The notes under the pieces: generated by a model
The model's database searches: none
Seen by the model: the letters and a program-made list of their open reading frames with translations, nothing else
What the model was told of the DNA's origin: nothing
Assembly (NCBI GenBank): GCA_028689665.1
Contig: JAQVCR010000012.1
Span: 1-64,000, forward strand
Origin: Muribaculaceae bacterium
Lineage (GTDB): Bacteria > Bacteroidota > Bacteroidia > Bacteroidales > Muribaculaceae
Direction of reading: 5' to 3'
Length of the DNA: 64,000 nucleotides
Made by a program: the position numbers and the translations under genes
Part shown: positions 1 to 64,000 of the stretch, piece by piece
Layout of the letters: the number at the start of each line of letters is the position of its first letter
How positions within the stretch are numbered: the first letter of the stretch is position 1

Positions 1-205
1 CAAAAACAAGTAAACTTGTTTTGTGTTCTCCACTCATTTGCACTATCTTTAGATAAGATAGGCTGCACTCGGGAAAACAAAAACAAGTAAACTTGTTTTG
101 TGTTCTCCACTCATTTGCACTATCTTTAGATAAGATAGGCTGCACTCGGGAAAACAAAAACAAGTAAACTTGTTTTGTGTTCTCCACTCATTTGCACTAT
201 CTTTG
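1..205 (+). repeat. 77-bp tandem repeat array A (promoter-bearing), upstream of the phosphodiester glycosidase gene
   Basis: Direct copies of one 77-bp unit begin at 1, 78 and 155; the third is cut short at about 205 where unique sequence starts. The first two copies are identical by eye. Each unit holds a 9-2-9 palindrome (3-22 in copy 1), a TTTG that overlaps its right arm, and 20 nt later TATCTTTA or TATCTTTG, which is the Bacteroidota promoter layout. Only the last copy has the full TATCTTTG. The window begins inside the array, so more copies may lie to the left. There are no spacers, so it is not a CRISPR. The same unit recurs at 2746-2976. Confidence 0.95.
174..205 (+). promoter_or_regulatory. 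Promoter of the phosphodiester glycosidase gene, within the last copy of array A
   Basis: TTTG at 174-177, 20 nt, then TATCTTTG at 198-205. This matches the Bacteroidota -33/-7 consensus exactly. Transcription would begin near 211, giving a leader of about 40 nt before the ATG at 252. Confidence 0.8.
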
Positions 206-251
206 CCCCATAAAAATTTAGTAATTATACTTTTAGAATTAATCAACTATC

Positions 252-2693
252 ATGAAACGACTGCTCAGACCTTCTTTAATGCTTCTTTTGGGAGTTGCTC
301 TATCGGCAAATGCGGGATCTATCAACATTCAGGGGACAGAATATCCTGTCGATACAATTCAGCACTCAAAAGTGGGGCCCGGAACAATCTACACAAAACT
401 ACGAATCGACGATGCAACGTATCCGTTGGATATACACATGCTTAAAGTCGATCTAAACAATCAATATATTAGATGCGAGACTCTTCTCGCTAAAGATTCT
501 ATTATCACCGGCGAGAAGCCGACGGAATTAGCCGTAAGAAAAAGCACCGACAAAAAGCTTTATTTTGCCGGAACAAATGCCGACGGATTCCGTAACGCTC
601 CCAACGGGAAATCGGGATACCCGTATACCGCAATGGTGGTGAAGGGCGAAATTGCTACCCGACCCATTTATCGCTCGGTGGTGGCTTTCGATTTAGAGAA
701 GACTCCTTATTTTGGTTTTGTAGATTTCAAAGGGGAAGTGTCGGTAAATGGTAAATCAATTGCCATCAACGACATAAATGCCGATTGGAGTGAGGAGGAT
801 TTAGTGTTTTTCAATCAGCTCAATGGCAAAAGTACTCACATGAAAGGAGATCGCACTGAGGTGCTTATCGAGTTACTCCCTGCCGAAAAGTGGCTGGTGA
901 ACACAAAAATGGCGTTTAAGGTTGTTTCGGTAAACAGCGATAAGGGTAATACTGTGATAAATCCCGGGCAAGCTGTGTTGTCGGGTATTGGAAATGCAAA
1001 AGCGTTTCTAAGTTCGCTAAAAGCTGGCGATACGGGAGAGCTTGATATTTCTTTACCGTTTGAAGGGATGCCGGCGTCGCCCATCATAGATGAATTGTCG
1101 GGTGCCGACAGAATTATCCTCTCGGATGGAGAGGTATGGGATAACGATTGGGCAGAAAGACACCCGCGCACCGGTTTTGGATATTCTGCCGACAAGAAAA
1201 CAATGTATTATTGCATCGTCGACGGACGCATTTCTCGTTCGGTAGGAGTTACTACAAAACAATTGGTGGATATTATGAAAAGTGCAGGGGCAAACTCAGC
1301 CATCAATTTCGATGGCGGTGGTTCTTCGTGTATGTATATTCGGGGAATGGGGCAGGTAAACAATCCTAGCGATGGCGTAGAAAGAAGTGTGCCGAGTGGT
1401 ATGTTTGTATCTACCGATGCGCCTCAAGATAATGAAATAGCCGAAATTGGAGCAATAGTAACGCGAATAAGAATACCACAATTCTGTGTGTACAAACCCA
1501 CAATTTACGGTTTCAACAAATATGGAATTTTAGTTGATACCGATGTTAAAGATTTTACATTGACATGCACCTCCGACTATGGGACAATTAAAGATAATAC
1601 TTCTTTTGTGGCTTTGGCAGTGGGTAATTATGAAATAGGTTGCTCTTACAACGGACACACAATATCGATTCCGGTAACCATAGAGCCTCTAGCCGGAATA
1701 GAAATGCGCAATTCAAGTGTAATCAATGATACATATCTCGATTTCAAAATGGGAGTCGATGCCACACTCAATGGAAATAAAATACCGGTTAATCCGGATT
1801 GCATATCATGGACTGCCGACGATTTATCTATTCTTGAGCTGGATACAAAAAATGGCTCATTCCGTGGAATTAAAGACGGCACAACTAATGTGAGTGGAAG
1901 TATTGGCGATTTCTCAGGCTCGATGACTGTCATTGTGGAGAAACCTACTGCAAGAGTAATGCCGATAGATCCGAAAATAGATCTTTCTACATGGAAAATA
2001 TCGCAAGTCGGTGGAAAGAATATCACTGCTACGCCTCTCGAAAATGGAATGAACCTTGCATATACCGGAGCTTCGGGTCGTGGACCAAATATCAAGCTAA
2101 CCAAGAAATTAAAAATATGGAGTCTGCCCGATACAATAAGAGTCCGAATTAATCCAAATGGAAGTCCGGTAAATAAAATTACTCTTTCTATCGCTCCCAG
2201 CGTCGGAGCTTTGATTGTATGCTCAAAAGATATAAGCAACCTCAACGAATTGACTACTATTGATTTTGTGGTGAAGAATATCTGTGGTGGCGAGGATATT
2301 AGCAATTTCCCTCTTCATCTCAACAGCATATTGCTTTCGATGAATCCGGCAGAAGTAGGAAAGGAATATTCTATCGAAATACCGGGGATAGAGGCAGTTT
2401 ATAAGGCAGTGCCGAGTGGAACCGGTGTGGAACAAATTATGTCGACCGACAAGTCGTTTAAATTATACCCCAATCCCGTAAGACAAGGAGAATCGGTTAT
2501 AATCGCTACCGAAAACAGCTCAGATGCAACAGTCGTGGTATCAAATATTACCGGACAAGAAATGATTCGTGAAAACTTCAATGCCGCAGATAGCCGGATT
2601 TCGTTATCGACAGCTACTCTAACAAGTGGGATATACACAATTTCGTTAATGCAAAATGGAGTATCAAAGACTGCCAAATTGATTATAAAATAA
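252..2693 (+). CDS. Secreted phosphodiester glycosidase (NAGPA-like) with Ig-like region and T9SS C-terminal domain
   Basis: 813 residues. An N-terminal signal peptide (about 1-21, ending at ANA) is followed by a domain of the NAGPA/DUF2233 phosphodiester glycosidase family (about 60-390). The family signature NFDGGGSS is present, with its Asp near residue 354. A stretch around 505-565 looks like a bacterial Ig-like (Big_2) fold. The last 80 residues start with FKLYPNPV and end in KLIIK, as in type A sorting domains of the type IX secretion system, so the protein is probably exported to the cell surface or released. The family cleaves GlcNAc-phosphodiester-type bonds; the substrate here is unknown. 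It is monocistronic, with its own promoter and terminator, and is bracketed by two arrays of the 77-bp repeat. Confidence 0.85.
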   Translation: MKRLLRPSLMLLLGVALSANAGSINIQGTEYPVDTIQHSKVGPGTIYTKLRIDDATYPLDIHMLKVDLNNQYIRCETLLAKDSIITGEKPTELAVRKSTDKKLYFAGTNADGFRNAPNGKSGYPYTAMVVKGEIATRPIYRSVVAFDLEKTPYFGFVDFKGEVSVNGKSIAINDINADWSEEDLVFFNQLNGKSTHMKGDRTEVLIELLPAEKWLVNTKMAFKVVSVNSDKGNTVINPGQAVLSGIGNAKAFLSSLKAGDTGELDISLPFEGMPASPIIDELSGADRIILSDGEVWDNDWAERHPRTGFGYSADKKTMYYCIVDGRISRSVGVTTKQLVDIMKSAGANSAINFDGGGSSCMYIRGMGQVNNPSDGVERSVPSGMFVSTDAPQDNEIAEIGAIVTRIRIPQFCVYKPTIYGFNKYGILVDTDVKDFTLTCTSDYGTIKDNTSFVALAVGNYEIGCSYNGHTISIPVTIEPLAGIEMRNSSVINDTYLDFKMGVDATLNGNKIPVNPDCISWTADDLSILELDTKNGSFRGIKDGTTNVSGSIGDFSGSMTVIVEKPTARVMPIDPKIDLSTWKISQVGGKNITATPLENGMNLAYTGASGRGPNIKLTKKLKIWSLPDTIRVRINPNGSPVNKITLSIAPSVGALIVCSKDISNLNELTTIDFVVKNICGGEDISNFPLHLNSILLSMNPAEVGKEYSIEIPGIEAVYKAVPSGTGVEQIMSTDKSFKLYPNPVRQGESVIIATENSSDATVVVSNITGQEMIRENFNAADSRISLSTATLTSGIYTISLMQNGVSKTAKLIIK

Positions 2694-2703
2694 AACATAA
2701 AAA

Positions 2704-2745
2704 GCGGTGAATGGGATTTGAAATCTATATTCGCCGCATTTTTTT
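2704..2745 (+). terminator. Rho-independent terminator after the phosphodiester glycosidase gene
   Basis: Stem GCGGTGAAT (2704-2712) pairs with ATTCGCCGC (2729-2737), with one G-T pair, and is followed by ATTTTTTT. It lies 10 nt after the stop codon. Confidence 0.75.
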
Positions 2746-2976
2746 GATAATACAGGCTGCACTCGGGAAAACAAAAACAAGTAAACTTGTTTTGTGTTCT
2801 CCACTCATTTGCACTATCTTTAGATAAGATAGGCTGCACTCGGGAAAACAAAAACAAGTAAACTTGTTTTGTGTTCTCCACTCATTTGCACTATCTTTGG
2901 ATAAGATAGGCAGCACTCGGGAAAACAAAAACAAGTAAACTTGTTTTGTGTTCTCCACTCATTTGCACTATCTTTG
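2746..2976 (+). repeat. 77-bp tandem repeat array B (promoter-bearing), upstream of metG
   Basis: Three copies of the same 77-bp unit as array A, in the same orientation, with the palindrome-bearing segment starting at 2772, 2849 and 2926. Copy 1 has TATCTTTA at the -7 position; copies 2 and 3 have TATCTTTG, so two of the three are full-consensus promoters. One base differs in the link before copy 3 (GGCAGCAC in place of GGCTGCAC). The array stops just before metG, as array A stops just before its gene. Confidence 0.95.
2945..2976 (+). promoter_or_regulatory. Promoter of metG within the last copy of array B
   Basis: TTTG at 2945-2948, 20 nt, TATCTTTG at 2969-2976. The expected start near 2982 leaves a leader of about 24 nt before the metG ATG at 3006. 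Confidence 0.8.
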
Positions 2977-3005
2977 CACCATAAAATGAAAAAAAAATAA
3001 GCGAA

Positions 3006-5045
3006 ATGGAAAAAAAATTTGCTCGCACCCTTGTTACTACTGCTCTCCCTTATGCTAATGGTCCTGTACACATAGGGCACTTGGCTGGCGTATACATTCC
3101 AGCCGATATATATACTCGTTATCTTCGCCTTAAAGAGGAAGATGTGATAATGATTGGTGGCAGCGATGAACATGGTGTGCCTATTACCATAAAGGCAAAG
3201 GCAGAGGGGGTTACTCCTCAAGATATTGTCGATCGCTATCATACTATAATAAAAGATTCTTTTGAGGAGCTTGGCATCTCTTTTGATGTGTATTCTCGCA
3301 CTACCTCAGAAATTCATAAAAAGACGGCTAGCGACTTTTTTAGTAAGCTCTACAAGAAAGGTGAGTTTATCGAAAAGACTTCTATGCAATATTATGACGA
3401 AGATGCTAATCAATTTCTTGCCGATCGCTATATCGTAGGTACTTGCCCTCATTGTAAAAATGAACGTGCTTATGGCGACCAATGCGAGGCTTGTGGAACA
3501 TCTCTAAATGCTACCGACCTTATCGACCCTCGTTCGGCAATAACGGGTAATCGCCCTGTCTTGCGAGAGACTAAACACTGGTATCTGCCTCTAGATAAGT
3601 GGGAGCCAAAACTAAGAGAGTGGATTCTTGAAGGTCATAAAGAATGGAAGCCAAATGTGTATGGACAATGCAAATCGTGGCTCGACCTAGGATTGCAACC
3701 TCGTGCTGTGAGCCGCGACCTCGACTGGGGTGTTCCTGTCCCGGTAGAAGGCGCCGAAGGGAAGGTGCTTTATGTGTGGTTTGATGCTCCTATCGGATAT
3801 ATCTCGAATACAAAAGAGCTGCTGCCCGACACTTGGGAAGATTATTGGAAAAAGAAAGATACTCGTATAATCAACTTTATTGGTAAGGATAATATTGTGT
3901 TCCACTGTATCGTGTTTCCTGCAATGCTTATGGCTGATGGCGACTATCAACTTCCTGAAAATGTACCGGCAAATGAGTTCTTGAATCTTGAAGGCGATAA
4001 GATTTCTACATCAAGAAATTGGGCTGTATGGCTTCATGAATATTTAAAGGAATTTCCGGGCAAGCAAGATGTTCTACGCTATGTGCTTACTGCAAATGCT
4101 CCCGAAACTAAAGATAACGACTTTACATGGCGCGATTTTCAAGCTCGCAACAATAATGAGCTAGTGGCAATTCTTGGAAATTTCATAAATCGTGCGCTTG
4201 TATTGACACATAAATATTATAAAGGAATAGTCCCTGCATTAGGCGAATTGACCGACTATGATAATGCTACGTTAGCCGAGTTTAAAGACGTTAAGGCTGC
4301 TTTAGAGAATAATATCGAGACATTCCGTTTCCGTGAAGCGCTAAAAGATGCCATGAATCTTGCACGCATCGGAAATAAATACTTGGCAGATACCGAGCCG
4401 TGGAAATTGGCAAAGACCGATATGACACGTGTCGATACTATAATGTATATCGCATTGCAGATTTCGGCTAATCTTGCTATCGCTTTTGAGCCTTTCTTGC
4501 CATTTACAACAGCTAAACTTCGCAATATCCTTAATATTAAGAGCTGTGAGTGGGAAGAGCTTGGAAGTATCAATTTGCTAAGCACAGGAGCCACAATTAA
4601 TGCTCCCGAATTACTGTTTGAGAAAATTGAAGACAGTGTAATTGAAGAGCAGATTGCAAAACTCAACAGAACGAAAGAAGAAAATCTGATAAAGAACTAT
4701 AAGCCGGCACCCGTAGCCGATAATATTCCGTTCGACGATTTTATGAAACTTGATGTGAGAGTAGGGCGTATATTGGAATGCACCAAAGTGCCAAAAGCCG
4801 ACAAGCTACTCCAATTTAAGATAGATGACGGAATGGGAGGACGCACAATTGTGTCGGGTATAGCAAAATATTATGCCCCCGAAGACTTAATTGGAAAAGA
4901 CGTGTGCTTCGTTGCCAATTTTGCCCCGCGCAAACTAAAAGGCATCGAGTCGCAAGGAATGATATTAAGTGCTGAGAATCCCGATGGCTCATTAGTAGTT
5001 ATCGGACCTCAAGGAGAGGTAAAGGCAGGATCGCAAGTAAAGTAA
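3006..5045 (+). CDS. metG: Methionyl-tRNA synthetase
   Basis: 679 residues, full length for the homodimeric MetRS type. It charges tRNA-Met (initiator and elongator) with methionine in the cytoplasm. The class I HIGH motif is at residues 22-25 (VHIGH) and the KMSKS-like loop near 332 (KISTS). A zinc knuckle with two CxxC pairs (CPHC and CEAC) follows near residue 145. The C-terminal part from about 576 is a tRNA-binding OB-fold domain (from [12 protein letters not shown]), the dimerising module of long MetRS forms. It is transcribed alone from the repeat-borne promoter and ends at a clear terminator. ATG at 3006 is the only start that keeps the conserved N-terminus. Confidence 0.97.
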
Positions 5046-5070
5046 TAAAATATAGTTAAATATAGTATAA

Positions 5071-5106
5071 ATATCGGTAATCTTTATGAAGATTGCCGAT
5101 ATTTTG
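5071..5106 (+). terminator. Terminator of metG
   Basis: ATATCGGTAATCTT and AAGATTGCCGATAT form a 14-bp stem with one G-T pair and a four-base loop, followed by a short T-rich run. It begins 26 nt after the metG stop. Confidence 0.8.
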
Positions 5107-5192
5107 TCTATATATGCACAAATTTTACCTATATAATAACTTATTTTAGTTATAAATAAGTTATGTATAAAAATTATATGTAACTTTGCAAA

Positions 5193-5363
5193 GTGCGAGA
5201 GCATATTTCAATGATATTGTATATTTATACATATCATTTAGTCTAAATTTCCCTATGTCGTTAGTTGAAAAGACGCTTGTGAAAGCCTAATGAATTCTAA
5301 CGCTTATTGTATCTATGATATTAGATACAAAAATGAGTCCGGCTTTTAGTCGGACTTTTTTTA
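5193..5363 (+). ncRNA. Candidate structured small RNA between metG and the acyltransferase gene
   Basis: The 449-nt gap between metG and 5495 holds a unit that looks like a free-standing RNA gene. A -7 element TAACTTTG lies at 5181-5188 (no good TTTG at -33). About 170 nt follow with no credible ORF, ending at a strong terminator. Four stems are visible: an imperfect hairpin at 5211-5237; CGTTAG (5259-5264) with CTAACG (5297-5302), enclosing GCTT-GTGA-AAGC (5275-5286), which has a GNRA-type loop; TTGTATCTA/TAGATACAA at 5307-5330; and the terminator at 5336-5363. It has none of the SRP RNA or tmRNA signatures I know and is too short for RNase P RNA. The family is not recognised; a leader of the next gene is possible, but that gene has its own promoter after the terminator. 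Confidence 0.5.
5336..5363 (+). terminator. Terminator ending the candidate small RNA
   Basis: AGTCCG (5336-5341) pairs with CGGACT (5351-5356), followed by an uninterrupted run of T to 5363. No coding region precedes it, which is the main argument for a non-coding transcript here. Confidence 0.85.
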
Positions 5364-5394
5364 TTTGTTTTTGAAAGAGGAAATTTTCTTAATT

Positions 5395-5425
5395 TTTGAA
5401 TTAATGATAGATTTTTGTAACTTTG
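5395..5425 (+). promoter_or_regulatory. Promoter of the acyltransferase/sigma-54 activator/lptE operon
   Basis: TTTG at 5395-5398, 19 nt, TAACTTTG at 5418-5425. It leaves a leader of about 65 nt before the ATG at 5495. Confidence 0.75.
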
Positions 5426-5494
5426 TAAATTGCAAAAGAATCAATTAATGTTATTTGAAAGAATAGCTGTTTTTACTTTAGAAAATATAGAGAC

Positions 5495-6340
5495 ATGAGC
5501 GACGACAATAATGCCCCAATTAAGCGCACAGTATTAGACTATAACGATTTACGTATACTTGTGCCAGCATTAGACGGAAAGGAGAAGCTAGTTAATAGTT
5601 TGTCGAAATTTTTATCATTAGATAAAGTGAATTGGTTACACGATCACAATTGTGATACGCCCGGAGCTGAATTTGTAGATGGATTATTGCGCGATCTAGA
5701 TATAAAATTGCGCATAGATAATGAGGGGATTCTCGATAAGATGGGCGATAAGCCATTTATAACAGTGTCGAATCACCCCTTTGGTGCGCTAGATGGAATA
5801 ATATTGATAAAGATTTTAGCCTCACGATATCCGCGATTTAAAGTGATGGTTAACATGGTATTAAATTATATAACGGCAATGCGTCCTAATTTTATTGCAG
5901 TCGACCCTTTGGCGTCAGACGACCCGGCAAAGCGAGCAACAACGATGAAGGGGATACGCGAAGCAATGTTGCATGTAAAGCGAGGCAATCCACTAGGATT
6001 TTTCCCCGCAGGAGCAGTGTCGAAGATAAATAGAGAATTGCGCATAGTCGACCGCCAATGGCAGCCGACAATAATACGATTAATACAGCAGCTCGAAGTT
6101 CCGGTAGTGCCAATATATTTTCACGGACACAACAGCACATGGTTTAATATACTAGGCATAATAAGTTGGAAACTACGTACATTGCGACTGCCTGCCGAAG
6201 TTTTTCGTAAAAAAGGCAAGACCTTTCATGTGTCGATAGGCGAGCCAATAAGTATCGAAGAATTGCAAAAGCATGCAAGTATCGACGACTTAGGAAATTA
6301 TTTGAAAGAGAGAACTTATTCAATGAGAAAATGGAAATAA
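5495..6340 (+). CDS. PlsC-family lysophospholipid or aminolipid acyltransferase
   Basis: 281 residues. The acyltransferase signature HxxxxD is present as NHPFGALD near residue 90, followed by the glycerophosphate-binding-like block FFPAGAVSK near 168. Such enzymes move an acyl chain from ACP or CoA to a lysolipid at the inner face of the cytoplasmic membrane. It could be the general sn-2 acyltransferase or one of the Bacteroidota O-acyltransferases for glycine or ornithine lipids; the sequence alone does not decide. It opens an operon and overlaps the next gene by 10 bp (ATG within the last codons), which suggests coupled translation. Confidence 0.8.
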   Translation: MSDDNNAPIKRTVLDYNDLRILVPALDGKEKLVNSLSKFLSLDKVNWLHDHNCDTPGAEFVDGLLRDLDIKLRIDNEGILDKMGDKPFITVSNHPFGALDGIILIKILASRYPRFKVMVNMVLNYITAMRPNFIAVDPLASDDPAKRATTMKGIREAMLHVKRGNPLGFFPAGAVSKINRELRIVDRQWQPTIIRLIQQLEVPVVPIYFHGHNSTWFNILGIISWKLRTLRLPAEVFRKKGKTFHVSIGEPISIEELQKHASIDDLGNYLKERTYSMRKWK

Positions 6341-7611
6341 CAAGTACAATATCACCCGAGATACAACAAATCAAGCAACGCTTTTCCATCATAGGAAATG
6401 CGTCGGCATTGATGTTTGCCGTAAGCAGGGCAAAAATGGTAGCACCCTATGATCAGTCGGTGCTAATTACGGGCGAGAGTGGTGTTGGAAAGGAGTTTTT
6501 TCCAAAGATAATTCACGCATTCAGCCCACGAAAACATAATAAATATATAGCAGTAAACTGTGGTGCGATACCTGAGGGTACAATAGATTCTGAGCTGTTT
6601 GGACACGAGAAAGGATCGTTTACGGGAGCTATATCTTCGCGTAAAGGCTATTTTGAAGAAGCCGATGGAGGAACAATATTTCTCGATGAGGTAGCCGAAT
6701 TGCCCCTAACCACGCAAGCCCGACTACTCCGAGTTCTCGAAAATGGAGAATTTATAAAAGTCGGTTCGTCGGAAGTGCAGAAGACAAATATACGAGTAGT
6801 CGCCGCAACAAATATGAATATGCTCCGAGCCGTAAGCGAAGGAAAATTCAGAGAAGATTTATATTATCGACTATCAACAGTAACGATAGAAGTGCCGGCA
6901 TTAAGGGAGCGCGGTAATGACATATTGCTGTTGACAAGAAAATTTGCTACCGACTTCAGCGAGAAATACCGCATTCCGCCAATTGAGATAGGCGAAAGTG
7001 CAAAAGATGCTTTGCTGTCATATCGTTGGCCGGGCAATGTGCGACAGCTTAAAAACGTGATAGAGCAAGTGGCACTGTTTAAAGCCGGCGAGAAGGTAGA
7101 ATCTGCCGATGTGAAAGCCCACATGCCACTTTATACGTCCGATTTTAAGCCGGCAGTAACAGGCACTCCGGTGTTTAATTACACCCAAGAGCGAGAGTTA
7201 CTGTTTAAGATGATGTTCAGAATGCAAAAAGAAATCGACGATTTACGCAATAAAATCGACGACATCAGCCATGTTAAAGCCAAAGATCACTCCCCAAAAT
7301 TTGCATCACACATCGAAGAAATCGACGAAGCCGAAGATGACCAGCAAGATAGAAAAATACAATCGTTAGTAAAGATAAATGATTATAACAGCCTAAAAGG
7401 AATTAGCGAGCAACCACAAGGTTGTGGCGATAACAAAGGCGAAATGATTCAAATATCGGGCGATGCAACAATGACACTTGAAGACACCGAGCGAGAAATT
7501 ATAAAACTCTCACTTCAGCGCAATTGTGGCAAGCGCAAAAAGACTGCCGACGAGCTACACATCTCCGAGCGCACACTGTATAGAAAAATCAAAGAGTACG
7601 GACTCGAGTAG
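6331..7611 (+). CDS. Sigma-54-dependent transcriptional activator (AAA+, Fis-type HTH), without receiver domain
   Basis: 426 residues. An AAA+ sigma-54 interaction domain begins almost at the N-terminus: Walker A GESGVGKE near residue 48, the sigma-54 contact loop GSFTGA at 95-100 (canonical GAFTGA), Walker B GTIFLDE, and the RWPGNVRQL sensor II block. A low-complexity linker of about 90 residues follows, then a C-terminal Fis-type helix-turn-helix (about 385-425). There is no response-regulator or GAF input domain, so activity may be set by amount or by a partner. It sits between an acyltransferase and lptE, a neighbourhood I recall as common in Bacteroidales; an envelope-related regulon is an inference. 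Confidence 0.9.
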   Translation: MEITSTISPEIQQIKQRFSIIGNASALMFAVSRAKMVAPYDQSVLITGESGVGKEFFPKIIHAFSPRKHNKYIAVNCGAIPEGTIDSELFGHEKGSFTGAISSRKGYFEEADGGTIFLDEVAELPLTTQARLLRVLENGEFIKVGSSEVQKTNIRVVAATNMNMLRAVSEGKFREDLYYRLSTVTIEVPALRERGNDILLLTRKFATDFSEKYRIPPIEIGESAKDALLSYRWPGNVRQLKNVIEQVALFKAGEKVESADVKAHMPLYTSDFKPAVTGTPVFNYTQERELLFKMMFRMQKEIDDLRNKIDDISHVKAKDHSPKFASHIEEIDEAEDDQQDRKIQSLVKINDYNSLKGISEQPQGCGDNKGEMIQISGDATMTLEDTEREIIKLSLQRNCGKRKKTADELHISERTLYRKIKEYGLE

Positions 7612-7625
7612 AAATAATAAACAAT

Positions 7626-8141
7626 ATGATATATCGACGTTTAATAGCAATATGCATTGTGGTAATAGTCTCACTTCAGGCATGCACAATAAGCTACAAA
7701 TTCAATGGTTCGACATTGGATTATAATATTTATAAGACTATTTCCATATCCAATTTCCCTATTAGGGCGGCTCTGGTATATCCACCACTTCAGCAAACCT
7801 TTGAGACGAAGCTGACAAATATGATAACACGCCAGACACGTCTGCGCACTATCGATAATCCCAACAGCGACCTAAGAATGGAAGGCGAAATTACGGGATA
7901 TTCGCTTTCGCCACAGGCAGTTACCGAAGATGCATATGCCTCGCAGACGAGATTGACTATCACTGTGCGAGTGAAATATACAAACAATAAAGAGCAGGGA
8001 CAAGATGTCGACCAGACATTCTCGGCTTATAAAGACTTTTCGAGCAACGAGCTACTTACCGATGTTCAAGACGAATTGTGTAATCAGATCAGTGATGAGC
8101 TTGTAGATTTGATATTCAATGCTACTCTTGGTAATTGGTAA
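7626..8141 (+). CDS. lptE: LPS assembly lipoprotein LptE
   Basis: 171 residues. A lipoprotein signal ends in the lipobox LQAC (Cys at 20). The rest matches the LptE family of Bacteroidota (NFPIRAALVYPPLQQTF, the DLRMEGEITGYSLSP region and a C-terminal helix). LptE plugs and chaperones the LptD barrel that inserts LPS into the outer membrane. It starts 14 nt after the sigma-54 activator and is followed after 30 nt by the TPR protein, so it is in one transcript. The start at 7626 gives a normal signal peptide. A longer reading would add nothing recognisable. Confidence 0.88.
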   Translation: MIYRRLIAICIVVIVSLQACTISYKFNGSTLDYNIYKTISISNFPIRAALVYPPLQQTFETKLTNMITRQTRLRTIDNPNSDLRMEGEITGYSLSPQAVTEDAYASQTRLTITVRVKYTNNKEQGQDVDQTFSAYKDFSSNELLTDVQDELCNQISDELVDLIFNATLGNW

Positions 8142-8171
8142 TATAAAAATAATAGTTTATCACCCTTAGGA

Positions 8172-8945
8172 ATGGACAATATTAACAGACTTAGAGAACT
8201 TCTCACCGACAAGCAGATAATCCCTTCTGATGATTGGATAGAAGAGATGCGTGAAAAATATCCATATTTCGTAACTCCTCTTATCTTGGAGCTGGAACGT
8301 AAAAATGCCGATGTAGCGCATCGAAATGCGTTGCTCTCTAATGTCGCACTTATGGCCGCCGACCGTGTGGCTTTAAGTAAAATTCTAGGTGATGATGCCG
8401 AGAAATTTGTAAATTTTTATCCACCTATCGAGCAACCCGAACAGCTCGACACCGACACTACAATAGATAAATTCCTTGATAAATATGGCAGTAGTGATTC
8501 TAATGAGGCAGATGCAATAGAGAATGCAATATTTAATCCTGTCCCCGACTATGCTCTGACTCTCGAAGATGATGACAGCACTTCGCTCGAGCCAAAAGAT
8601 GAACAAGATTCGATTATCAATTCATTCCTTGCCAAAGGAACAGCACAAATTTTACCTGATACAACACCGGTACCGCCGCCGATGCCTGTAGAATACTTAG
8701 AAGAACAAGAAGAACAAGAAGAAGTTGTCGAAGTGTCGGCTGCAATATCCAAACCGACATTTGAAGAAAGTGCAACACTCAGTGAAAGTCTGGCAAATGT
8801 GTATATAAAACAGAAGAAATATGCCAAAGCTTACGATATTCTTGATGAGATAAGTCGCAAATTCCCGGAAAGGAATGTACACATTGCCGATCAGCTACGA
8901 TTCTTAAAGAAATTGATAATCATAAAGGAGTATAAAGTAGGCTAA
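8172..8945 (+). CDS. Hypothetical protein with C-terminal TPR-like motif
   Basis: 257 residues, without signal peptide or membrane segment, so probably cytoplasmic. The middle (about 90-195) is acidic and of low complexity, with an EEQEEQEEVVEV stretch. The C-terminal 50 residues (SESLANVYIKQKKYAKAYDI) look like one tetratricopeptide repeat, a protein-binding fold. I recall the order activator-lptE-TPR protein-secG in related genomes; here no secG follows, as the next gene is a PAS kinase. The function is unknown. Confidence 0.75.
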   Translation: MDNINRLRELLTDKQIIPSDDWIEEMREKYPYFVTPLILELERKNADVAHRNALLSNVALMAADRVALSKILGDDAEKFVNFYPPIEQPEQLDTDTTIDKFLDKYGSSDSNEADAIENAIFNPVPDYALTLEDDDSTSLEPKDEQDSIINSFLAKGTAQILPDTTPVPPPMPVEYLEEQEEQEEVVEVSAAISKPTFEESATLSESLANVYIKQKKYAKAYDILDEISRKFPERNVHIADQLRFLKKLIIIKEYKVG

Positions 8946-9108
8946 AAGGTTAAAATTAAAAAGATTAGATGTATAGAGCATAAATTGGACTTAATAATTG
9001 TGAAATCAAAAATATATTGTAACTTAGCAAAGTAAAATCAACCTTAGCATATTTTAATTATATCAACAAAAGATATGATTATTATGAAAATTTAAAATAC
9101 ACTTTATA

Positions 9109-12100
9109 ATGCCAGTTGAAACAGCAAAAAATAAAGTTCCATTTTATCAAACGTGGATGACAATTGTATATAATTCTGATTTACAAATTATTGAAATCAT
9201 AAATCCACAGCATTGTATGTTGCTTTCGCATCCTGCCGATTCCATTCTTGGCTTGAACCCCGAAGAATTAGAGCAAATCACCGAAGGTCCAAACAAAGAG
9301 TCGGCACATATAATAGCAAAGAATGTGCGTCGTGCTATGGCTCAAAACCGCAATGTGTATTTTGAATATGCAACAGCTCACAACGACGGCACCACCACCT
9401 ATGCAGTGTGCTATGCCGAGAAAGCTCCCGACGGAAATCTGTATTTTAATGTAATCAAAATCGACGAAGAGAATATCTTTGAAGCGCGCGCCGGATTTAC
9501 TAACTATGTGATCAACACCACCATGAATAATATCTCGGTGGGGGTGTATATGCGACATATTAGTGATAAAGGCAAGAAAAAATATATACTATTCAACGAC
9601 GTCGTTAAAAGTCTTTATGAGTCCGATGATATTCAATCGTCGGAGCATTGGAATCAAGCCGACGAAGACTTAGCCGATGAGAAGGCTTTAGAGCTACGCG
9701 ACCCGATTAAAATAGAAAAGGTGCTGCGCGACAGCGACGGAAACATAAAGAGGTGGCTGGTAGTAACCAAAAAGAAGATTAACAGTCGCGCGTCGGGAAT
9801 GTATGTAATCACCACCGTTATAGATATCACAAAGCGTCGAGAGAACGAAATATTGATTGAAAAGCAATTTGCGTTGCTCGATTCTATGTATGAGCATCTG
9901 CCCGAAGGCATTTTGATTTACTCTCGCGATGGCAAGCTGATCACTTACAATAAGAAGATTGTCGATCTGTTAGGCGTTGAAGATGCTAAATCGGTGCTGA
10001 AACGAAATGTTTTTGATGAGCCATACGTCCCCGAAGATATAAAGCAAAAACTACGAGCCGGACAGAACAGTGAGTACGAAATAACTTACGACTTTAGCAA
10101 AACGGAGAATTTGGATCTCCTAAATGTGCAAAAAGGCAGAAGAATATTGGCTATAAAGGCTGTTGTAGTAAGAAATAGCAAAGGTGAAATCGACGGCTAT
10201 TTGCAGATTTGTGAAGATATAACCGATAAGCGTACCACCGAACGTGCGCTGCAAGAAAAGCACAAACTAATAGACACAATATATAATACTATCCCAATGG
10301 GGATAGAACTATATGATAAAAAAGGAACGTTACTAGAATTTAATGACTACAACACACAGCTCATGGGCTTTAAAGACAAGAGCGAAATTGTGGGCATAAA
10401 TCTATACGACGATCCAAATATACCTGAAGATGTAAAAGAAGGTATCCGAAAAGGTAACAATATAGATATAACGCAGGAATATAATTATGAACTAGCGAAG
10501 CAAGACTTCTATGATTCGACAAATGAAGGCTCTAAATTCCTGAATATAAAGTCGGCAGTAATTCATAACGAGGCCGACGAAATTAGTGGGCATCTGTTGG
10601 TATATCAAGATCGCACCCAAGATGTTAATCGAGAGCGATTACTAGAAGAGACTCTGGCAAAATTCTCCTCAATGTTCTCCTCGATGATGAATGGAGTGGA
10701 ATATTATAGTGCCGACGGCAAGTTATTAGATTGCAACAATGCCGATTTACGCATTTTTGGTATCGACAAAAAAGAAGAATTTCTGAGCGGAAAAGTAAAT
10801 ATCTTTGATAATCCCAATGTAAAGAAAGAGGATCTGCTCAAAGTCAAGAAAGGCGAAGTGTTAAGGCTAAAGATCTTGTACGACTTTGATAAAGTAAAAC
10901 ATCACAACTATTTCTCATCTACAAAGCGTGGTAAAATTGCGCTTGATGTAATTGTGTCGCCTATAATCACCGACGATAATGAGCATCTGGGCTATACTGT
11001 CGAGATAGAAGATATTACCGAGCGAGTAGCTAACGACAGAAAACTTAAAGAAAGCCTGACTAAATTTTCGTCAATGTTCAGCTCTATGACAAATGGAGTG
11101 GAAATATATGATAAAGACGGAATATTAATAGATTGCAACGACGCCGATATGAAAATATTCGGAGTCGCAAATAAAAGCAATTTTGTTAACGGCAATGTAG
11201 CACTTTTCAACAACCCCAATATAAAGAAAGTAGATGTGGAAAAACTACTTCGCGGCGAGATGGTAACATTAAGTATGACTTACGATTTCGACGTGGTAAA
11301 AGAGAGAGATTACTATATCACACAGAAAAGAGGGAAGATACATCTTGATATCAATGTTGCGCCAATGATAGTAGGCGAGAACGACTTTATAGGTTATATA
11401 GTAGAAATGAACGATGTAACTGAAAAAGTGAATCGCGAGCGACTATATGAAGAGACGGCAATAAAACTGTCGGCAATGTTCAACTCTATGACAAATGGCG
11501 TAGAGATATACAACAAAGATGGTGTGATGATCGATTGCAACGATGCCGATATTAAAATCTTTGGCATAGAGCATAAAGAAGATTTAATAAATAGTGCAAT
11601 ATCAATATATGATAATCCCAATGTGCCTTATGAGAGCCTAAGCAGCCTGTTAAAGGGAGAATCGTTATCGGTAAAGATTGAATACGACTTTGAAACGATA
11701 AAAGCCACTAAATATTTCCCTACAAGTAAGTCGGGCAAGATATTTATTCAGGTGAAATTCTCGGCAATGTATGATAACAATAATGAGTTTATGGGTTATG
11801 TAGCCGAAATCGACGATATTACCGATATTACATTAAAAGACATTGAGCTAAAGAACACGCAGCGAGAGTTGAGTCTGGCAATGGAAGCCGGCAAGATATC
11901 GGCATGGAACTATGATGTGAAATCTAATAGTTTTGTCGTGCTAAACAATAATGAGCTATCCGGGAAAAGTATATCGTGGAATCAAATTTTAAATGTAGTA
12001 TGTCAAGAAGATTATGAGCTGATTTCTACAACATTCAATGCTATTAAAAGCGGCGAGAAAGATAATGCGAAAATCGTACTTAGAGATAGCGAAGAAGGAG

Positions 12101-14460
12101 AGAATCAACACTACTTTGAGGTAAATATGATAGCCAGCAATGTCGGAGGGGAAGTAATATCTATTCTTGGAACACAGAAAGACATAACCGACGATGTGCT
12201 ATTGAAGAAAGAGCTTGAAGATTCTTATCGCCAAGTGTCGCTGATTACTGATAATCTCATTTCGGGTATGGTGTATATATCGACCGATTATACAGTGGTG
12301 TGGAAAAAATTGTCGCCATTAAGGAATCTTGCCAGAGCAGAAAAATATGAGGTAGGGAAAAAATGCTACGAGAACGTATTTGGACGCACTTCGCCGTGTG
12401 AAAAATGTGTAATTAAAAAAGTTGTAGAGGCTCAAGGGCGTTCTATGATAACTCAAATAGAAGACGACGGCACAGTGTTTAATATCACCGGAGATAGAGT
12501 GAGAGATAAGCAAGGAAGCACATTGGGCTATATCTGTCGATTAGACGATGTAACCAGCGAGTATAATCATAAGAAAGAGATAGAGCAAGGGCGCAAGAAT
12601 TTAAGTCTTGCACTCGATGCCGGAAATGTAGCGGCGTGGATATATAATGTTGACACTAAAATGTTCAACACATTGCAAGGCGATGCTATCGCCGGAAAGG
12701 GGGTAACCATGGAAGAAAATCAAAAAATGATTCACCCCGACGATTGTCAACGGCAAATTGATATATTAGATTCTGTTATTAGAGGAAAGCAAGAAAGAGC
12801 CGAAACAGTGTTTAGGTACATTCATTCCGATGGAAAATATCATCATTATGAGAGTAAGATGATAGCTAAACGTGATCGAAACGGCAAATTAATAGGCATT
12901 ACAGGAACACAGAAAGATATAACCGACCAGATTGAATATCAGCAACAGCTTGTAAGCCTAAAAGAAGAGGCAGTAACTGCCAATAAGATACTTAATCAGA
13001 TACTGGATAATATTCCGGGTGTGCTGTATGTTAAAAATGCCAGCGACAACTATCGCTTTGTGCTAGTGAATCAAGGGCTTTGCGACTATGTAGGCAGACC
13101 TTATGATCAGGTAGTAGGACATTTTGACAGTGAAATGTTTGAGGTTAATAACTCCGAAAAATTCAACTACTACGATAAATTGGTTGCAGAGACCGGAAAG
13201 TCATATTCCTACGACGAATGTGTTACACTTAATGGAGATTCGACCTATTGGCGCATCTATAAATCGCCACTGAAGATGCAGAATGGAGATATTTATACTG
13301 TCGGAATTGCAGTCGATATATCCGAGACAATGAATGCAAACAAAAATCTACAGCTGGCGCGTAAACAAGCCGAGACCAACAGTCAGATACTTAATGAGAT
13401 TATCGACTGCGTGCCGGGAGCAATGTATATAAAAGATACATCTGAAGAATTTAAATATATCAAAGTTAATGAAGCATTCTGCCAAGTAGTGGGTAAAACG
13501 AAATATCAAATCTTAGGACATAATGATTATGAGGTGTTTGATATTGACTCGGCAAATAAATTTAGAGAATACGACTTGAGGCTAATAAGTGGCACTAATA
13601 CCGTGAGCTACGATAATGTAGTCGATGTGAACGGACGCAAAGCCTATTGGACAGTAAGCAAGTCGCGAATAACCACGCAAGACAATAATAGTATAATTCT
13701 AGGTGTCGCATCAAATATCACCGAATTATATCTTATAAATCAAGAGTTGGAAAAGGCACGGCAGGCAGCCGAGCTATCCGACAAACTTAAATCGGCGTTC
13801 CTCGCAAATATGAGCCACGAGATTCGCACACCACTTAATGCAATTGTAGGCTTCTCGGAATTGCTATTAAGTACCGACGATAAAGAAGAAGGTAAAGAAT
13901 ATTCTAATATTATAAATACCAACAGCGACTTGCTGCTACGGCTTGTAGGCGATATTCTTGACTTATCTAAGATAGAGTCGGGGCTGATCGATCTTCGTGC
14001 AACCGATGTCGATGTGAGTGTCGCTTTCAATGAGACATTTGCCTCGCTTAAGAATCACTTTAAGAACCCGGAAGTTGAGCTAAAGGGCATAAATCCATAT
14101 AAAAAGTGTGTTGTAAACATAGACAAAAACAGAATGCTCCAAATTGGAACAAACTTTGCCACAAATGCAATGAAATACACAAAGAGTGGCGAGATTGTTA
14201 TCGGTTATGAATACATAGATGGAGGATTGCAGATATATGTTAAAGACACCGGTATCGGAGTAAAAAAAGAGAAACAACCAATGCTGTTTAAGCGATTTGC
14301 TAAGCTCGACGACTTTGCGCAAGGCACCGGGCTGGGGCTGGCAATTTGCAAGGCTATCGTCGATGCTAATGGTGGCAAGATAGGATATGAGAGTGAGGAG
14401 GGAGTAGGCTCTACTTTCTGGGCTTGGCTTCCATGCGAGCTGAAAGAGATGGAGCAATAA
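9109..14460 (+). CDS. Giant soluble histidine kinase with about twelve PAS modules
   Basis: 1783 residues, no signal peptide or membrane segment. By eye about twelve PAS-like modules of roughly 125-135 residues run from residue 13 to 1550. Modules at about 516-646, 650-783 and 785-910 are near-copies (each with FNSMTNGVEIY- and DCNDAD-like blocks), a recent internal triplication. Modules near 920-1040 and 1161-1290 resemble each other (GTQKDIT end), as do 1290-1422 and 1423-1550 (PG-hYhK). The module at about 1040-1160 has Cys1086, Cys1097 and Cys1100, a CxxC-type set that could bind metal or sense redox. The kinase core follows: H box SHEIRTP with His1570, N box FATNAMKYT, then DTGIGV and GTGLGLAI. 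No receiver domain and no response regulator are nearby. A weak -7 (TAACTTAG, 9020-9027) precedes it. Confidence 0.92.
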   Translation: MPVETAKNKVPFYQTWMTIVYNSDLQIIEIINPQHCMLLSHPADSILGLNPEELEQITEGPNKESAHIIAKNVRRAMAQNRNVYFEYATAHNDGTTTYAVCYAEKAPDGNLYFNVIKIDEENIFEARAGFTNYVINTTMNNISVGVYMRHISDKGKKKYILFNDVVKSLYESDDIQSSEHWNQADEDLADEKALELRDPIKIEKVLRDSDGNIKRWLVVTKKKINSRASGMYVITTVIDITKRRENEILIEKQFALLDSMYEHLPEGILIYSRDGKLITYNKKIVDLLGVEDAKSVLKRNVFDEPYVPEDIKQKLRAGQNSEYEITYDFSKTENLDLLNVQKGRRILAIKAVVVRNSKGEIDGYLQICEDITDKRTTERALQEKHKLIDTIYNTIPMGIELYDKKGTLLEFNDYNTQLMGFKDKSEIVGINLYDDPNIPEDVKEGIRKGNNIDITQEYNYELAKQDFYDSTNEGSKFLNIKSAVIHNEADEISGHLLVYQDRTQDVNRERLLEETLAKFSSMFSSMMNGVEYYSADGKLLDCNNADLRIFGIDKKEEFLSGKVNIFDNPNVKKEDLLKVKKGEVLRLKILYDFDKVKHHNYFSSTKRGKIALDVIVSPIITDDNEHLGYTVEIEDITERVANDRKLKESLTKFSSMFSSMTNGVEIYDKDGILIDCNDADMKIFGVANKSNFVNGNVALFNNPNIKKVDVEKLLRGEMVTLSMTYDFDVVKERDYYITQKRGKIHLDINVAPMIVGENDFIGYIVEMNDVTEKVNRERLYEETAIKLSAMFNSMTNGVEIYNKDGVMIDCNDADIKIFGIEHKEDLINSAISIYDNPNVPYESLSSLLKGESLSVKIEYDFETIKATKYFPTSKSGKIFIQVKFSAMYDNNNEFMGYVAEIDDITDITLKDIELKNTQRELSLAMEAGKISAWNYDVKSNSFVVLNNNELSGKSISWNQILNVVCQEDYELISTTFNAIKSGEKDNAKIVLRDSEEGENQHYFEVNMIASNVGGEVISILGTQKDITDDVLLKKELEDSYRQVSLITDNLISGMVYISTDYTVVWKKLSPLRNLARAEKYEVGKKCYENVFGRTSPCEKCVIKKVVEAQGRSMITQIEDDGTVFNITGDRVRDKQGSTLGYICRLDDVTSEYNHKKEIEQGRKNLSLALDAGNVAAWIYNVDTKMFNTLQGDAIAGKGVTMEENQKMIHPDDCQRQIDILDSVIRGKQERAETVFRYIHSDGKYHHYESKMIAKRDRNGKLIGITGTQKDITDQIEYQQQLVSLKEEAVTANKILNQILDNIPGVLYVKNASDNYRFVLVNQGLCDYVGRPYDQVVGHFDSEMFEVNNSEKFNYYDKLVAETGKSYSYDECVTLNGDSTYWRIYKSPLKMQNGDIYTVGIAVDISETMNANKNLQLARKQAETNSQILNEIIDCVPGAMYIKDTSEEFKYIKVNEAFCQVVGKTKYQILGHNDYEVFDIDSANKFREYDLRLISGTNTVSYDNVVDVNGRKAYWTVSKSRITTQDNNSIILGVASNITELYLINQELEKARQAAELSDKLKSAFLANMSHEIRTPLNAIVGFSELLLSTDDKEEGKEYSNIINTNSDLLLRLVGDILDLSKIESGLIDLRATDVDVSVAFNETFASLKNHFKNPEVELKGINPYKKCVVNIDKNRMLQIGTNFATNAMKYTKSGEIVIGYEYIDGGLQIYVKDTGIGVKKEKQPMLFKRFAKLDDFAQGTGLGLAICKAIVDANGGKIGYESEEGVGSTFWAWLPCELKEMEQ

Positions 14461-14510
14461 CCCGGCGCATAGCACAAGCAGGTTGCAGTGTGCGTGGTTG
14501 GTGATGTGTT

Positions 14511-15428
14511 TTAATCGAGGTGATTTAGGTTGCGCTTTAGGTTGACTAGCTTTGCACGTTTCACTGCGCTGTGGCGAAAGATATTGCGAAAATCGTCGTC
14601 GCTCATTGCCGATATTGCTTCTTTGTCGAGAGCAAGAAATTCTTCCGACGGCTTAAAATCCAAAACTTTAGTCGCTTCTTTTCCTCTATTGTGTGGGCAA
14701 GCCTGCTGACACATGTCGCAGCCATAAATGCGCTTTCCTAATCTTAAATCGTCGGGCAAATCGCCATGGTATTCAATTGTCAAGCACGACAGACATTTAC
14801 GTGCATCGCAAGCACCATCTTCGTTGAGTGCATGTGTGGGGCAACAAGCTACACATCGCCTGCAATTCCCGCAAGTGTAATCACACGGCTTGTCCGACGG
14901 TATTTCGAGAGTGGAAATGATAAATCCAAGAAAGAAATACGAACCTTTTCCCGGCAGTATTAGTTGATTATTGCGTGCGACAAATCCTATTCCGGCACGT
15001 TGAGCCCAGTATCGCTCTCGCAGGGGCGCAGTGTCGACGCATACGCGCGAGCGAGCATCGAATGTATCATCTATATATTTAGCGACTATGTTGAGCTTCT
15101 CTCGCACCACTTCGTGGTAATCTCTACCGTAGGCATAATATGCAAATTGAGGCACATCGCGAGGCTGAAGCACAGCAGGGTAATAATTAAGAGCGACAGC
15201 AATAATTGATTTGGCTCCGTCGAGCAGCTTGCGAGGGTCGCAACGCACGTCGTGGTAGCGTTCGAGATATTTCATTTCATAGTGCTTCGATGCTTCAATC
15301 CAACGGTCATATTGCATAACAGCCTCGTCTGACACAGGTAATGCCTCAGTAAATCCGCAAGCTTCGAATCCTGCATCAATTGCAAACTTGCGTATGTCTT
15401 CTTTATTCTGCCGGGATAATTCGTTCAA
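14511..15428 (-). CDS. queG: Epoxyqueuosine reductase
   Basis: 305 residues. QueG reduces epoxyqueuosine to queuosine in the wobble position of Asp, Asn, His and Tyr tRNAs, using cobalamin and two 4Fe-4S clusters. The cluster ligands are clear: a CxxCxxC pattern followed by CP (near 185-198) and CDMCQQACP (near 240). The N-terminal half holds the cobalamin-binding domain. The length is slightly short of the E. coli protein, as usual when the C-terminal HEAT-like part is missing. The first 26 bp overlap the end of the polysaccharide deacetylase gene, so the two are translated from one message. Confidence 0.95.
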   Translation of the reverse strand: MNELSRQNKEDIRKFAIDAGFEACGFTEALPVSDEAVMQYDRWIEASKHYEMKYLERYHDVRCDPRKLLDGAKSIIAVALNYYPAVLQPRDVPQFAYYAYGRDYHEVVREKLNIVAKYIDDTFDARSRVCVDTAPLRERYWAQRAGIGFVARNNQLILPGKGSYFFLGFIISTLEIPSDKPCDYTCGNCRRCVACCPTHALNEDGACDARKCLSCLTIEYHGDLPDDLRLGKRIYGCDMCQQACPHNRGKEATKVLDFKPSEEFLALDKEAISAMSDDDFRNIFRHSAVKRAKLVNLKRNLNHLD

Positions 15429-16023
15429 AATTATATCCTTTTTTCAACAGCCACTCAATCGAGAGAGGCAACGCATATTTTAAATTTTTTTCTGCTTTTA
15501 GAGAGTCGTGAAATACTATGATTGAGCCTTTTCGGGCATAGCGTCGAACGTTTCGGAATACCTGTTCGCCATTTTGTTTCTTACTATAATCGCGTGAAAC
15601 CAAGTCGTACATAATAATGGTAAAATGCTCTTTAAGTATGCGGGCTTGTTTCCATCTTATAAGTCCGTGAGGAGGGCGAAATAAAGCACTTTTTATGTAT
15701 TCGTCGGCTTTCATTACATTTTTGAGGTAGGTGTGTGTGGTAACTTTCGAGCCTTGCAGGTGATTATATGTGTGATTTCCTACGCAGTGTCCGCGACGTT
15801 TCACCTCTTCAAACAGTTCCGGATTACGCATTACATTTTCTCCTACACAGAAAAAAGTTGCCTTAATTCCATATTTATCCAGTAAATCGAGTACCCACGG
15901 GGTAACTTCGGGTATCGGGCCGTCATCAAATGTGAGATAGACCGATTTTTTCTTCTTCATTATTCTCCATACGCCTTCGGGGAAGAGCATTCGGTAAAAT
16001 AATGGCGGTCGTTCAATTAGCAA
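15403..16023 (-). CDS. Polysaccharide deacetylase (NodB-homology) family protein
   Basis: 206 residues. The carbohydrate esterase 4 motifs are visible: TFDDGP (Asp-Asp near residue 32), the metal site H(S/T)xxH as HTYNH near 84, and FRPPHG near 115. The family removes acetyl groups from chitooligosaccharides, peptidoglycan or surface glycans. There is no signal peptide, although the hydrophobic N-terminus (RPPLFYRMLFPEGVWRI) is the form usual in Bacteroidota homologues. It ends 26 bp inside queG. A terminator separates it from the gene before, yet no good promoter fits in the short gap, so some readthrough is likely. Confidence 0.88.
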   Translation of the reverse strand: MLIERPPLFYRMLFPEGVWRIMKKKKSVYLTFDDGPIPEVTPWVLDLLDKYGIKATFFCVGENVMRNPELFEEVKRRGHCVGNHTYNHLQGSKVTTHTYLKNVMKADEYIKSALFRPPHGLIRWKQARILKEHFTIIMYDLVSRDYSKKQNGEQVFRNVRRYARKGSIIVFHDSLKAEKNLKYALPLSIEWLLKKGYNFERIIPAE

Positions 16024-16043
16024 AACAATAAATGAATTTGGTT

Positions 16044-16094
16044 TTAAAAAAATATAGATACTCGAACGCTATGACAGCGTTCGGAGTATCTATA
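16044..16094 (-). terminator. Strong terminator after the DUF2723 gene
   Basis: On the minus strand a 19-bp stem (arms 16075-16094 and 16052-16070, one bulged base) is followed by seven T (16045-16051 read in reverse). It lies just after the DUF2723 stop and before the deacetylase start. Confidence 0.85.
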
Positions 16095-16102
16095 TACTAT
16101 AA

Positions 16103-19100
16103 TTATTCTCCTTCGTTGCCTTTCAGCTGCGTGAGAACTCGGTCGAGATTTACGCCCTTAGCCGACACTTTACCCATAAGCGATTTCAGCCCTTCTTCAT
16201 TTGTTGCTGAAGCATATAGCTTAATTAGCTCGGCAAAATAACGTTGGTCGATATATTTGTCGGTATTCGACAGGCGTGAATAATATGTTGGCGACAGACT
16301 TTGATAATATCTCAGATATTCGCTATATCTAATTATCTCGTTGTCGAGCAGTTGCATTGCATCTTTAATGTCTGATTTATCGGATGAGGCTTTGCCTAGA
16401 AGCATATAAGTTTCGGCTACGCGATAACCCATCTGCACTGAATACGGCACATTAAATACCGGCAACTTTTGCTCCATTAGTTTAAGCGATTTGCGTGCCA
16501 TATCGTAACGCTGAGCCGCATATTCTTTCAATTGTTTAGATTGAGTTTCTGTTATGCTACCATCTTTGACCATTTCGCTTGCAGTCAAGCCTTCTAGGAT
16601 TAAGCTGTAAGCTAAGTCGCAAATTGCGCTGCGATGTGTAGTTACCATTCTGCCTACAGTCTCGTCGATATAAAGCTGATTGTCGACAGTGGCATTTTCA
16701 AGCCCTCCCCAACGGAATTTATTCATTACGATGTCGTACATCTTGTCGGTGTTCACTGCATATTCTCCATTTACACTTTGTTGCAGCATTGGAGTTACCT
16801 CGTAAGCAAGACCGGTAGAGCTCATATAAGGCATAAGTCCTAAATAGTATTTCTCGGGTACGGTCATTGCGAAGTATATTGGTCGTTTCCACCCGTTGGC
16901 GGCGTTAGATGCAAGAATATCCAGCGATACTACTTTGCTCGAGCTCAACGCTCCGTCGGCTGCCGTGTATTCTTCTTCAAGCATATTCATATTTATAGCT
17001 TCAAGAATAGAGTCTTTATCCTCGGCTGAGACAATACCATTCTTCACAACACCCTCTTTGTCGATTGGAATATACATTACCGGATAACGCATTTCGGGCA
17101 ATCTCCATTGATTATTTTTATAGTTGGGGCTGTAAAGGTCTTTAAGCGACTTTAATGCTGATACCGGAGTGATATCGGGGTCGATGAAATAGTTGTATTG
17201 TCGTTCGCTATATGCAAATGTAGTGTTGTCGGCAAGCATTGGCAGAGCCTCGCTTTCGTAGGCTTGACGATGCATCTGTGCAATATACCAATCGGTTGCA
17301 AGATAGCTTAGATTGACTACTCGCACGTCGGTGCGATAGCCTTCAACCTCTTGGGCATACCATAAGGGGAATGTATCGTTGTCGCCATTTGTGAATATAA
17401 TACCATTCTGTCCTACACTCGAAAGATAGTTCATACCAAAATCGCGTGCGGCATAGCGTCCCGAGCGATCGTGGTCGTCCCACGTCTGGCTCACCATCTG
17501 CAATGGCACGATAATACCAAGCGCACATGCCACAATTGCTACTGCAAGCGATTTGTTTCCATCTTCGCATTGTTGCGTTGCATTGATTTTCTTTGATTCT
17601 TTCTTATTTATGGCTTTCAATATCATATACCATAGTCCGGCAACGCCCATTCCTATCCATATTGCGAAGGCGTAGAACGAACCTGCATAAGCGTAGTCGC
17701 GCTCGCGAGGCTGTCCCGGTGTCTGATTAAGATATAATACGATTGCAAGTCCTGTCATAAAGAACAAGAAGAATATTACCCAGAATTGTTCTATTCCACG
17801 CTTGCCCGAATATGCTTGCCATAGCAAACCTATAATACCGAGCAATAGTGGAAGCAAGAAGAATACATTGTGTCCTTTGTTGCCTTCGCCCAAGTCGTTG
17901 GGTAGCAATGATTGGTCGCCAAGTCGAGGTGAATCGAGAAATGGTATTCCACTTATCCAATTACCGTGAGTAATCTCTCCCGAGCCTTGAATGTCGTTTT
18001 GTCGACCTGCAAAATTCCACATAAAATATCGCCAATACATATAATTGAGCTGATAGTCGACGAAGAATTGTATGTTTTCAAAGAATGTAGGTTTTACCTT
18101 AGGGGCTGTGGCAATAGTCTTGCCGTCGGCATCAACACGTGTGGTTGCATTTACCGAAGTCCCTGTCATTCCTGTCCATTCCATATATTGACGTGCCGAA
18201 AGCCCTTCATACATTCGCGGGAATAGCATATTTAGCTCGGGCGACATCACATATTCTTCGTCATAACCCAAGAATTTATATCTGTCGGGCTGGTCGGGCG
18301 AAGTCTTAACTTCTTTGGCATAGAGTGCTTTGCCTTGATTTGTCAATGGCTTATGTGTGCCGTCTTTTTGTTCTTGATACACTACGCTGGCATTAAATGT
18401 CTGTCCGTATATTAGCGGACGGTTTCCATATTGCTCGCGATTAAGATAGCTGCCTAAAGCAAATACGTTGTCGGGCGAGTTTTGGTCCATTGGTGTCTGA
18501 GCGTTCGAGCGAATTAATATCAGCGCATAAGAAGAATAGCCGATAAAAATCACTAAAATACTCATTATCACAAGATTGAAAATGCGAACCGGTATGCGTT
18601 TGCATATCATGAACAGATATATTATCAATCCGGCTGTGAGAAGCACCGGAAGTACCCAGCCACTGCCAATAAACAGCATTCCCGAGAAGAAAATACTCAG
18701 CAAGAACGAAATCTTTATAAGTAGCGGATTGCGTTGTTTATAAAGCTCATAAATGCACCATGCAAAAAGAGCCAAATCGAGAACCAAATATAGCAGCACT
18801 CCCGAATTAAAGGGCAATGATAGCGAGTTAACACAAGTCAACTCAAACCATTGTGCCACTTTTACAAATCCCGGTACCAAGCCATAAAGGATAAGCACGA
18901 TTATTGCAAACGAAGCAAGAAGAGCAAGCAACGAACCTTTAACGTTGGTCTCTTTCCACTTTTTATAATAGAATACAAGTACGATAGCAGGAATACAAAG
19001 CAAGTTAAGCAAGTGTACAGCCACCGAAATACCTATTACATAGGCAATTAATATAAGATAGCGATCGGAATGAGGATCATCGGCACGATTCTCCCATTTC

Positions 19101-19588
19101 AAAATCAGCCAGAACACTAACGCCGTGCAGAATGACGAGAAAGCATACACTTCGCCCTCGACAGCCGAGAACCAAAATGTATCGCTCCATGTATAAGCCA
19201 GCGAGCCAACAATACCACTACCAAAAATTACCAACATCTGTGTGAGAGAAGCCTCTTTATCACCTTCCGACACTACCAGCTTGCGCACAAGATGCGTTAT
19301 TGTCCAGAATAGCAGCAAGATAGTTGCCGCACTCAGCAATGCCGACATAGCATTTACGCAGATTGCAACAGTAGAAGGCGACGATGCAAAATTAATAAAA
19401 AATCGTGCGGCGAGCATAAAAATAGGGTTGCCCGGTGGGTGCCCCACTTCTAATTTATAACCTTGAGCGATAAATTCGCCACAATCCCAGAAACTTGCGG
19501 TAGACTCCAAGGTAAGGAGATATGTAACAGATGCCACTACAAACACAAGCCAACCCAGAGAGTTGTTAATAATATTATATCTTTTCAT
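16103..19588 (-). CDS. DUF2723 family multi-spanning membrane protein (putative glycosyltransferase of the PMT/GT-C type)
   Basis: 1161 residues from the ATG at 19588, which follows the family pattern MKRYNIINNSLGWLVF; an upstream ATG at 19636 would add 16 residues without homology. The N-terminal half (to about 650) has a dozen or more hydrophobic helices with the acidic WDCGEF motif in the first outside loop, typical of GT-C enzymes that use lipid-linked sugars, and the family block PRERDYAYAGSFYAFAIW near 660. The C-terminal half is soluble and helical, probably periplasmic. The family is widespread in Bacteroidota; protein O-mannosyl-type glycosylation is suspected, but the acceptor is not known. 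A -7 element TAAATTTG is at 19632-19625. Confidence 0.88.
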   Translation of the reverse strand: MKRYNIINNSLGWLVFVVASVTYLLTLESTASFWDCGEFIAQGYKLEVGHPPGNPIFMLAARFFINFASSPSTVAICVNAMSALLSAATILLLFWTITHLVRKLVVSEGDKEASLTQMLVIFGSGIVGSLAYTWSDTFWFSAVEGEVYAFSSFCTALVFWLILKWENRADDPHSDRYLILIAYVIGISVAVHLLNLLCIPAIVLVFYYKKWKETNVKGSLLALLASFAIIVLILYGLVPGFVKVAQWFELTCVNSLSLPFNSGVLLYLVLDLALFAWCIYELYKQRNPLLIKISFLLSIFFSGMLFIGSGWVLPVLLTAGLIIYLFMICKRIPVRIFNLVIMSILVIFIGYSSYALILIRSNAQTPMDQNSPDNVFALGSYLNREQYGNRPLIYGQTFNASVVYQEQKDGTHKPLTNQGKALYAKEVKTSPDQPDRYKFLGYDEEYVMSPELNMLFPRMYEGLSARQYMEWTGMTGTSVNATTRVDADGKTIATAPKVKPTFFENIQFFVDYQLNYMYWRYFMWNFAGRQNDIQGSGEITHGNWISGIPFLDSPRLGDQSLLPNDLGEGNKGHNVFFLLPLLLGIIGLLWQAYSGKRGIEQFWVIFFLFFMTGLAIVLYLNQTPGQPRERDYAYAGSFYAFAIWIGMGVAGLWYMILKAINKKESKKINATQQCEDGNKSLAVAIVACALGIIVPLQMVSQTWDDHDRSGRYAARDFGMNYLSSVGQNGIIFTNGDNDTFPLWYAQEVEGYRTDVRVVNLSYLATDWYIAQMHRQAYESEALPMLADNTTFAYSERQYNYFIDPDITPVSALKSLKDLYSPNYKNNQWRLPEMRYPVMYIPIDKEGVVKNGIVSAEDKDSILEAINMNMLEEEYTAADGALSSSKVVSLDILASNAANGWKRPIYFAMTVPEKYYLGLMPYMSSTGLAYEVTPMLQQSVNGEYAVNTDKMYDIVMNKFRWGGLENATVDNQLYIDETVGRMVTTHRSAICDLAYSLILEGLTASEMVKDGSITETQSKQLKEYAAQRYDMARKSLKLMEQKLPVFNVPYSVQMGYRVAETYMLLGKASSDKSDIKDAMQLLDNEIIRYSEYLRYYQSLSPTYYSRLSNTDKYIDQRYFAELIKLYASATNEEGLKSLMGKVSAKGVNLDRVLTQLKGNEGE

Positions 19589-19700
19589 TAGCTGAATAAT
19601 TATCAGTGATTTATATTCAATCTGCAAATTTAGCATCTTTAATCAAAAGGAATAGCGAAAATATGCAAAAATACCATAGAAAAGAAAAATTTCACCAATC

Positions 19701-19766
19701 CTAGAGTCAACAAGCAAGTGCAAAATTAGTAGAAATTAGAGAAGAACACTTGCTTGTTGACTCTAG
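19701..19766. repeat. Perfect 20-bp inverted repeat with 26-nt spacer
   Basis: The arms 19701-19720 and 19747-19766 (CTAGAGTCAACAAGCAAGTG and its exact complement) are perfect over 20 bp. There is no T run on either strand, so a simple terminator is unlikely, and it lies between divergent promoters where no terminator is needed. The arms are much more GC-rich than their surroundings. Confidence 0.9.
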
Positions 19767-20001
19767 AAATAATATCAAAGACGGAAAAATAGGAAATATT
19801 ACCACAAATAAAAATCAAAAACAGCCAAATAGCTTCTCTCTAGATATTAGTAGGTTGCTTTTCGCTTTTCCAACTGTCAAAGATGAGAAATTTATTTAAT
19901 TTATTAAGGGAAGGCTGTTGTGTGTATTAATAAATGTTAACTATGAATTGGTGAAATCTTGTTTTTGATATGCAAAATTAAATATTTTGTGGGTTTTTTA
20001 T

Positions 20002-20031
20002 TTTGTGGTTTGGTTTTGTTAGTTATATTTG
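20002..20031 (+). promoter_or_regulatory. Promoter of the outer-membrane barrel gene
   Basis: TTTG at 20002-20005, 18 nt, TATATTTG at 20024-20031. The spacing is one short of the usual range. The leader would be about 25 nt and includes a purine-rich AAAAAAAGAAGG before the ATG at 20063. Confidence 0.65.
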
Positions 20032-20062
20032 TACATTAAATTTAAAAAAAGAAGGTTATTCT

Positions 20063-20632
20063 ATGAAAAAGATTTTATTTGTTTTGTTATTTGTTTGTGC
20101 TGCATTGGGAATGTCGGCACAGCGTTCACATGGCTTCGGCGGTAAAGTAGATGTAGGGTATGGCTTTAAAACCGGCGACAGCTTTAATTCGATCAATGTA
20201 AATTTGATGCCGGGTTATCATCTTAATCCGAATTGGTTTCTTGGTGTAGGTGTTGGCTATCAGAATGTTGATGTTAATAGCATTGAAGGTAACAGCAACG
20301 GTAACCTTAGCCTTATTCCTGTTTTTGCTCATGTGCAATGGGGTGTTAATATTGAGGATAGCCAATTTTCACCATTCGTTGGTGTTCGTGCCGGTTATGC
20401 GATAGGGTCGAAGAAGTATGATATCTTAAGTGTGAATTTTTTAAAGCTTGAAGGTGGTGCAATGGGAAATATTGAGGCTGGTTGCAAATACAGTCTTGGT
20501 GCAACGGCGTTGTCGCTTTCAGCTTACTTTGAATATGTTGATTTTACTATTAGTTCTGATCTTGTAGCCAATAAACTTGCTGTTGTTGGAGAGAATCAGA
20601 ATGTAGGTATTCGTCTTGGTTTAGAGTTTTAA
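20063..20632 (+). CDS. Small outer-membrane beta-barrel protein
   Basis: 189 residues from ATG 20063, which starts a clean signal peptide (MKKILFVLLFVCAALGMSAQ). The mature part alternates hydrophobic and polar residues with Gly/Tyr/Phe-rich strands (YGFKTGDSFNSINVNLMPGY and so on) and ends with LGLEF, a C-terminal aromatic as in outer-membrane barrels (OmpA/porin-like eight-strand type). A reading from 20003 would start upstream of the -7 element, so it is rejected. The gene is monocistronic and ends at a strong terminator. The specific function is unknown. Confidence 0.85.
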   Translation: MKKILFVLLFVCAALGMSAQRSHGFGGKVDVGYGFKTGDSFNSINVNLMPGYHLNPNWFLGVGVGYQNVDVNSIEGNSNGNLSLIPVFAHVQWGVNIEDSQFSPFVGVRAGYAIGSKKYDILSVNFLKLEGGAMGNIEAGCKYSLGATALSLSAYFEYVDFTISSDLVANKLAVVGENQNVGIRLGLEF

Positions 20633-20659
20633 TATTCACATACTTGATAAAATGATTAA

Positions 20660-20691
20660 GGGCTGAACTCGATTTGAGTTCAGCCCTTTTT
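20660..20691 (+). terminator. Terminator of the barrel protein gene, shared with the convergent gene
   Basis: GGGCTGAACTC (20660-20670) pairs with GAGTTCAGCCC (20677-20687), followed by TTTT. The stem lies between two convergent stops and could also halt minus-strand transcripts, though that side lacks a good T run. Confidence 0.85.
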
Positions 20692-20712
20692 GGTTGTCTG
20701 CCTGCAATATTT

Positions 20713-22530
20713 CTATTTAAGTATTTTAGCAGTGTTGTTTGCTGTAACAACGATTATGAATTTGTCATTGTTTTTGATTACATTCATTCCGGCTTGTCCG
20801 TTAACTCGTTGGATTAAAGAGCCATTGGCATTATATATCGAGATGATGCCATCTGCACTTAGCATTACATTAATATCGTCGCCATTAGCAAAGATTAAAT
20901 CTTTAGTTGTGGTATTGCTCTCTACACCGACAGTCTTTTTAACTTCGATTGTATTTGATGGATTTGATGTTAATTTTATTTCTTCACCGTCGCTGTTGGC
21001 AGAGATAGCTACTGCTTGAACTGTGTAAGTGAAATAAATGTCGTCGGTAAGTGCGATGTCTGTTATGTTACGGCTGGTTTCGGTGATATCTTCGCTCATA
21101 CTATGAATTGTGCGTACTGTATCGCCGGCTTTGAGGTCTTGTGTGATATTGAAGTTGGTAACGAAAATTTTAGAGCTTCCTTTATATGTAATTCTAATAT
21201 AGGAAGTGTTGACACCTTTTGTGAACGAGGCACTTACATTTACAATTGAAGTGGTTGCAGTGAGAGTCTTAGCCTCTAGGACAACTTCGTTTTGGTTAAG
21301 TAGTTCTACTAATACTTCTTGGTCGTTGATGAGAGCATCTAGATCAAAAGTAACAGAGAATGCGCCGTTATTAGCCGATAAATCTATTTCAGGAGAAGTT
21401 AAAGTAGCTGTAGATCCAAAAGGAGCGAATCCGACATGTCCTGCGACATAGCAGTGTTGATAAGCCGACCAGCCCGGAACTTTAGTGTATTTGTCAAGCA
21501 TTTCGCTTAGAGTTGCCGGATAATCAACATTTGTTTTAGTTCCTTTAGTTATCCCTTCAAAATTTTCGCTCAATACAGTTACCGTTCTATTCTCTTTAAG
21601 AACTTCGTGCTTATAAATATTTAAGATATAAGAGCTTGCTTTGTCGACTGCCGACCAATTAGCTGTAAACCCTGTAGCTGTAATATTTGTAGCTTCTAGG
21701 GCAGTAGGTGCGTCGATAGCAGTAATCACTTCTTTTATTTCCCATTCGTCTGATTCTTTCGACTCTGTATTAGCATTTTTTGCTCTCACCGAGAAGAACA
21801 TTTTATCTTTAGGCTCGGCAATTTCTATCTTTTTACTAAGAACCGATGAAGCAACTTCTTCGCTGACAATGATGTTTTTATTTCCTTGTTCATCTTTTGT
21901 ATAAACAGAGATAATATAACCGGTAGCAGTAGCACATCTAGTCCACTTAGCAGTAAAAGATTTACCATCGAAGTCGGTAGGGAATGAAGCTTGTGGAGCT
22001 TTTAGAAATTTATCCGACGATAGGACAGTGATTTTTCTAATATAGAAACCATTAAACATTGAAGAAATTTTCAATGCGGTAGATGAAGATCCTTTTTCAG
22101 AAATAAACTCAACAGTGTGCCATTTGTCGTCGGAAACTATCATTGTTTCTGCAGTGCTGTATCCTACTTGGCAAGTAATAGCGTTGCCATAATCTGCCTC
22201 TGCACGCACTTCAAGAATGATTTTGAAGATACCACTGTTTGCGCTTGTGTTAAGTTTTGGTGTGGTAAGGTAGCTTGAAGAGCCGGCACCTATATATAAA
22301 GTACCTCCTGCTTCATATACTTTTCGCCCGGTCCATCCGGTTAATGTAGCCGAAAGTTTGCCACTCGAATAAGAAGATATATCGACTTTAGCCGGAGTAG
22401 CCTCGCTACCATCTGTAAACATACTGAAATCTTGCTCTAAGATTGTTGTAGCAGATGATTCTTGTGAATATCCTACTGATGCACAGAAAAGTAAGATTAA
22501 ACACGTAAAAACTGAAGTAATGATTCTCAT
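20713..22530 (-). CDS. Surface protein with choice-of-anchor-J-like and fibronectin type III domains, probable T9SS cargo
   Basis: 605 residues from ATG 22530, giving the signal peptide MRIITSVFTCLILLFCASVGYSQ; an ATG 30 nt upstream would put charged residues before it. Two jelly-roll-like segments (near 30-165 and 310-460) have the pattern of choice-of-anchor J (cleaved adhesin) domains, each followed by a fibronectin type III-like segment (FTAKWTRCATATGYIISVY near 190, FTANWSAVDKASSYILNIY near 280). The last 75 residues, ending in IIVVTANNTAKILK, resemble a type IX sorting domain. It is probably a cell-surface or secreted protein; no catalytic residues are recognised. Confidence 0.75.
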   Translation of the reverse strand: MRIITSVFTCLILLFCASVGYSQESSATTILEQDFSMFTDGSEATPAKVDISSYSSGKLSATLTGWTGRKVYEAGGTLYIGAGSSSYLTTPKLNTSANSGIFKIILEVRAEADYGNAITCQVGYSTAETMIVSDDKWHTVEFISEKGSSSTALKISSMFNGFYIRKITVLSSDKFLKAPQASFPTDFDGKSFTAKWTRCATATGYIISVYTKDEQGNKNIIVSEEVASSVLSKKIEIAEPKDKMFFSVRAKNANTESKESDEWEIKEVITAIDAPTALEATNITATGFTANWSAVDKASSYILNIYKHEVLKENRTVTVLSENFEGITKGTKTNVDYPATLSEMLDKYTKVPGWSAYQHCYVAGHVGFAPFGSTATLTSPEIDLSANNGAFSVTFDLDALINDQEVLVELLNQNEVVLEAKTLTATTSIVNVSASFTKGVNTSYIRITYKGSSKIFVTNFNITQDLKAGDTVRTIHSMSEDITETSRNITDIALTDDIYFTYTVQAVAISANSDGEEIKLTSNPSNTIEVKKTVGVESNTTTKDLIFANGDDINVMLSADGIISIYNANGSLIQRVNGQAGMNVIKNNDKFIIVVTANNTAKILK

Positions 22531-22557
22531 AAAGAATATTTTAAAAATTAATAAGCG

Positions 22558-22589
22558 CAAAGATAATATTACGGAAAAAAGTATACAAA
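22558..22589 (-). promoter_or_regulatory. Promoter of the fibronectin-type surface protein gene
   Basis: On the minus strand TTTG (22589-22586), 20 nt, TATCTTTG (22565-22558). A full consensus; the ATG at 22530 follows about 28 nt after the -7 element. Confidence 0.78.
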
Positions 22590-22600
22590 TTAATTATAAT

Positions 22601-22643
22601 AAAAAAAGACGGGAGATAATTGCTTTGCGCTATCTCCCGTCTT
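22601..22643 (-). terminator. Terminator of the efflux/lpxA operon
   Basis: On the minus strand a 13-bp perfect stem (AAGACGGGAGATA and its complement, arms 22631-22643 and 22606-22618) is followed by a run of seven T. It lies 29 nt after the lpxA-like stop. Confidence 0.88.
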
Positions 22644-22671
22644 AACTATTAAAATACTAATTTATAAGAGT

Positions 22672-23463
22672 CTATTCATATTCGCGGTGGTCGTGTGTAG
22701 CTACAATTGACAGTTTGCTCTTGCGAATGAAATCAATGATTTTATCTCTTTCTACGCCCTGTTTCACGTCGTTCTCGATGCGAATGAGTGCATTTACAAG
22801 AGATGTGCCGCATTGATATATGTGTCGATAAGCTTTGGCAATATCATCGATTTGGTCTTCGGTGAATCCGTGTCCTCTAAGGATATATGCGTTCACTCCA
22901 TAGTAGGAAACCGGGTTGTGAGCCATAATTGCGTATGGAGGCACATTTCCACTAATTCTACAACCGCCCTTAATCATCGACCATTCACCCAAGTGGCTTC
23001 CGCAGTGAAGTATAGATGCCGAAGAAAGCACACAGCACGGCTCGATAATGCAATCTCCTGCAATTTTCACGCCGTTTCCTAGAACGCTGCGCCCCTTAAT
23101 ATCAGTATCGTGTCCAATATGAGTTTCAGCCATAATGATACTGTCGTCGCCAATTCGCGTTCCACCTTCGCTGGTAATTCCTCGATTAATTATAACATTC
23201 TCTCGTATGATAACTCTATCACCGATGTAGCAGAAAGTTTCATCGCCCTTCCAACGAAAGTCTTGAGGGTCGGCACCAATGATGGCACCTTGATAAACTT
23301 TAATATTGTTTCCCATACGAGTACCACGAATGATGCTTGCATAAGGCAATATCTCGCAATTGTCACCAATCTCTACATTCTTGTCGATGTAGGCGAAAGG
23401 GTGAACGTTAACATCTTTCCCAAGCTTAGCTTCGGGATCGACAAAGGCTAATGGACTAATCAT
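22672..23463 (-). CDS. lpxA: LpxA-type acyl-ACP--UDP-GlcNAc O-acyltransferase paralogue
   Basis: 263 residues. A left-handed beta-helix of hexapeptide repeats (about 1-190) is followed by a helical C-terminus. The catalytic His region of LpxA is kept as HIGHD, with His118 matching His125 of the E. coli enzyme. LpxA puts the first acyl chain on UDP-GlcNAc in lipid A synthesis. It is not next to lpxC, fabZ or lpxD here. Bacteroidales often have a second LpxA-like gene apart from the main lipid A cluster, so this may be that paralogue with its own substrate. It starts 30 nt after the outer-membrane efflux gene and ends at a strong terminator, so it appears co-transcribed with the pump. Confidence 0.85.
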   Translation of the reverse strand: MISPLAFVDPEAKLGKDVNVHPFAYIDKNVEIGDNCEILPYASIIRGTRMGNNIKVYQGAIIGADPQDFRWKGDETFCYIGDRVIIRENVIINRGITSEGGTRIGDDSIIMAETHIGHDTDIKGRSVLGNGVKIAGDCIIEPCCVLSSASILHCGSHLGEWSMIKGGCRISGNVPPYAIMAHNPVSYYGVNAYILRGHGFTEDQIDDIAKAYRHIYQCGTSLVNALIRIENDVKQGVERDKIIDFIRKSKLSIVATHDHREYE

Positions 23464-23493
23464 GGTTTAAATCTTTATATTATTATATATTTA

Positions 23494-24876
23494 TTATCTT
23501 GCACCTCCAAGCGATTGATACAAATTAATAGAGGCTTGCGAAATGGTAAGCTCGTTGGTTAGCATCTGAATCTGAGAAGAGAGCAGCGACTGTTGGGCAT
23601 TCAACACTTCAAGGTATGTAGTAGTGCCGAGTGTTTGCAGGTCTTCGTTATACATTACTGCTTTTTCGAGATTCTCTACTTGAATTTTAAGATACCTTTG
23701 TTTTTCTACCATCTTAGAAGTTTTTACCAGAGCATCGCTGACATCGGCGCTTGCATTGAGCAGAGAGTGTTCAAAGTTGTTCATCGCTTGTTGTTGTTGA
23801 GCCTTTGTAACTTTAAGATTCTGGATATTCTGACCGCGGGCAAACAGTGGAGCAGAAAGTTGTCCGGCAAGTTGGATAAACCATTTACCCGGATTTGTAA
23901 CAAGTCCGCCGACTAAATTTGTGAATCCACCGAGAGCCGAAATAGAAAGCGAAGGGTAGAAAGCGGCGCGTGCGCTGTTTGTGGCATAGTAAGCCATTGC
24001 TAGAGTTTGCTCAGCCGATTTTACATCGGGGCGAGCGGCTAGATAGCTCATAGGCACTCCACCCTCAAGAGCAGTTTCTAAAACAAGAGGGTTTAGCTCA
24101 AGATTAAGAATCCACTTCTGTGTGGGGTCGTTAAGTAGCAGCGACATCGTGTTGTTCATCTCGTGTATCGACATTTCTATCTCGGGGATAGATGCCATTA
24201 CACTGTTGTAATTAGCAATACTTTGAACTACTGCGACTTCGGTGTATCGTCCTGCTTCTTTCATTTGCTTCATCACGTTAACCGACTCTCTCCATTTTCC
24301 GGCAGTCTCTTTATATAGAGCGTATTGCTTTTCGAGAGTAACGAGAGCGTAATAAGTATTAGCTACAGCTCCTATAATCTGCGAGCGTACAGCTTGCTGA
24401 TATGCCTCGCTCTGCATAAGATTTGCTTGAGCTTTGCGTTTGGCATTAGTAATCTTCGCAAATATATCAATTTCCCAGCTAGCAGCCAGAGGCAACTGAT
24501 AAGTCCACGACATAGCCGAACCGGCATATGAAGCACCAGCGCCATTAGGATTAAACGCCAGTGAAGGCAGATAGCTTAATTTTGCTCCCAACAATTGGGC
24601 TTGAGCTATATCGACATTCAACTTAGCATTTTTTAAATCTACATTATTATCAAGAGCGAGCTGAATAAGACCTTGAAGTTGTGGATCGGTAAATAGTTGT
24701 TTCCATGAAAGGTTGCCAAGAGCAGTAGAATCTACAGCTTCATTCTTAGCTTCAGCATATTCACCGACAATTCCCTCTTTAGGCAATTCAAAGCTCTTGT
24801 ATATATTGCAACTTCCCATCACAGTGGCTAGAGCCACCATGATAAGAATATGCTTGATATTTAATTTTGACATCAT
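23494..24876 (-). CDS. RND efflux outer-membrane channel (TolC/NodT family lipoprotein)
   Basis: 460 residues from ATG 24876 (a second ATG follows at once at 24873); the longer upstream reading overlaps the transporter gene and has no homology. A lipoprotein signal ends in VMGSCN. The rest is the duplicated OMF fold: helices with long coiled coils and beta strands, with the two family repeats beginning near 80 and 270. It forms the outer-membrane exit duct of the pump encoded just upstream (19 nt gap). Confidence 0.92.
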   Translation of the reverse strand: MMSKLNIKHILIMVALATVMGSCNIYKSFELPKEGIVGEYAEAKNEAVDSTALGNLSWKQLFTDPQLQGLIQLALDNNVDLKNAKLNVDIAQAQLLGAKLSYLPSLAFNPNGAGASYAGSAMSWTYQLPLAASWEIDIFAKITNAKRKAQANLMQSEAYQQAVRSQIIGAVANTYYALVTLEKQYALYKETAGKWRESVNVMKQMKEAGRYTEVAVVQSIANYNSVMASIPEIEMSIHEMNNTMSLLLNDPTQKWILNLELNPLVLETALEGGVPMSYLAARPDVKSAEQTLAMAYYATNSARAAFYPSLSISALGGFTNLVGGLVTNPGKWFIQLAGQLSAPLFARGQNIQNLKVTKAQQQQAMNNFEHSLLNASADVSDALVKTSKMVEKQRYLKIQVENLEKAVMYNEDLQTLGTTTYLEVLNAQQSLLSSQIQMLTNELTISQASINLYQSLGGAR

Positions 24877-24895
24877 ATCGTAATTAAAAATGTTA

Positions 24896-27800
24896 CTATT
24901 TATGTGAATATTGTTGAACCTCTTGTTCCACTGCAACTGGCTCGGTATCTTTCCATTTGATTGGAACAAATTTCTCTTGGATTGATTGGAACACGACAAA
25001 CAGACAGGGCACGATAACTACTTGGAGAATCATACCAATAAGCATACCGCCGATAGCTCCTGTTCCTAGTGCGTTATTACCATTTGCGCCTACACCCGAT
25101 GCAAACATCATTGGCATAAGTCCGACAATCAATGCTAACGAAGTCATTAAGATTGGTCGCAGACGAGCCGATGCGCCCGAAACTGCCGCACCTACAATGC
25201 TCATACCCGTCTTGCGTCGGTCGAGAGCAAACTCGACAATAAGAATTGCATTCTTGGCAAGAAGTCCGATAAGCATAATCAGTGAAATCTTGAGATATAT
25301 ATTGTTGCTTATCGAGAATATATCGGCAAAGATAAATGAGCCCATAAGTCCGAAAGGAATTGAAAGGATTACGGCGAGTGGCAATATGTAACTTTCGTAT
25401 TGCGCACTTAGTAATAAGTATACAAATAGCAGACATAGACCAAATATCACGGCTGTTGCCGATGCCGACTCTGACGATTCTTCACGAGTCAAGCCCGAAA
25501 ATTCGTAGCCATAACCTTGTGGCAGAGTCTGTTGTGCTACTTCTGTGATTGCTTTAATTGCATCGCCATTAGAATAGCCCGGTGTTACCGAAGCAGTTAC
25601 CGGAATGGCAGTAAACAAGTTAAAACGATTGATAATATCGGGGCCATACACTTTCTTCAGAGTTATGAATGCAGTGATTGGTGCCATTCCTGTGCTAGTT
25701 CTCACTTTCACATCGTTCAGTGTCTCGGGTGAGATACGAGAATCGGGACCCGATTGTATCATTACACGATACAGCTTACCAAAGCGGTTAAAGTTTGACA
25801 CATACATACCACCATAATAGCCTTGCATTGTGGCTAATATAGATTGAGGACTTAATCCTGCTCGTTTGGCTTTAGCCACATCTACGTCGACAAGATATTG
25901 TGGATAAGTGGGGTTGAATGAAGAGTAAGCCATTTGGAACTCGGGACGTTGATTAATTGCGCCTAAGAATTGTTGTGTGATACCAAAGAATTTACTTATA
26001 TCTCCACCCGTCTTATCTTGAAGTTGTAGCTCGATACCATTCGACATTGAATATCCTTGTACCATTGGAGGCGCAAAGAACATTATTGTTCCGTCTTTGA
26101 TATTCTGTGCCACCATACCATATAGTTGAGGCAGTAGCTTAAATACCGATTCTTCTTTACTTCGTTCTTCCCAATTCTTCATTTTTATAATGATAGAACC
26201 GTAGGTGTTTCCTTGACCGGCAATGAAACTATAACCCGACACTTGAGTACGCGATGCTATTGCGGGGATTTTTGACAGCAAGCTGTCTACTTTAACCAGT
26301 ACCTCTTTAGTACGCTCTTGCGATGTTGCCGGGGGCATACTTACAACGCAGAATAGCATACCGGTATCCTCATCGGGGACAAGAGCGTTAGGTGCAGTTC
26401 CCATTAACCATACCAATACGCCGATAGCGGCAATTATTATTGCAAAAGATACAGCTTTAGCTTTAATGAAGAAATTAACTATTGCAGTGTACTTTTTCAA
26501 TACTACTTCATATCCGGCATTAAAGCCCATGTGGAAACGTGTAACGAATGTAGTCTTTTTTACTTTTCCATCTTCATCTTCAATGTGTGGCTTCAAGAAT
26601 ACAGCACAAAGTGCAGGCGACAGAGTCAACGCATTCAGTGCCGATAGTGCAATGGATATTGCCATTGTGATACCAAACTGGCGATAGAATACGCCCGAAG
26701 TACCCGGCATAAACGATACCGGAATAAACACAAGCATCATTACAAGGGTGATAGAAATGATAGCTCCGCCTATCTCGCCCATAGCATCGATCGACGCTAG
26801 TCGTGCCGATTTATAGCCTTCATCGAGCTTGGCATGCACCGCCTCGACGACTACAATGGCATCGTCGACCACAATCGCTATGGCTAGCACAAGAGCCGAA
26901 AGAGTAAGCAAGTTGATTGAGAATCCAATCATCTTCATGAAGAAGAACGTACCTACCAGAGCCACCGGAATTGCAATTGCGGGGATAATTGTAGATCGTA
27001 AATCTTGCAAGAATACATACACAACGATGAACACTAAGAAGAATGCTTCGAGTAAAGTTTTTATTACTTCGGAGATAGATGCATCGAGGAACTCGTTATT
27101 ATTAATTGGCACCTCAATTTCAAGTCCTGTCGGTAATTCTTTCTTAGCTTGTTCAATGATTTGCAGCACTTCGTTGATAATCTCGGTTGCGTTAGACCCC
27201 GGAGATTGGAATAAAAGTGAAGTTACGCCATCGTGTCCGTTTATCTGGTTGGAGAATCCATAATCAAGACGACCTAGCTGTATTTCGGCTATATCTTTAA
27301 GATATATCGTTTCTCCCGTTTCGTTTGCACGTATTATTATGTCTCCAAATTCTTCGGGGGTTGCAAGACGTCCTTTATATTTTAGGGCATATTGGAAACT
27401 TTGTTTTCCACGCTCGCCAAATTGTCCCGGTGCTGCCTCAATATTCTGCTCGGCAAGAGCTTGCGAGACATCACTAGGAATAAGGTTGTATTGCGACATG
27501 GCATCCGGCTTTAGCCAGATACGCATTGAGTAGTCGGAACCAAGAACCATTGCTTCACCAATACCCGACACACGTTTAATCTCAGGGATTATATTAATCG
27601 ACATATAATTCTCCATAAATGCTTGATCATAAGCATCGTTAGGAGAGCTTAAGGTGATACCCATAAGCATTGAGCTTTGGCGTTTGGCTGTCTGTACACC
27701 GATTTTAGTTACCTCGGAAGGTAATAGTCCTTGAGCTTTCGACACGCGGTTCTGCACATCAATTGCAGCCATATCGGGGTCGTAGCCTTGCTTGAAATAT

Positions 27801-28078
27801 ACGTTGATCGAAGCTGTACCATTATTGGTTGCGGTACTGCTCATATATGTCATGTTTAAGGCTCCATTTATCTGCTCTTCTAGTGGTGCAATTACCGAAT
27901 TTAGTACGGTCTGAGCATTTGCACCTGTATATGTCGCCGATACCTGAATTGTAGGAGGTGCAATATCAGGATATTGCAACACAGGTAACGATACCAGACC
28001 AATTCCTCCCAATATCACAATAAATATTGAGATAACCGTCGAGAGTACCGGGCGGTTTATAAATGTATCTAATTTCAT
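24896..28078 (-). CDS. RND multidrug efflux transporter, HAE1 (AcrB) family
   Basis: 1060 residues, normal for the family. It is a proton-driven inner-membrane pump for hydrophobic drugs, bile acids and similar compounds. Twelve membrane helices are arranged as 1+5 and 1+5 around two large periplasmic loops. The proton-relay pair Asp-Asp is in helix 4 (AIVVDDAIVVVEAVHA, near 410). The N-terminal MKLDTFINRPVLSTVISI and the PxxDxxPP-type block YPDIAPPTIQVSA are diagnostic. It lies between its adaptor (26 nt upstream) and its outer-membrane duct. Confidence 0.96.
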   Translation of the reverse strand: MKLDTFINRPVLSTVISIFIVILGGIGLVSLPVLQYPDIAPPTIQVSATYTGANAQTVLNSVIAPLEEQINGALNMTYMSSTATNNGTASINVYFKQGYDPDMAAIDVQNRVSKAQGLLPSEVTKIGVQTAKRQSSMLMGITLSSPNDAYDQAFMENYMSINIIPEIKRVSGIGEAMVLGSDYSMRIWLKPDAMSQYNLIPSDVSQALAEQNIEAAPGQFGERGKQSFQYALKYKGRLATPEEFGDIIIRANETGETIYLKDIAEIQLGRLDYGFSNQINGHDGVTSLLFQSPGSNATEIINEVLQIIEQAKKELPTGLEIEVPINNNEFLDASISEVIKTLLEAFFLVFIVVYVFLQDLRSTIIPAIAIPVALVGTFFFMKMIGFSINLLTLSALVLAIAIVVDDAIVVVEAVHAKLDEGYKSARLASIDAMGEIGGAIISITLVMMLVFIPVSFMPGTSGVFYRQFGITMAISIALSALNALTLSPALCAVFLKPHIEDEDGKVKKTTFVTRFHMGFNAGYEVVLKKYTAIVNFFIKAKAVSFAIIIAAIGVLVWLMGTAPNALVPDEDTGMLFCVVSMPPATSQERTKEVLVKVDSLLSKIPAIASRTQVSGYSFIAGQGNTYGSIIIKMKNWEERSKEESVFKLLPQLYGMVAQNIKDGTIMFFAPPMVQGYSMSNGIELQLQDKTGGDISKFFGITQQFLGAINQRPEFQMAYSSFNPTYPQYLVDVDVAKAKRAGLSPQSILATMQGYYGGMYVSNFNRFGKLYRVMIQSGPDSRISPETLNDVKVRTSTGMAPITAFITLKKVYGPDIINRFNLFTAIPVTASVTPGYSNGDAIKAITEVAQQTLPQGYGYEFSGLTREESSESASATAVIFGLCLLFVYLLLSAQYESYILPLAVILSIPFGLMGSFIFADIFSISNNIYLKISLIMLIGLLAKNAILIVEFALDRRKTGMSIVGAAVSGASARLRPILMTSLALIVGLMPMMFASGVGANGNNALGTGAIGGMLIGMILQVVIVPCLFVVFQSIQEKFVPIKWKDTEPVAVEQEVQQYSHK

Positions 28079-28104
28079 TTCTCTAAAAAATTTTGTTCTT
28101 TATA

Positions 28105-29271
28105 TTATTTAGCCGGAGCTTCTTGTGCGTTCTTTGTAGGTGCTATCGGAGCGATAACAGTGCCTGCTTTGACTTTTGTTCCTACGCCTTCTATTACCAG
28201 CTCATCGCCGGCTTTTAATCCCGACGTTACGATATAAGTCTTGCCGTCGTTAAGTGATGATATTTCTATCGGGGTAGAAACAGCCTTGCTTGAATCGCCT
28301 ACTAAATATACAAATTTTTTGTCTTGGATTTCGTAGGTTGCGCCTTGTGGAATTGTAATTACATTACTCTGAGGATTAGGAATAAGTATTGTTCCTGTCG
28401 AGCCGCTGCGGAGCATATTGTTGGTATTCTTGAATATTGCTCTTGCGCTTGCCGAACCTGTATTCTGGTCGAATACGCCCGATATTGTTTCAATCTTTCC
28501 TGTGATAGGGTAGCGACTTCCGTCGGCTAAAATTAAACTTACCGGAGGCATACCGTTGATAGATTTTGTAATATTCTCCGAACCACTATTTGTCAATGCC
28601 AATATTTCTTTTTCGTTAAGTGAAAAATAGGCATAGACATCCGATATATCCGAAATGGTTGTCAATGCTTGTCCCGATGGGCTTGCAAGTGTACCTTCTC
28701 GATTTGGAATTGAGCCGACAACACCATCAAAAGGTGCCGACACATTAGAGTAAGATAAATTTTTGCGAGCATTTACCAGTGATTGGTCGGCTTGGTGTAG
28801 CTGTGCTTTGGCTGATGCTAGTGCTAATACTGCTGTCTGATATTCATAATCGCTAATAATATTTTTCTCGCGAAGTGATTTTTTATTAGCTACAGTCAGT
28901 TCATTGGTCGATACTACGCTCTTAGCAGCAACTACGACAGCTTCGGCAGATCTTACGGCAGCTTCCAGCTGTACTTGGTCGATTACAAATAGTAGCTGAC
29001 CTTTACGTACCGATTGACCTTCATTTACGCAAACTTTAGTGATAAATCCACTCACTTGTGGGCGTATGTCTACGTCTACTTTACCTTTAATTACGACTGG
29101 ATAAGCACGATCTAAATTAGATGCACCAACGGCTAATTTCATTGTTTCAACTTGTACCGCCGAAGGCATTTGCTGTTGCGCTCCACCTCCTCCACAAGAT
29201 GTAAACATACTTGCAATTAAGCATAAGCTTAAATACAAATTACCTAGTGTAAGAAACTTTTCTTTCTTCAT
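28105..29271 (-). CDS. RND efflux periplasmic adaptor (membrane fusion protein, AcrA/MexE type)
   Basis: 388 residues. A lipoprotein signal ends in FTSCGGGG. The fold order is lipoyl half (near 70), a coiled-coil hairpin (about 100-170), second lipoyl half (SAPFDGVVGSI near 180), beta-barrel and membrane-proximal domain, as in AcrA. It bridges the inner-membrane pump and the outer-membrane duct. It is the first gene of the operon; a -7 element is at 29348-29341. No TetR, MarR or AraC gene lies next to the operon to suggest its control. Confidence 0.94.
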   Translation of the reverse strand: MKKEKFLTLGNLYLSLCLIASMFTSCGGGGAQQQMPSAVQVETMKLAVGASNLDRAYPVVIKGKVDVDIRPQVSGFITKVCVNEGQSVRKGQLLFVIDQVQLEAAVRSAEAVVVAAKSVVSTNELTVANKKSLREKNIISDYEYQTAVLALASAKAQLHQADQSLVNARKNLSYSNVSAPFDGVVGSIPNREGTLASPSGQALTTISDISDVYAYFSLNEKEILALTNSGSENITKSINGMPPVSLILADGSRYPITGKIETISGVFDQNTGSASARAIFKNTNNMLRSGSTGTILIPNPQSNVITIPQGATYEIQDKKFVYLVGDSSKAVSTPIEISSLNDGKTYIVTSGLKAGDELVIEGVGTKVKAGTVIAPIAPTKNAQEAPAK

Positions 29272-29340
29272 TGTAGTCTTTTTAATTAATTATTTGTTTG
29301 TGTTATTTATAGTAGGATATATAGTCTTTAAAAAGCTTTG

Positions 29341-29348
29341 CAAATGTA
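29341..29348 (-). promoter_or_regulatory. Putative -7 element of the efflux operon
   Basis: TACATTTG on the minus strand matches TAnnTTTG, about 70 nt before the adaptor ATG. No TTTG is found at the right distance upstream, so activation by a regulator is possible. Confidence 0.45.
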
Positions 29349-29455
29349 CTAGACATTTCGCTACTAATTTATATATAATTTTCTGTAAAACAGCTTTAAA
29401 TCACTTGAAAATGTATCATAAATTAGTAAAAATGTTACTTCCAATGACAAAAACT

Positions 29456-30319
29456 TCAATTTAACATCTTTTCGACAGCATCTTTCACTCTGTTCATTAG
29501 CCAGCGTGGTGTCGAAGTAGCTCCACAGATGCCTATCATACTTTTTTCTTTCAGCAGATTTGCATCTATCTCGCTTTCATTACTTATTAAGTAGGAATCG
29601 GGATTAACGGCTTTACATTCTTCGTAGAGTATTTTCCCGTTGCTGCTTTTATTACCACACACAAAGAGTATTGCATCGTGGCGACGTGCAAATTCGCGTA
29701 TTTTTGGAATACGATTTGCCACTTGGCGACATATTGTATCATAGCTGCTGAAGCCTTCGCCCCCTTTGCGTCGTGCTATCTCGGCTTCCATCTCTTTAAA
29801 GCCGTGCAATGATTTAGTAGTCTGCGAATAAAGTGCTATATCTCGCGTGAAATCTACTTTTTCAAGTCCGGCAACGTCTTCTACTACTATCGCCTCTCCA
29901 TTTGTCTGTCCCACAAGACCATTTACTTCGGCATGTCCTCGCTTGCCATAAATCACTATTTGAGGATTTTGTTCTTTCTCGGTAGTGTATGTTGAGTGTA
30001 TGCGTCGCTGTAACTGCAACACGACAGGGCAGGTGGCATCAATTATCTCAATATTATTTTGTTGGGCTGTCTTATAAGTTTCCGGAGGCTCTCCGTGTGC
30101 GCGTAGCAGGACTTTCACATTATGCAGTTTTCTCAACTCTTCATGTGTAATTGTAACTAGTCCTTTTCCTTTAAGTCGCTCTACCTCATCAGAATTATGT
30201 ACAATATCGCCCAAGCAATAGAGATGTCCGGTAGCATTTAGCTCTTCTTCGGCTTTCTTTATTGCAGTAACCACTCCAAAACAAAACCCCGAGTCTTCGT
30301 CTATCTCTATTGTTGCCAT
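29456..30319 (-). CDS. ispH: 4-hydroxy-3-methylbut-2-enyl diphosphate reductase
   Basis: 287 residues. IspH (LytB) makes IPP and DMAPP in the last step of the MEP isoprenoid pathway with a 4Fe-4S cluster. The three cluster cysteines are Cys13 (SGFCFGV), Cys97 (DATCPVV) and Cys197 (DTICRQV). The His residues of the substrate pocket (HNSDEV and RAHGEPP) are present. It follows cmk by 9 nt, an adjacency common in Bacteroidota. No terminator is seen before the divergent efflux region. Confidence 0.96.
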   Translation of the reverse strand: MATIEIDEDSGFCFGVVTAIKKAEEELNATGHLYCLGDIVHNSDEVERLKGKGLVTITHEELRKLHNVKVLLRAHGEPPETYKTAQQNNIEIIDATCPVVLQLQRRIHSTYTTEKEQNPQIVIYGKRGHAEVNGLVGQTNGEAIVVEDVAGLEKVDFTRDIALYSQTTKSLHGFKEMEAEIARRKGGEGFSSYDTICRQVANRIPKIREFARRHDAILFVCGNKSSNGKILYEECKAVNPDSYLISNESEIDANLLKEKSMIGICGATSTPRWLMNRVKDAVEKMLN

Positions 30320-30328
30320 AGCTTTATT

Positions 30329-31030
30329 TTATTTTTGTTGTGCTATTATTTTATCATATAGATTAAGCAACCATTTGTCTTGCTCTTCTACTGTCATTTG
30401 TGAATTATCAAGTAGATGGGCATCGGTGGCTTGCCTTAATGGACTCTCTGCTCGGTTTTGGTCGATGTAGTCGCGCTCGCACACATTTTTATACACATCA
30501 TCATAGCTCACTTGCTGCCCTTTTGCTTGAAGTTCGTCAAATCTACGTTGTGCGCGTGTTTCGGGCGAGGCATTTACATATACTTTCATTTCGGCATCGG
30601 GAAATACTGTGGTGCCAATATCTCGACCGTCCATTACAATTCCTTTTTCTTTTCCCATTGCTTGCTGTTGAGCCACTAGCTCGTGGCGAACGAATGGCAG
30701 AGCGGCAATTGCACTCACATTGTTCGACACTCGCATCTCGCGAATCTCTCGCTCCACATTACGCCCGTTAAGCATAGCTTCGCTGGCACAGGTGAGCGAA
30801 TTTACATGGAATTTTATTTCAATAGAAGGCAAAAATTTTTGCAACTTCGCCTCATCGATTTTACCGTCGACTATTAAATTATTTTCTAATGCAAAAAGAG
30901 TAACAGTGCGATACATTGCTCCACTATCGATATAAGCGTAACCGATATTGCGAGCAAGAACCTTTGCCATCGTGCTTTTCCCCGACGAAGAAAAGCCGTC
31001 GATAGCTATTGTTATAAGTGGTTTATTCAT
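30329..31030 (-). CDS. cmk: Cytidylate kinase
   Basis: 233 residues. It phosphorylates CMP and dCMP with ATP. The P-loop is GFSSSGKST at 12-20, the CMP-binding residues lie in IDSGAMYR, and the block VMDGRDIGTTVFPDA near 134-148 is diagnostic. The insertion of about 40 residues in the NMP-binding domain is typical of bacterial CMP kinases. It is the first gene of the cmk-ispH unit. A -7 element TATCTTTG lies at 31114-31107 on the minus strand. Confidence 0.96.
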   Translation of the reverse strand: MNKPLITIAIDGFSSSGKSTMAKVLARNIGYAYIDSGAMYRTVTLFALENNLIVDGKIDEAKLQKFLPSIEIKFHVNSLTCASEAMLNGRNVEREIREMRVSNNVSAIAALPFVRHELVAQQQAMGKEKGIVMDGRDIGTTVFPDAEMKVYVNASPETRAQRRFDELQAKGQQVSYDDVYKNVCERDYIDQNRAESPLRQATDAHLLDNSQMTVEEQDKWLLNLYDKIIAQQK

Positions 31031-31360
31031 TCTTTTTTTTATATCTAAAAACCTAATTAAAAACGACCAAAGAAAGTTTCTGAGAGCGTTCTGTAATATT
31101 TAAGAGCAAAGATAAAAATTTTAACCGAAAAAAATATGAAACAGCCCGCAATATATTATAAACTTATAACAAACGACAGCCGAAAAAGTCGCAACCTAAA
31201 GAAATAGCTGTATTCGATTCTTATTATTTAGAGGTATGGGAATATTTTTGATTGTGTTTTACAAATATGGACATTAGGAAGTAACAATTCAATTAAAATT
31301 TATTTAATCAGTTTGTTTTGGCGTATATTTGACTTAATTTTGTAGCAATATTAAATCGTT
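31031..31360. other. Divergent promoter region between cmk and the GH3 family gene
   Basis: It holds a minus-strand -7 element for cmk (TATCTTTG, 31114-31107, no TTTG at -33) and the plus-strand promoter of the GH3 gene at 31312-31342. Nothing else was recognised in the AT-rich middle part. Confidence 0.6.
31312..31342 (+). promoter_or_regulatory. Promoter of the GH3 family gene
   Basis: TTTG (31312-31315), 19 nt, TAATTTTG (31335-31342). A second -7-like TATATTTG sits at 31324-31331 but lacks a partner. The leader would be only about 12 nt. Confidence 0.65.
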
Positions 31361-32896
31361 ATGATTGATTTTACATCAATAGTCCGCCCAATATTTATGC
31401 AACGTGTGAAGGCTGCAGAGAAATTTGTGTCTTATGCCGATGTTGTGCAGCAAGCCCAACTGCGCCGGTTGCTTAATATGGCTGGTGAGACGGAAATTGG
31501 ACGTAAATATGATTTTAAGAGTATAAACAGCTATGAACAATTTGCATCTCGGTTGCCTATACATTGCTATGAAGATTTTTGTGGCGATATTATGCGTATG
31601 GTTGCCGGCGAGCGAGATGTGCTGTGGCGTGGGTGTGTTAGGCGATATGCACAGTCTTCGGGTACAAGCGATGGGCGCAGCAAGTATATCCCGATAAGTG
31701 AAGAGTCGCTGAAGAAATGCCACTATCAAGGTGGATTTGATGTGGTGGCACATTATTTAAATATTAATCCCGACAGTAAAATGTTTTCGGGTAAGGGCTT
31801 TATCCTCGGTGGTAGCTTTGCCTCAGAAGTTAATCACCCCGATGATGTGCGAGTGGGCGACCTCTCGGCTAACCTTATTGCAAACATTAATCCACTGGTT
31901 AATCTCGTGCGGGTTCCATCGAAAGAAATAGCGCTGTTGAGCGACTGGGAGCAGAAACTCCCGGCACTGGTAGAGGCAAGCATCGACAAGAATATTACCA
32001 ATATATCGGGTGTGCCTTCGTGGTTTCTAACTGTGATTAAGGAGGTTATTAAGGCTCGCGGAGCTAAATGTATTCACGAAGTGTGGCCAAACCTTGAAGT
32101 CTTTTTCCATGGCGGTATTAATTTTGCACCTTATCGCACCCTGTATGAGTCGATTTGCGACCCGGCAAAGATGCACTATCTCGAAACTTATAATGCGTCG
32201 GAAGGGTTCTTTGCAGTGCAATCGTCGTGGGACACGAAGGCGATGCTTCTGTTGCTGGATATTGGAGTGTTCTATGAATTTATTCCTCTCGACCAGCTTA
32301 ATAGTGCTTCACCTAAGGCATTGCCTATATGGGAAGTAGAGAAAGGGAAAACTTATGCCCTCGTAATATCTGCCAATAACGGACTTTGGCGTTATCTCAT
32401 CGGCGACACAGTGAAGATAGAGAGTGTGGCACCTGTGAAGATAACCATCGCAGGCCGCACAAAACATTTTATAAATGCTTTTGGCGAGGAATTAATGGTA
32501 CATAATGCCGACGATGCTATCGCAAAGACTGTAGATGAAACAAAAATAGGAATTTTAAATTATACGGCGGCGCCGGTATATACGTCGGAGGCGTCTCGAG
32601 GAAGACATCAGTGGCTGATAGAATTTGACAAGCCGATAGGCGAGAGTGAGAAAGAACAATTTGCTTCGATTCTCGATGACAACCTGCGCAAGGTCAATTC
32701 AGACTACGATGCAAAGCGCACAAAAGATATTTTCCTGGCACCACTAGAGATAACAATCGCTAACAAGGGGCTTTTCGATAGTTGGCTTGCACTCGGAGGC
32801 AAACTAGGCGGGCAACGTAAAATCCCCCGACTGTCTAATGATCGTCAGATAATAGATAAAATGATTGAATTAAATAATAATAATAATAATAAATAG
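31361..32896 (+). CDS. GH3-family acyl-adenylate-forming protein
   Basis: 511 residues. The family shares the firefly-luciferase/ANL fold with plant GH3 auxin-amido synthetases; the ATP-binding loop is SSGTSDGRSKYIPIS near 105 and the second core motif YNASEGFFA near 280. GH3 enzymes join an amino acid to a carboxylate via an acyl-adenylate; the bacterial substrate is unknown, and such genes are common in Bacteroidota. The protein ends in six Asn and a Lys encoded by an (AAT)6 run just before the stop, probably a loose tail. The alkaline phosphatase gene begins 7 nt later, so the two form an operon. Confidence 0.9.
   Translation: MIDFTSIVRPIFMQRVKAAEKFVSYADVVQQAQLRRLLNMAGETEIGRKYDFKSINSYEQFASRLPIHCYEDFCGDIMRMVAGERDVLWRGCVRRYAQSSGTSDGRSKYIPISEESLKKCHYQGGFDVVAHYLNINPDSKMFSGKGFILGGSFASEVNHPDDVRVGDLSANLIANINPLVNLVRVPSKEIALLSDWEQKLPALVEASIDKNITNISGVPSWFLTVIKEVIKARGAKCIHEVWPNLEVFFHGGINFAPYRTLYESICDPAKMHYLETYNASEGFFAVQSSWDTKAMLLLLDIGVFYEFIPLDQLNSASPKALPIWEVEKGKTYALVISANNGLWRYLIGDTVKIESVAPVKITIAGRTKHFINAFGEELMVHNADDAIAKTVDETKIGILNYTAAPVYTSEASRGRHQWLIEFDKPIGESEKEQFASILDDNLRKVNSDYDAKRTKDIFLAPLEITIANKGLFDSWLALGGKLGGQRKIPRLSNDRQIIDKMIELNNNNNNK
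32873..32890 (+). repeat. (AAT)6 microsatellite at the 3' end of the GH3 gene
   Basis: Six AAT codons in frame encode a poly-Asn tail right before AAA TAG. Gain or loss of units would keep the frame. Confidence 0.9.
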
Positions 32897-32903
32897 TTTT
32901 TTC

Positions 32904-34295
32904 ATGAAACAACGTATCATTTCACTCCTAATTGTATTTTTAGCTGTCTCGGGCTTATATGCCACTACACCTAAATACATTTTTTACTTTATCGGCGATG
33001 GTATGGGTATGGGACACATAATGTCGGCTCAGACCTATAATCGCGAAGTACTTAAAAATAGTGAGCCATTGCTTATGATGCAATTTCCTGTGGCATCGTT
33101 TGCTATGACCTATTCTTATCAAAATCCCATTACCGACTCGGCTGCTGCCGGTACCGCACTTTCTACCGGAAACAAAACATGGAACGGTATGTTGGGAATG
33201 AATCACGATTCGATACCGGTTAACAGCATCGCTAAGATTCTTCAAAATAAAGGCTATGGAATAGCCATCACCACTACTGTGCCACCCGATGATGCTACTC
33301 CGGGAGCATTCTATGCACATCAACCATCAAGAAAAATGTTCTATGAAATAGGCAAAGATATGGCGACAAGTGGATATGCCTTTTTCGCCGGCAGCCAACT
33401 TCGCGGAACAAAAAACGAAGATGGAAAAGATAACGACCTTATCCCCACCCTCAAAAAGAGTGGCTACGCAATAGCCAACGGTATGAAAGAATTTGAGAAA
33501 ATTAAAAACAAAGATAAAATACTTCTTTTAAGTCCGGAGAATACAATCCAAGTGGGTTACACTATCGACTCAATAGCCGGAGCTTTGACACTGCCACAAA
33601 TCACCAAGTCGGCTATCGACCACATGAAACGCGTATCGCCCAAAAAATTCTTTATTATGGTAGAAGGAGGAAACATAGACTGGGCTGCACACTCTAACGA
33701 TGGCGGAACAGTGATAAAAGAAATTCTCAATTTCAATGAATCACTAAAATTGGCTTACGATTTCTATCTAGCTCACCCCGACGAGACACTTATCGTACTC
33801 ACAGCCGACCACGACACCGGAGGTATGACAATAGGTTTGAAAAAAGGATCTAAACTTATCGATATGAGCAACATCGACTACCAACGTATGTCGAAAGATG
33901 AATTTTCGGCTTTCTGCAAAGCTAAAGCACAGAGTGGAACAGCAATCACATGGGACGAAATGAAGGGCTATCTATCAACTAATTTCGGACTATTTGACAA
34001 AATAAAATTGACCGAGAAAGAAGTAGAAGGTCTTAAAGACGGATTTGAAGACGTGTATGAAAAGCACGAATCGAAAGAAAACAAAACCCTCTACAACTCA
34101 TTCAACGGATTTGTTGAAAGCGTGTTTAAACTTCTCGATCGCAAGAGTGGATTTGGCTGGACAGCTAACACCCACACAGGTAACCCCGTTCCGGTATTTG
34201 CAATAGGTGCCAACGCACACGATTTCTCTAAAATCAGCAACAACACCGAAATACCTCAGCGTATGGCAAAAGCCGCAGGCATCGAGCTAAAATAG
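32904..34295 (+). CDS. Alkaline phosphatase (PhoA superfamily), exported
   Basis: 463 residues. A signal peptide (about 1-20) ends before TTPKYIFYFIGDGMG. The metal-binding Asp is in GDGMG, the nucleophilic Ser in TDSAAAGTA (near residue 78), and the metal ligands further on are in VEGGNIDWAAHSND, TADHDTGGM and the C-terminal TANTHTGNPVPVF. It would release phosphate from organic esters in the periplasm. It is the second gene of the GH3 operon and ends at a terminator. A phosphate transporter lies 4.5 kb away, but no shared control can be seen. Confidence 0.94.
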   Translation: MKQRIISLLIVFLAVSGLYATTPKYIFYFIGDGMGMGHIMSAQTYNREVLKNSEPLLMMQFPVASFAMTYSYQNPITDSAAAGTALSTGNKTWNGMLGMNHDSIPVNSIAKILQNKGYGIAITTTVPPDDATPGAFYAHQPSRKMFYEIGKDMATSGYAFFAGSQLRGTKNEDGKDNDLIPTLKKSGYAIANGMKEFEKIKNKDKILLLSPENTIQVGYTIDSIAGALTLPQITKSAIDHMKRVSPKKFFIMVEGGNIDWAAHSNDGGTVIKEILNFNESLKLAYDFYLAHPDETLIVLTADHDTGGMTIGLKKGSKLIDMSNIDYQRMSKDEFSAFCKAKAQSGTAITWDEMKGYLSTNFGLFDKIKLTEKEVEGLKDGFEDVYEKHESKENKTLYNSFNGFVESVFKLLDRKSGFGWTANTHTGNPVPVFAIGANAHDFSKISNNTEIPQRMAKAAGIELK

Positions 34296-34334
34296 CACCC
34301 ACCGAGCTAGAACAATAACAACAAATATTTACAG

Positions 34335-34367
34335 AAAATGGATAAGTCGCACCGGCTTATCCATTTT
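34335..34367 (+). terminator. Terminator of the GH3-phosphatase operon
   Basis: AAAATGGATAAG (34335-34346) pairs with CTTATCCATTTT (34356-34367); the A/T ends make it able to act on both strands. Confidence 0.8.
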
Positions 34368-34492
34368 CAGTAAAAATATATATCAATCGGCATATTTAAT
34401 TGCGGGCTAGCGAGATTTTAGGCTCTCAAATATTTAAAAAACTTGAAAAAATGAGTATTTTCACTTTGAAAAATCATTTTTGAGGGCAAATG

Positions 34493-34524
34493 GTTGATTT
34501 TTATGGTAATTGTTTATACCTTTG
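34493..34524 (+). promoter_or_regulatory. Promoter of the DUF177-rpmF-fabH operon
   Basis: GTTG (34493-34496, one mismatch), 20 nt, TACCTTTG (34517-34524). It is 24 nt before the proposed TTG start at 34548. Confidence 0.65.
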
Positions 34525-34547
34525 TGGCGATTTAACAAAAAACTACT

Positions 34548-35162
34548 TTGGGAAAGTTTGCAGCCTTTAAAATCCCCTTGAGGGGTATGCCCATTGGAAC
34601 TCAATTATTTGAGTTTGAGCTAGGACAAGAGTTTTTCATGAATATGGAAAGCTCCGAAATAAGAAAGGGTAATGTGAAAGTAACACTTTCGGTAAAGCAT
34701 TCCGACGATATCTATCATCTTGATTTTGAGATGAAAGGCACGGTGTATATACCTTGCGACAGATGTCTCGACGATATGGAGCATATAGTAGATACTACCT
34801 ATCATCTATGTGTAAAGTATGGCGAAGAATATAGCGAAGAGAGCGACGAAGTGTTGATAATCCCGGAGACGGATAGCTATCTAAATGTGGCATATATGAT
34901 TTATGACACCGTGATATTGACTATCCCCTTAAAGCACGTTCACCCTATTGGGAAGTGCAATAAGGCAATGAGCGCACAGCTAAAGAAGCACAGTGCGCGT
35001 AAATCGAGCCTCGACGACTATGATAGCGATGACGGGCTTGACGATATATTTGATGATGATGACAGCCCGCTGTTTGACGGCGACGAAGAATCGGAATCGA
35101 GCAGAGAAGATAATAATGAGACCGACCCACGATGGGACGCCCTCAAAAAAATAAAAAGATAA
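34548..35162 (+). CDS. DUF177 (YceD) family protein, putative 23S rRNA accumulation factor
   Basis: 204 residues with a TTG start at 34548. Starting there yields MGKFAAFKIPLRGMPIGTQL, which is how DUF177 proteins of this phylum begin; the first ATG (34587) would remove the conserved first strand. Two cysteine pairs are visible, CDRC near 76 and a lone Cys in PIGKCNKA near 137. The C-terminal 50 residues are acidic and disordered. YceD in E. coli is needed for 23S rRNA accumulation, and homologues almost always sit just before rpmF, as here (21 nt gap). Confidence 0.88.
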   Translation: MGKFAAFKIPLRGMPIGTQLFEFELGQEFFMNMESSEIRKGNVKVTLSVKHSDDIYHLDFEMKGTVYIPCDRCLDDMEHIVDTTYHLCVKYGEEYSEESDEVLIIPETDSYLNVAYMIYDTVILTIPLKHVHPIGKCNKAMSAQLKKHSARKSSLDDYDSDDGLDDIFDDDDSPLFDGDEESESSREDNNETDPRWDALKKIKR

Positions 35163-35183
35163 CAATTAAATAATTCAATAAAA

Positions 35184-35369
35184 ATGGCACATCCTAAACG
35201 AAAACAATCAAAGACCAGAACAGCAAAAAGAAGAACTCACGATAAAGCAATGGTTCCAACACTAGTACTTTGTCCTAATTGTGGAGCATGGCACCTATAT
35301 CACACCGTATGTGGCGAATGTGGCTACTATCGTGGTAAAGTTGCTATCGAAAAATCGGCAGCTGTATAA
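35184..35369 (+). CDS. rpmF: 50S ribosomal protein L32
   Basis: 61 residues. The basic N-terminus MAHPKRKQSKTRTAKRR and the zinc-finger cysteines CPNC and CGEC are those of the zinc-binding form of L32. A small helical protein of the large subunit. It follows DUF177 and precedes fabH, the standard order. Confidence 0.98.
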   Translation: MAHPKRKQSKTRTAKRRTHDKAMVPTLVLCPNCGAWHLYHTVCGECGYYRGKVAIEKSAAV

Positions 35370-35408
35370 ATAAGCTTCGATAAATAGCTCAACAGACACA
35401 GCGTGAGT

Positions 35409-35440
35409 ATCCTAAATTATGAATTTAGGATATATTTTTC
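35409..35440 (+). terminator. Hairpin with T run inside the rpmF-fabH gap (partial terminator)
   Basis: ATCCTAAATT (35409-35418) and AATTTAGGAT (35422-35431) form a 10-bp stem with a 3-nt loop, followed by ATATTTTTC. It may lower transcription of fabH relative to rpmF; an in-frame upstream ATG for fabH lies at the loop and is not thought to be used. Confidence 0.6.
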
Positions 35441-35460
35441 TAATTATACACTCGATAATA

Positions 35461-36444
35461 ATGCTAAACGCAAAAATTAGCGGTATCGCTTCATTCGCAC
35501 CCGAGGATAAGCTCACCAACGACGACATCTCAAAGATGGTCGATACCAATGATGAATGGATAACGACAAGGGTAGGTATAAAGGAACGTCGCATATTAAG
35601 AAAAGAAGGAGCAGGATCATCGTATCTAGGGATTCAAGCAATCAACAAATTGCTAGTCGACACCAATACCAATCCGCTCGATATAGATTTGATTATATGT
35701 GCAACATCTAACCCCGACTATCGTTTTCCGTCAACAGCATCGGTGATTTCTCACAATGTGGGTACAAAGAATGCGTATGCCTATGATATACAAGCAGCTT
35801 GTGCAGGATTTCTTGTAGCGCTACAAGCTGGTAACTCTTATGTAAAGAGTGGACTGTATAAAAAGGTTATCGTCGTTTCTGCCGAGATGATGACAAGTAT
35901 GACCGACTATCAAGACCGAGCAACATGCCCATTATTTGGCGATGCTGCCGGAGCAATGCTTTTAGAACCGACCGAGGAGAACATTGGAATAATTGATGGC
36001 GTGTTTCACATCGATGGCACCGGATTATCGCATCTGCTAATGAAAGCAGGTGGTTCGGTAAAGCCGGCGTCGCACGAAAGCGTAGATGCACGTGAACATT
36101 TTGTATATCAAGAAGGTCGTGCCGTATATAAGCACGCCGTAACCGATATGTTATGCTCTTCTTTGGAAGTTATCAAGCGCAATAATCTTACCATCGACGA
36201 CATCGATTGGTTTGTACCTCATCAGGCAAATCTTCGTATTATCGAAGCAGTAGGCAGTCGCATAGGGATAAGTCCCGAAAAAGTATTGGTAAATATTGAG
36301 AAATATGGCAACACCAGTGCGGCATCCATACCATTATGTATCGACGAATATAAAGATAAGCTGAAAAAAGGAGATAAAATTATACTGACAGCTTTCGGTG
36401 CAGGATTCACTTGGGGCGCAGTGTATCTAGTATGGGGATGCTAA
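35461..36444 (+). CDS. fabH: 3-oxoacyl-ACP synthase III
   Basis: 327 residues from ATG 35461 ([16 protein letters not shown]). FabH condenses acetyl-CoA or a branched acyl-CoA with malonyl-ACP to start fatty acid chains. The triad is complete: Cys114 (IQAACAGF), His254 (PHQANLR) and Asn near 284 ([11 protein letters not shown]). A longer form from 35419 would add 14 residues lying in a hairpin and lacks homology. It ends the DUF177-rpmF-fabH unit. Confidence 0.95.
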
Positions 36445-36487
36445 AAAGCCTAATTATATGTTTTTTGCATCTTATATAACAAAAATC

Positions 36488-36510
36488 GCATCTTTGTGAT
36501 GCTTTTTTTG
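36488..36510 (+). terminator. Terminator after fabH
   Basis: GCATC (36488-36492), loop TTTGT, GATGC (36498-36502), then seven T. The last T residues and the G also serve as the TTTG of the era promoter. Confidence 0.75.
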
Positions 36511-36537
36511 TTTATATAAAAAGGCGTATTAACTTTA
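36507..36537 (+). promoter_or_regulatory. Promoter of era-der
   Basis: TTTG (36507-36510), 19 nt, TAACTTTA (36530-36537; one mismatch). It overlaps the fabH terminator tail. Confidence 0.55.
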
Positions 36538-36558
36538 CACAAACAAAAACAATTCGCT

Positions 36559-37440
36559 ATGCATAAAGCAGGATTTGTAAACATTGTAGGAAACCCAAAT
36601 GTGGGAAAATCCACATTAATGAATGAGCTTGTAGGCGAGCGCATTTCTATCATAACGTCGAAAGCTCAGACTACCAGACACCGCATCACCGGAATAGTAA
36701 ACACCGACGACTATCAGATAGTTTTTTCTGACACACCGGGAGTATTAGCTCCAAAGTATAAGCTGCAAGAAAGTATGCTAAACTTTTCGGAGGGAGCTCT
36801 CACCGATGCCGATATATTGCTTTACGTTACCGATGTAGTGGAAGATCCATTAAAGAACAAGGACTTTCTCGACAAAGTAGCGAAAGAACAAATCCCGGTA
36901 TTGCTTGTAATAAATAAAATCGATTTACTAAAAGGGCAAGACGATTTGCTCAAAATAATCGACAAGTGGCAAGCAATTCTACCTAATGCCGAAATGTTTC
37001 CAACATCGGCAAAGGAAAATTTTAACGTGAACAATTTGATGAAACGTATCATCGAATTACTTCCCGATTCACCTCCATTCTTTGGAAAAGATGCTCTGAC
37101 CGACAAGCCCGCACGATTCTTTGTTACCGAGATTATACGCGAAAAGATCTTGCTAAATTGCGACCAAGAAGTGCCTTACTCTACCGAAGTACTCGTCGAG
37201 AAATTTGACGAACACAATGCCTCTATTCACATAATGGCAGTGGTGTATGTAGAGCGAGACAGCCAAAAAGGAATATTGATTGGCAAAGGTGGTGCAATGC
37301 TTAAACGCATTGGCACAGATGCACGAAAAGACATCGAAATATTTTTTCAGAAAAAAGTATTTCTTGAAGTGTTTGTAAAAGTAGAGAAAGACTGGAGAAA
37401 TAGAGAAAACAAACTCCGCTCGTTCGGATATATAGAATAA
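36559..37440 (+). CDS. era: GTPase Era
   Basis: 293 residues. Era binds the 3' end of 16S rRNA and acts in 30S assembly. The GTPase motifs are G1 GNPNVGKS (near 10), G3 DTPG (near 59), G4 NKID (near 122) and G5 SAK. The C-terminal KH domain contains the [12 protein letters not shown] loop near 244. It precedes der by 19 nt; the pair is usual in Bacteroidota. Confidence 0.97.
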
Positions 37441-37459
37441 CTCTTATACATTAAACAAA

Positions 37460-38776
37460 ATGGCAAATTTAATTGCAATTGTTGGTAGGCCAAATGTGGG
37501 CAAATCTACCCTCTTTAATCGCCTAACACAAGCTCGCACAGCAATAGTTGACGACACCGCCGGAACTACCCGCGACCGCCAATATGGCAAAACCGATTGG
37601 GGTGGAAAGGAGTTCTCTGTTGTCGATACCGGTGGCTGGGTGGTTAACTCTGAAGATATCTTTGAAGAAGAAATAAACAAACAAGTGGCTATCGCTATCG
37701 AAGAAGCCGACGTGATTCTCTTTGTTGTCGACATCAAAAATGGTGTTACCGACCTCGACGACCATGTGGCATCAATTCTTCGACGTTCTAAGAAGCCTGT
37801 TATCCTTGTTTCTAACAAAGCCGATAATAACGAATTACTATACAACGAAGCCGAATTTTATTCACTCGGACTAGGCGATCCTTTCTCAATATCTGCTATC
37901 AGTGGATTTGGAACGGGCGACCTGCTCGACCAAGTGCTTAAAGTGATGCCCGAAAAAGAAGATGAAGAAGAAGAGTTGGAGCAAATTCCACGTTTTGCTA
38001 TTGTGGGACGTCCAAACTCGGGTAAATCTTCTATCATAAATGCTTTCATAGGCGAGGAACGCAACATAGTTACCAACATTGCCGGAACCACTCGTGATAG
38101 TATCTACACACGATACACTAAGTTTGGCTTCGACTTTTATCTAGTCGATACAGCCGGAATTAGAAAGAAAGCAAAAGTAAACGAAGATATAGAATATTAT
38201 TCAGTGCTGCGAAGTATTCGTGCAATCGAAAATTCAGATGTCTGCATCTTAATGGTCGATGCCACACGAGGAATAGAAGCACAAGATGCTAATATATTCT
38301 CTCTCGTCTCAAAAAACAAAAAGGGACTTGTGGTGTGTATTAACAAATGGGACTTGGTAGAAGACAAGAGCAACATCTCGATTAAGACTTACGAGAACGC
38401 AATTCGCGATCGTTTCGCTCCATTTACCGATTTCCCAATCGTATTCACGTCGGCTACGACAAAACAACGTATTCACAAAGCTCTTGAAGAAGCCGAGAAA
38501 GTGTACGAGAACCGCAAACGCACAGTGCCTACATCGAAGCTAAACACAGAGATGCAAGAAGTAATTGCGGCTTATCCACCTCCTGCTACTAAAGGAAAAT
38601 ACGTGAAAATTAAATATATTACCATGCTCAAAGGTTCGCCAATACCTACATTTATATTCTTCTGCAACCTGCCACAGTGGGTAAAAGAGCCATATAAACG
38701 ATATTTGGAGAACAAAATTAGAGAGAAATGGGACTTCCACGGAACCCCCATCAACATATATATGCGCGAAAAGTAA
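37460..38776 (+). CDS. der: GTPase Der (EngA)
   Basis: 438 residues. Two G domains in tandem (G1 GRPNVGKS near 8 and GRPNSGKS near 182) are followed by a KH-like domain, the hallmark of Der, which acts in 50S subunit assembly. G4 motifs are SNKAD and NKWD. The acidic linker [11 protein letters not shown] separates the domains. It is the last gene of the era-der unit. Confidence 0.97.
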
Positions 38777-38785
38777 AACCTATAA

Positions 38786-38814
38786 GAGCCACCTCAACAA
38801 CATTGAAGTGGCTC
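38786..38814. terminator. Hairpin between convergent der and the phosphate transporter gene
   Basis: GAGCCACCTCAA (38786-38797) and TTGAAGTGGCTC (38803-38814) form a 12-bp stem with one mismatch. The T run is weak on both sides, but the place between convergent stops fits a two-way terminator. Confidence 0.6.
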
Positions 38815-38828
38815 TCGCTTTAGTAGTA

Positions 38829-39845
38829 TTATATGAATGTGGTGAGGATGCTGTAGATGATGGCGGCTATCACTGCGCTTACGGGTATTGTGAGAATCCA
38901 CGCTATCATCAAATTCTTTGTTACACCCCAGCGCACTGCCGAGAGGCGTTTTGTTGCGCCTACACCAATAATAGCACCTGTAATGGTGTGTGTGGTGCTT
39001 ACCGGAATTTTAAGCCACTCGGTGATATACAGTGTAAAGGCACCTGCAGTCTCGGCTATCACACCTTCGAGCGGAGTAACCTTTGTTATCTTTGTTCCCA
39101 TTGTTTTCACTATCTTCCAGCCTCCCGACATTGTTCCAAAAGAGATAGCGGCAAAGCACGAGAAAGCTACCCAGTCGGGGAGATCGCTAATGCTGTTTAT
39201 GCCCATTCCCAGCCCCATTGAGTGCGCCGAAATCATGGCTGCGGCAATTATACCCATTACCTTTTGCGAATCGTTAAGTCCGTGTCCTACGCTAAACAGA
39301 GCCGATGAAACGAGTTGCAGTCGTTTAAACCATTTTTCGGCTGTGTGTGGGTGTGCGCGTTTACTAATATGAAGTACCAGCACCGTGAAAACGAAAGCAA
39401 TGACCATACCAATAATTGGTGCGAGGAAAATAAAAAGAGCTATCTCGACCACAATGCTGATATGAATTGCTTCAAATCCGTTAGCCATAATTGCGGCTCC
39501 TGCAAAAGCACCGATTAGGGTGTGCGACGACGATGATGGAATACCTTTCCACCACGTCATTAAGTTCCACACTATAGCTCCAATGATTCCTGATAAAATA
39601 ATAGGCAGCGTGATATATTGCTCATATACAGTCTTCGACACAGTGTTGGCAATACCAAACCCGCCAATTATGTATTTAGCAATAAAGAAGGCTACAAAAT
39701 TGAAGAACGCCGCCCAAATAACCGCTTGAAATGGAGTAAGCACTTTAGTCGACACAATAGTAGCAATCGAATTAGCTGCGTCGTGAAAGCCATTAATATA
39801 ATCGAATACTAATGCAAGCGCAATGATGATAATTAATAATTCCAT
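38829..39845 (-). CDS. Inorganic phosphate transporter, PiT family
   Basis: 338 residues with about ten membrane helices. The two PiT signatures are present in inverted repeat fashion: GFHDAANSIATIVSTKVL at about 20 and the second copy PVSTTHTITGAIIGVG near 270, plus SSSHTLIGAFAGA near 105. It brings in phosphate (as metal-phosphate) with protons or sodium. It is preceded by a DUF47 gene (9 nt gap), the usual partner of low-affinity Pit transporters. Confidence 0.94.
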   Translation of the reverse strand: MELLIIIIALALVFDYINGFHDAANSIATIVSTKVLTPFQAVIWAAFFNFVAFFIAKYIIGGFGIANTVSKTVYEQYITLPIILSGIIGAIVWNLMTWWKGIPSSSSHTLIGAFAGAAIMANGFEAIHISIVVEIALFIFLAPIIGMVIAFVFTVLVLHISKRAHPHTAEKWFKRLQLVSSALFSVGHGLNDSQKVMGIIAAAMISAHSMGLGMGINSISDLPDWVAFSCFAAISFGTMSGGWKIVKTMGTKITKVTPLEGVIAETAGAFTLYITEWLKIPVSTTHTITGAIIGVGATKRLSAVRWGVTKNLMIAWILTIPVSAVIAAIIYSILTTFI

Positions 39846-39854
39846 TTATTGAAA

Positions 39855-40502
39855 TTATGAATATTTTACAATATAGTTTTGAAGTATTTTACCCACATGC
39901 TCGGCATAGTCGGTAGTTTTTTCCATTTCGTTTGTGATGTCTTTAATTTTAATGAGCTGTTTGCAATCGTTTTCGGTTTCAAATAGTTGAGTAACAAAAC
40001 GTTCGTATTCGTCGTCGGCATCGTGTTCAATCTTATGTAGCAGCTGGCAACATTCTTTTAACTCTGCTGGTTTTGCGCGGAAATTTTCCAGCTCGTCGAT
40101 AGCCCTGCTAATACAAAGAGCTGCTTCATCAATAAGTCGGCAAAGCTCTTTCCCGTTCTCGTTAATCGGAGCCGGATTGAAAGTAGCAATGCGTTTGGCA
40201 CAGCTATTAATACCATCGATCACATCATCGAGAGCCGAAGCAAGATCGTGAATATCTTCGCGGTCGAAAGGTGTTATAAATGTCAGCCCAAGTTCGTTTA
40301 AAATCAATTGTGTTATTCTATCGCCTTCATGCTCAAGGTCTTTAATTTTTTTGTAGCAATCATATCTTTCAGGCGATGAGTTTTGCGACACTCCCGAAAG
40401 GAGAGTATGAGCGGCACGGGTAAGCACATCGGATAGCTGTTTTAGTAAAGGGAAAAATTTAGTTTCTTTAGGAGTGAATTTACTTAAAAATGAATTAGTC
40501 AT
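39855..40502 (-). CDS. DUF47 (PhoU-like) Pit accessory protein
   Basis: 215 residues, all helical, without signal peptide. The repeated E/DxxxD pattern of PhoU-like proteins is present (HEGDRITQ near 75 and HDADDEYER near 155). DUF47 proteins are thought to control or assist the Pit transporter encoded beside them. It is the middle gene of dedA-DUF47-pit; gaps are 15 and 9 nt. Confidence 0.9.
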   Translation of the reverse strand: MTNSFLSKFTPKETKFFPLLKQLSDVLTRAAHTLLSGVSQNSSPERYDCYKKIKDLEHEGDRITQLILNELGLTFITPFDREDIHDLASALDDVIDGINSCAKRIATFNPAPINENGKELCRLIDEAALCISRAIDELENFRAKPAELKECCQLLHKIEHDADDEYERFVTQLFETENDCKQLIKIKDITNEMEKTTDYAEHVGKILQNYIVKYS

Positions 40503-40517
40503 ATCTGTAGTAATTTA

Positions 40518-41171
40518 TTAATCTGGTTGTTTTTTTGTGTTATTTAATTTTGCTCTTACTATTTCTATAATAGCCGGGAGCAGTGAAATAAAGATAATTG
40601 CCACTAGCAATAATTCTATGTTTTGTTGCATAAAAGGCATATCGCCAAAGAAATAGCCTGTGTAGCAAAATATAATTGACCAAAACACACCTCCGAGTAT
40701 ATTATACGTCGTAAAGTGTAAATAGTTCATTTTGCCTATACCTGCCACAAAAGGCGCGAAGGTGCGCACAATTGGTATAAAGCGAGCTATAACAATAGTT
40801 TTGCCACCATAGCGTGAATAGAAATTATGGGTCTTTTCGAAATAAGCAGGCTTGAAGAATCGCGAGTTGGATTTTTGTGATAATTTATCGCCAAAGAAAT
40901 ATCCAATAAAATAGTTGCTTGCGTCGCCGGCAATAGCTGCTACGATAACTATTATTGCAATTAAGTGAACATTAATTGTAACATCGGGGTGAGCCGAGAT
41001 GGCTCCTGCGATAAATAGCAAGGAGTCGCCCGGCAAGAATGGCGTAACCACCAAACCAGTCTCACAGAATATTACGATAAAGAGTAACAGATAAGTCCAC
41101 TCGTGATAATTTTGAACTATCGCCAAAAGGTGGCTGTCAATATTGATTAGGAAATCAAATATAAAATCCAT
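40518..41171 (-). CDS. DedA family (SNARE-associated/VTT) membrane protein
   Basis: 217 residues from ATG 41171; an ATG 30 nt upstream adds only MVYSKFKNFL. Four to five membrane helices, with the family motifs ETGLVVTPFLPGDSLLF (near 44) and FARFIPIVRTFAPFVAG-type block RFIPIVRTFAPFVAGIG (near 135). DedA proteins are linked to undecaprenyl-phosphate or phospholipid flipping at the inner membrane. It heads the operon with the phosphate transporter; the functional link is not clear. Confidence 0.9.
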   Translation of the reverse strand: MDFIFDFLINIDSHLLAIVQNYHEWTYLLLFIVIFCETGLVVTPFLPGDSLLFIAGAISAHPDVTINVHLIAIIVIVAAIAGDASNYFIGYFFGDKLSQKSNSRFFKPAYFEKTHNFYSRYGGKTIVIARFIPIVRTFAPFVAGIGKMNYLHFTTYNILGGVFWSIIFCYTGYFFGDMPFMQQNIELLLVAIIFISLLPAIIEIVRAKLNNTKKQPD

Positions 41172-41262
41172 TAAAAAATTTTTGAATTTAGAGTATACCA
41201 AAAGTCATATATAATAGTGCGATAACTATAAAATAATATGGCTATCGCTATGTGGCTTTTGG

Positions 41263-41646
41263 CTAAATTCGTAAATTTCTAAGGGTATAGATATATTTAT
41301 CGTTGTAGATGTGGGCAAAAGCAAGAGCAAAATAATTATCTGCCGATGCTATATTTACTATTATCGGGTATTTACCCGGAATAGAATACAACGAATTGTG
41401 ATGTGCATTTTTATGTACAATCGTTGTGTTTCCGCCACAAATATTTGTTGAATTATTGTTTATTGTGCCGTTATAATCTACCGGCAAGCAGTCGTCGATA
41501 GTGGCGGCATAGCTTCTAAATGAAATGACAATATTAGATGGAGAAGCGTCCGAGAGATTCTTCTCTGAGTTTTGTCCCGTGCCCGACAATTGCATTCCGG
41601 CAACCAGACTTAAAAGAGCTACAAATAGGCTTAACAAGTACCTCAT
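41263..41646 (-). CDS. Small secreted hypothetical protein
   Basis: 127 residues. A signal peptide (about 1-20, MRYLLSLFVALLSLVAGMQL) is followed by a Ser/Asn-rich segment and two Cys (near 53 and 69) that could form a disulfide. No family is recognised. It has its own consensus promoter, unusually close to the start, and no terminator of its own was seen before dedA 91 nt downstream. Coding character is supported by the signal peptide and the promoter only. Confidence 0.6.
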   Translation of the reverse strand: MRYLLSLFVALLSLVAGMQLSGTGQNSEKNLSDASPSNIVISFRSYAATIDDCLPVDYNGTINNNSTNICGGNTTIVHKNAHHNSLYSIPGKYPIIVNIASADNYFALAFAHIYNDKYIYTLRNLRI

Positions 41647-41655
41647 AATTTGCTA

Positions 41656-41686
41656 CAAATATAATCACAATTTTTGCATCGCCAAA
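41656..41686 (-). promoter_or_regulatory. Promoter of the small secreted protein, near-leaderless
   Basis: On the minus strand TTTG (41686-41683), 19 nt, TATATTTG (41663-41656). The ATG at 41646 lies only 9 nt beyond the -7 element, so the leader would be a few nt at most. Confidence 0.7.
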
Positions 41687-41708
41687 ATGTTATTATCTTA
41701 TTTATCGT

Positions 41709-44662
41709 CTATTTTTTAATTAATACGATATTAGAAGTATATATTGATTTTGCGGTTTCAAATAATTCATTAAGATTTTTCACTTCTTTCCTTGGATATC
41801 TGCCCGAACGGAGTGTAAACTCTTGAATTATAATGATTTTCCCTTCTAGTGCTTTTATGTCTAGTTTTACTTTTCCTAGTTTTGAATCTTCGCACATTGG
41901 TTTTGGCAGTGTCTCGATCTTCATATCTTGTGGAATAAATTGGCGTGTATTTGACATTGTGCCGTAGTGAGGTGTCGAAAATTCTAATCCTATTTTAAAA
42001 GAAGGAATTTTCGATTTTTCGAGGGCTAGACTCATTGAATCTATTGAAATCTCGGATAGACCGATGTTTTTTTTGCAGAATTTGAGTTGTTTCTCTTTGC
42101 TTACTTTTTGTAAAAAGGCAAAATATTCATATTCTCTGCAATTAGCTTTATGTTCAACAGTGGCTTTTGCACCGCCGTTGCTGTCAAGAGTGATTGTGGT
42201 GTTTCGTATATCTAAGTTTAAGCTGTCGGGATATGCCGGAATTTTTACTACCTCAGATTTGCCATTGCTCTTGATTACTATCACGTCGTGTCCTGCAATG
42301 TCTTCGTGATTATATCCGATTGGATAATCTGTGTTAGTGCATTCGAGCCACAATGTGTCATCGGTAAGAGGAACTTGAAGAATCACGTGGTCAGCCATTG
42401 CCAGCGACGCAAAATCGCCGGGGATAATAGGATTCTGAGTGTTAACTAATACATAATTAGATTTTATTCCACATTGCGTAAGCATGGCTTGCATGATAAA
42501 TGTAAGAGCTTTGCAATCGCCAAATTTATTTTTAAAAGTATCGGCTACCCGCATAGGTTGCAGCCCGCCTATTCCTAATAGAATACTGACATATCTATAA
42601 TTCTCGCCAAGATAATGATACAGGGCATCAATTTTAGCTACATCGGTAGATAAATCTTTTGTAACCCTTTCTACGTCGGCAATTAATTCGGGAGGTAGAA
42701 TGTTGCGTCCGAGTCCGAGATAATATATCCAGTCGCCACATTGCTGCCAGTTCGACATATTCGCTGAGTTTCCTTCATAGCGAAATTCCAAGGGCGATAT
42801 GTAAATAAGAGGCACAAAATCACTTATCTGCGGCATTAAAGGTTCTTTTTTTATTGCTTTGAAGTTGTTGTAGCTCAATGAGTAGTTGCAAGCTGTTATC
42901 ATAACGGGTTTTGGGATTTCTGCAATTCTATATCCTTCGGGAATGTCAAGAATTACACCTATTCTATAATTTTCGGCGTAGTTGAACTCGATTGGTAGAA
43001 TTCGTGTTTCTTCTTTAAATGGATTGTCGGATATTAAAGGAATTATTGTAAGATTAATATATTTCAAGCTGTCGGTAGAGTCGACATCCTTTGTGAAATT
43101 GTATTCTTCTTTGCATCGTGGCGTGTTAAGTCGATCTACTATCATTGAGTCGATGCTCACGCTGTTTCCGCTTTCTTCTTTCTCGGTAAATTCTTCTAAG
43201 CTTTTATATTTTGCAAATCGCTTGCTGAAGCTGTATGCACACTGGTTTGTGTATGCATTGATTATTTTCCCTTCAAGTTTGCCTTTTGAATTAAATGCTG
43301 CCTTTACTTGAATTATGTTGTTGTTGTTATTCAACTTCGATAAGTTTACTTCCACTCCTTCGCCTTTTGTGAAGGTGCGAGCATAGTCGACAAGCAGTGA
43401 TGTTGGCAGTACGTTGCACGATGAATGTTCGTCGGCACCATCTACATATACAATTTTGTTGTTGGGCATGGTAACTTGAAGAACAAAGCTGTTCACCTTG
43501 TCGTAGCTTGGTCGTACACGTGGCATACGTCCTTTGTCTCGTGGATTGAGTAATATTGGCACGATACTGAATCTGGCATCTTTCAAAGCTGCCGCCAGTA
43601 CATAATTCTTATCTGCGCTACTTCCTGCGCCTTTTTTTATGGCATCTTTCACATTGGTTGAGAAAAGATTGCGTGTTCCGTTCCAATTTATTTTAGAGTG
43701 TACAAGAGATATTATTTCATTTAGAGTCTCTTGTGGCGAAAGTCCCTTAGCTTTAATTGCCGCCACTTCTTCTTGATATGGGTTCTTCATATTAATATCT
43801 GAACCGAAATCGGAGTCGTCGAGTGTTTTATTTACATCTTTCCACGATGTGGCAAAATTTTTAAAATAGTTGAAGAATTGCACTACGCTGATTTCAAAAT
43901 CCATTCAGGCTACAAAATCGCCGAGATACCAAGTAAATGGCTCAGATTTTAATGAGGGAGTGTCGGTCTGGTCGAGATAGAAATCGGATGTTGAGTAACT
44001 CTATGTTCCGAGTGTAGGATTGTTTGAAATAGCACTTCGTCCTAATTTGTTTTCAAGATTTAGAGGGACAAATCCGCGAGTATTCACGGTGAATTTTAGA
44101 TATTCGGGTATCGAAACCAGATATTTTCCTCGCAGTGTGGGGATAGAATGCTGAATATTAATCGGTGGCAACTCGTCAAACACTACTGAAACATTCTTTG
44201 TGCTTATTCTACTACTGTTCCTACTTTTACGTTTGGTGCCGAAAATTTCTTTTGAGAATAATTTGTGCTAAGTTCTTCGGTAAAAATCATTTTCTTGTCG
44301 AGCTTGGTTTTTACAATTTTCTCGTTTACGAGATTGTAAGAAACTACATCGATATATGATATATAGTCGTGGAAAAGGCGGTTGGAGATGTATTTTATTG
44401 AGAAATCGGCATGCTCTTTGCCGTTGTCTTTTAGTATCTTGATGCGTTTGAATTGCTCGTTTACTAGTAATATCTTATTACTTATGTCGTAATACACATT
44501 GGTTTCTTCATATAATATTGCTGCGTTGGCATCTTTATCTTTGTCGTAAGAAGTCATTTCTAACTCTTCTTTTGATACTTTCCCAAATTTGTAGTTTGCT
44601 TGTTGTGCTTGTGCTACAACACACAGAAGTACAATTGCAATACTGAAATAGATTCTTTTCAT
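41709..44662 (-). pseudogene. Decayed, chimeric DUF3857/transglutaminase-like exported protein gene
   Basis: The 5' piece (44662-44204) encodes a signal peptide (MKRIYFSIAIVLLCVVAQAQ) and the start of a DUF3857 domain, and stops at TAA right after VGTVVE. In another frame the domain goes on (FDELPPINIQHSIP, YLVSIPEYLKF). One lost base after GAATA would restore the Tyr usual at this place. In that second frame there is a TAG at 44003-44001 and a TGA at 43907-43905; after them the frame is open for 731 codons to 41709. This open part has two transglutaminase-like regions: an inactive one (GAGSSADKNYVL, near 92, Ser in place of Cys) and a second with an intact Cys (FGDCKALTF, near 475) and His (ADHVIL). 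They belong to two different DUF3857 subtypes, joined near NYSLSYNNFKAIKKEPLMPQ. It is thus a fusion of two neighbouring paralogues with three later lesions. The remaining open frame lacks a signal peptide. Confidence 0.8.
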
Positions 44663-44733
44663 TGATATTGATTTTTAAACTCACGAAAATAATAATAATA
44701 ATTTTGTGTATAACCAATAGTGAGATACAAAAT

Positions 44734-45984
44734 CTAATTACTTGCTATTGAATTTTCTTTACGGTAGGTGGAAGGGGTGATTCCATTATATTTTAAGAAT
44801 GTGCGGCTGAATACCGACTGCGAGCTGAAGCCACAAAGCTCGGATATATCGGCAATACTAGTCTTTGAGTCTTTTCTCAATTCGGCTTCGGCTGCTTCAA
44901 TTCTTATTTTATTCACTACTTCATTAAACGATACTCCATAACCAACATTAAATACTCTTGATAGATAAGAGCGATTGAGGGGAAGTACGTCGGTGAGGTC
45001 TAATAATTTCAAATCTTTGTTTCTGAAATTTTCGTTTTCGATAAGAAAAGTGTCGACTATCTCTTTATAAGCCGGCAGCTGGCTGATGAAGCGTGATTCG
45101 CTGGCTGTATCTTTTGTCTCTTCGTCCTCGCAATCTGCAGTAATACTATCTTTAAAGAAGTCTTCGGGATAGGGGTTCGATTGATTCATAACCTTGGTGT
45201 AAAAAGCTAAGCTAAATAATATAAACAGGAATCCGTGCACTATGGGCGAAGTGCTATTGCCAAAGGTAACAACATAGATATATGAGCATATTATCACAAA
45301 GTAGCCCATTATGTAATAATCAAGCCAGTTGATACTAAATTGCTGTATTGATGAGTAGTTGTTATCAATCCAGTGATTATACGATTTGCGGAAAAACAGT
45401 GTAATCATTAAGCAACCAATAGGATATAATAAAATTAATATTCGCAATATGAAATTAAGGCTTAGCAGATTCTGTGTGAGGTTGTCAAAGGTTTCATATC
45501 CCGATTTCTGTATCCACCCTAGGTGTATAAACAGCATTGTAGATGCTAGAAAAATGACTATTGGTGAGAATAGCATTATTCCTCGCTTTATGTTAAGCCA
45601 ACCGGGACGAATAACTTCGATAGGATAAAGCATGAATAGGAATCCGTACACACTGCCATAAATTAAAATGAATGGTGATGCTACTCGTTGATTTCCCGGC
45701 ACTAATCCGCCTCGAATAAAGATGAGAATAAGTGAGGCAAAGGCGGCTATGCCTAGCAGAAATATTAATGTAGCATATATTTTTTTCGATTTAGGTTTTT
45801 CTTTTTGTGTAAATAGCATGATTGAACCTAAGATACCTATTATTGTCAGAGCAGAAAGTGAAATCAATCGTAGGCTCTTTGTGGTATCGTAATCTAAATC
45901 GTAGCATAAAATGTATGCAATAATAATAATGGTAAAGATGGAAATTATTGCTAATATCTTGGTTAATGCTTTGGTCGCTTTCAT
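44734..45984 (-). CDS. Membrane-bound AraC-family transcriptional regulator
   Basis: 416 residues from ATG 45984 (an ATG 27 nt earlier is nearer the promoter but adds no homology). Seven to eight hydrophobic helices fill the first 270 residues; a cytoplasmic linker follows; the C-terminal 100 residues are an AraC HTH pair (SYLSRVFNVGYGVSFNEVVN and ISELCGFSSQSVFSRTF). Bacteroidota have several such integral-membrane AraC proteins, which are thought to sense membrane or lipid signals. No obvious target operator was seen; the nearest candidates are the DUF3857 remnant and the fucosyltransferase gene. Confidence 0.88.
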   Translation of the reverse strand: MKATKALTKILAIISIFTIIIIAYILCYDLDYDTTKSLRLISLSALTIIGILGSIMLFTQKEKPKSKKIYATLIFLLGIAAFASLILIFIRGGLVPGNQRVASPFILIYGSVYGFLFMLYPIEVIRPGWLNIKRGIMLFSPIVIFLASTMLFIHLGWIQKSGYETFDNLTQNLLSLNFILRILILLYPIGCLMITLFFRKSYNHWIDNNYSSIQQFSINWLDYYIMGYFVIICSYIYVVTFGNSTSPIVHGFLFILFSLAFYTKVMNQSNPYPEDFFKDSITADCEDEETKDTASESRFISQLPAYKEIVDTFLIENENFRNKDLKLLDLTDVLPLNRSYLSRVFNVGYGVSFNEVVNKIRIEAAEAELRKDSKTSIADISELCGFSSQSVFSRTFLKYNGITPSTYRKENSIASN

Positions 45985-46019
45985 AAATTCACAGTGTAGG
46001 GATAAAATCAAAAAGTTTA

Positions 46020-46051
46020 CAAATATACAATTTTTATCGAACTATTGCAAT
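46020..46051 (-). promoter_or_regulatory. Promoter of the membrane AraC regulator
   Basis: On the minus strand ATTG (46051-46048, one mismatch), 20 nt, TATATTTG (46027-46020), 36 nt before the ATG at 45984. Confidence 0.65.
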
Positions 46052-46195
46052 ATGCAGATACACTATTTGACGTATTATAAAAAGTTTACCAAAAGCTTAA
46101 ATATAGCTACTTTAGTTGTGTTTTGTTTACGATTTGCAAAAACTTATTTATGATTAGTAAACAGACAACGGCAATATCAATATAACTTTGTTGCA

Positions 46196-46356
46196 AGGGA
46201 AACAAAGATATAATTAGATGAATTTGAATTGAGCTTATTAGACTAGTATGAATCGTCTAAGTCAAACTCTGCGGGGAATACGATTTGAGAGACTTAGTTT
46301 TAATGTAATAATGAAATGAGATTAAAAGGGATACCATTGTTTGGTGTCCCTTTTTC
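46196..46356 (+). ncRNA. Candidate structured leader or small RNA upstream of the fucosyltransferase gene
   Basis: The gap between the AraC gene and 46441 holds a -7 element TAACTTTG (46183-46190), then about 160 nt without a credible ORF, ending at a strong terminator (46324-46356). Two stems share bases and exclude one another: TTAGAC (46238-46243) with GTCTAA (46255-46260), and CTAAGTC (46257-46263) with GACTTAG (46291-46297). Such rival stems before a terminator are the mark of an attenuator or riboswitch, but a free small RNA is equally possible, because a separate -7 element (TATATTTG, 46401-46408) lies after the terminator. No known class is recognised. Confidence 0.4.
46324..46356 (+). 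terminator. Terminator upstream of the fucosyltransferase gene
   Basis: AAAAGGGATACC and GGTGTCCCTTTTT pair (one mismatch, loop ATTGTTT) and end in a T run. No gene on this strand precedes it. Confidence 0.82.
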
Positions 46357-46440
46357 TCGTTATGACAAAAAGACTGTGTATAGAATAGCGATGTATTCGA
46401 TATATTTGTTACTTTTGTTGTGAATAATGCTGAAATTAAT

Positions 46441-47319
46441 ATGAATGTAGTCCAGATTTCTGCCGGATTGGGCAATCAGATGTTTCAATATGCTTTTTAT
46501 ATGGCAATGAGAAATATCAATAATGATATAGGAATTGACACGACGGAATTTAAATATCGCAAGCATCATAATGGATATGAGCTTGAACGGATTTTCGATA
46601 TTTCGCCTCGTGTGCTTTCTCGTGCCGAAATAAGCGCGGTTGCCGATGTGTCTAAATCGCTCATTGCGTGCATACGTCGTGATTGGCTGCATGTATCTCT
46701 AAAGCCTGCCGGCTCTGTGTTTTGCGAAGACGAAATTAAATATTACGATAATGTGTGGACTATGAAGAATACATATTTTCGTGGCTTTTGGCAATCATGG
46801 AAATATTTCACGGCTGTTGAGGCTTTAGTGAGGAGTGAATTTAAGTTTAAACTCCCATTAACGGAGATTAATAGAGCTTGTGCCGATGCCATTGCCGAGA
46901 GCGAGTCGGTGTCTATCCACATTCGACGCGGCGATTATACTAAATCGCGACGTTGGACTGAGATTGGCTCTATTTGTTCACTTGATTATTATAATTGGGC
47001 TTTGGCAAATATTAAGCAGGAGCTGGGTGAAAATGTGCATTATTTCGTGTTTTCCGATGATATTGAGTGGGTGCGCAATAATTTAAAACTTGAGCATGCA
47101 ACTTATATTGATTGGAATAAGGGCAATGAGAGTTATAATGATATGCGGCTTATGTCGATGTGTAAGCACAATATTATTGCCAATAGCAGTTTTAGCTGGT
47201 GGGGAGCATTTCTTAACGCTAACCCCGATAAAATTGTGATTGCGCCGGCTAAGTGGTATAGAAATACACCTACGCCCGATTTGATACCCGACGGGTGGAT
47301 ACTCCTTCCTATCGATTAG
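46441..47319 (+). CDS. Alpha-1,2-fucosyltransferase, glycosyltransferase family 11
   Basis: 292 residues from ATG 46441 (MNVVQISAGLGNQMFQYAF); a GTG at 46420 could add 7 residues. Family motifs: GLGNQMFQYAF near 10, HIRRGDY near 160 (GDP-fucose binding), and SSFSWWGAFLNANPDK near 255. The enzyme adds fucose in alpha-1,2 linkage to galactose or similar units of surface glycans. It stands alone: no sugar-nucleotide or other glycosyltransferase genes are next to it, which is unusual for a glycan gene. Its stop lies 6 bp from the stop of the convergent WYL gene, with no terminator between. Confidence 0.93.
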   Translation: MNVVQISAGLGNQMFQYAFYMAMRNINNDIGIDTTEFKYRKHHNGYELERIFDISPRVLSRAEISAVADVSKSLIACIRRDWLHVSLKPAGSVFCEDEIKYYDNVWTMKNTYFRGFWQSWKYFTAVEALVRSEFKFKLPLTEINRACADAIAESESVSIHIRRGDYTKSRRWTEIGSICSLDYYNWALANIKQELGENVHYFVFSDDIEWVRNNLKLEHATYIDWNKGNESYNDMRLMSMCKHNIIANSSFSWWGAFLNANPDKIVIAPAKWYRNTPTPDLIPDGWILLPID

Positions 47320-47325
47320 ATTCTA

Positions 47326-48216
47326 CTACTTGTAGCGATGCAGAGCGTCGCTAAGCTCTTTTTTAATGGTTGCACGCAAGAAGATGGGAGCGATTACTTC
47401 TATCTTGTTTCCGTGGCTTAATATTTCTTGTATCAGGTCGTAAGTAACGAGCATTTTGTAATAGAAGATTGAATATTTGTCGTGTATTTCTTCTTGTTGC
47501 GATTTGTGCAAGGGCAAAGCTCTGAAATATTTTGCTTGTTCGGCTGTTGCTTTTATTTTTATATCTTGAGGAATGCTGTCGTCGCGGTAGATTCCAAAAC
47601 TATATTTGAAATATTCACCGGCATCTAGTTCCGGAGCCGGGAATGTGGCTGTGAGCAATTGAATTCCGGCAAATCTGTCGAGTGAATATGTGCGTATTTG
47701 TCCCTTCGAGACATCTAGACCTATCACATACCAGCGTTGCTTAAAGATGCGGACAAAGTAGGGGTTTAGTGCTATTTTAGATATTTGTGAGCGATCAAAT
47801 GCTTTGTAATCGAAGGCGATGCGCATATTTCGTTTGATTCCGTCCATAATTATAGACAGATAATCACGAGCCGATGGAACTTCTTCCAGCACTATGCGTG
47901 AAGATAATTCTCTAGAGTCGGAGATGGTGCCGCTTATGGCAACCGAGTCGAGCAACCAGTTGCGAAGATTGCGTTCTTGTTCGCTTTCGTCGTCGATATA
48001 ATATTCGTAGGTCGAGGAGTCGCAAATTATGGTTACGTCAAATGTGCTTTCTATTGCACGGCAATAAGAATGAAATGTGCGTCGCGGCATAGGGTTGCCT
48101 TCCGATATATCAGTGTTTCGCATCCACAATTCGTCGATTTCACTTCGTGTGATGCGCTTATGCCTGATAATAGTGTCGAGTAACCAGATGTATTTGTTAA
48201 TTAGATTTCTTGCCAT
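47326..48216 (-). CDS. WYL-domain transcriptional regulator
   Basis: 296 residues. The N-terminus is a winged helix-like DNA-binding region (about 1-80, KRITRSEIDELWMRN) and the middle has a WYL domain (near 140-200; FVRIFKQRWYVIGLD, RTYSLDRFAGI), a ligand- or nucleic-acid-binding fold, followed by the WCX C-terminal part. It is 13 nt after the symporter gene and thus the third gene of the namZ-symporter-WYL operon, so it may answer to a cell-wall-derived ligand; that is inference. Confidence 0.88.
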   Translation of the reverse strand: MARNLINKYIWLLDTIIRHKRITRSEIDELWMRNTDISEGNPMPRRTFHSYCRAIESTFDVTIICDSSTYEYYIDDESEQERNLRNWLLDSVAISGTISDSRELSSRIVLEEVPSARDYLSIIMDGIKRNMRIAFDYKAFDRSQISKIALNPYFVRIFKQRWYVIGLDVSKGQIRTYSLDRFAGIQLLTATFPAPELDAGEYFKYSFGIYRDDSIPQDIKIKATAEQAKYFRALPLHKSQQEEIHDKYSIFYYKMLVTYDLIQEILSHGNKIEVIAPIFLRATIKKELSDALHRYK

Positions 48217-48229
48217 ACGTTAGATGATG

Positions 48230-49681
48230 TTATTTTTTCTCTCGCTTAGATAATAATAGTAAGCCTGCAAATGTTACAAAGGCATTGAGAAGGAGTAATT
48301 CAAAGCTCATTGTGTAGCCAAACCATACTAAAAGATATTTCTGAATGAAATAGCATATTACGGGCGAAAGTATGCACACGATTGGTACAAATTTATCTTT
48401 AACGGCTGTCTTCATTGCCATTCCGAAGGTGAAAAGTCCGAGTATCGGGCCGTAAGTGTAACTTGCTATCTTATACACTGCGCTTATTGCGTCGTCGTCG
48501 CTGATGATGTAGAACACAATGATAACAAGCCCCATAATTATTGACATTCCCACATGCACTATCTTGCGGGTGTGTGTAAGGTGCTTTTCGTCTTGTTTCT
48601 CGTGAGCTTTAAGAATATCGACGGTGAACGAGGTGGTTAGAGATGTGAGGGCAGAGCCTGCTGCCGAATATGCCGCTGCGATGAGTCCTAAAATAAAGAG
48701 GATTCCTACAATTATTGGCATCGAGCTGTCGGCGGCAATTAGTCCAAATAGTTCGTCGGTCTTTTCGGGAATGGCTATTGATGCAAAGTCGGCATACATA
48801 ACCAGCAGTGTACCTAAAATCAAAAATAGTGAAATGACAAAAAATTGCATCACACCGCTTACCATCATATTTTTCTGCGATTCTTTAAAGTTTTTGCATG
48901 CTAGTGTGCGTTGCATCATATCTTGGTCAAGCCCTACTGTGGCTATCACCATAAAGATTCCGGCAATGAATTGCTTCCAGAAGTATGTGCCTTCTTTTGG
49001 ATTGTCGAAGAAGAACATTCGTGCTGTTTCGTGATTTTTCACATGCTCGATCATATCTCCAAATCCGAGATTCATATTGCTTGCAACAAAGGATATACAT
49101 AGAATTACTGAGGTGATAAGGCAAACGGTCTTTAGTGTGTCGGTCCAGATAATCGTTTTCACGCCTCCTTGCATGGTATACAGCCATATTAGCAGGATAG
49201 TTGCTATTACATTAATGGCAAATGGAATGCCGAGTGGCTCGAATACTAATATCTGAAGGACAACGCATACTACAAAAAAGCGTACTGCAGCTCCCAGCAT
49301 CTTTGAAACGAAGAAAAACCATGCGCCGCTTTTATAGGTGCTGTTTCCGAATCGTTGCTCGAGGTAGCCGTATATTGAGATTAAATTTCGGCGATAGAAT
49401 AATGGAACTAGCACGAAGGCTATTATGAAATAACCGACAATAAAGCCCAGCACCATTTGCAGGTAGGAATATCCCTTGCCTACCACCATACCCGGAACCG
49501 AGATAAATGTTACTCCCGATATTGCCGCTCCGATCATTGCAAAAGCTGCTAAATACCATGGTGTTGAACGATTACCTGTGAAGAATCCTGCATTGTCGGT
49601 TTTGCGTCCTGCAATCGATGATACAAGAAAAAGAAGTGCGAAGTAGCCGACTATTGTCGCCAATACTATCCAAGGTGTCAT
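48230..49681 (-). CDS. Sodium:solute symporter (SSS family)
   Basis: 483 residues with about 13 membrane helices. The LeuT-fold SSS motifs are present: FFTGNRSTPWYLAAFAMIGA near 34, GGVKTIIWTDTLK near 172 and YSAAGSALTSLTTSF near 340 (sodium-site Ser/Thr). SSS proteins carry sugars, sialic acid, amino acids or vitamins with sodium. It lies 38 nt after namZ. In Tannerella forsythia a transporter I recall as SSS-type, MurT, serves MurNAc uptake, which makes MurNAc a reasonable candidate here. Confidence 0.9.
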   Translation of the reverse strand: MTPWIVLATIVGYFALLFLVSSIAGRKTDNAGFFTGNRSTPWYLAAFAMIGAAISGVTFISVPGMVVGKGYSYLQMVLGFIVGYFIIAFVLVPLFYRRNLISIYGYLEQRFGNSTYKSGAWFFFVSKMLGAAVRFFVVCVVLQILVFEPLGIPFAINVIATILLIWLYTMQGGVKTIIWTDTLKTVCLITSVILCISFVASNMNLGFGDMIEHVKNHETARMFFFDNPKEGTYFWKQFIAGIFMVIATVGLDQDMMQRTLACKNFKESQKNMMVSGVMQFFVISLFLILGTLLVMYADFASIAIPEKTDELFGLIAADSSMPIIVGILFILGLIAAAYSAAGSALTSLTTSFTVDILKAHEKQDEKHLTHTRKIVHVGMSIIMGLVIIVFYIISDDDAISAVYKIASYTYGPILGLFTFGMAMKTAVKDKFVPIVCILSPVICYFIQKYLLVWFGYTMSFELLLLNAFVTFAGLLLLSKREKK

Positions 49682-49719
49682 AATTATTTATGTATTATTT
49701 TTTTATATTTCTACTTTTA

Positions 49720-50895
49720 TTATTCGGCATAAAGGAGATAAGGGCGACGATGCTCGATAAATTTATCTACATCGCTTTTCCATGTTGCCTTAATCTCGTC
49801 GGCACTTTTCCCTTCTTTTATCATTTTCCTTATCGAACCGTTGCCGATAAGCAACTCAAAAAATGGTCGAAAAAAATGGTCGCCAAGATTTAAATTTCTA
49901 TAAGCATCTATCACATAGTCAAGATTTATCCCTTTTGCAATAATCTCGTCGTCCGACAAATTAGATAAGTCGACTCCATAGCAAGTCTTGTCGAGTTGCG
50001 GGGGATTCTTTGCGCCCGATATGCTGCGAGGGGTGAATGAATAGTTGTAGCCTATCATATTGGGGTGTCCGTATACTTGAAATGGCTTGTCGGTGCCTCG
50101 TCCCAGACTCACCGGAGTTGCCTCGAAATAGCAAGTCGACGGATATAGATAGATAGAGTGCATGTTTGGCAGATTTGGTGATGGAGCTACCGGAAGAACG
50201 TAGCGCATACTGTGGGTATAGTTTTTACATTTTATCACGGTAAGTTCGGCATTTTTCCCATCTTTATACCAGCCTTCGCCGTTTGCCATTGTGGCAATTT
50301 CGCCCATTGTGAGCCCATGCACCACAGGAATAGGCAAGCCACCAACACCCGATTTATATTTCATATCAAGAATAGGACCGTCGACATACATTCCGTTTGG
50401 ATTAGGACGATCAAGCACCATTACACTTTTGCCATATTCATTTGCGGCATTTATTAAGTCGACCATAGTAACATAATAAGTGTAAAAGCGCAAGCCTACA
50501 TCTTGAATATCTACCACAAGAATATCAAATTGTCCCATTACTTTCTCGCTTGGGCGACGATTTTTCCCATCATATAGCGATGCTATTGGAATACCCGTCT
50601 TGCTGTCAACACCACTACTTACATGCTCGCCGGCATCGGCATTTCCACGAAAACCATGTTCGGGCGAGAATATGGTGGTTACTTTAATTCCATGTTTCAA
50701 CATAATATCCAGTGTATGCTCATTGCCCACCATTCCTGTGTGATTACTAAGCAAGGCTACACGTTTCCCCTTCAATAAAGGAATATATTCCTTTGTTTGA
50801 GAAGCTCCTACCTCGATTTCTTCACAATTTGCTTGCAATGAAGTAAAGAATAATACTGTGATTAGGAATATTAGTTTAAATAGTTGTCGATGCAT
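49720..50895 (-). CDS. namZ: DUF1343 protein, exo-beta-N-acetylmuramidase NamZ family
   Basis: 391 residues from ATG 50895; the signal peptide ends near 24 (FFTSLQANC), and its Cys might also be a lipobox. The longer reading from 50982 starts upstream of the -7 element and is rejected. The family motifs LLSNHTGMVG (near 45), FSPEHGFRG (near 75), DIQDVGLRFYTY (near 125), LDRPNPNG (near 155) and PSPNLPN (near 235) are all present. NamZ (YbbC) of Bacillus subtilis releases MurNAc from the non-reducing end of peptidoglycan fragments. With the symporter and WYL gene behind it, a cell-wall salvage operon is likely. Confidence 0.9.
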   Translation of the reverse strand: MHRQLFKLIFLITVLFFTSLQANCEEIEVGASQTKEYIPLLKGKRVALLSNHTGMVGNEHTLDIMLKHGIKVTTIFSPEHGFRGNADAGEHVSSGVDSKTGIPIASLYDGKNRRPSEKVMGQFDILVVDIQDVGLRFYTYYVTMVDLINAANEYGKSVMVLDRPNPNGMYVDGPILDMKYKSGVGGLPIPVVHGLTMGEIATMANGEGWYKDGKNAELTVIKCKNYTHSMRYVLPVAPSPNLPNMHSIYLYPSTCYFEATPVSLGRGTDKPFQVYGHPNMIGYNYSFTPRSISGAKNPPQLDKTCYGVDLSNLSDDEIIAKGINLDYVIDAYRNLNLGDHFFRPFFELLIGNGSIRKMIKEGKSADEIKATWKSDVDKFIEHRRPYLLYAE

Positions 50896-50953
50896 TGTGA
50901 TATTAAATTCGTTAATAATTTCGTGGCAACAACCTTGCCGATTAGCCACATTG

Positions 50954-50983
50954 CAAATATACACTAAATCAATTAAATCCAAA
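50954..50983 (-). promoter_or_regulatory. Promoter of the namZ-symporter-WYL operon
   Basis: On the minus strand TTTG (50983-50980), 18 nt, TATATTTG (50961-50954), about 58 nt before the namZ ATG. Confidence 0.62.
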
Positions 50984-51077
50984 AGTAAACAAGCTATTAA
51001 CTCAAAAAATTGTTAGCAAACCAAAATCAAAAATTCTATAATCGATTTAAAATACTTTGACCTAATATTGTCAAGAT

Positions 51078-51109
51078 ATTGCCAGAGAAATATAATTTGT
51101 GTATTTTTG
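51078..51109 (+). promoter_or_regulatory. Promoter of tRNA-Ser
   Basis: ATTG (51078-51081, one mismatch), 20 nt, TATTTTTG (51102-51109), about 11 nt before the likely precursor start and 17 nt before the mature 5' end. Confidence 0.6.
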
Positions 51110-51126
51110 CACTTTCCAAGATCGAT

Positions 51127-51214
51127 GGAGTGATGCTCGAGTGGTTGAAGAGGCACGCCTGGAAAGCGTGTAAGCTCCTAAAGGGCTTCGCGAGTTCGAA
51201 TCTCGCTTACTCCG
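51127..51214 (+). tRNA. tRNA-Ser (anticodon GGA)
   Basis: 88 nt. Acceptor arms GGAGTGA and TTACTCC; D arm with the usual AGTGGTT loop; anticodon stem CACGC/GCGTG around CTGGAAA (anticodon GGA at positions 34-36); a long variable arm as in serine tRNAs; T arm with GAGTTCGAATCTC. CCA is not fully encoded. The terminator follows at 51221. Confidence 0.97.
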
Positions 51215-51220
51215 CAAGCT

Positions 51221-51263
51221 AAAGCACCGACTGAAAGCCAAAAGCTGATGTCGGTGCTTTTTC
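51221..51263 (+). terminator. Terminator of tRNA-Ser
   Basis: AAAGCACCGAC (51221-51231) and GTCGGTGCTTT (51250-51260) form an 11-bp stem followed by T residues. Confidence 0.85.
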
Positions 51264-51288
51264 ATTATATCATTCTAATATTGTGAAA

Positions 51289-51330
51289 TAAAAAAGCTAG
51301 TCGATTAAGGTATTCTATTATCGACTAGCT
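51289..51330 (-). terminator. Terminator of tRNA-Gly
   Basis: On the minus strand AGCTAGTCGAT and ATCGACTAGCT (arms 51320-51330 and 51295-51305) form an 11-bp stem followed by T residues (A run at 51290-51295). It is 16 nt past the tRNA 3' end. Confidence 0.85.
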
Positions 51331-51346
51331 ATTAATATTTAGTGTG

Positions 51347-51419
51347 AGCGGTAAACGAGGCTCGAACTCGCGACCCTCAGCTTGGGAAGCTGATGCTCTA
51401 CCAACTGAGCTATTACCGC
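51347..51419 (-). tRNA. tRNA-Gly (anticodon CCC)
   Basis: 73 nt on the minus strand. Acceptor arms GCGGTAA and TTACCGC with discriminator T; D arm GCTC/GAGC with AGTTGGTA; anticodon stem TCAGC/GCTGA around TTCCCAA (anticodon CCC); T arm GCGAG-TTCGAGC-CTCGT. CCA is not encoded. It has a -7-like TAATTTTG upstream (51439-51432, minus). Confidence 0.95.
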
Positions 51420-51482
51420 ATTTTGGTATTGCAAAATTAGTGTAGTTTTTTTATTTAAGCGAATAAAAGCAATAAATTTTTA

Positions 51483-51815
51483 TTATTTTTTCTGGCGAAG
51501 TGTTATTACACTGTCTATTCCGTTGATTTTCACCGTTCTTACTATCATTGTATCTCCGATCATCCATGAGTCTTTGCTAGATGGATTAATCTCGGGATAG
51601 CCAAAACTTAATGTGTCGCCGTCGGCTGTGCAAATAAGAATGCTGTTCATTGCTCCGTCGATGGCAATTCCACAAAAAGATGCGGTATCTCCGAGGTTTT
51701 TCGTTATTTTTATGCTGTCGGAAGTGCAACAATTGCTCTGACAAGTTGAGCTGTTTTTACCACAGCAAGAACTTATAAGAGCTAATAATGGTATAAGAAA
51801 GACTAAATTTTTCAT
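51483..51815 (-). CDS. Small Cys-rich lipoprotein, hypothetical
   Basis: 110 residues. A lipoprotein signal (MKNLVFLIPLLALISSCCG, Cys at 17 or 18) is followed by a short Cys-rich part (STCQSNCCTSD) and then a beta-rich domain. No family is recognised. It starts 7 nt after the histidine kinase gene, so it may be an envelope partner or sensor accessory of that kinase; this is inference from position only. Confidence 0.7.
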   Translation of the reverse strand: MKNLVFLIPLLALISSCCGKNSSTCQSNCCTSDSIKITKNLGDTASFCGIAIDGAMNSILICTADGDTLSFGYPEINPSSKDSWMIGDTMIVRTVKINGIDSVITLRQKK

Positions 51816-51822
51816 TTTGTTA

Positions 51823-53025
51823 TTATTTTGCTATTGGTAATTCTATTCTAAAAGTAGTGCCGTGATCGATTTCAGAATCTTTTACGAATATCTTTCCTTC
51901 GTGATATTCTTCAATGATGCGTTTCACAAGAGTTAATCCCAAGCCCCAGCCTCGTTTCTTTGTTGTGAAACCGGGATTAAAAACTGTTTTAAAGTTTTTT
52001 CGGGCAATTCCTTTGCCTGTGTCTTTAATATCGATTGTAACTTTATCTTTCTCCGAGTTTACGAATACATCTATTTTTCCAACTCCCTGCATTGCATCGA
52101 CAGCATTCTTTGTGAGGTTTTCCATTACCCATTCAAATAGCGAAAGGCAAATTTTCACAGCTGTTTCATTCTCAGGGAAGTGCAGATTTAATTCTACGCG
52201 TTCGCTTATCCTCGATTTCATATATGCAAGGCTCTCACTAATGGTTTCGTTAATATATGCAAGCTCCAACTCAGGTTTAGAGCCAATCTTAGAAAAGCGG
52301 TCGGCAATAATTGAAAGGCGGTGAACGTCTTTGTCCATATCCACGACAATTTCTTTGTCTACACCGCTTATTTCGAGCATTTGCATCCATGCCATCAGTG
52401 ATGAAATAGGGGTTCCAAGCTGGTGAGCCGTCTCTTTTGATAATCCCACCCATACTTTGTTTTGTTCGGCTTTTTTCATACTTATAACGGCAAAATACAC
52501 AATAAAAATAAATATCAGCATTACTGAAAGCTCGATATAAGGGAATAGCGCAAGTCGTTTGAGCAGGGTAGAGTCTTCGTAATATAAGTGTTGGGTGGTA
52601 GAATTGTCGATTTTAATATCAATATAGTTGTTTGTCTTTTTAAGTGAAGCGAGTTTGTCTTTGAGAAATTCTATATTAACGGGCGAAGTGTAGTAAGGCA
52701 GTGTGCTGTCGGCCACTTCGGGGAGTTTAAAATTACGGTGTAAGATAATGTTGTCTTCGTCGTCGACAAGTAGAACCGGAATATTTCGGTTTCCTTCGAT
52801 TATAGAGAGAAGGAAATCAATATCGGCACTATTCTGCGATTCTGCCGACATTCCTGTGGCGATTTCTTTAGTTGCGTTAGCCCAAATTTCCATTCGTTCG
52901 CGTTCTTGTTGCGAAAGGTCTTTAACCAGATTATTAGAAATATATAAGAAAACGGCGGCAATAATAATCGAGGCTGCAAAGAAAAGCAACTTCCATAATC
53001 GTCGACGGTCGTATATATTAGCCAT
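51823..53025 (-). CDS. Membrane sensor histidine kinase
   Basis: 400 residues. One helix near 15-30 and a second near 170-190 enclose a periplasmic sensor domain of about 140 residues. The cytoplasmic part has the H box as AHQLGTPISSL (His near 208), N box ENLTKNAVDAM (near 305), and G boxes DTGKGIAR and GWGLGLTL. There is no receiver domain and no response regulator next to it, so its partner is elsewhere. It stands between an HAD phosphatase gene (40 nt upstream) and a lipoprotein gene (7 nt downstream). Confidence 0.9.
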   Translation of the reverse strand: MANIYDRRRLWKLLFFAASIIIAAVFLYISNNLVKDLSQQERERMEIWANATKEIATGMSAESQNSADIDFLLSIIEGNRNIPVLLVDDEDNIILHRNFKLPEVADSTLPYYTSPVNIEFLKDKLASLKKTNNYIDIKIDNSTTQHLYYEDSTLLKRLALFPYIELSVMLIFIFIVYFAVISMKKAEQNKVWVGLSKETAHQLGTPISSLMAWMQMLEISGVDKEIVVDMDKDVHRLSIIADRFSKIGSKPELELAYINETISESLAYMKSRISERVELNLHFPENETAVKICLSLFEWVMENLTKNAVDAMQGVGKIDVFVNSEKDKVTIDIKDTGKGIARKNFKTVFNPGFTTKKRGWGLGLTLVKRIIEEYHEGKIFVKDSEIDHGTTFRIELPIAK

Positions 53026-53065
53026 AATATTACTGTTTTATTTTATATAAACGCTTAGTGTTTTC

Positions 53066-53896
53066 CTATATTGTGTTGAGGTTTTTCTCAATCCAGTGAG
53101 CGACGCTGTCGTCGGCATTGTTTCCAATTGTGATGTGTGCCACTTCTTTCACTTCGGGGTATGCGTTGTCCATTGCTATTGCCACGTCGGCAATTTTAAG
53201 CATAGGAATATCGTTAAGGTTGTCGCCAAACACTACAATTTTGTTTGCTCCGATTTTTTCAGCTAAATCTTTAATAGCTTTAGCCTTCGATGTCCGAGGC
53301 GCAAATACTTCAAGAAAGCCATTATCGGTAGAATAAATGTCGTGATAGCTAATTACTTCACATTCAATTTTTGCCGATATATCCGATGCTATTTCTTGAA
53401 TTTTAGCGAATTTGTTGGCGGCAAAAATAAGTATTGCATCTTGATATTCCAATTTGTTTTTGAGGAAGAAATGTTTGAAAGGGGCATTTCTACGTTCGGC
53501 AACAAATTCTTCTTCTTGACTGTTTAATATTGGAGAGTGCATCACATCTAGAGTGTTTCCATTTTGCGAATATACAAAAGGATTTATTCCGGCAGTGTGG
53601 CATATTTCTACGATTTTACCGACCTTTTCGGCTTCTATTGTGTGAGTGTTGCTGTAGCAATTTCCTTCGAGCGACCATGTTGCCGCCCCGGTCATCACTA
53701 TGAGAGGCAGCTCAATGTTCACTTTGCTCATGAGAGGAACTGCGGTTGCCGGAGTGCGAGCAGTAGCGATGGTAAATAATAAGTCTTCTTTGGCTATTAG
53801 CGTGTTAAGTATTTTTGCCGTTGTTTCCGACACTTTAGAGTCGGTTCCTAATAAAGTTCCGTCAAGGTCGCTGACAAAAAGGGTAGACTTATTCAT
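53066..53896 (-). CDS. Cof-type HAD-IIB phosphatase
   Basis: 276 residues. The HAD motifs are I DLDGTLLG (near 11), II VMTGAA (near 69), III Lys in the KAKAIK block (near 205) and IV FGDNLNDIPML (near 222). The large C2B cap sits between II and III. Such enzymes hydrolyse sugar phosphates, FMN or other small phosphoesters. It overlaps the GT9 gene by 8 bp and so is translationally coupled to a glycosyltransferase. The substrate is unknown. Confidence 0.9.
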   Translation of the reverse strand: MNKSTLFVSDLDGTLLGTDSKVSETTAKILNTLIAKEDLLFTIATARTPATAVPLMSKVNIELPLIVMTGAATWSLEGNCYSNTHTIEAEKVGKIVEICHTAGINPFVYSQNGNTLDVMHSPILNSQEEEFVAERRNAPFKHFFLKNKLEYQDAILIFAANKFAKIQEIASDISAKIECEVISYHDIYSTDNGFLEVFAPRTSKAKAIKDLAEKIGANKIVVFGDNLNDIPMLKIADVAIAMDNAYPEVKEVAHITIGNNADDSVAHWIEKNLNTI

Positions 53897-54969
53897 TATT
53901 CTGTTTTGATTTAGTTATAGTTCTCTCCAGTGTCAGCATTATCATTTCGAGAGAGATGTCGTTAAGACACTTATAGTCGCCTCTTCGACAAGGCTTATTG
54001 CCAAATACCGAGCACGGTCGGCATTCAATATCTAGCTGCACTGCATTTTTCTCATCTTGTCGCCAGCCCATAAATCCGCAATAAGGGTGAGTTGCTCCCC
54101 ATATTGATACGACCGGCAGATTTACCAGCGAAGCTAGGTGCATATTAGCCGAATCCATCGAGATCATAGCGTTACAATTACTAAGTAATGCTAATTCTTT
54201 GAGAAATCCATGTTTTTCTTTTGCCATTGATAGCGCGTTCGGATATTTTTCTTCCCATTTAGCGAGTATTTCTTTTTCTTTATTTCCCGACCCAAATAGG
54301 AATTGTTTGTATCCGGGTTTTCCTGAAATTTTTTCTATTACTTTCTCCATCTTGTCGAGTGGATATATTTTGCCTTTGTGCTTTGCAAAAGGAGCAATTG
54401 CTATCCATATTTCATCTTTTTGATGAGGAGCAAATATTTCAGAAAACAGCGAATTATCCGCAGGTTTACCGCCAAAAATAGATACAAAAAGATCCTTGCA
54501 ATTAAATCCGATACGATTAAATACTTCACGGTATCTGGCTCGAGATGAAATTAGAGGAAATTTGTGCTTGTTTTTGGGGCGAGTGAGAGCATACTTTCCA
54601 CGTCGACCTTTGTCGATGCGTTTATATTTCACTCCCGATAATGTGAAGAAAATGCCCAGTATAATAGAACGAATAACGCTGTGCAAGTCGACGAAAGCAT
54701 CGGGATTAAATTCCTTTTTCAGCTCTCTAAAAAGTCTAAAAAGTCCGATAACTCCGTGATAATCTTCTTTTACGATACCTTTAACGGTAAGATTATTCGG
54801 AGAATTAATATATAGAGAAGCGGCAATTTTCTGTGTAACCATCATAAATTGCACAGAGGGGTTTGCCATACACACCGAGTAAACAACCGGAATAGTCATG
54901 GCAATATCTCCAAGTGCCGAGAAACGAGTTATGAGAACTCGATTGAAAATTCTGCTATCAGATGAATTT

Positions 54970-54983
<14 letters not shown>
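53889..54983 (-). CDS. Glycosyltransferase family 9 (heptosyltransferase-like)
   Basis: 364 residues. It begins with the GT9 pattern RVLITRFSALGDIAMTIPVV and has the C-terminal nucleotide-sugar block (LALLSNCNAMISMDSANMHLASLVNLPVV around 265-295, then WGATHPYCGF). The cysteine cluster near 325-345 is common in Bacteroidota members. It probably adds a core sugar to LPS on the cytoplasmic face of the inner membrane. It overlaps the DUF4254 gene by 14 bp upstream and the HAD gene by 8 bp downstream. Confidence 0.92.
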
Positions 54984-55575
<592 letters not shown>

Positions 55576-55655
55576 ATTATATTATTTTTTTTAGTTTCTT
55601 AATTTACAAACATAATAAATTATATGCAAATTACCATAATTGTGTGAGAATAAAA

Positions 55656-56300
55656 TTATTTTCGTCCGAAATCGGCAGGAATTTCGCCCCATTCGTCGGT
55701 GTTCCACTTTATTATACGGTTGCAAAACTCGTTGCGCTCTATCCATGCTATTGCACGTTCAAGAATTTCAAAAAGCTCCTTGTTTTCTTTATTCTTTTTT
55801 AATGTAGTCATACATTTCCGTTTTCTTACCCAGCTTATGGCGGTCTTGCTGTCGGAATATATGGTGGTATTAAGTCCTTTAGACTTTAGCAAAGCTAGAG
55901 CGTGCACTATTGCAAGAAATTCACCAATGTTGTTGGTGCCATTTTTGAAAGGTCCTTTACGGAAAATCACGTTACCCGTCTTTACATCTACGCCCTGATA
56001 TTCCATGATGCCGGGGTTCCCCAAGCAAGAGGCGTCGACTGCAATGCTGTCGATAATAATATCGGGTATTGCGGCATAATTAATCACTTTAGGTGTGCTA
56101 TTCTGAGCAATAGATCGGATTATTCCTAGTTGGTCTTTTGGGTCGCCGCGAAATGCTTCGGTTGCTTTCTCCTGCGAGATGAAACTCTTGTATTTTGCTC
56201 CTTCGTAGCCTTCGGTTTGAAGCCGACATTCCTCCCACGAATTGTAAATACCCGGAGCTCGACCTTCCCATACTACATACCATTTGTAATCTTTAGCCAT
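55656..56300 (-). CDS. Ribonuclease H family protein with N-terminal viroplasmin domain
   Basis: 214 residues. The first 50 residues are the caulimovirus-viroplasmin/RNase H N-terminal domain (KWYVVWEGRAPGIYNSWEEC), which binds RNA-DNA hybrids. The RNase H1 core follows, with acidic residues in VDASCLGNPG (near 79), GEFLAIVHAL (near 118), YSDSKTA (near 145) and NTDEWGEIPADF (near 200). It removes RNA from RNA-DNA hybrids. A -7 element TAACTTTG lies at 56328-56321 (minus). Confidence 0.93.
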   Translation of the reverse strand: MAKDYKWYVVWEGRAPGIYNSWEECRLQTEGYEGAKYKSFISQEKATEAFRGDPKDQLGIIRSIAQNSTPKVINYAAIPDIIIDSIAVDASCLGNPGIMEYQGVDVKTGNVIFRKGPFKNGTNNIGEFLAIVHALALLKSKGLNTTIYSDSKTAISWVRKRKCMTTLKKNKENKELFEILERAIAWIERNEFCNRIIKWNTDEWGEIPADFGRK

Positions 56301-56320
56301 GATTGTTATTTCATTTATTA

Positions 56321-56348
56321 CAAAGTTAAGAAAAAATACTTAAATTTG
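56321..56348. promoter_or_regulatory. Divergent -7 elements for the RNase H gene and aroK
   Basis: TAACTTTG on the minus strand (56328-56321) and TAAATTTG on the plus strand (56341-56348) lie back to back. Neither has a TTTG at the right distance, so both are moderate calls. Confidence 0.5.
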
Positions 56349-56373
56349 CTGTTGATATAAAATAACTTCTATT

Positions 56374-56904
56374 GTGAGACCAATTTTTCTTATAGGATAT
56401 ATGGGTAGTGGAAAGACGACTCTTGGACGAGAGCTGTCTAGATCGATGAAACTTGAGTTTATCGATTTAGATATTTTCATAGAGAATAGATTCCATACGA
56501 CTGTTAGAAATTTTTTTAAGAGTAGAGGCGAAGCGGCTTTTAGAGAGATAGAGCGATCAGTGCTGCACGAGACCGCCGAATTTCAAGATGTAGTTATTGC
56601 CTGTGGCGGAGGTACACCGTGCTATTTTGATAATATGGATTTTATGAAAACCAAGGGAGTGTCGGTATATTTAAAAGTATCGAAAGAATGTATTTTTCAA
56701 CGCCTCACCATCCCTACTGCAAAGGCAAAACGCCCACTAATAGCCGGGAAAACCGATGGTGAGCTAATGAAATTTATCGAAGATGCGCTTGCAAAGCGCG
56801 AGCCATATTACAGCCGTGCAGATATTATTTTTAATGCCGAGCAATTAGACAGCGAAGCCGAGGTGAATGATAGTATGCAACGATTAAAGGAGATAATATT
56901 GTAG
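56374..56904 (+). CDS. aroK: Shikimate kinase
   Basis: 176 residues with a GTG start at 56374; the next in-frame ATG lies inside the P-loop, so GTG is forced. The P-loop is GYMGSGKTT at 8-16, the shikimate-binding Asp is in IDLDIFIE (near 32), with SRGEAAFREIE and CGGGTPC also present. It phosphorylates shikimate in aromatic amino acid synthesis. Its stop is 61 nt before the ATG of the S24 regulator. Confidence 0.96.
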   Translation: MRPIFLIGYMGSGKTTLGRELSRSMKLEFIDLDIFIENRFHTTVRNFFKSRGEAAFREIERSVLHETAEFQDVVIACGGGTPCYFDNMDFMKTKGVSVYLKVSKECIFQRLTIPTAKAKRPLIAGKTDGELMKFIEDALAKREPYYSRADIIFNAEQLDSEAEVNDSMQRLKEIIL

Positions 56905-56920
56905 TAAAATTACAACTTAT

Positions 56921-56950
56921 TTTGGTGTTTGGCAATTAATTGTTATCTTG
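56921..56950 (+). promoter_or_regulatory. Promoter of the S24-type regulator
   Basis: TTTG (56921-56924), 19 nt, TATCTTG (56944-56950; one T short of consensus). A TTG start at 56948 would be inside the -7 element, which supports the ATG at 56966. Confidence 0.55.
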
Positions 56951-56965
56951 CGCAAAAATAATAGA

Positions 56966-57649
56966 ATGAATATGGAAAAGGACATTATAGAAATGAAAAA
57001 TGCCGAGAATGCCGAAGAAATAATACAAAGAATAAAGTATTTAATCTCGGAAAAAGACATAACCCAAAACGAGTTTGCCGGTCTTGTCGAAATAAATTCG
57101 TCTAATTTATCGAAGCATCTAAATGGTAAATTGCCAATCAACGAATCTCTATTAAATCGCCTAGTGGTAAATCTGGGAGTGTCAAAAGACTGGCTCAAGA
57201 GTGGAGTAGGAGATCCATATCTCTCAACGACATTAGCACCTATAAGCAAAGGGACTCCGGTATATGATATAGATGTAACTGCAGGTCCGCTAACCCGCAC
57301 CCGAATGTTCACCAGTGAAAATATGGTGGGGCTCATAGATATTCCTTCTATCCCCGAAGATTGCAGAGTGGTGAGAGTGAGCGGCGACAGTATGTGTCCG
57401 ATAATAAATAATGGCGATTACATAGCAATACGAGAATTGACAAATCCACAGATGATATTTTGGGGACAGATATATGTTATATTACTCGACGATTACCGAA
57501 TGGTAAAATATGTAAGAAAGCACGACGACCCCGATTTATTGATTTTGCGAAGTGAAAATAATAATTATGATGACATCGAGGTGCCGCGGCGCGATGTAAG
57601 AGATATGATGATGGTTCACAGCGTCATTCATATTGATTCTCGAATGTGA
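56966..57649 (+). CDS. XRE-family regulator with S24 (LexA/CI-like) peptidase domain
   Basis: 227 residues from ATG 56966 (ATG 56972 is also possible). The N-terminal helix-turn-helix (about 20-85; TQNEFAGLVEINSSNLSKHL) is followed by an S24 domain with the Ser-Lys pair: Ser142 in SGDSMCP and Lys181 in MVKYVR. The sequence before the domain (VTAGP near 105) resembles the Ala-Gly cleavage site of LexA/CI proteins. It may be an SOS-type or phage-derived self-cleaving repressor now alone in the chromosome; no phage genes are near. Confidence 0.88.
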   Translation: MNMEKDIIEMKNAENAEEIIQRIKYLISEKDITQNEFAGLVEINSSNLSKHLNGKLPINESLLNRLVVNLGVSKDWLKSGVGDPYLSTTLAPISKGTPVYDIDVTAGPLTRTRMFTSENMVGLIDIPSIPEDCRVVRVSGDSMCPIINNGDYIAIRELTNPQMIFWGQIYVILLDDYRMVKYVRKHDDPDLLILRSENNNYDDIEVPRRDVRDMMMVHSVIHIDSRM

Positions 57650-57696
57650 AAAATAAAATACTGTAATAACTTTGAGCAAAATACTTTAGGAAGTCT

Positions 57697-57704
57697 TATC
57701 TTTG
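57697..57704 (+). promoter_or_regulatory. -7 element of the LRR protein gene
   Basis: TATCTTTG, with TTTG 22 nt upstream (57671-57674), a little wide. That TTTG is itself part of another -7 match (TAACTTTG, 57667-57674). Confidence 0.55.
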
Positions 57705-57727
57705 TAGTATAATTATAGAAGGAATAT

Positions 57728-59212
57728 ATGCTTAGGGAGAAAATTTTAGTAATGATGATTTTAGGGTTTCTTTGTGCCAATGGTGCAGAGTATGATGTAA
57801 CACCCAACAGCCTTGCAACATTAATGAAAGACAACTTGCAAGAAAGTAATTTAGTGCTAAGAGGCACCGTTGACGTAAGAGATTTTAAATTTATCAACGA
57901 TAAGCTTGAAAGCTTGAAAAACCTCGATATATCCGCTGTTTCAGTCGCAGAATATAAAGGAGAAATAGTGTATTTCGGCGAGCTCATTGATTATTCTGCC
58001 AACGAAATACCACCATATAGTTTTTTTGGGAAAGATTACACTTCAGTGATTTTGCCGTCTAATATTCAGGCAATAGGCGAAGGTGCATTTGGAGGTTGCT
58101 CGCAGCTAACCGGGATAGTTTTGCCTAACACTTTAACGACAATAGGTAATTACGCCTTTAGTGATTGCGACAAACTGGCAACCATAGAATTACCATCAAG
58201 TATTACATCGCTAGGACGATTTGCCTTTAATGGCTGTGATAATCTACAACAAGTGATATCGGCATCATCAGCCTCTATTCCATCATATTGTTTTAAAAAT
58301 TGCAAGCAATTAACGAAAGTAGAATTGCCTGCATCGACTACATCGCTGGGAGCAGGAGCATTCAGTGGTTGCAACTTGTTGAGTGAGTTTAATTTTCCTG
58401 AATCTTTAATCAGCCTTGGCGAGGAAGCCTTTAAATCGACTTCGTTGCAAACTGTAGATTTAAGTCTAATCAAATCGCTAAATTCAATAGGAGGGTGGGC
58501 ATTTGCCGATAATTCGTCGTTGCTAAAAGTGATTTTTCCAGAGTCGTTAGCGACCATAGGGCAAGGCGCATTTTTTAATGCAACATCTTTAAACGGCGAT
58601 ACAAGAATACCGCAAGGAGTAACCGAAATTAGCGATTTTCTATTTAATGGTTGCGCATCGGTCAATGTTAAAGAGATGATTCCAGTAGATATAACCACGA
58701 TTGGTAAATATGCATTTGCCGATTGTAATGCAATACAGATATTTACGATACCGTCGGGAGTAAAATTTATTGATGACAACGCATTTCAGAATTGCACATC
58801 ATTAGAAATTCTATACGGGCTTCCCCGAACAGTGCCACAATTAGGAACAGATGTGTTTGTAGGAATTAATCAGCCAACTGTGAGATTGAGAGTGTATGAT
58901 GAGGCCGCCGAGCTGTATAGAGCCGCCGAGCAATGGAAAGAATTTAAAGTAGAGAAAGCCACTTCGTCGGTAATAGTCGAGCGAGACAAAGATGTAAAAG
59001 CCTATTTTGTCAACGATGATTTGGTGATTAGCGCTTACACCGCAATACAAAATGTAATGCTTTACGATGTCGATGGTCATAGTCTTGTCAATGCTGTTAT
59101 AAATAAAGAGCAAACGAGTATTAATACCTCTAATTTCGGAGGAAGTATATACCTGCTATCTATAAAACTAGCAGATAACAATATAATAAGAATCAAATTA
59201 ATAAGACAATAA
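57728..59212 (+). CDS. BspA-type leucine-rich repeat surface protein
   Basis: 494 residues. A signal peptide (about 1-20, MLREKILVMMILGFLCANGA) precedes ten or so LRR_5/BspA repeats of about 23 residues from 95 to 390 (LPNTLTTIGNYAFSDC, LPSSITSLGRFAFNGC and so on). The last 80 residues (IQNVMLYDVDGHSLVNAV, IYLLSIKLADN) look like a type IX sorting domain. BspA proteins bind host matrix proteins or other bacteria in oral Bacteroidota; here adhesion is a guess. It is 6 nt before trmB. Confidence 0.88.
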   Translation: MLREKILVMMILGFLCANGAEYDVTPNSLATLMKDNLQESNLVLRGTVDVRDFKFINDKLESLKNLDISAVSVAEYKGEIVYFGELIDYSANEIPPYSFFGKDYTSVILPSNIQAIGEGAFGGCSQLTGIVLPNTLTTIGNYAFSDCDKLATIELPSSITSLGRFAFNGCDNLQQVISASSASIPSYCFKNCKQLTKVELPASTTSLGAGAFSGCNLLSEFNFPESLISLGEEAFKSTSLQTVDLSLIKSLNSIGGWAFADNSSLLKVIFPESLATIGQGAFFNATSLNGDTRIPQGVTEISDFLFNGCASVNVKEMIPVDITTIGKYAFADCNAIQIFTIPSGVKFIDDNAFQNCTSLEILYGLPRTVPQLGTDVFVGINQPTVRLRVYDEAAELYRAAEQWKEFKVEKATSSVIVERDKDVKAYFVNDDLVISAYTAIQNVMLYDVDGHSLVNAVINKEQTSINTSNFGGSIYLLSIKLADNNIIRIKLIRQ

Positions 59213-59218
59213 TATTAA

Positions 59219-59992
59219 ATGGGTAAAAATAAATTAAAAAAGTTTGCCGAGATGGAAACATTCGACAATGTATTCCAATATCCCTTTGCGACACTTCAAG
59301 ACAAAGGATTTCCATTAAAAGGCAAATGGCAAAGCGACTTTTTTAAAAATAATAATCCGATAGTGCTAGAGCTAGGGTGCGGAAAAGGTGAATATGCAGT
59401 AGGTCTTGCAAGAAAATTCAGCGATTATAATTTTATAGGAGTCGACATAAAAGGAGCAAGAATGTGGACCGGAGCGAAGCAAGCAGTAGAACAAGGGCTT
59501 AAAAATGTAGCTTTTCTTCGTACCAATATCGAGTTGATAGCCCATTTTTTCGAGTCAGGAGAAGTATCTGAAATATGGATAACATTTCCCGATCCCCAAA
59601 TGAAAAAGGTAACCAAGCGGCTTACGTCGACACGATTTATGGAGCTTTATCGTCAAATCTTGAAGCCGGAAGGGCTGGTGCATTTAAAGACCGACAGCCC
59701 GTTTCTTTATACTTACACCGATGCGATGGTGAGCTTAAATAGACTGGAAACGCTCGTAAATACCGACGATTTATATCATTCAGGGCTAGCCGATGATATA
59801 CTAGAAATCAGAACATTCTATGAACAGCAATGGCTCGATCGCGGACTTACAATAAAATATATTAAGTTTAAGCTCGACCACACAACAGAACTCAGCGAGC
59901 CAGAAATAGAGATTGAAGAAGATACATATCGCAGCTTTTCACGAGGCTATATTCAATGTCCACAATTATTAATCGAACAAGAAGAAAAATAA
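59219..59992 (+). CDS. trmB: tRNA (guanine-N7-)-methyltransferase
   Basis: 257 residues. TrmB methylates G46 in the variable loop of many tRNAs with SAM. The SAM motif [15 protein letters not shown] is near 45, the catalytic block [12 protein letters not shown] near 118, and [10 protein letters not shown] near 157. The N-terminal extension of about 40 residues is common in Bacteroidota. It is followed after 5 nt by the Mrp gene. Confidence 0.95.
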
Positions 59993-59997
59993 CAGAA

Positions 59998-61101
59998 ATG
60001 GAACAATTATATCCGCAATTAATAATAGATGCACTAAAACATGTGCGCTATCCCGGTAATGGGAAAGACATAGTAGAAAATTCTATGGTAGAAGATGACA
60101 TTCGTATTGAAGGAAACAAAGTGTCGTTTTCATTAATTTTTCAGAAGTCAACCGATCCATTCATAAAATCGGTTGTAAAGGCAGCAGAGACTGCAATCCT
60201 AACATATATTAGCGATGAAGTGGATATAAAGGGAAATATTGCAGTAAAGACAGTAGCTAATATCCCGGATAAACCGGCAAAATTGCTTCCCGGAGTAAAA
60301 AATATAATAGGCGTGTCGTCGGGAAAAGGCGGAGTCGGAAAGTCGACTATTGCGTCTAATCTGGCAGTGTCATTAGCTGCCGAAGGCTATAAAGTAGGGT
60401 TACTCGATGCCGATATTTTCGGTCCATCAGTTCCAAAAATGTTTGGGGTAGAAGATTCACCCGTCTATATGGAACAAGTAGAAGGTCGTAATTTAATAGT
60501 ACCGGTAGAAAAATATGGAGTAAAACTTCTTTCGATAGGATTCCTTGTAGATAAGAATAATGCAGTGTTGTGGCGCGGAGGAATGGCAAGTAATGCGTTA
60601 AAGCAACTAATAGGCGAGGCAAACTGGGGCGAGCTTGATTATTTCGTAATAGATATGCCTCCCGGAACGAGCGATATTCATCTTACCTTAGTGCAGACAC
60701 TGGCAATAACCGGGGCAATAGTAGTGAGTACGCCTCAAGAAGTAGCCCTTGCCGATGCGCGCAAAGGAATAAGTATGTTCCTCGGCAATAAAGTGAATGT
60801 GCCAATTCTTGGGTTGGTAGAGAATATGTCGTGGTTTACGCCTGCTGAGCACCCTGAAGAGCGATATTACATCTTTGGAAACGGAGGCGGCAAGAAGCTG
60901 GCAAGCGAGCTTGAAGTAGAATTGTTGGGGCAGATACCACTAGTAGCAGGAATCTGCGAAGGTGGCGATGCCGGTGTTCCTGTATCGTTGACAAATAGTG
61001 TTTCGGGCGAATCATTTAGAGCATTGGCTCGCAAGACAGTCGAGGCATTAGAGCGACGCAATAATTCATTGCCCCCCACCGAGAAGGTAGAAACACATTA
61101 A
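59998..61101 (+). CDS. Mrp/NBP35 family iron-sulfur carrier ATPase
   Basis: 367 residues from ATG 59998; an earlier ATG (59956) lies within trmB and its 14 extra residues are not conserved. The N-terminal DUF59 (MIP18-like) domain (about 5-95) is followed by a ParA/MinD-type ATPase with the deviant P-loop GKGGVGKST at 109-117 and DMPPGTSDIHLT near 222. It carries Fe-S clusters to apoproteins. The C-terminal CxxC of many Mrp proteins is not seen; one Cys remains in AGICEGG. Its stop lies 12 bp from that of the convergent ROK gene. Confidence 0.93.
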   Translation: MEQLYPQLIIDALKHVRYPGNGKDIVENSMVEDDIRIEGNKVSFSLIFQKSTDPFIKSVVKAAETAILTYISDEVDIKGNIAVKTVANIPDKPAKLLPGVKNIIGVSSGKGGVGKSTIASNLAVSLAAEGYKVGLLDADIFGPSVPKMFGVEDSPVYMEQVEGRNLIVPVEKYGVKLLSIGFLVDKNNAVLWRGGMASNALKQLIGEANWGELDYFVIDMPPGTSDIHLTLVQTLAITGAIVVSTPQEVALADARKGISMFLGNKVNVPILGLVENMSWFTPAEHPEERYYIFGNGGGKKLASELEVELLGQIPLVAGICEGGDAGVPVSLTNSVSGESFRALARKTVEALERRNNSLPPTEKVETH

Positions 61102-61113
61102 TAATATAATATA

Positions 61114-62322
61114 TTAGTCTTCAAATAGGCGGCTGCGTGCAATCATACAGGCGCCTATAATTCCGGCACGGTCTTTCAGACTAGATGTAACGATAGCCGA
61201 ATCTTTATTAACAAGGTTAAGAGAGTGCTTGCGTACAGCAGTTCTAATAGGCTGAGTAAGATAGTCGCCTGTGAGCGAAAGCACCCCCCCAATAATTACT
61301 AATTCGGGGTTAAAAACATTAATCAAACCAGCCACCTGTTTACCTAATTGGTAGCCGATATCTTCTATAATTTCGATACACAGAGTATCTTCTTTGTTTA
61401 CCGCATCGATAATAGTTTCAAGCGAAATAGCATTTTTATCTTTATTGAAAGCCTTCGACAGAATAGAATTTTCGCCATTGCTTATTCTTTCGGCAAGCTT
61501 GCGATGTAATGCGCTACCCGAAGTTTCGGTTTCAAGGCATCCTTTTTTCCCACAGTGGCATATAATTTCGTTATCATATACCGGAGTGTGTCCAAATTCG
61601 CCGGCAAACCCCGATTTACCCGCATAAATTTTGCCATCGATCACAATACCAAGCCCAAGTCCCCAATTAATATTAAGGAAAAGTATATTTTTCTCCCCCT
61701 TTACGTGTCCGCGAAGAAGCTCGCCATAAGTCATGGCACGAGTGTCGTTGTCGATACTCACACGATAGCCTAATTTATTCGATAAAACTTCGGTAAGAGG
61801 TAATTCGCCAAAGTTGAACCAGCTATAGCTATATCCCGACTCCGGATTAACACGTCCCGATACGTTGATATTAATATTAAGAATTTTCTCTTTGTCCAGA
61901 TCCAGACTATCAATAAAACCTTTAATGACAGTGCATAAGTTTTCAAGTCCGGCAACCGTATTTTCGAAAGTGTAAGGCACATTCAATTTTTTTTCTATCA
62001 TATCGCCATTGAAATTAATCAATCCGATATTGATAGCAAAACGCTTTATATCAACACCAATAAAGTAGCCCGATTCGGGGTTAAGCCCATAAAGACACGG
62101 ATGACGCCCCCCCCCTGTTTCTAATTTACCATATATATTAAGGTATCCATCGGCACACATCTCGTCGATAAATTTAGTAACCGTAGGTACACTTAGATCT
62201 AATTCTTTAGATAAGTCGGTGATAGTAGAACTCCCATTATGTATATAATGAGTGATAATGCGTTTTTTGATAAGGGCACTTTTGCTACCTTTTTCTATTT
62301 CTTTAAGAAGGTGTTGTGTCAT
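61114..62322 (-). CDS. ROK-family transcriptional regulator
   Basis: 402 residues. The N-terminal winged HTH (about 15-75) precedes a ROK sugar-kinase-like domain with the zinc-binding cluster CHCGKKGCLE (near 256-265) and the sugar-binding EFGHTP. The catalytic Asp is in the DNDTRAM block (near 191), so it could be a kinase, a repressor, or both. ROK regulators answer to sugars such as GlcNAc, xylose or glucose. The turn TGGGR (residues 69-73) is encoded by nine G in a row; a one-base slip there would destroy the frame after residue 72. It diverges from the FAD oxidoreductase gene, its likely target. A -7 element TATCTTTG lies at 62355-62348 (minus). Confidence 0.9.
   Translation of the reverse strand: MTQHLLKEIEKGSKSALIKKRIITHYIHNGSSTITDLSKELDLSVPTVTKFIDEMCADGYLNIYGKLETGGGRHPCLYGLNPESGYFIGVDIKRFAINIGLINFNGDMIEKKLNVPYTFENTVAGLENLCTVIKGFIDSLDLDKEKILNININVSGRVNPESGYSYSWFNFGELPLTEVLSNKLGYRVSIDNDTRAMTYGELLRGHVKGEKNILFLNINWGLGLGIVIDGKIYAGKSGFAGEFGHTPVYDNEIICHCGKKGCLETETSGSALHRKLAERISNGENSILSKAFNKDKNAISLETIIDAVNKEDTLCIEIIEDIGYQLGKQVAGLINVFNPELVIIGGVLSLTGDYLTQPIRTAVRKHSLNLVNKDSAIVTSSLKDRAGIIGACMIARSRLFED
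62107..62115 (-). repeat. Nine-G homopolymer inside the ROK gene
   Basis: Nine C on the plus strand (nine G on the coding strand), in an AT-rich genome, in codons 70-72 of the gene. A second, seven-G tract is at 61284-61290 near the 3' end of the same gene. Such tracts are slippage-prone. Confidence 0.95.
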
Positions 62323-62641
62323 ACTGCCATTTTGTTTCGATTTATGACAAAGATAATAAATACTTTAATAAATACTATATGATAAATAAACAATTAACAA
62401 AGTTTGGACTAAATAAATTAATTAAAATAGCTCATAAACACATCGTTATTATTTTTTAACGTGGCGTAATAATGCGTCTAGGAGTAGCTCTCGTAAAGAT
62501 TTTTTACAATTTAAAATAAAAATTAGGTTATATAAATTAGAAACTTGATAAAATAATTTATTAAATAGCACAAACTTTTTAAAAGAATGCTTATATTTGT
62601 CGCATATTTATCATTTTTCTAATCGATCAATACCAATAGTG
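62323..62641. other. Divergent region between the ROK and FAD oxidoreductase genes
   Basis: It holds a minus-strand -7 element for the ROK gene (TATCTTTG, 62355-62348) and a plus-strand one for the oxidoreductase (TATATTTG, 62592-62599). Neither has a proper -33 TTTG, which is compatible with regulator-dependent expression. No hairpin, ORF or clear operator palindrome was recognised. Confidence 0.55.
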
Positions 62642-64000
62642 ATGAAAGTGAGTATTTTTTCAAGGGCAAGTTTAGTTTATATAATAATAGGTGTATTTGT
62701 GGTTATATCATGGGTACCGGTTAATTCACGTACCCGTGATATAGACCTTTTAGTAGTAGGAGGAGGGGCAAGTGGCGTAACAGCCGCCGTTCAAGCCTCA
62801 CGAATGGGAGTAAAAACGATGATAGTCGAAGAGACATCGTGGCTGGGCGGAATGCTCACCAGTGCAGGTGTAAGTGCCATAGATGGCAACTATAATTTAC
62901 CCGGAGGTCTGTGGGGTGAATTTAAAAATGAATTATCAAAATATTATGGAGGTTTAGACTCTTTGAAAACAGGCTGGGTAAGCAATGTTCAATTTGAGCC
63001 CTCGGTAGGAAATAAGATTCTACATAAATTAGTATCGAGAGAAAAACATATCGAGCTATATAAAAACAGCATTCTACAATCACTAAATAAAGAAAACGAC
63101 AAATGGACAGCATCGTTTAAAGATGCTAATGGCGAGTTGATAATAGTAAAAGCAAAACTAGTGATAGATGCTACCGAGCTAGGCGATGTAGCTAAGCTCG
63201 CCGGAGTGAAGTATGATATAGGAATGGAGTCGAAAGAAATGACAGGCGAAGAAATTGCGCCCGAAGCTTCAAATAATATAGTCCAAGACCTCACCTACGT
63301 GGCAGTGCTAAAAGACTATGGCAAAGATGTGAGCATCGCATGCCCCGAAGGATATAATCCGGCAGAATTTTTGTGTGCGTGCAGCAATTCGTTGTGTGTC
63401 AATCCCAAAGAGCCCGATCGCGTATGGTCGAAGGATATGATGATAACCTACGGAAAACTACCCAACAATAAATATATGATCAATTGGCCTATCGAAGGCA
63501 ATGACTATTATATCAATCTAATCGAGATGAGCCGAAGTGAGCGCGAAGAAGCACTAAAGGCAGCAAAGAACTACACAATGTGTTTTGTCTATTTCTTGCA
63601 GCACGAATTAGGCTTTAAGAATCTTGGGCTTGCCGATGACGAATTTCCGACAGCCGACCTAATGCCGATGATTCCATATCACCGCGAAAGCCGACGAATT
63701 CATGGCTTGACACGGTTCTCACTGAATCATGTAAGCGACCCCTATACACAAGAGCAACCACTATATCGCACCTGCATTGCAGTTGGCGACTATCCTGTAG
63801 ATCATCATCACACACGCTATCATGGATATGAAGACCTTCCACGATTATATTTTCACCCAATACCATCATTCGGCTTACCAATGGGGACTCTTATCCCACA
63901 AGATGTTGAAGATTTTATTGTGGCAGAGAAATCTATTTCGGTATCAAATATTATAAACGGAAGTACACGTCTTCAGCCGGTAGTGTTACAGATAGGGCAA
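62642..64000 (+). CDS. FAD-dependent oxidoreductase, partial (runs off the window)
   Basis: 453 codons from ATG 62642 without a stop; the 3' end is outside the window. A hydrophobic signal or anchor segment (about 8-24) is followed by the dinucleotide-binding motif LLVVGGGASGVTAAVQASR (near 38-56), then EETSWLGGMLTSAG, all typical of the FAD-dependent oxidoreductase family PF12831. Further family blocks are DATELGD (near 178) and LPMGTLIP-like GLPMGTLIPQ (near 411). Exported members of this family are often found with glycan-degrading genes in Bacteroidota. The substrate is unknown; the divergent ROK regulator points to a sugar-related role. Confidence 0.88.
   Translation, partial: MKVSIFSRASLVYIIIGVFVVISWVPVNSRTRDIDLLVVGGGASGVTAAVQASRMGVKTMIVEETSWLGGMLTSAGVSAIDGNYNLPGGLWGEFKNELSKYYGGLDSLKTGWVSNVQFEPSVGNKILHKLVSREKHIELYKNSILQSLNKENDKWTASFKDANGELIIVKAKLVIDATELGDVAKLAGVKYDIGMESKEMTGEEIAPEASNNIVQDLTYVAVLKDYGKDVSIACPEGYNPAEFLCACSNSLCVNPKEPDRVWSKDMMITYGKLPNNKYMINWPIEGNDYYINLIEMSRSEREEALKAAKNYTMCFVYFLQHELGFKNLGLADDEFPTADLMPMIPYHRESRRIHGLTRFSLNHVSDPYTQEQPLYRTCIAVGDYPVDHHHTRYHGYEDLPRLYFHPIPSFGLPMGTLIPQDVEDFIVAEKSISVSNIINGSTRLQPVVLQIGQ

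Follow-up and report, generated by a model that had tools for sequence, protein, structure and literature searches.

The 77-bp unit that is repeated in front of metG and of a secreted glycosidase gene in the window (the whole stretch of Muribaculaceae DNA analysed, 64,000 nucleotides) belongs to a real, order-wide family of hairpin promoters, apparently undescribed, which is related in kind to MITEs and REP elements, yet fails the defining RAYT test. No description of this element family was found in the open-access literature. We consider it likely that it represents an undescribed MITE/REP-like mobile promoter, that is, a dispersed DNA hairpin of the Bacteroidales which supplies promoters and spreads within genomes.

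The presence of two arrays of one 77-bp unit had been proposed, and both Tandem Repeats Finder (positions 1-204, 2.6 copies, 100%; positions 2742-2976, 3.1 copies, 96%) and direct reading of the window confirmed them. Five occurrences of the 36-base core were counted in the window and none in 100 shuffles, thus it is not expected by chance, and the five complete units differ from each other by 0-4 bases. The three copies assigned to each array are indeed present in array 2; in the case of array 1 the number is uncertain, since this array is cut by the contig start (window position 1 is the first base of contig C13, C13:1). The features are the following:

1-205, + strand: array 1, which precedes the NAGPA-type gene and consists of a truncated unit (1-51, at the contig start) and two further units (54-128, 131-205)
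198-205, + strand: -7 box TATCTTTG of the last unit of array 1, with TTTG at 174-177 and a spacer of 20
252-2693, + strand: phosphodiester glycosidase (NAGPA, PF09992) with a type IX secretion tail (PF18962), after array 1
2704-2745, + strand: terminator-like hairpin with a T7 tail, abutting array 2 (z -4.35)
2746-2976, + strand: array 2, upstream of metG; units 2748-2822, 2825-2899 and 2902-2976
2903-2911, + strand: 5' arm AAGATAGGC of the last unit of array 2
2924-2948, + strand: inner stem-loop region of the last unit of array 2, centre ACAAGTAAACTTGT; its sequence varies between genomes, its palindromy is kept
2945-2948, + strand: TTTG, the -33 element in the last unit of array 2, at a position in keeping with the spacing statistics
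2965-2976, + strand: 3' arm GC-A-CTATCTT of the last unit of array 2, overlapping the -7 box TATCTTTG (2969-2976)
3006-5045, + strand: methionyl-tRNA synthetase (metG), after array 2

The motif TTTG-N20-TATCTTT(A/G) could be read in each unit of the window, as stated in the original prediction, and the arrays do end just before genes, the starts at 252 and 3006 lying 47 and 29 nt past the last box, respectively. The complete TAnnTTTG is found in the arrays only at 198 in array 1 (its sole occurrence between 1 and 252) and at 2892 and 2969 in array 2, while the remaining three unit copies terminate in TATCTTTA. Since TAnnTTTG occurs between the terminator-like hairpin and the metG start only within array 2, this array would be the sole visible promoter for metG, and transcription is expected to start near 2983. 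An AT-rich 21-bp tandem repeat is located directly after metG (window 5122-5164).

The sigma-ABfr consensus of the Bacteroidetes consists of TAnnTTTG at -7 and TTTG near -33, and in B. thetaiotaomicron the most frequent 5' UTR is 23 nt long (PMC7366714). The -7 box at the unit end, which is formed by the 3' arm of the hairpin, agrees with this published consensus. At -33, TTG was present at a spacing of 18-21 (mostly 19-20) in 115 of the 183 distinct units, thus it is not universal; the control spacings gave 6/183 and 31/183. An open reading frame starts within 120 nt on the promoter side of 132 of 164 arrays and on the other side of 33 of 149 (p=6e-26), which bears out the expected placement upstream of genes in one orientation, and tRNA genes, which follow three arrays, account for some of the arrays with no nearby reading frame. 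The median distance from box to ATG is 28.5 nt; since the start is assumed about 7 nt past the box, the leader would be of similar length. Taken together, these features suggest that the unit functions as a promoter for the downstream gene. Just downstream of the element, a near-identical sequence (CTCGAAATATAGTAAATAAAGCGACAGCTTTCTG...) occurs in three Prevotellaceae/Bacteroidales contigs (L150, L153, L190); it may represent a conserved leader or small RNA for which the element provides the promoter. An array of three units in L263 has an Rfam match to FopS (10870-10938, - strand), a group of paralogous sRNAs from Bacteroidetes, at a distance of about 290 nt and on the opposite strand.

The unit recurs widely in its own genome and in related genomes, as had been anticipated. 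About 27 clear copies were detected at some 13-15 places of the own genome, a 2.30-Mb draft of 54 contigs and 87% completeness; these numbers are uncertain, since contigs C13, C19 and C32 begin and C39 and C16 finish inside arrays and one array contains an N-run. Wherever the downstream side of an array could be read (13 arrays), the array was found to face a gene or a tRNA. The genes concerned include saccharopine dehydrogenase, rpoN, dnaX, ybeY, mutS, fur, an Asp-Ala exchanger-type permease, a flavodoxin-ferredoxin protein, an acetyltransferase, a protein with a type IX secretion signal and a tRNA-Thr gene. The proposed co-regulation of metG and the glycosidase found no support in this miscellany of housekeeping genes and tRNAs. 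Near-identical units occupy unlinked genes with unlike flanks, and unrelated arrays have identical boundaries. Past the unit ends the flanks are unlike each other, therefore the unit itself is what was copied.

By BLAST the element was found in 38 of 198 genomes of the same family. Of the Bacteroidales genomes sampled (149), 16 gave matches to the covariance model, several of them at least about 30 each; with stricter filters, the model detected the element in none of the 246 other genomes of the phylum sample. The highest count in one genome was 71 copies. A pattern fixed only at both ends retrieved at least 120 stretches; among the matches listed (80), all belonged to Bacteroidales, and the covariance model confirmed every one. 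The carriers listed include Muribaculaceae, Prevotella, Bacteroides, Mediterranea, Parabacteroides, Tannerella, Barnesiella, Rikenellaceae and others. This distribution is lineage-specific, as the spreading cassette suggested earlier would show. No viral contig matched the end pattern and no plasmid matched the unit, and carriage by phages or plasmids was rejected. Two records named 'Bacteriophage sp.' (L300 and L301; MT837172 and MT838739) do carry the element; both are metagenomic fragments with no evident phage gene, L300 encodes bacterial-type proteins, and at least this one looks like misfiled bacterial DNA.

The sites differ between close relatives. Among 30 relatives inspected, the element stands upstream of metG only in the genome studied here and is absent in 29; the element-free relatives include species with 89-92% identical MetG, in which ordinary -7 boxes are used. 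Congeneric genomes contain 71 and 8 copies in one case and 31 and 7 in another, and three arrays of genome G224 are missing at the syntenic positions in its sister species G337. Since copies precede different genes in different species, the element looks like a self-spreading promoter, and this comparative evidence points to its mobility. The resemblance of units within a genome and the shared boundaries of unrelated arrays could also be explained by an ancestral promoter architecture that does not move, gene conversion keeping its copies alike and slippage, which easily grows tandem arrays, multiplying them locally. However, such an origin is unlikely in view of the presence and absence at syntenic sites, the several-fold differences in copy number within genera and the near-identical units at unlinked loci with unlike flanks.

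Nearly every unit, of 63-86 bp across genomes, folds as one long imperfect hairpin. The outer stem is formed by AAGATAGGC paired with GC-A-CTATCTT, thus the 3' arm of the palindrome includes the -7 box. Inward follow a 3-bp stem (e.g. GGC/GCC, GCC/GGC, ATC/GAT, ACC/GGT), a conserved internal loop with CTC on either side and, innermost, an A/T-rich stem which is free in sequence and length. In 122 distinct units, double changes were found in 23 of 26 pairs, and 477 compensated cells were counted on an alignment that had been fitted to the covariance model, compared with 161 in shuffles and 26-90 with slid partners. As an independent check, units were selected solely by their ends; their interiors fold better than shuffles, with a mean z of -2.3, compared with -0.4 for the neighbouring DNA. 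RNAalifold found no structure on a MAFFT alignment, because MAFFT misaligns the variable stems. This covarying DNA palindrome, which spans the whole unit, is a point beyond the original prediction.

G-T pairs numbered 33 and A-C mismatches 94 over all helices, and 18 and 40, respectively, in the inner helices. Strong covariation without the G-U pairs typical of RNA suggests that the hairpin is kept as DNA, and a DNA hairpin, a cruciform or hairpin-templated repair would be favoured; the compensated stems might arise via such repair instead of selection. A hairpin acting in the transcript, as an RNA element such as a 5' leader, an attenuator or a small RNA, could be considered, as the predicted RNA hairpin is stable and inner promoters, if active, would transcribe the next unit. 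We regard this as very unlikely, and the RNA leader was rejected, since G-U pairs are not favoured, being rarer than A-C mismatches, and the elements also precede tRNAs. Moreover, a start 7 nt past the last box would leave the hairpin outside the main transcript, the hairpin is kept even in single units and no Rfam family overlaps the units searched. That the palindrome is a fixed regulatory site for a dimeric transcription factor, with the arrays marking a regulon of metG and the glycosidase, would suit the palindromic centre, the upstream position and the presence of more than one copy per promoter, but it is highly improbable and was rejected, since the stem sequence is not conserved (the centre changes completely between genomes yet stays palindromic, which a sequence-specific factor would not allow), the downstream genes are unrelated and metG is found in relatives without the element.

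The arrays had also been described as stacks of promoters, which could not be upheld, since the inner -7 boxes are usually damaged. In the sets that had not been selected for an intact box, TAnnTTTG was intact in the last copies of 76 of 85 arrays and in 29 of 79 inner copies (p=1e-12). An array is thus mainly one promoter with decayed predecessors. The inner boxes often show a one-base deletion of the same kind (CACTACTTT, CACTTCTTT, CACTAATTT). In 74 of 168 arrays (44%) a TAnnTTT lies to the left of the first unit, at most 25 nt away, compared with 3-10% of the control windows; upstream of this left box a CTC trace was seen in 30 of 73 cases and none in 43. In our interpretation, units were inserted or added downstream of a promoter that was already there, and takeover probably followed. 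Alternatively, the left -7 box in some arrays may be the remnant of a decayed unit. The flanking TAnnTTT repeat is a candidate target-site duplication, but it coincides with the element's own end, the -7 box itself. In one contig of G337 (C16; L280:4399-4549) the 5' end of the element, GCGAAAATAGG, resembles the start, GCGAAAATAGC, of the tRNA-Gly gene that it precedes, therefore box, leader and tRNA start appear to be duplicated around the unit.

On the preferred reading as a mobile hairpin promoter, the 77-bp unit would be a single copy of a non-coding DNA element of about 63-86 bp that is dispersed and forms a hairpin; the 3' arm of its palindrome would at the same time serve a sigma-ABfr-type promoter as its -7 box (TAnnTTTG). 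Position, consensus and leader length suggest that a gene or tRNA lying a few bases downstream of a copy obtains its promoter from it. Spreading within genomes would leave near-identical units at unlinked genes and sites that differ between sister species, and the element would tend to sit directly after an older -7 box. Arrays would form through added or duplicated further copies, the gene-nearest copy retaining the working promoter while the upstream boxes decay, a putative 'promoter takeover'. That the palindrome is conserved while G-U pairs are lacking suggests a DNA hairpin or cruciform as intermediate. More tentatively, and with considerable doubt, the element may land preferentially just downstream of existing -7 boxes, each insertion bringing a new box and moving the promoter forward; such a self-copying promoter would amount to a serial capture of host-gene transcription across the whole order via an unrecognised enzyme acting on folded DNA. 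If the mobile promoter is real, Bacteroidales of gut and rumen have many of their housekeeping genes and tRNAs driven by a repeat family that rewires promoters between sister species, which would explain assembly breaks and species-specific promoters; the element also offers natural promoter parts for Bacteroides-type hosts.

The question raised is which enzyme moves a DNA hairpin in genomes without RAYT. No RAYT (Y1, PF01797) was found in the own genome (87% complete) or in G218, G224, G305, G264 and G284, the richest genomes included, and within the family the presence of RAYT does not correlate with the element. Mobilisation by RAYT was rejected on these grounds. An integron or attC array was likewise rejected: no integron integrase (TIGR02249) exceeded the cut-off in 12 genomes, and below it only generic tyrosine recombinases appeared, as in the controls. 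No autonomous parent transposon was seen beside the copies inspected. The unit is short, non-coding and repeated, with terminal inverted repeats, as is characteristic of MITEs. REPs are defined as palindromes of 20-40 bp with a GTAG or CGTC tag, while the unit has 63-86 bp and neither tag is invariant in its consensus.

Several known systems share some of these properties. The Correia elements of Neisseria, the termini of which can supply promoters, and the BOX elements of pneumococcus, which are modular with a repeated boxB, are small and dispersed between genes like the element described here, but their sequences and hosts are unrelated to it. To our knowledge, neither forms head-to-tail arrays in which the last copy is the sole intact promoter. 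The putative mobile promoters ('promoter propagation in prokaryotes') are repeated promoter regions before unrelated genes; they constitute a generic computational class, whereas here a defined, structured, order-wide family is found. Integron attC sites are also imperfect DNA hairpins with a variable terminal stem in one repeated orientation, but the element has neither cassette genes nor, in its consensus, attC-type R boxes, and no integron integrase exceeded the cut-off. BrickBuilt, a MITE of Porphyromonas gingivalis, consists of leader, repeats and tail, with 23-nt internal repeats, IS-like terminal inverted repeats (GAGACC...) and bidirectional promoters (PMC4596501). It and other P. gingivalis MITEs resemble our element in being repeated intergenic elements of Bacteroidales with tandem repeats and a promoter activity usable by downstream genes (PMC4596501). 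In contrast, the repeated unit here is one hairpin of about 75 bp, the 3' arm of which holds its only promoter, directed outward, and its terminal inverted repeats are different.

The CGTC- and GTAG-tagged palindromes of REP/REPIN and RAYT systems are likewise short, extragenic, present in many copies with genome-specific variants, sometimes clustered, and probably moved as DNA hairpins (PMC3733652, PMC8049555). The element described here is about twice as long, promoter-bearing and gene-oriented, and its richest genomes have no RAYT. The CGTC tag is confined to some linkers, for example in L066 and L088. Short linkers, for instance GACTTCGTC or ACTTGCCGTC, stand before the units in some genomes (L066, L088, L095, L096, L097, L103); they pair with the adjoining arms and contain CGTC as in the CGTC-tagged REPs. 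A second unit subtype, with a GCATTATCTTTG or GCATTGTCTTTG end and linkers such as CCGTAGAACGGC, regularly follows the first one in the same array (G224:C7:260-328, G224:C10:8607-8677 and G224:C2:20897-20964).
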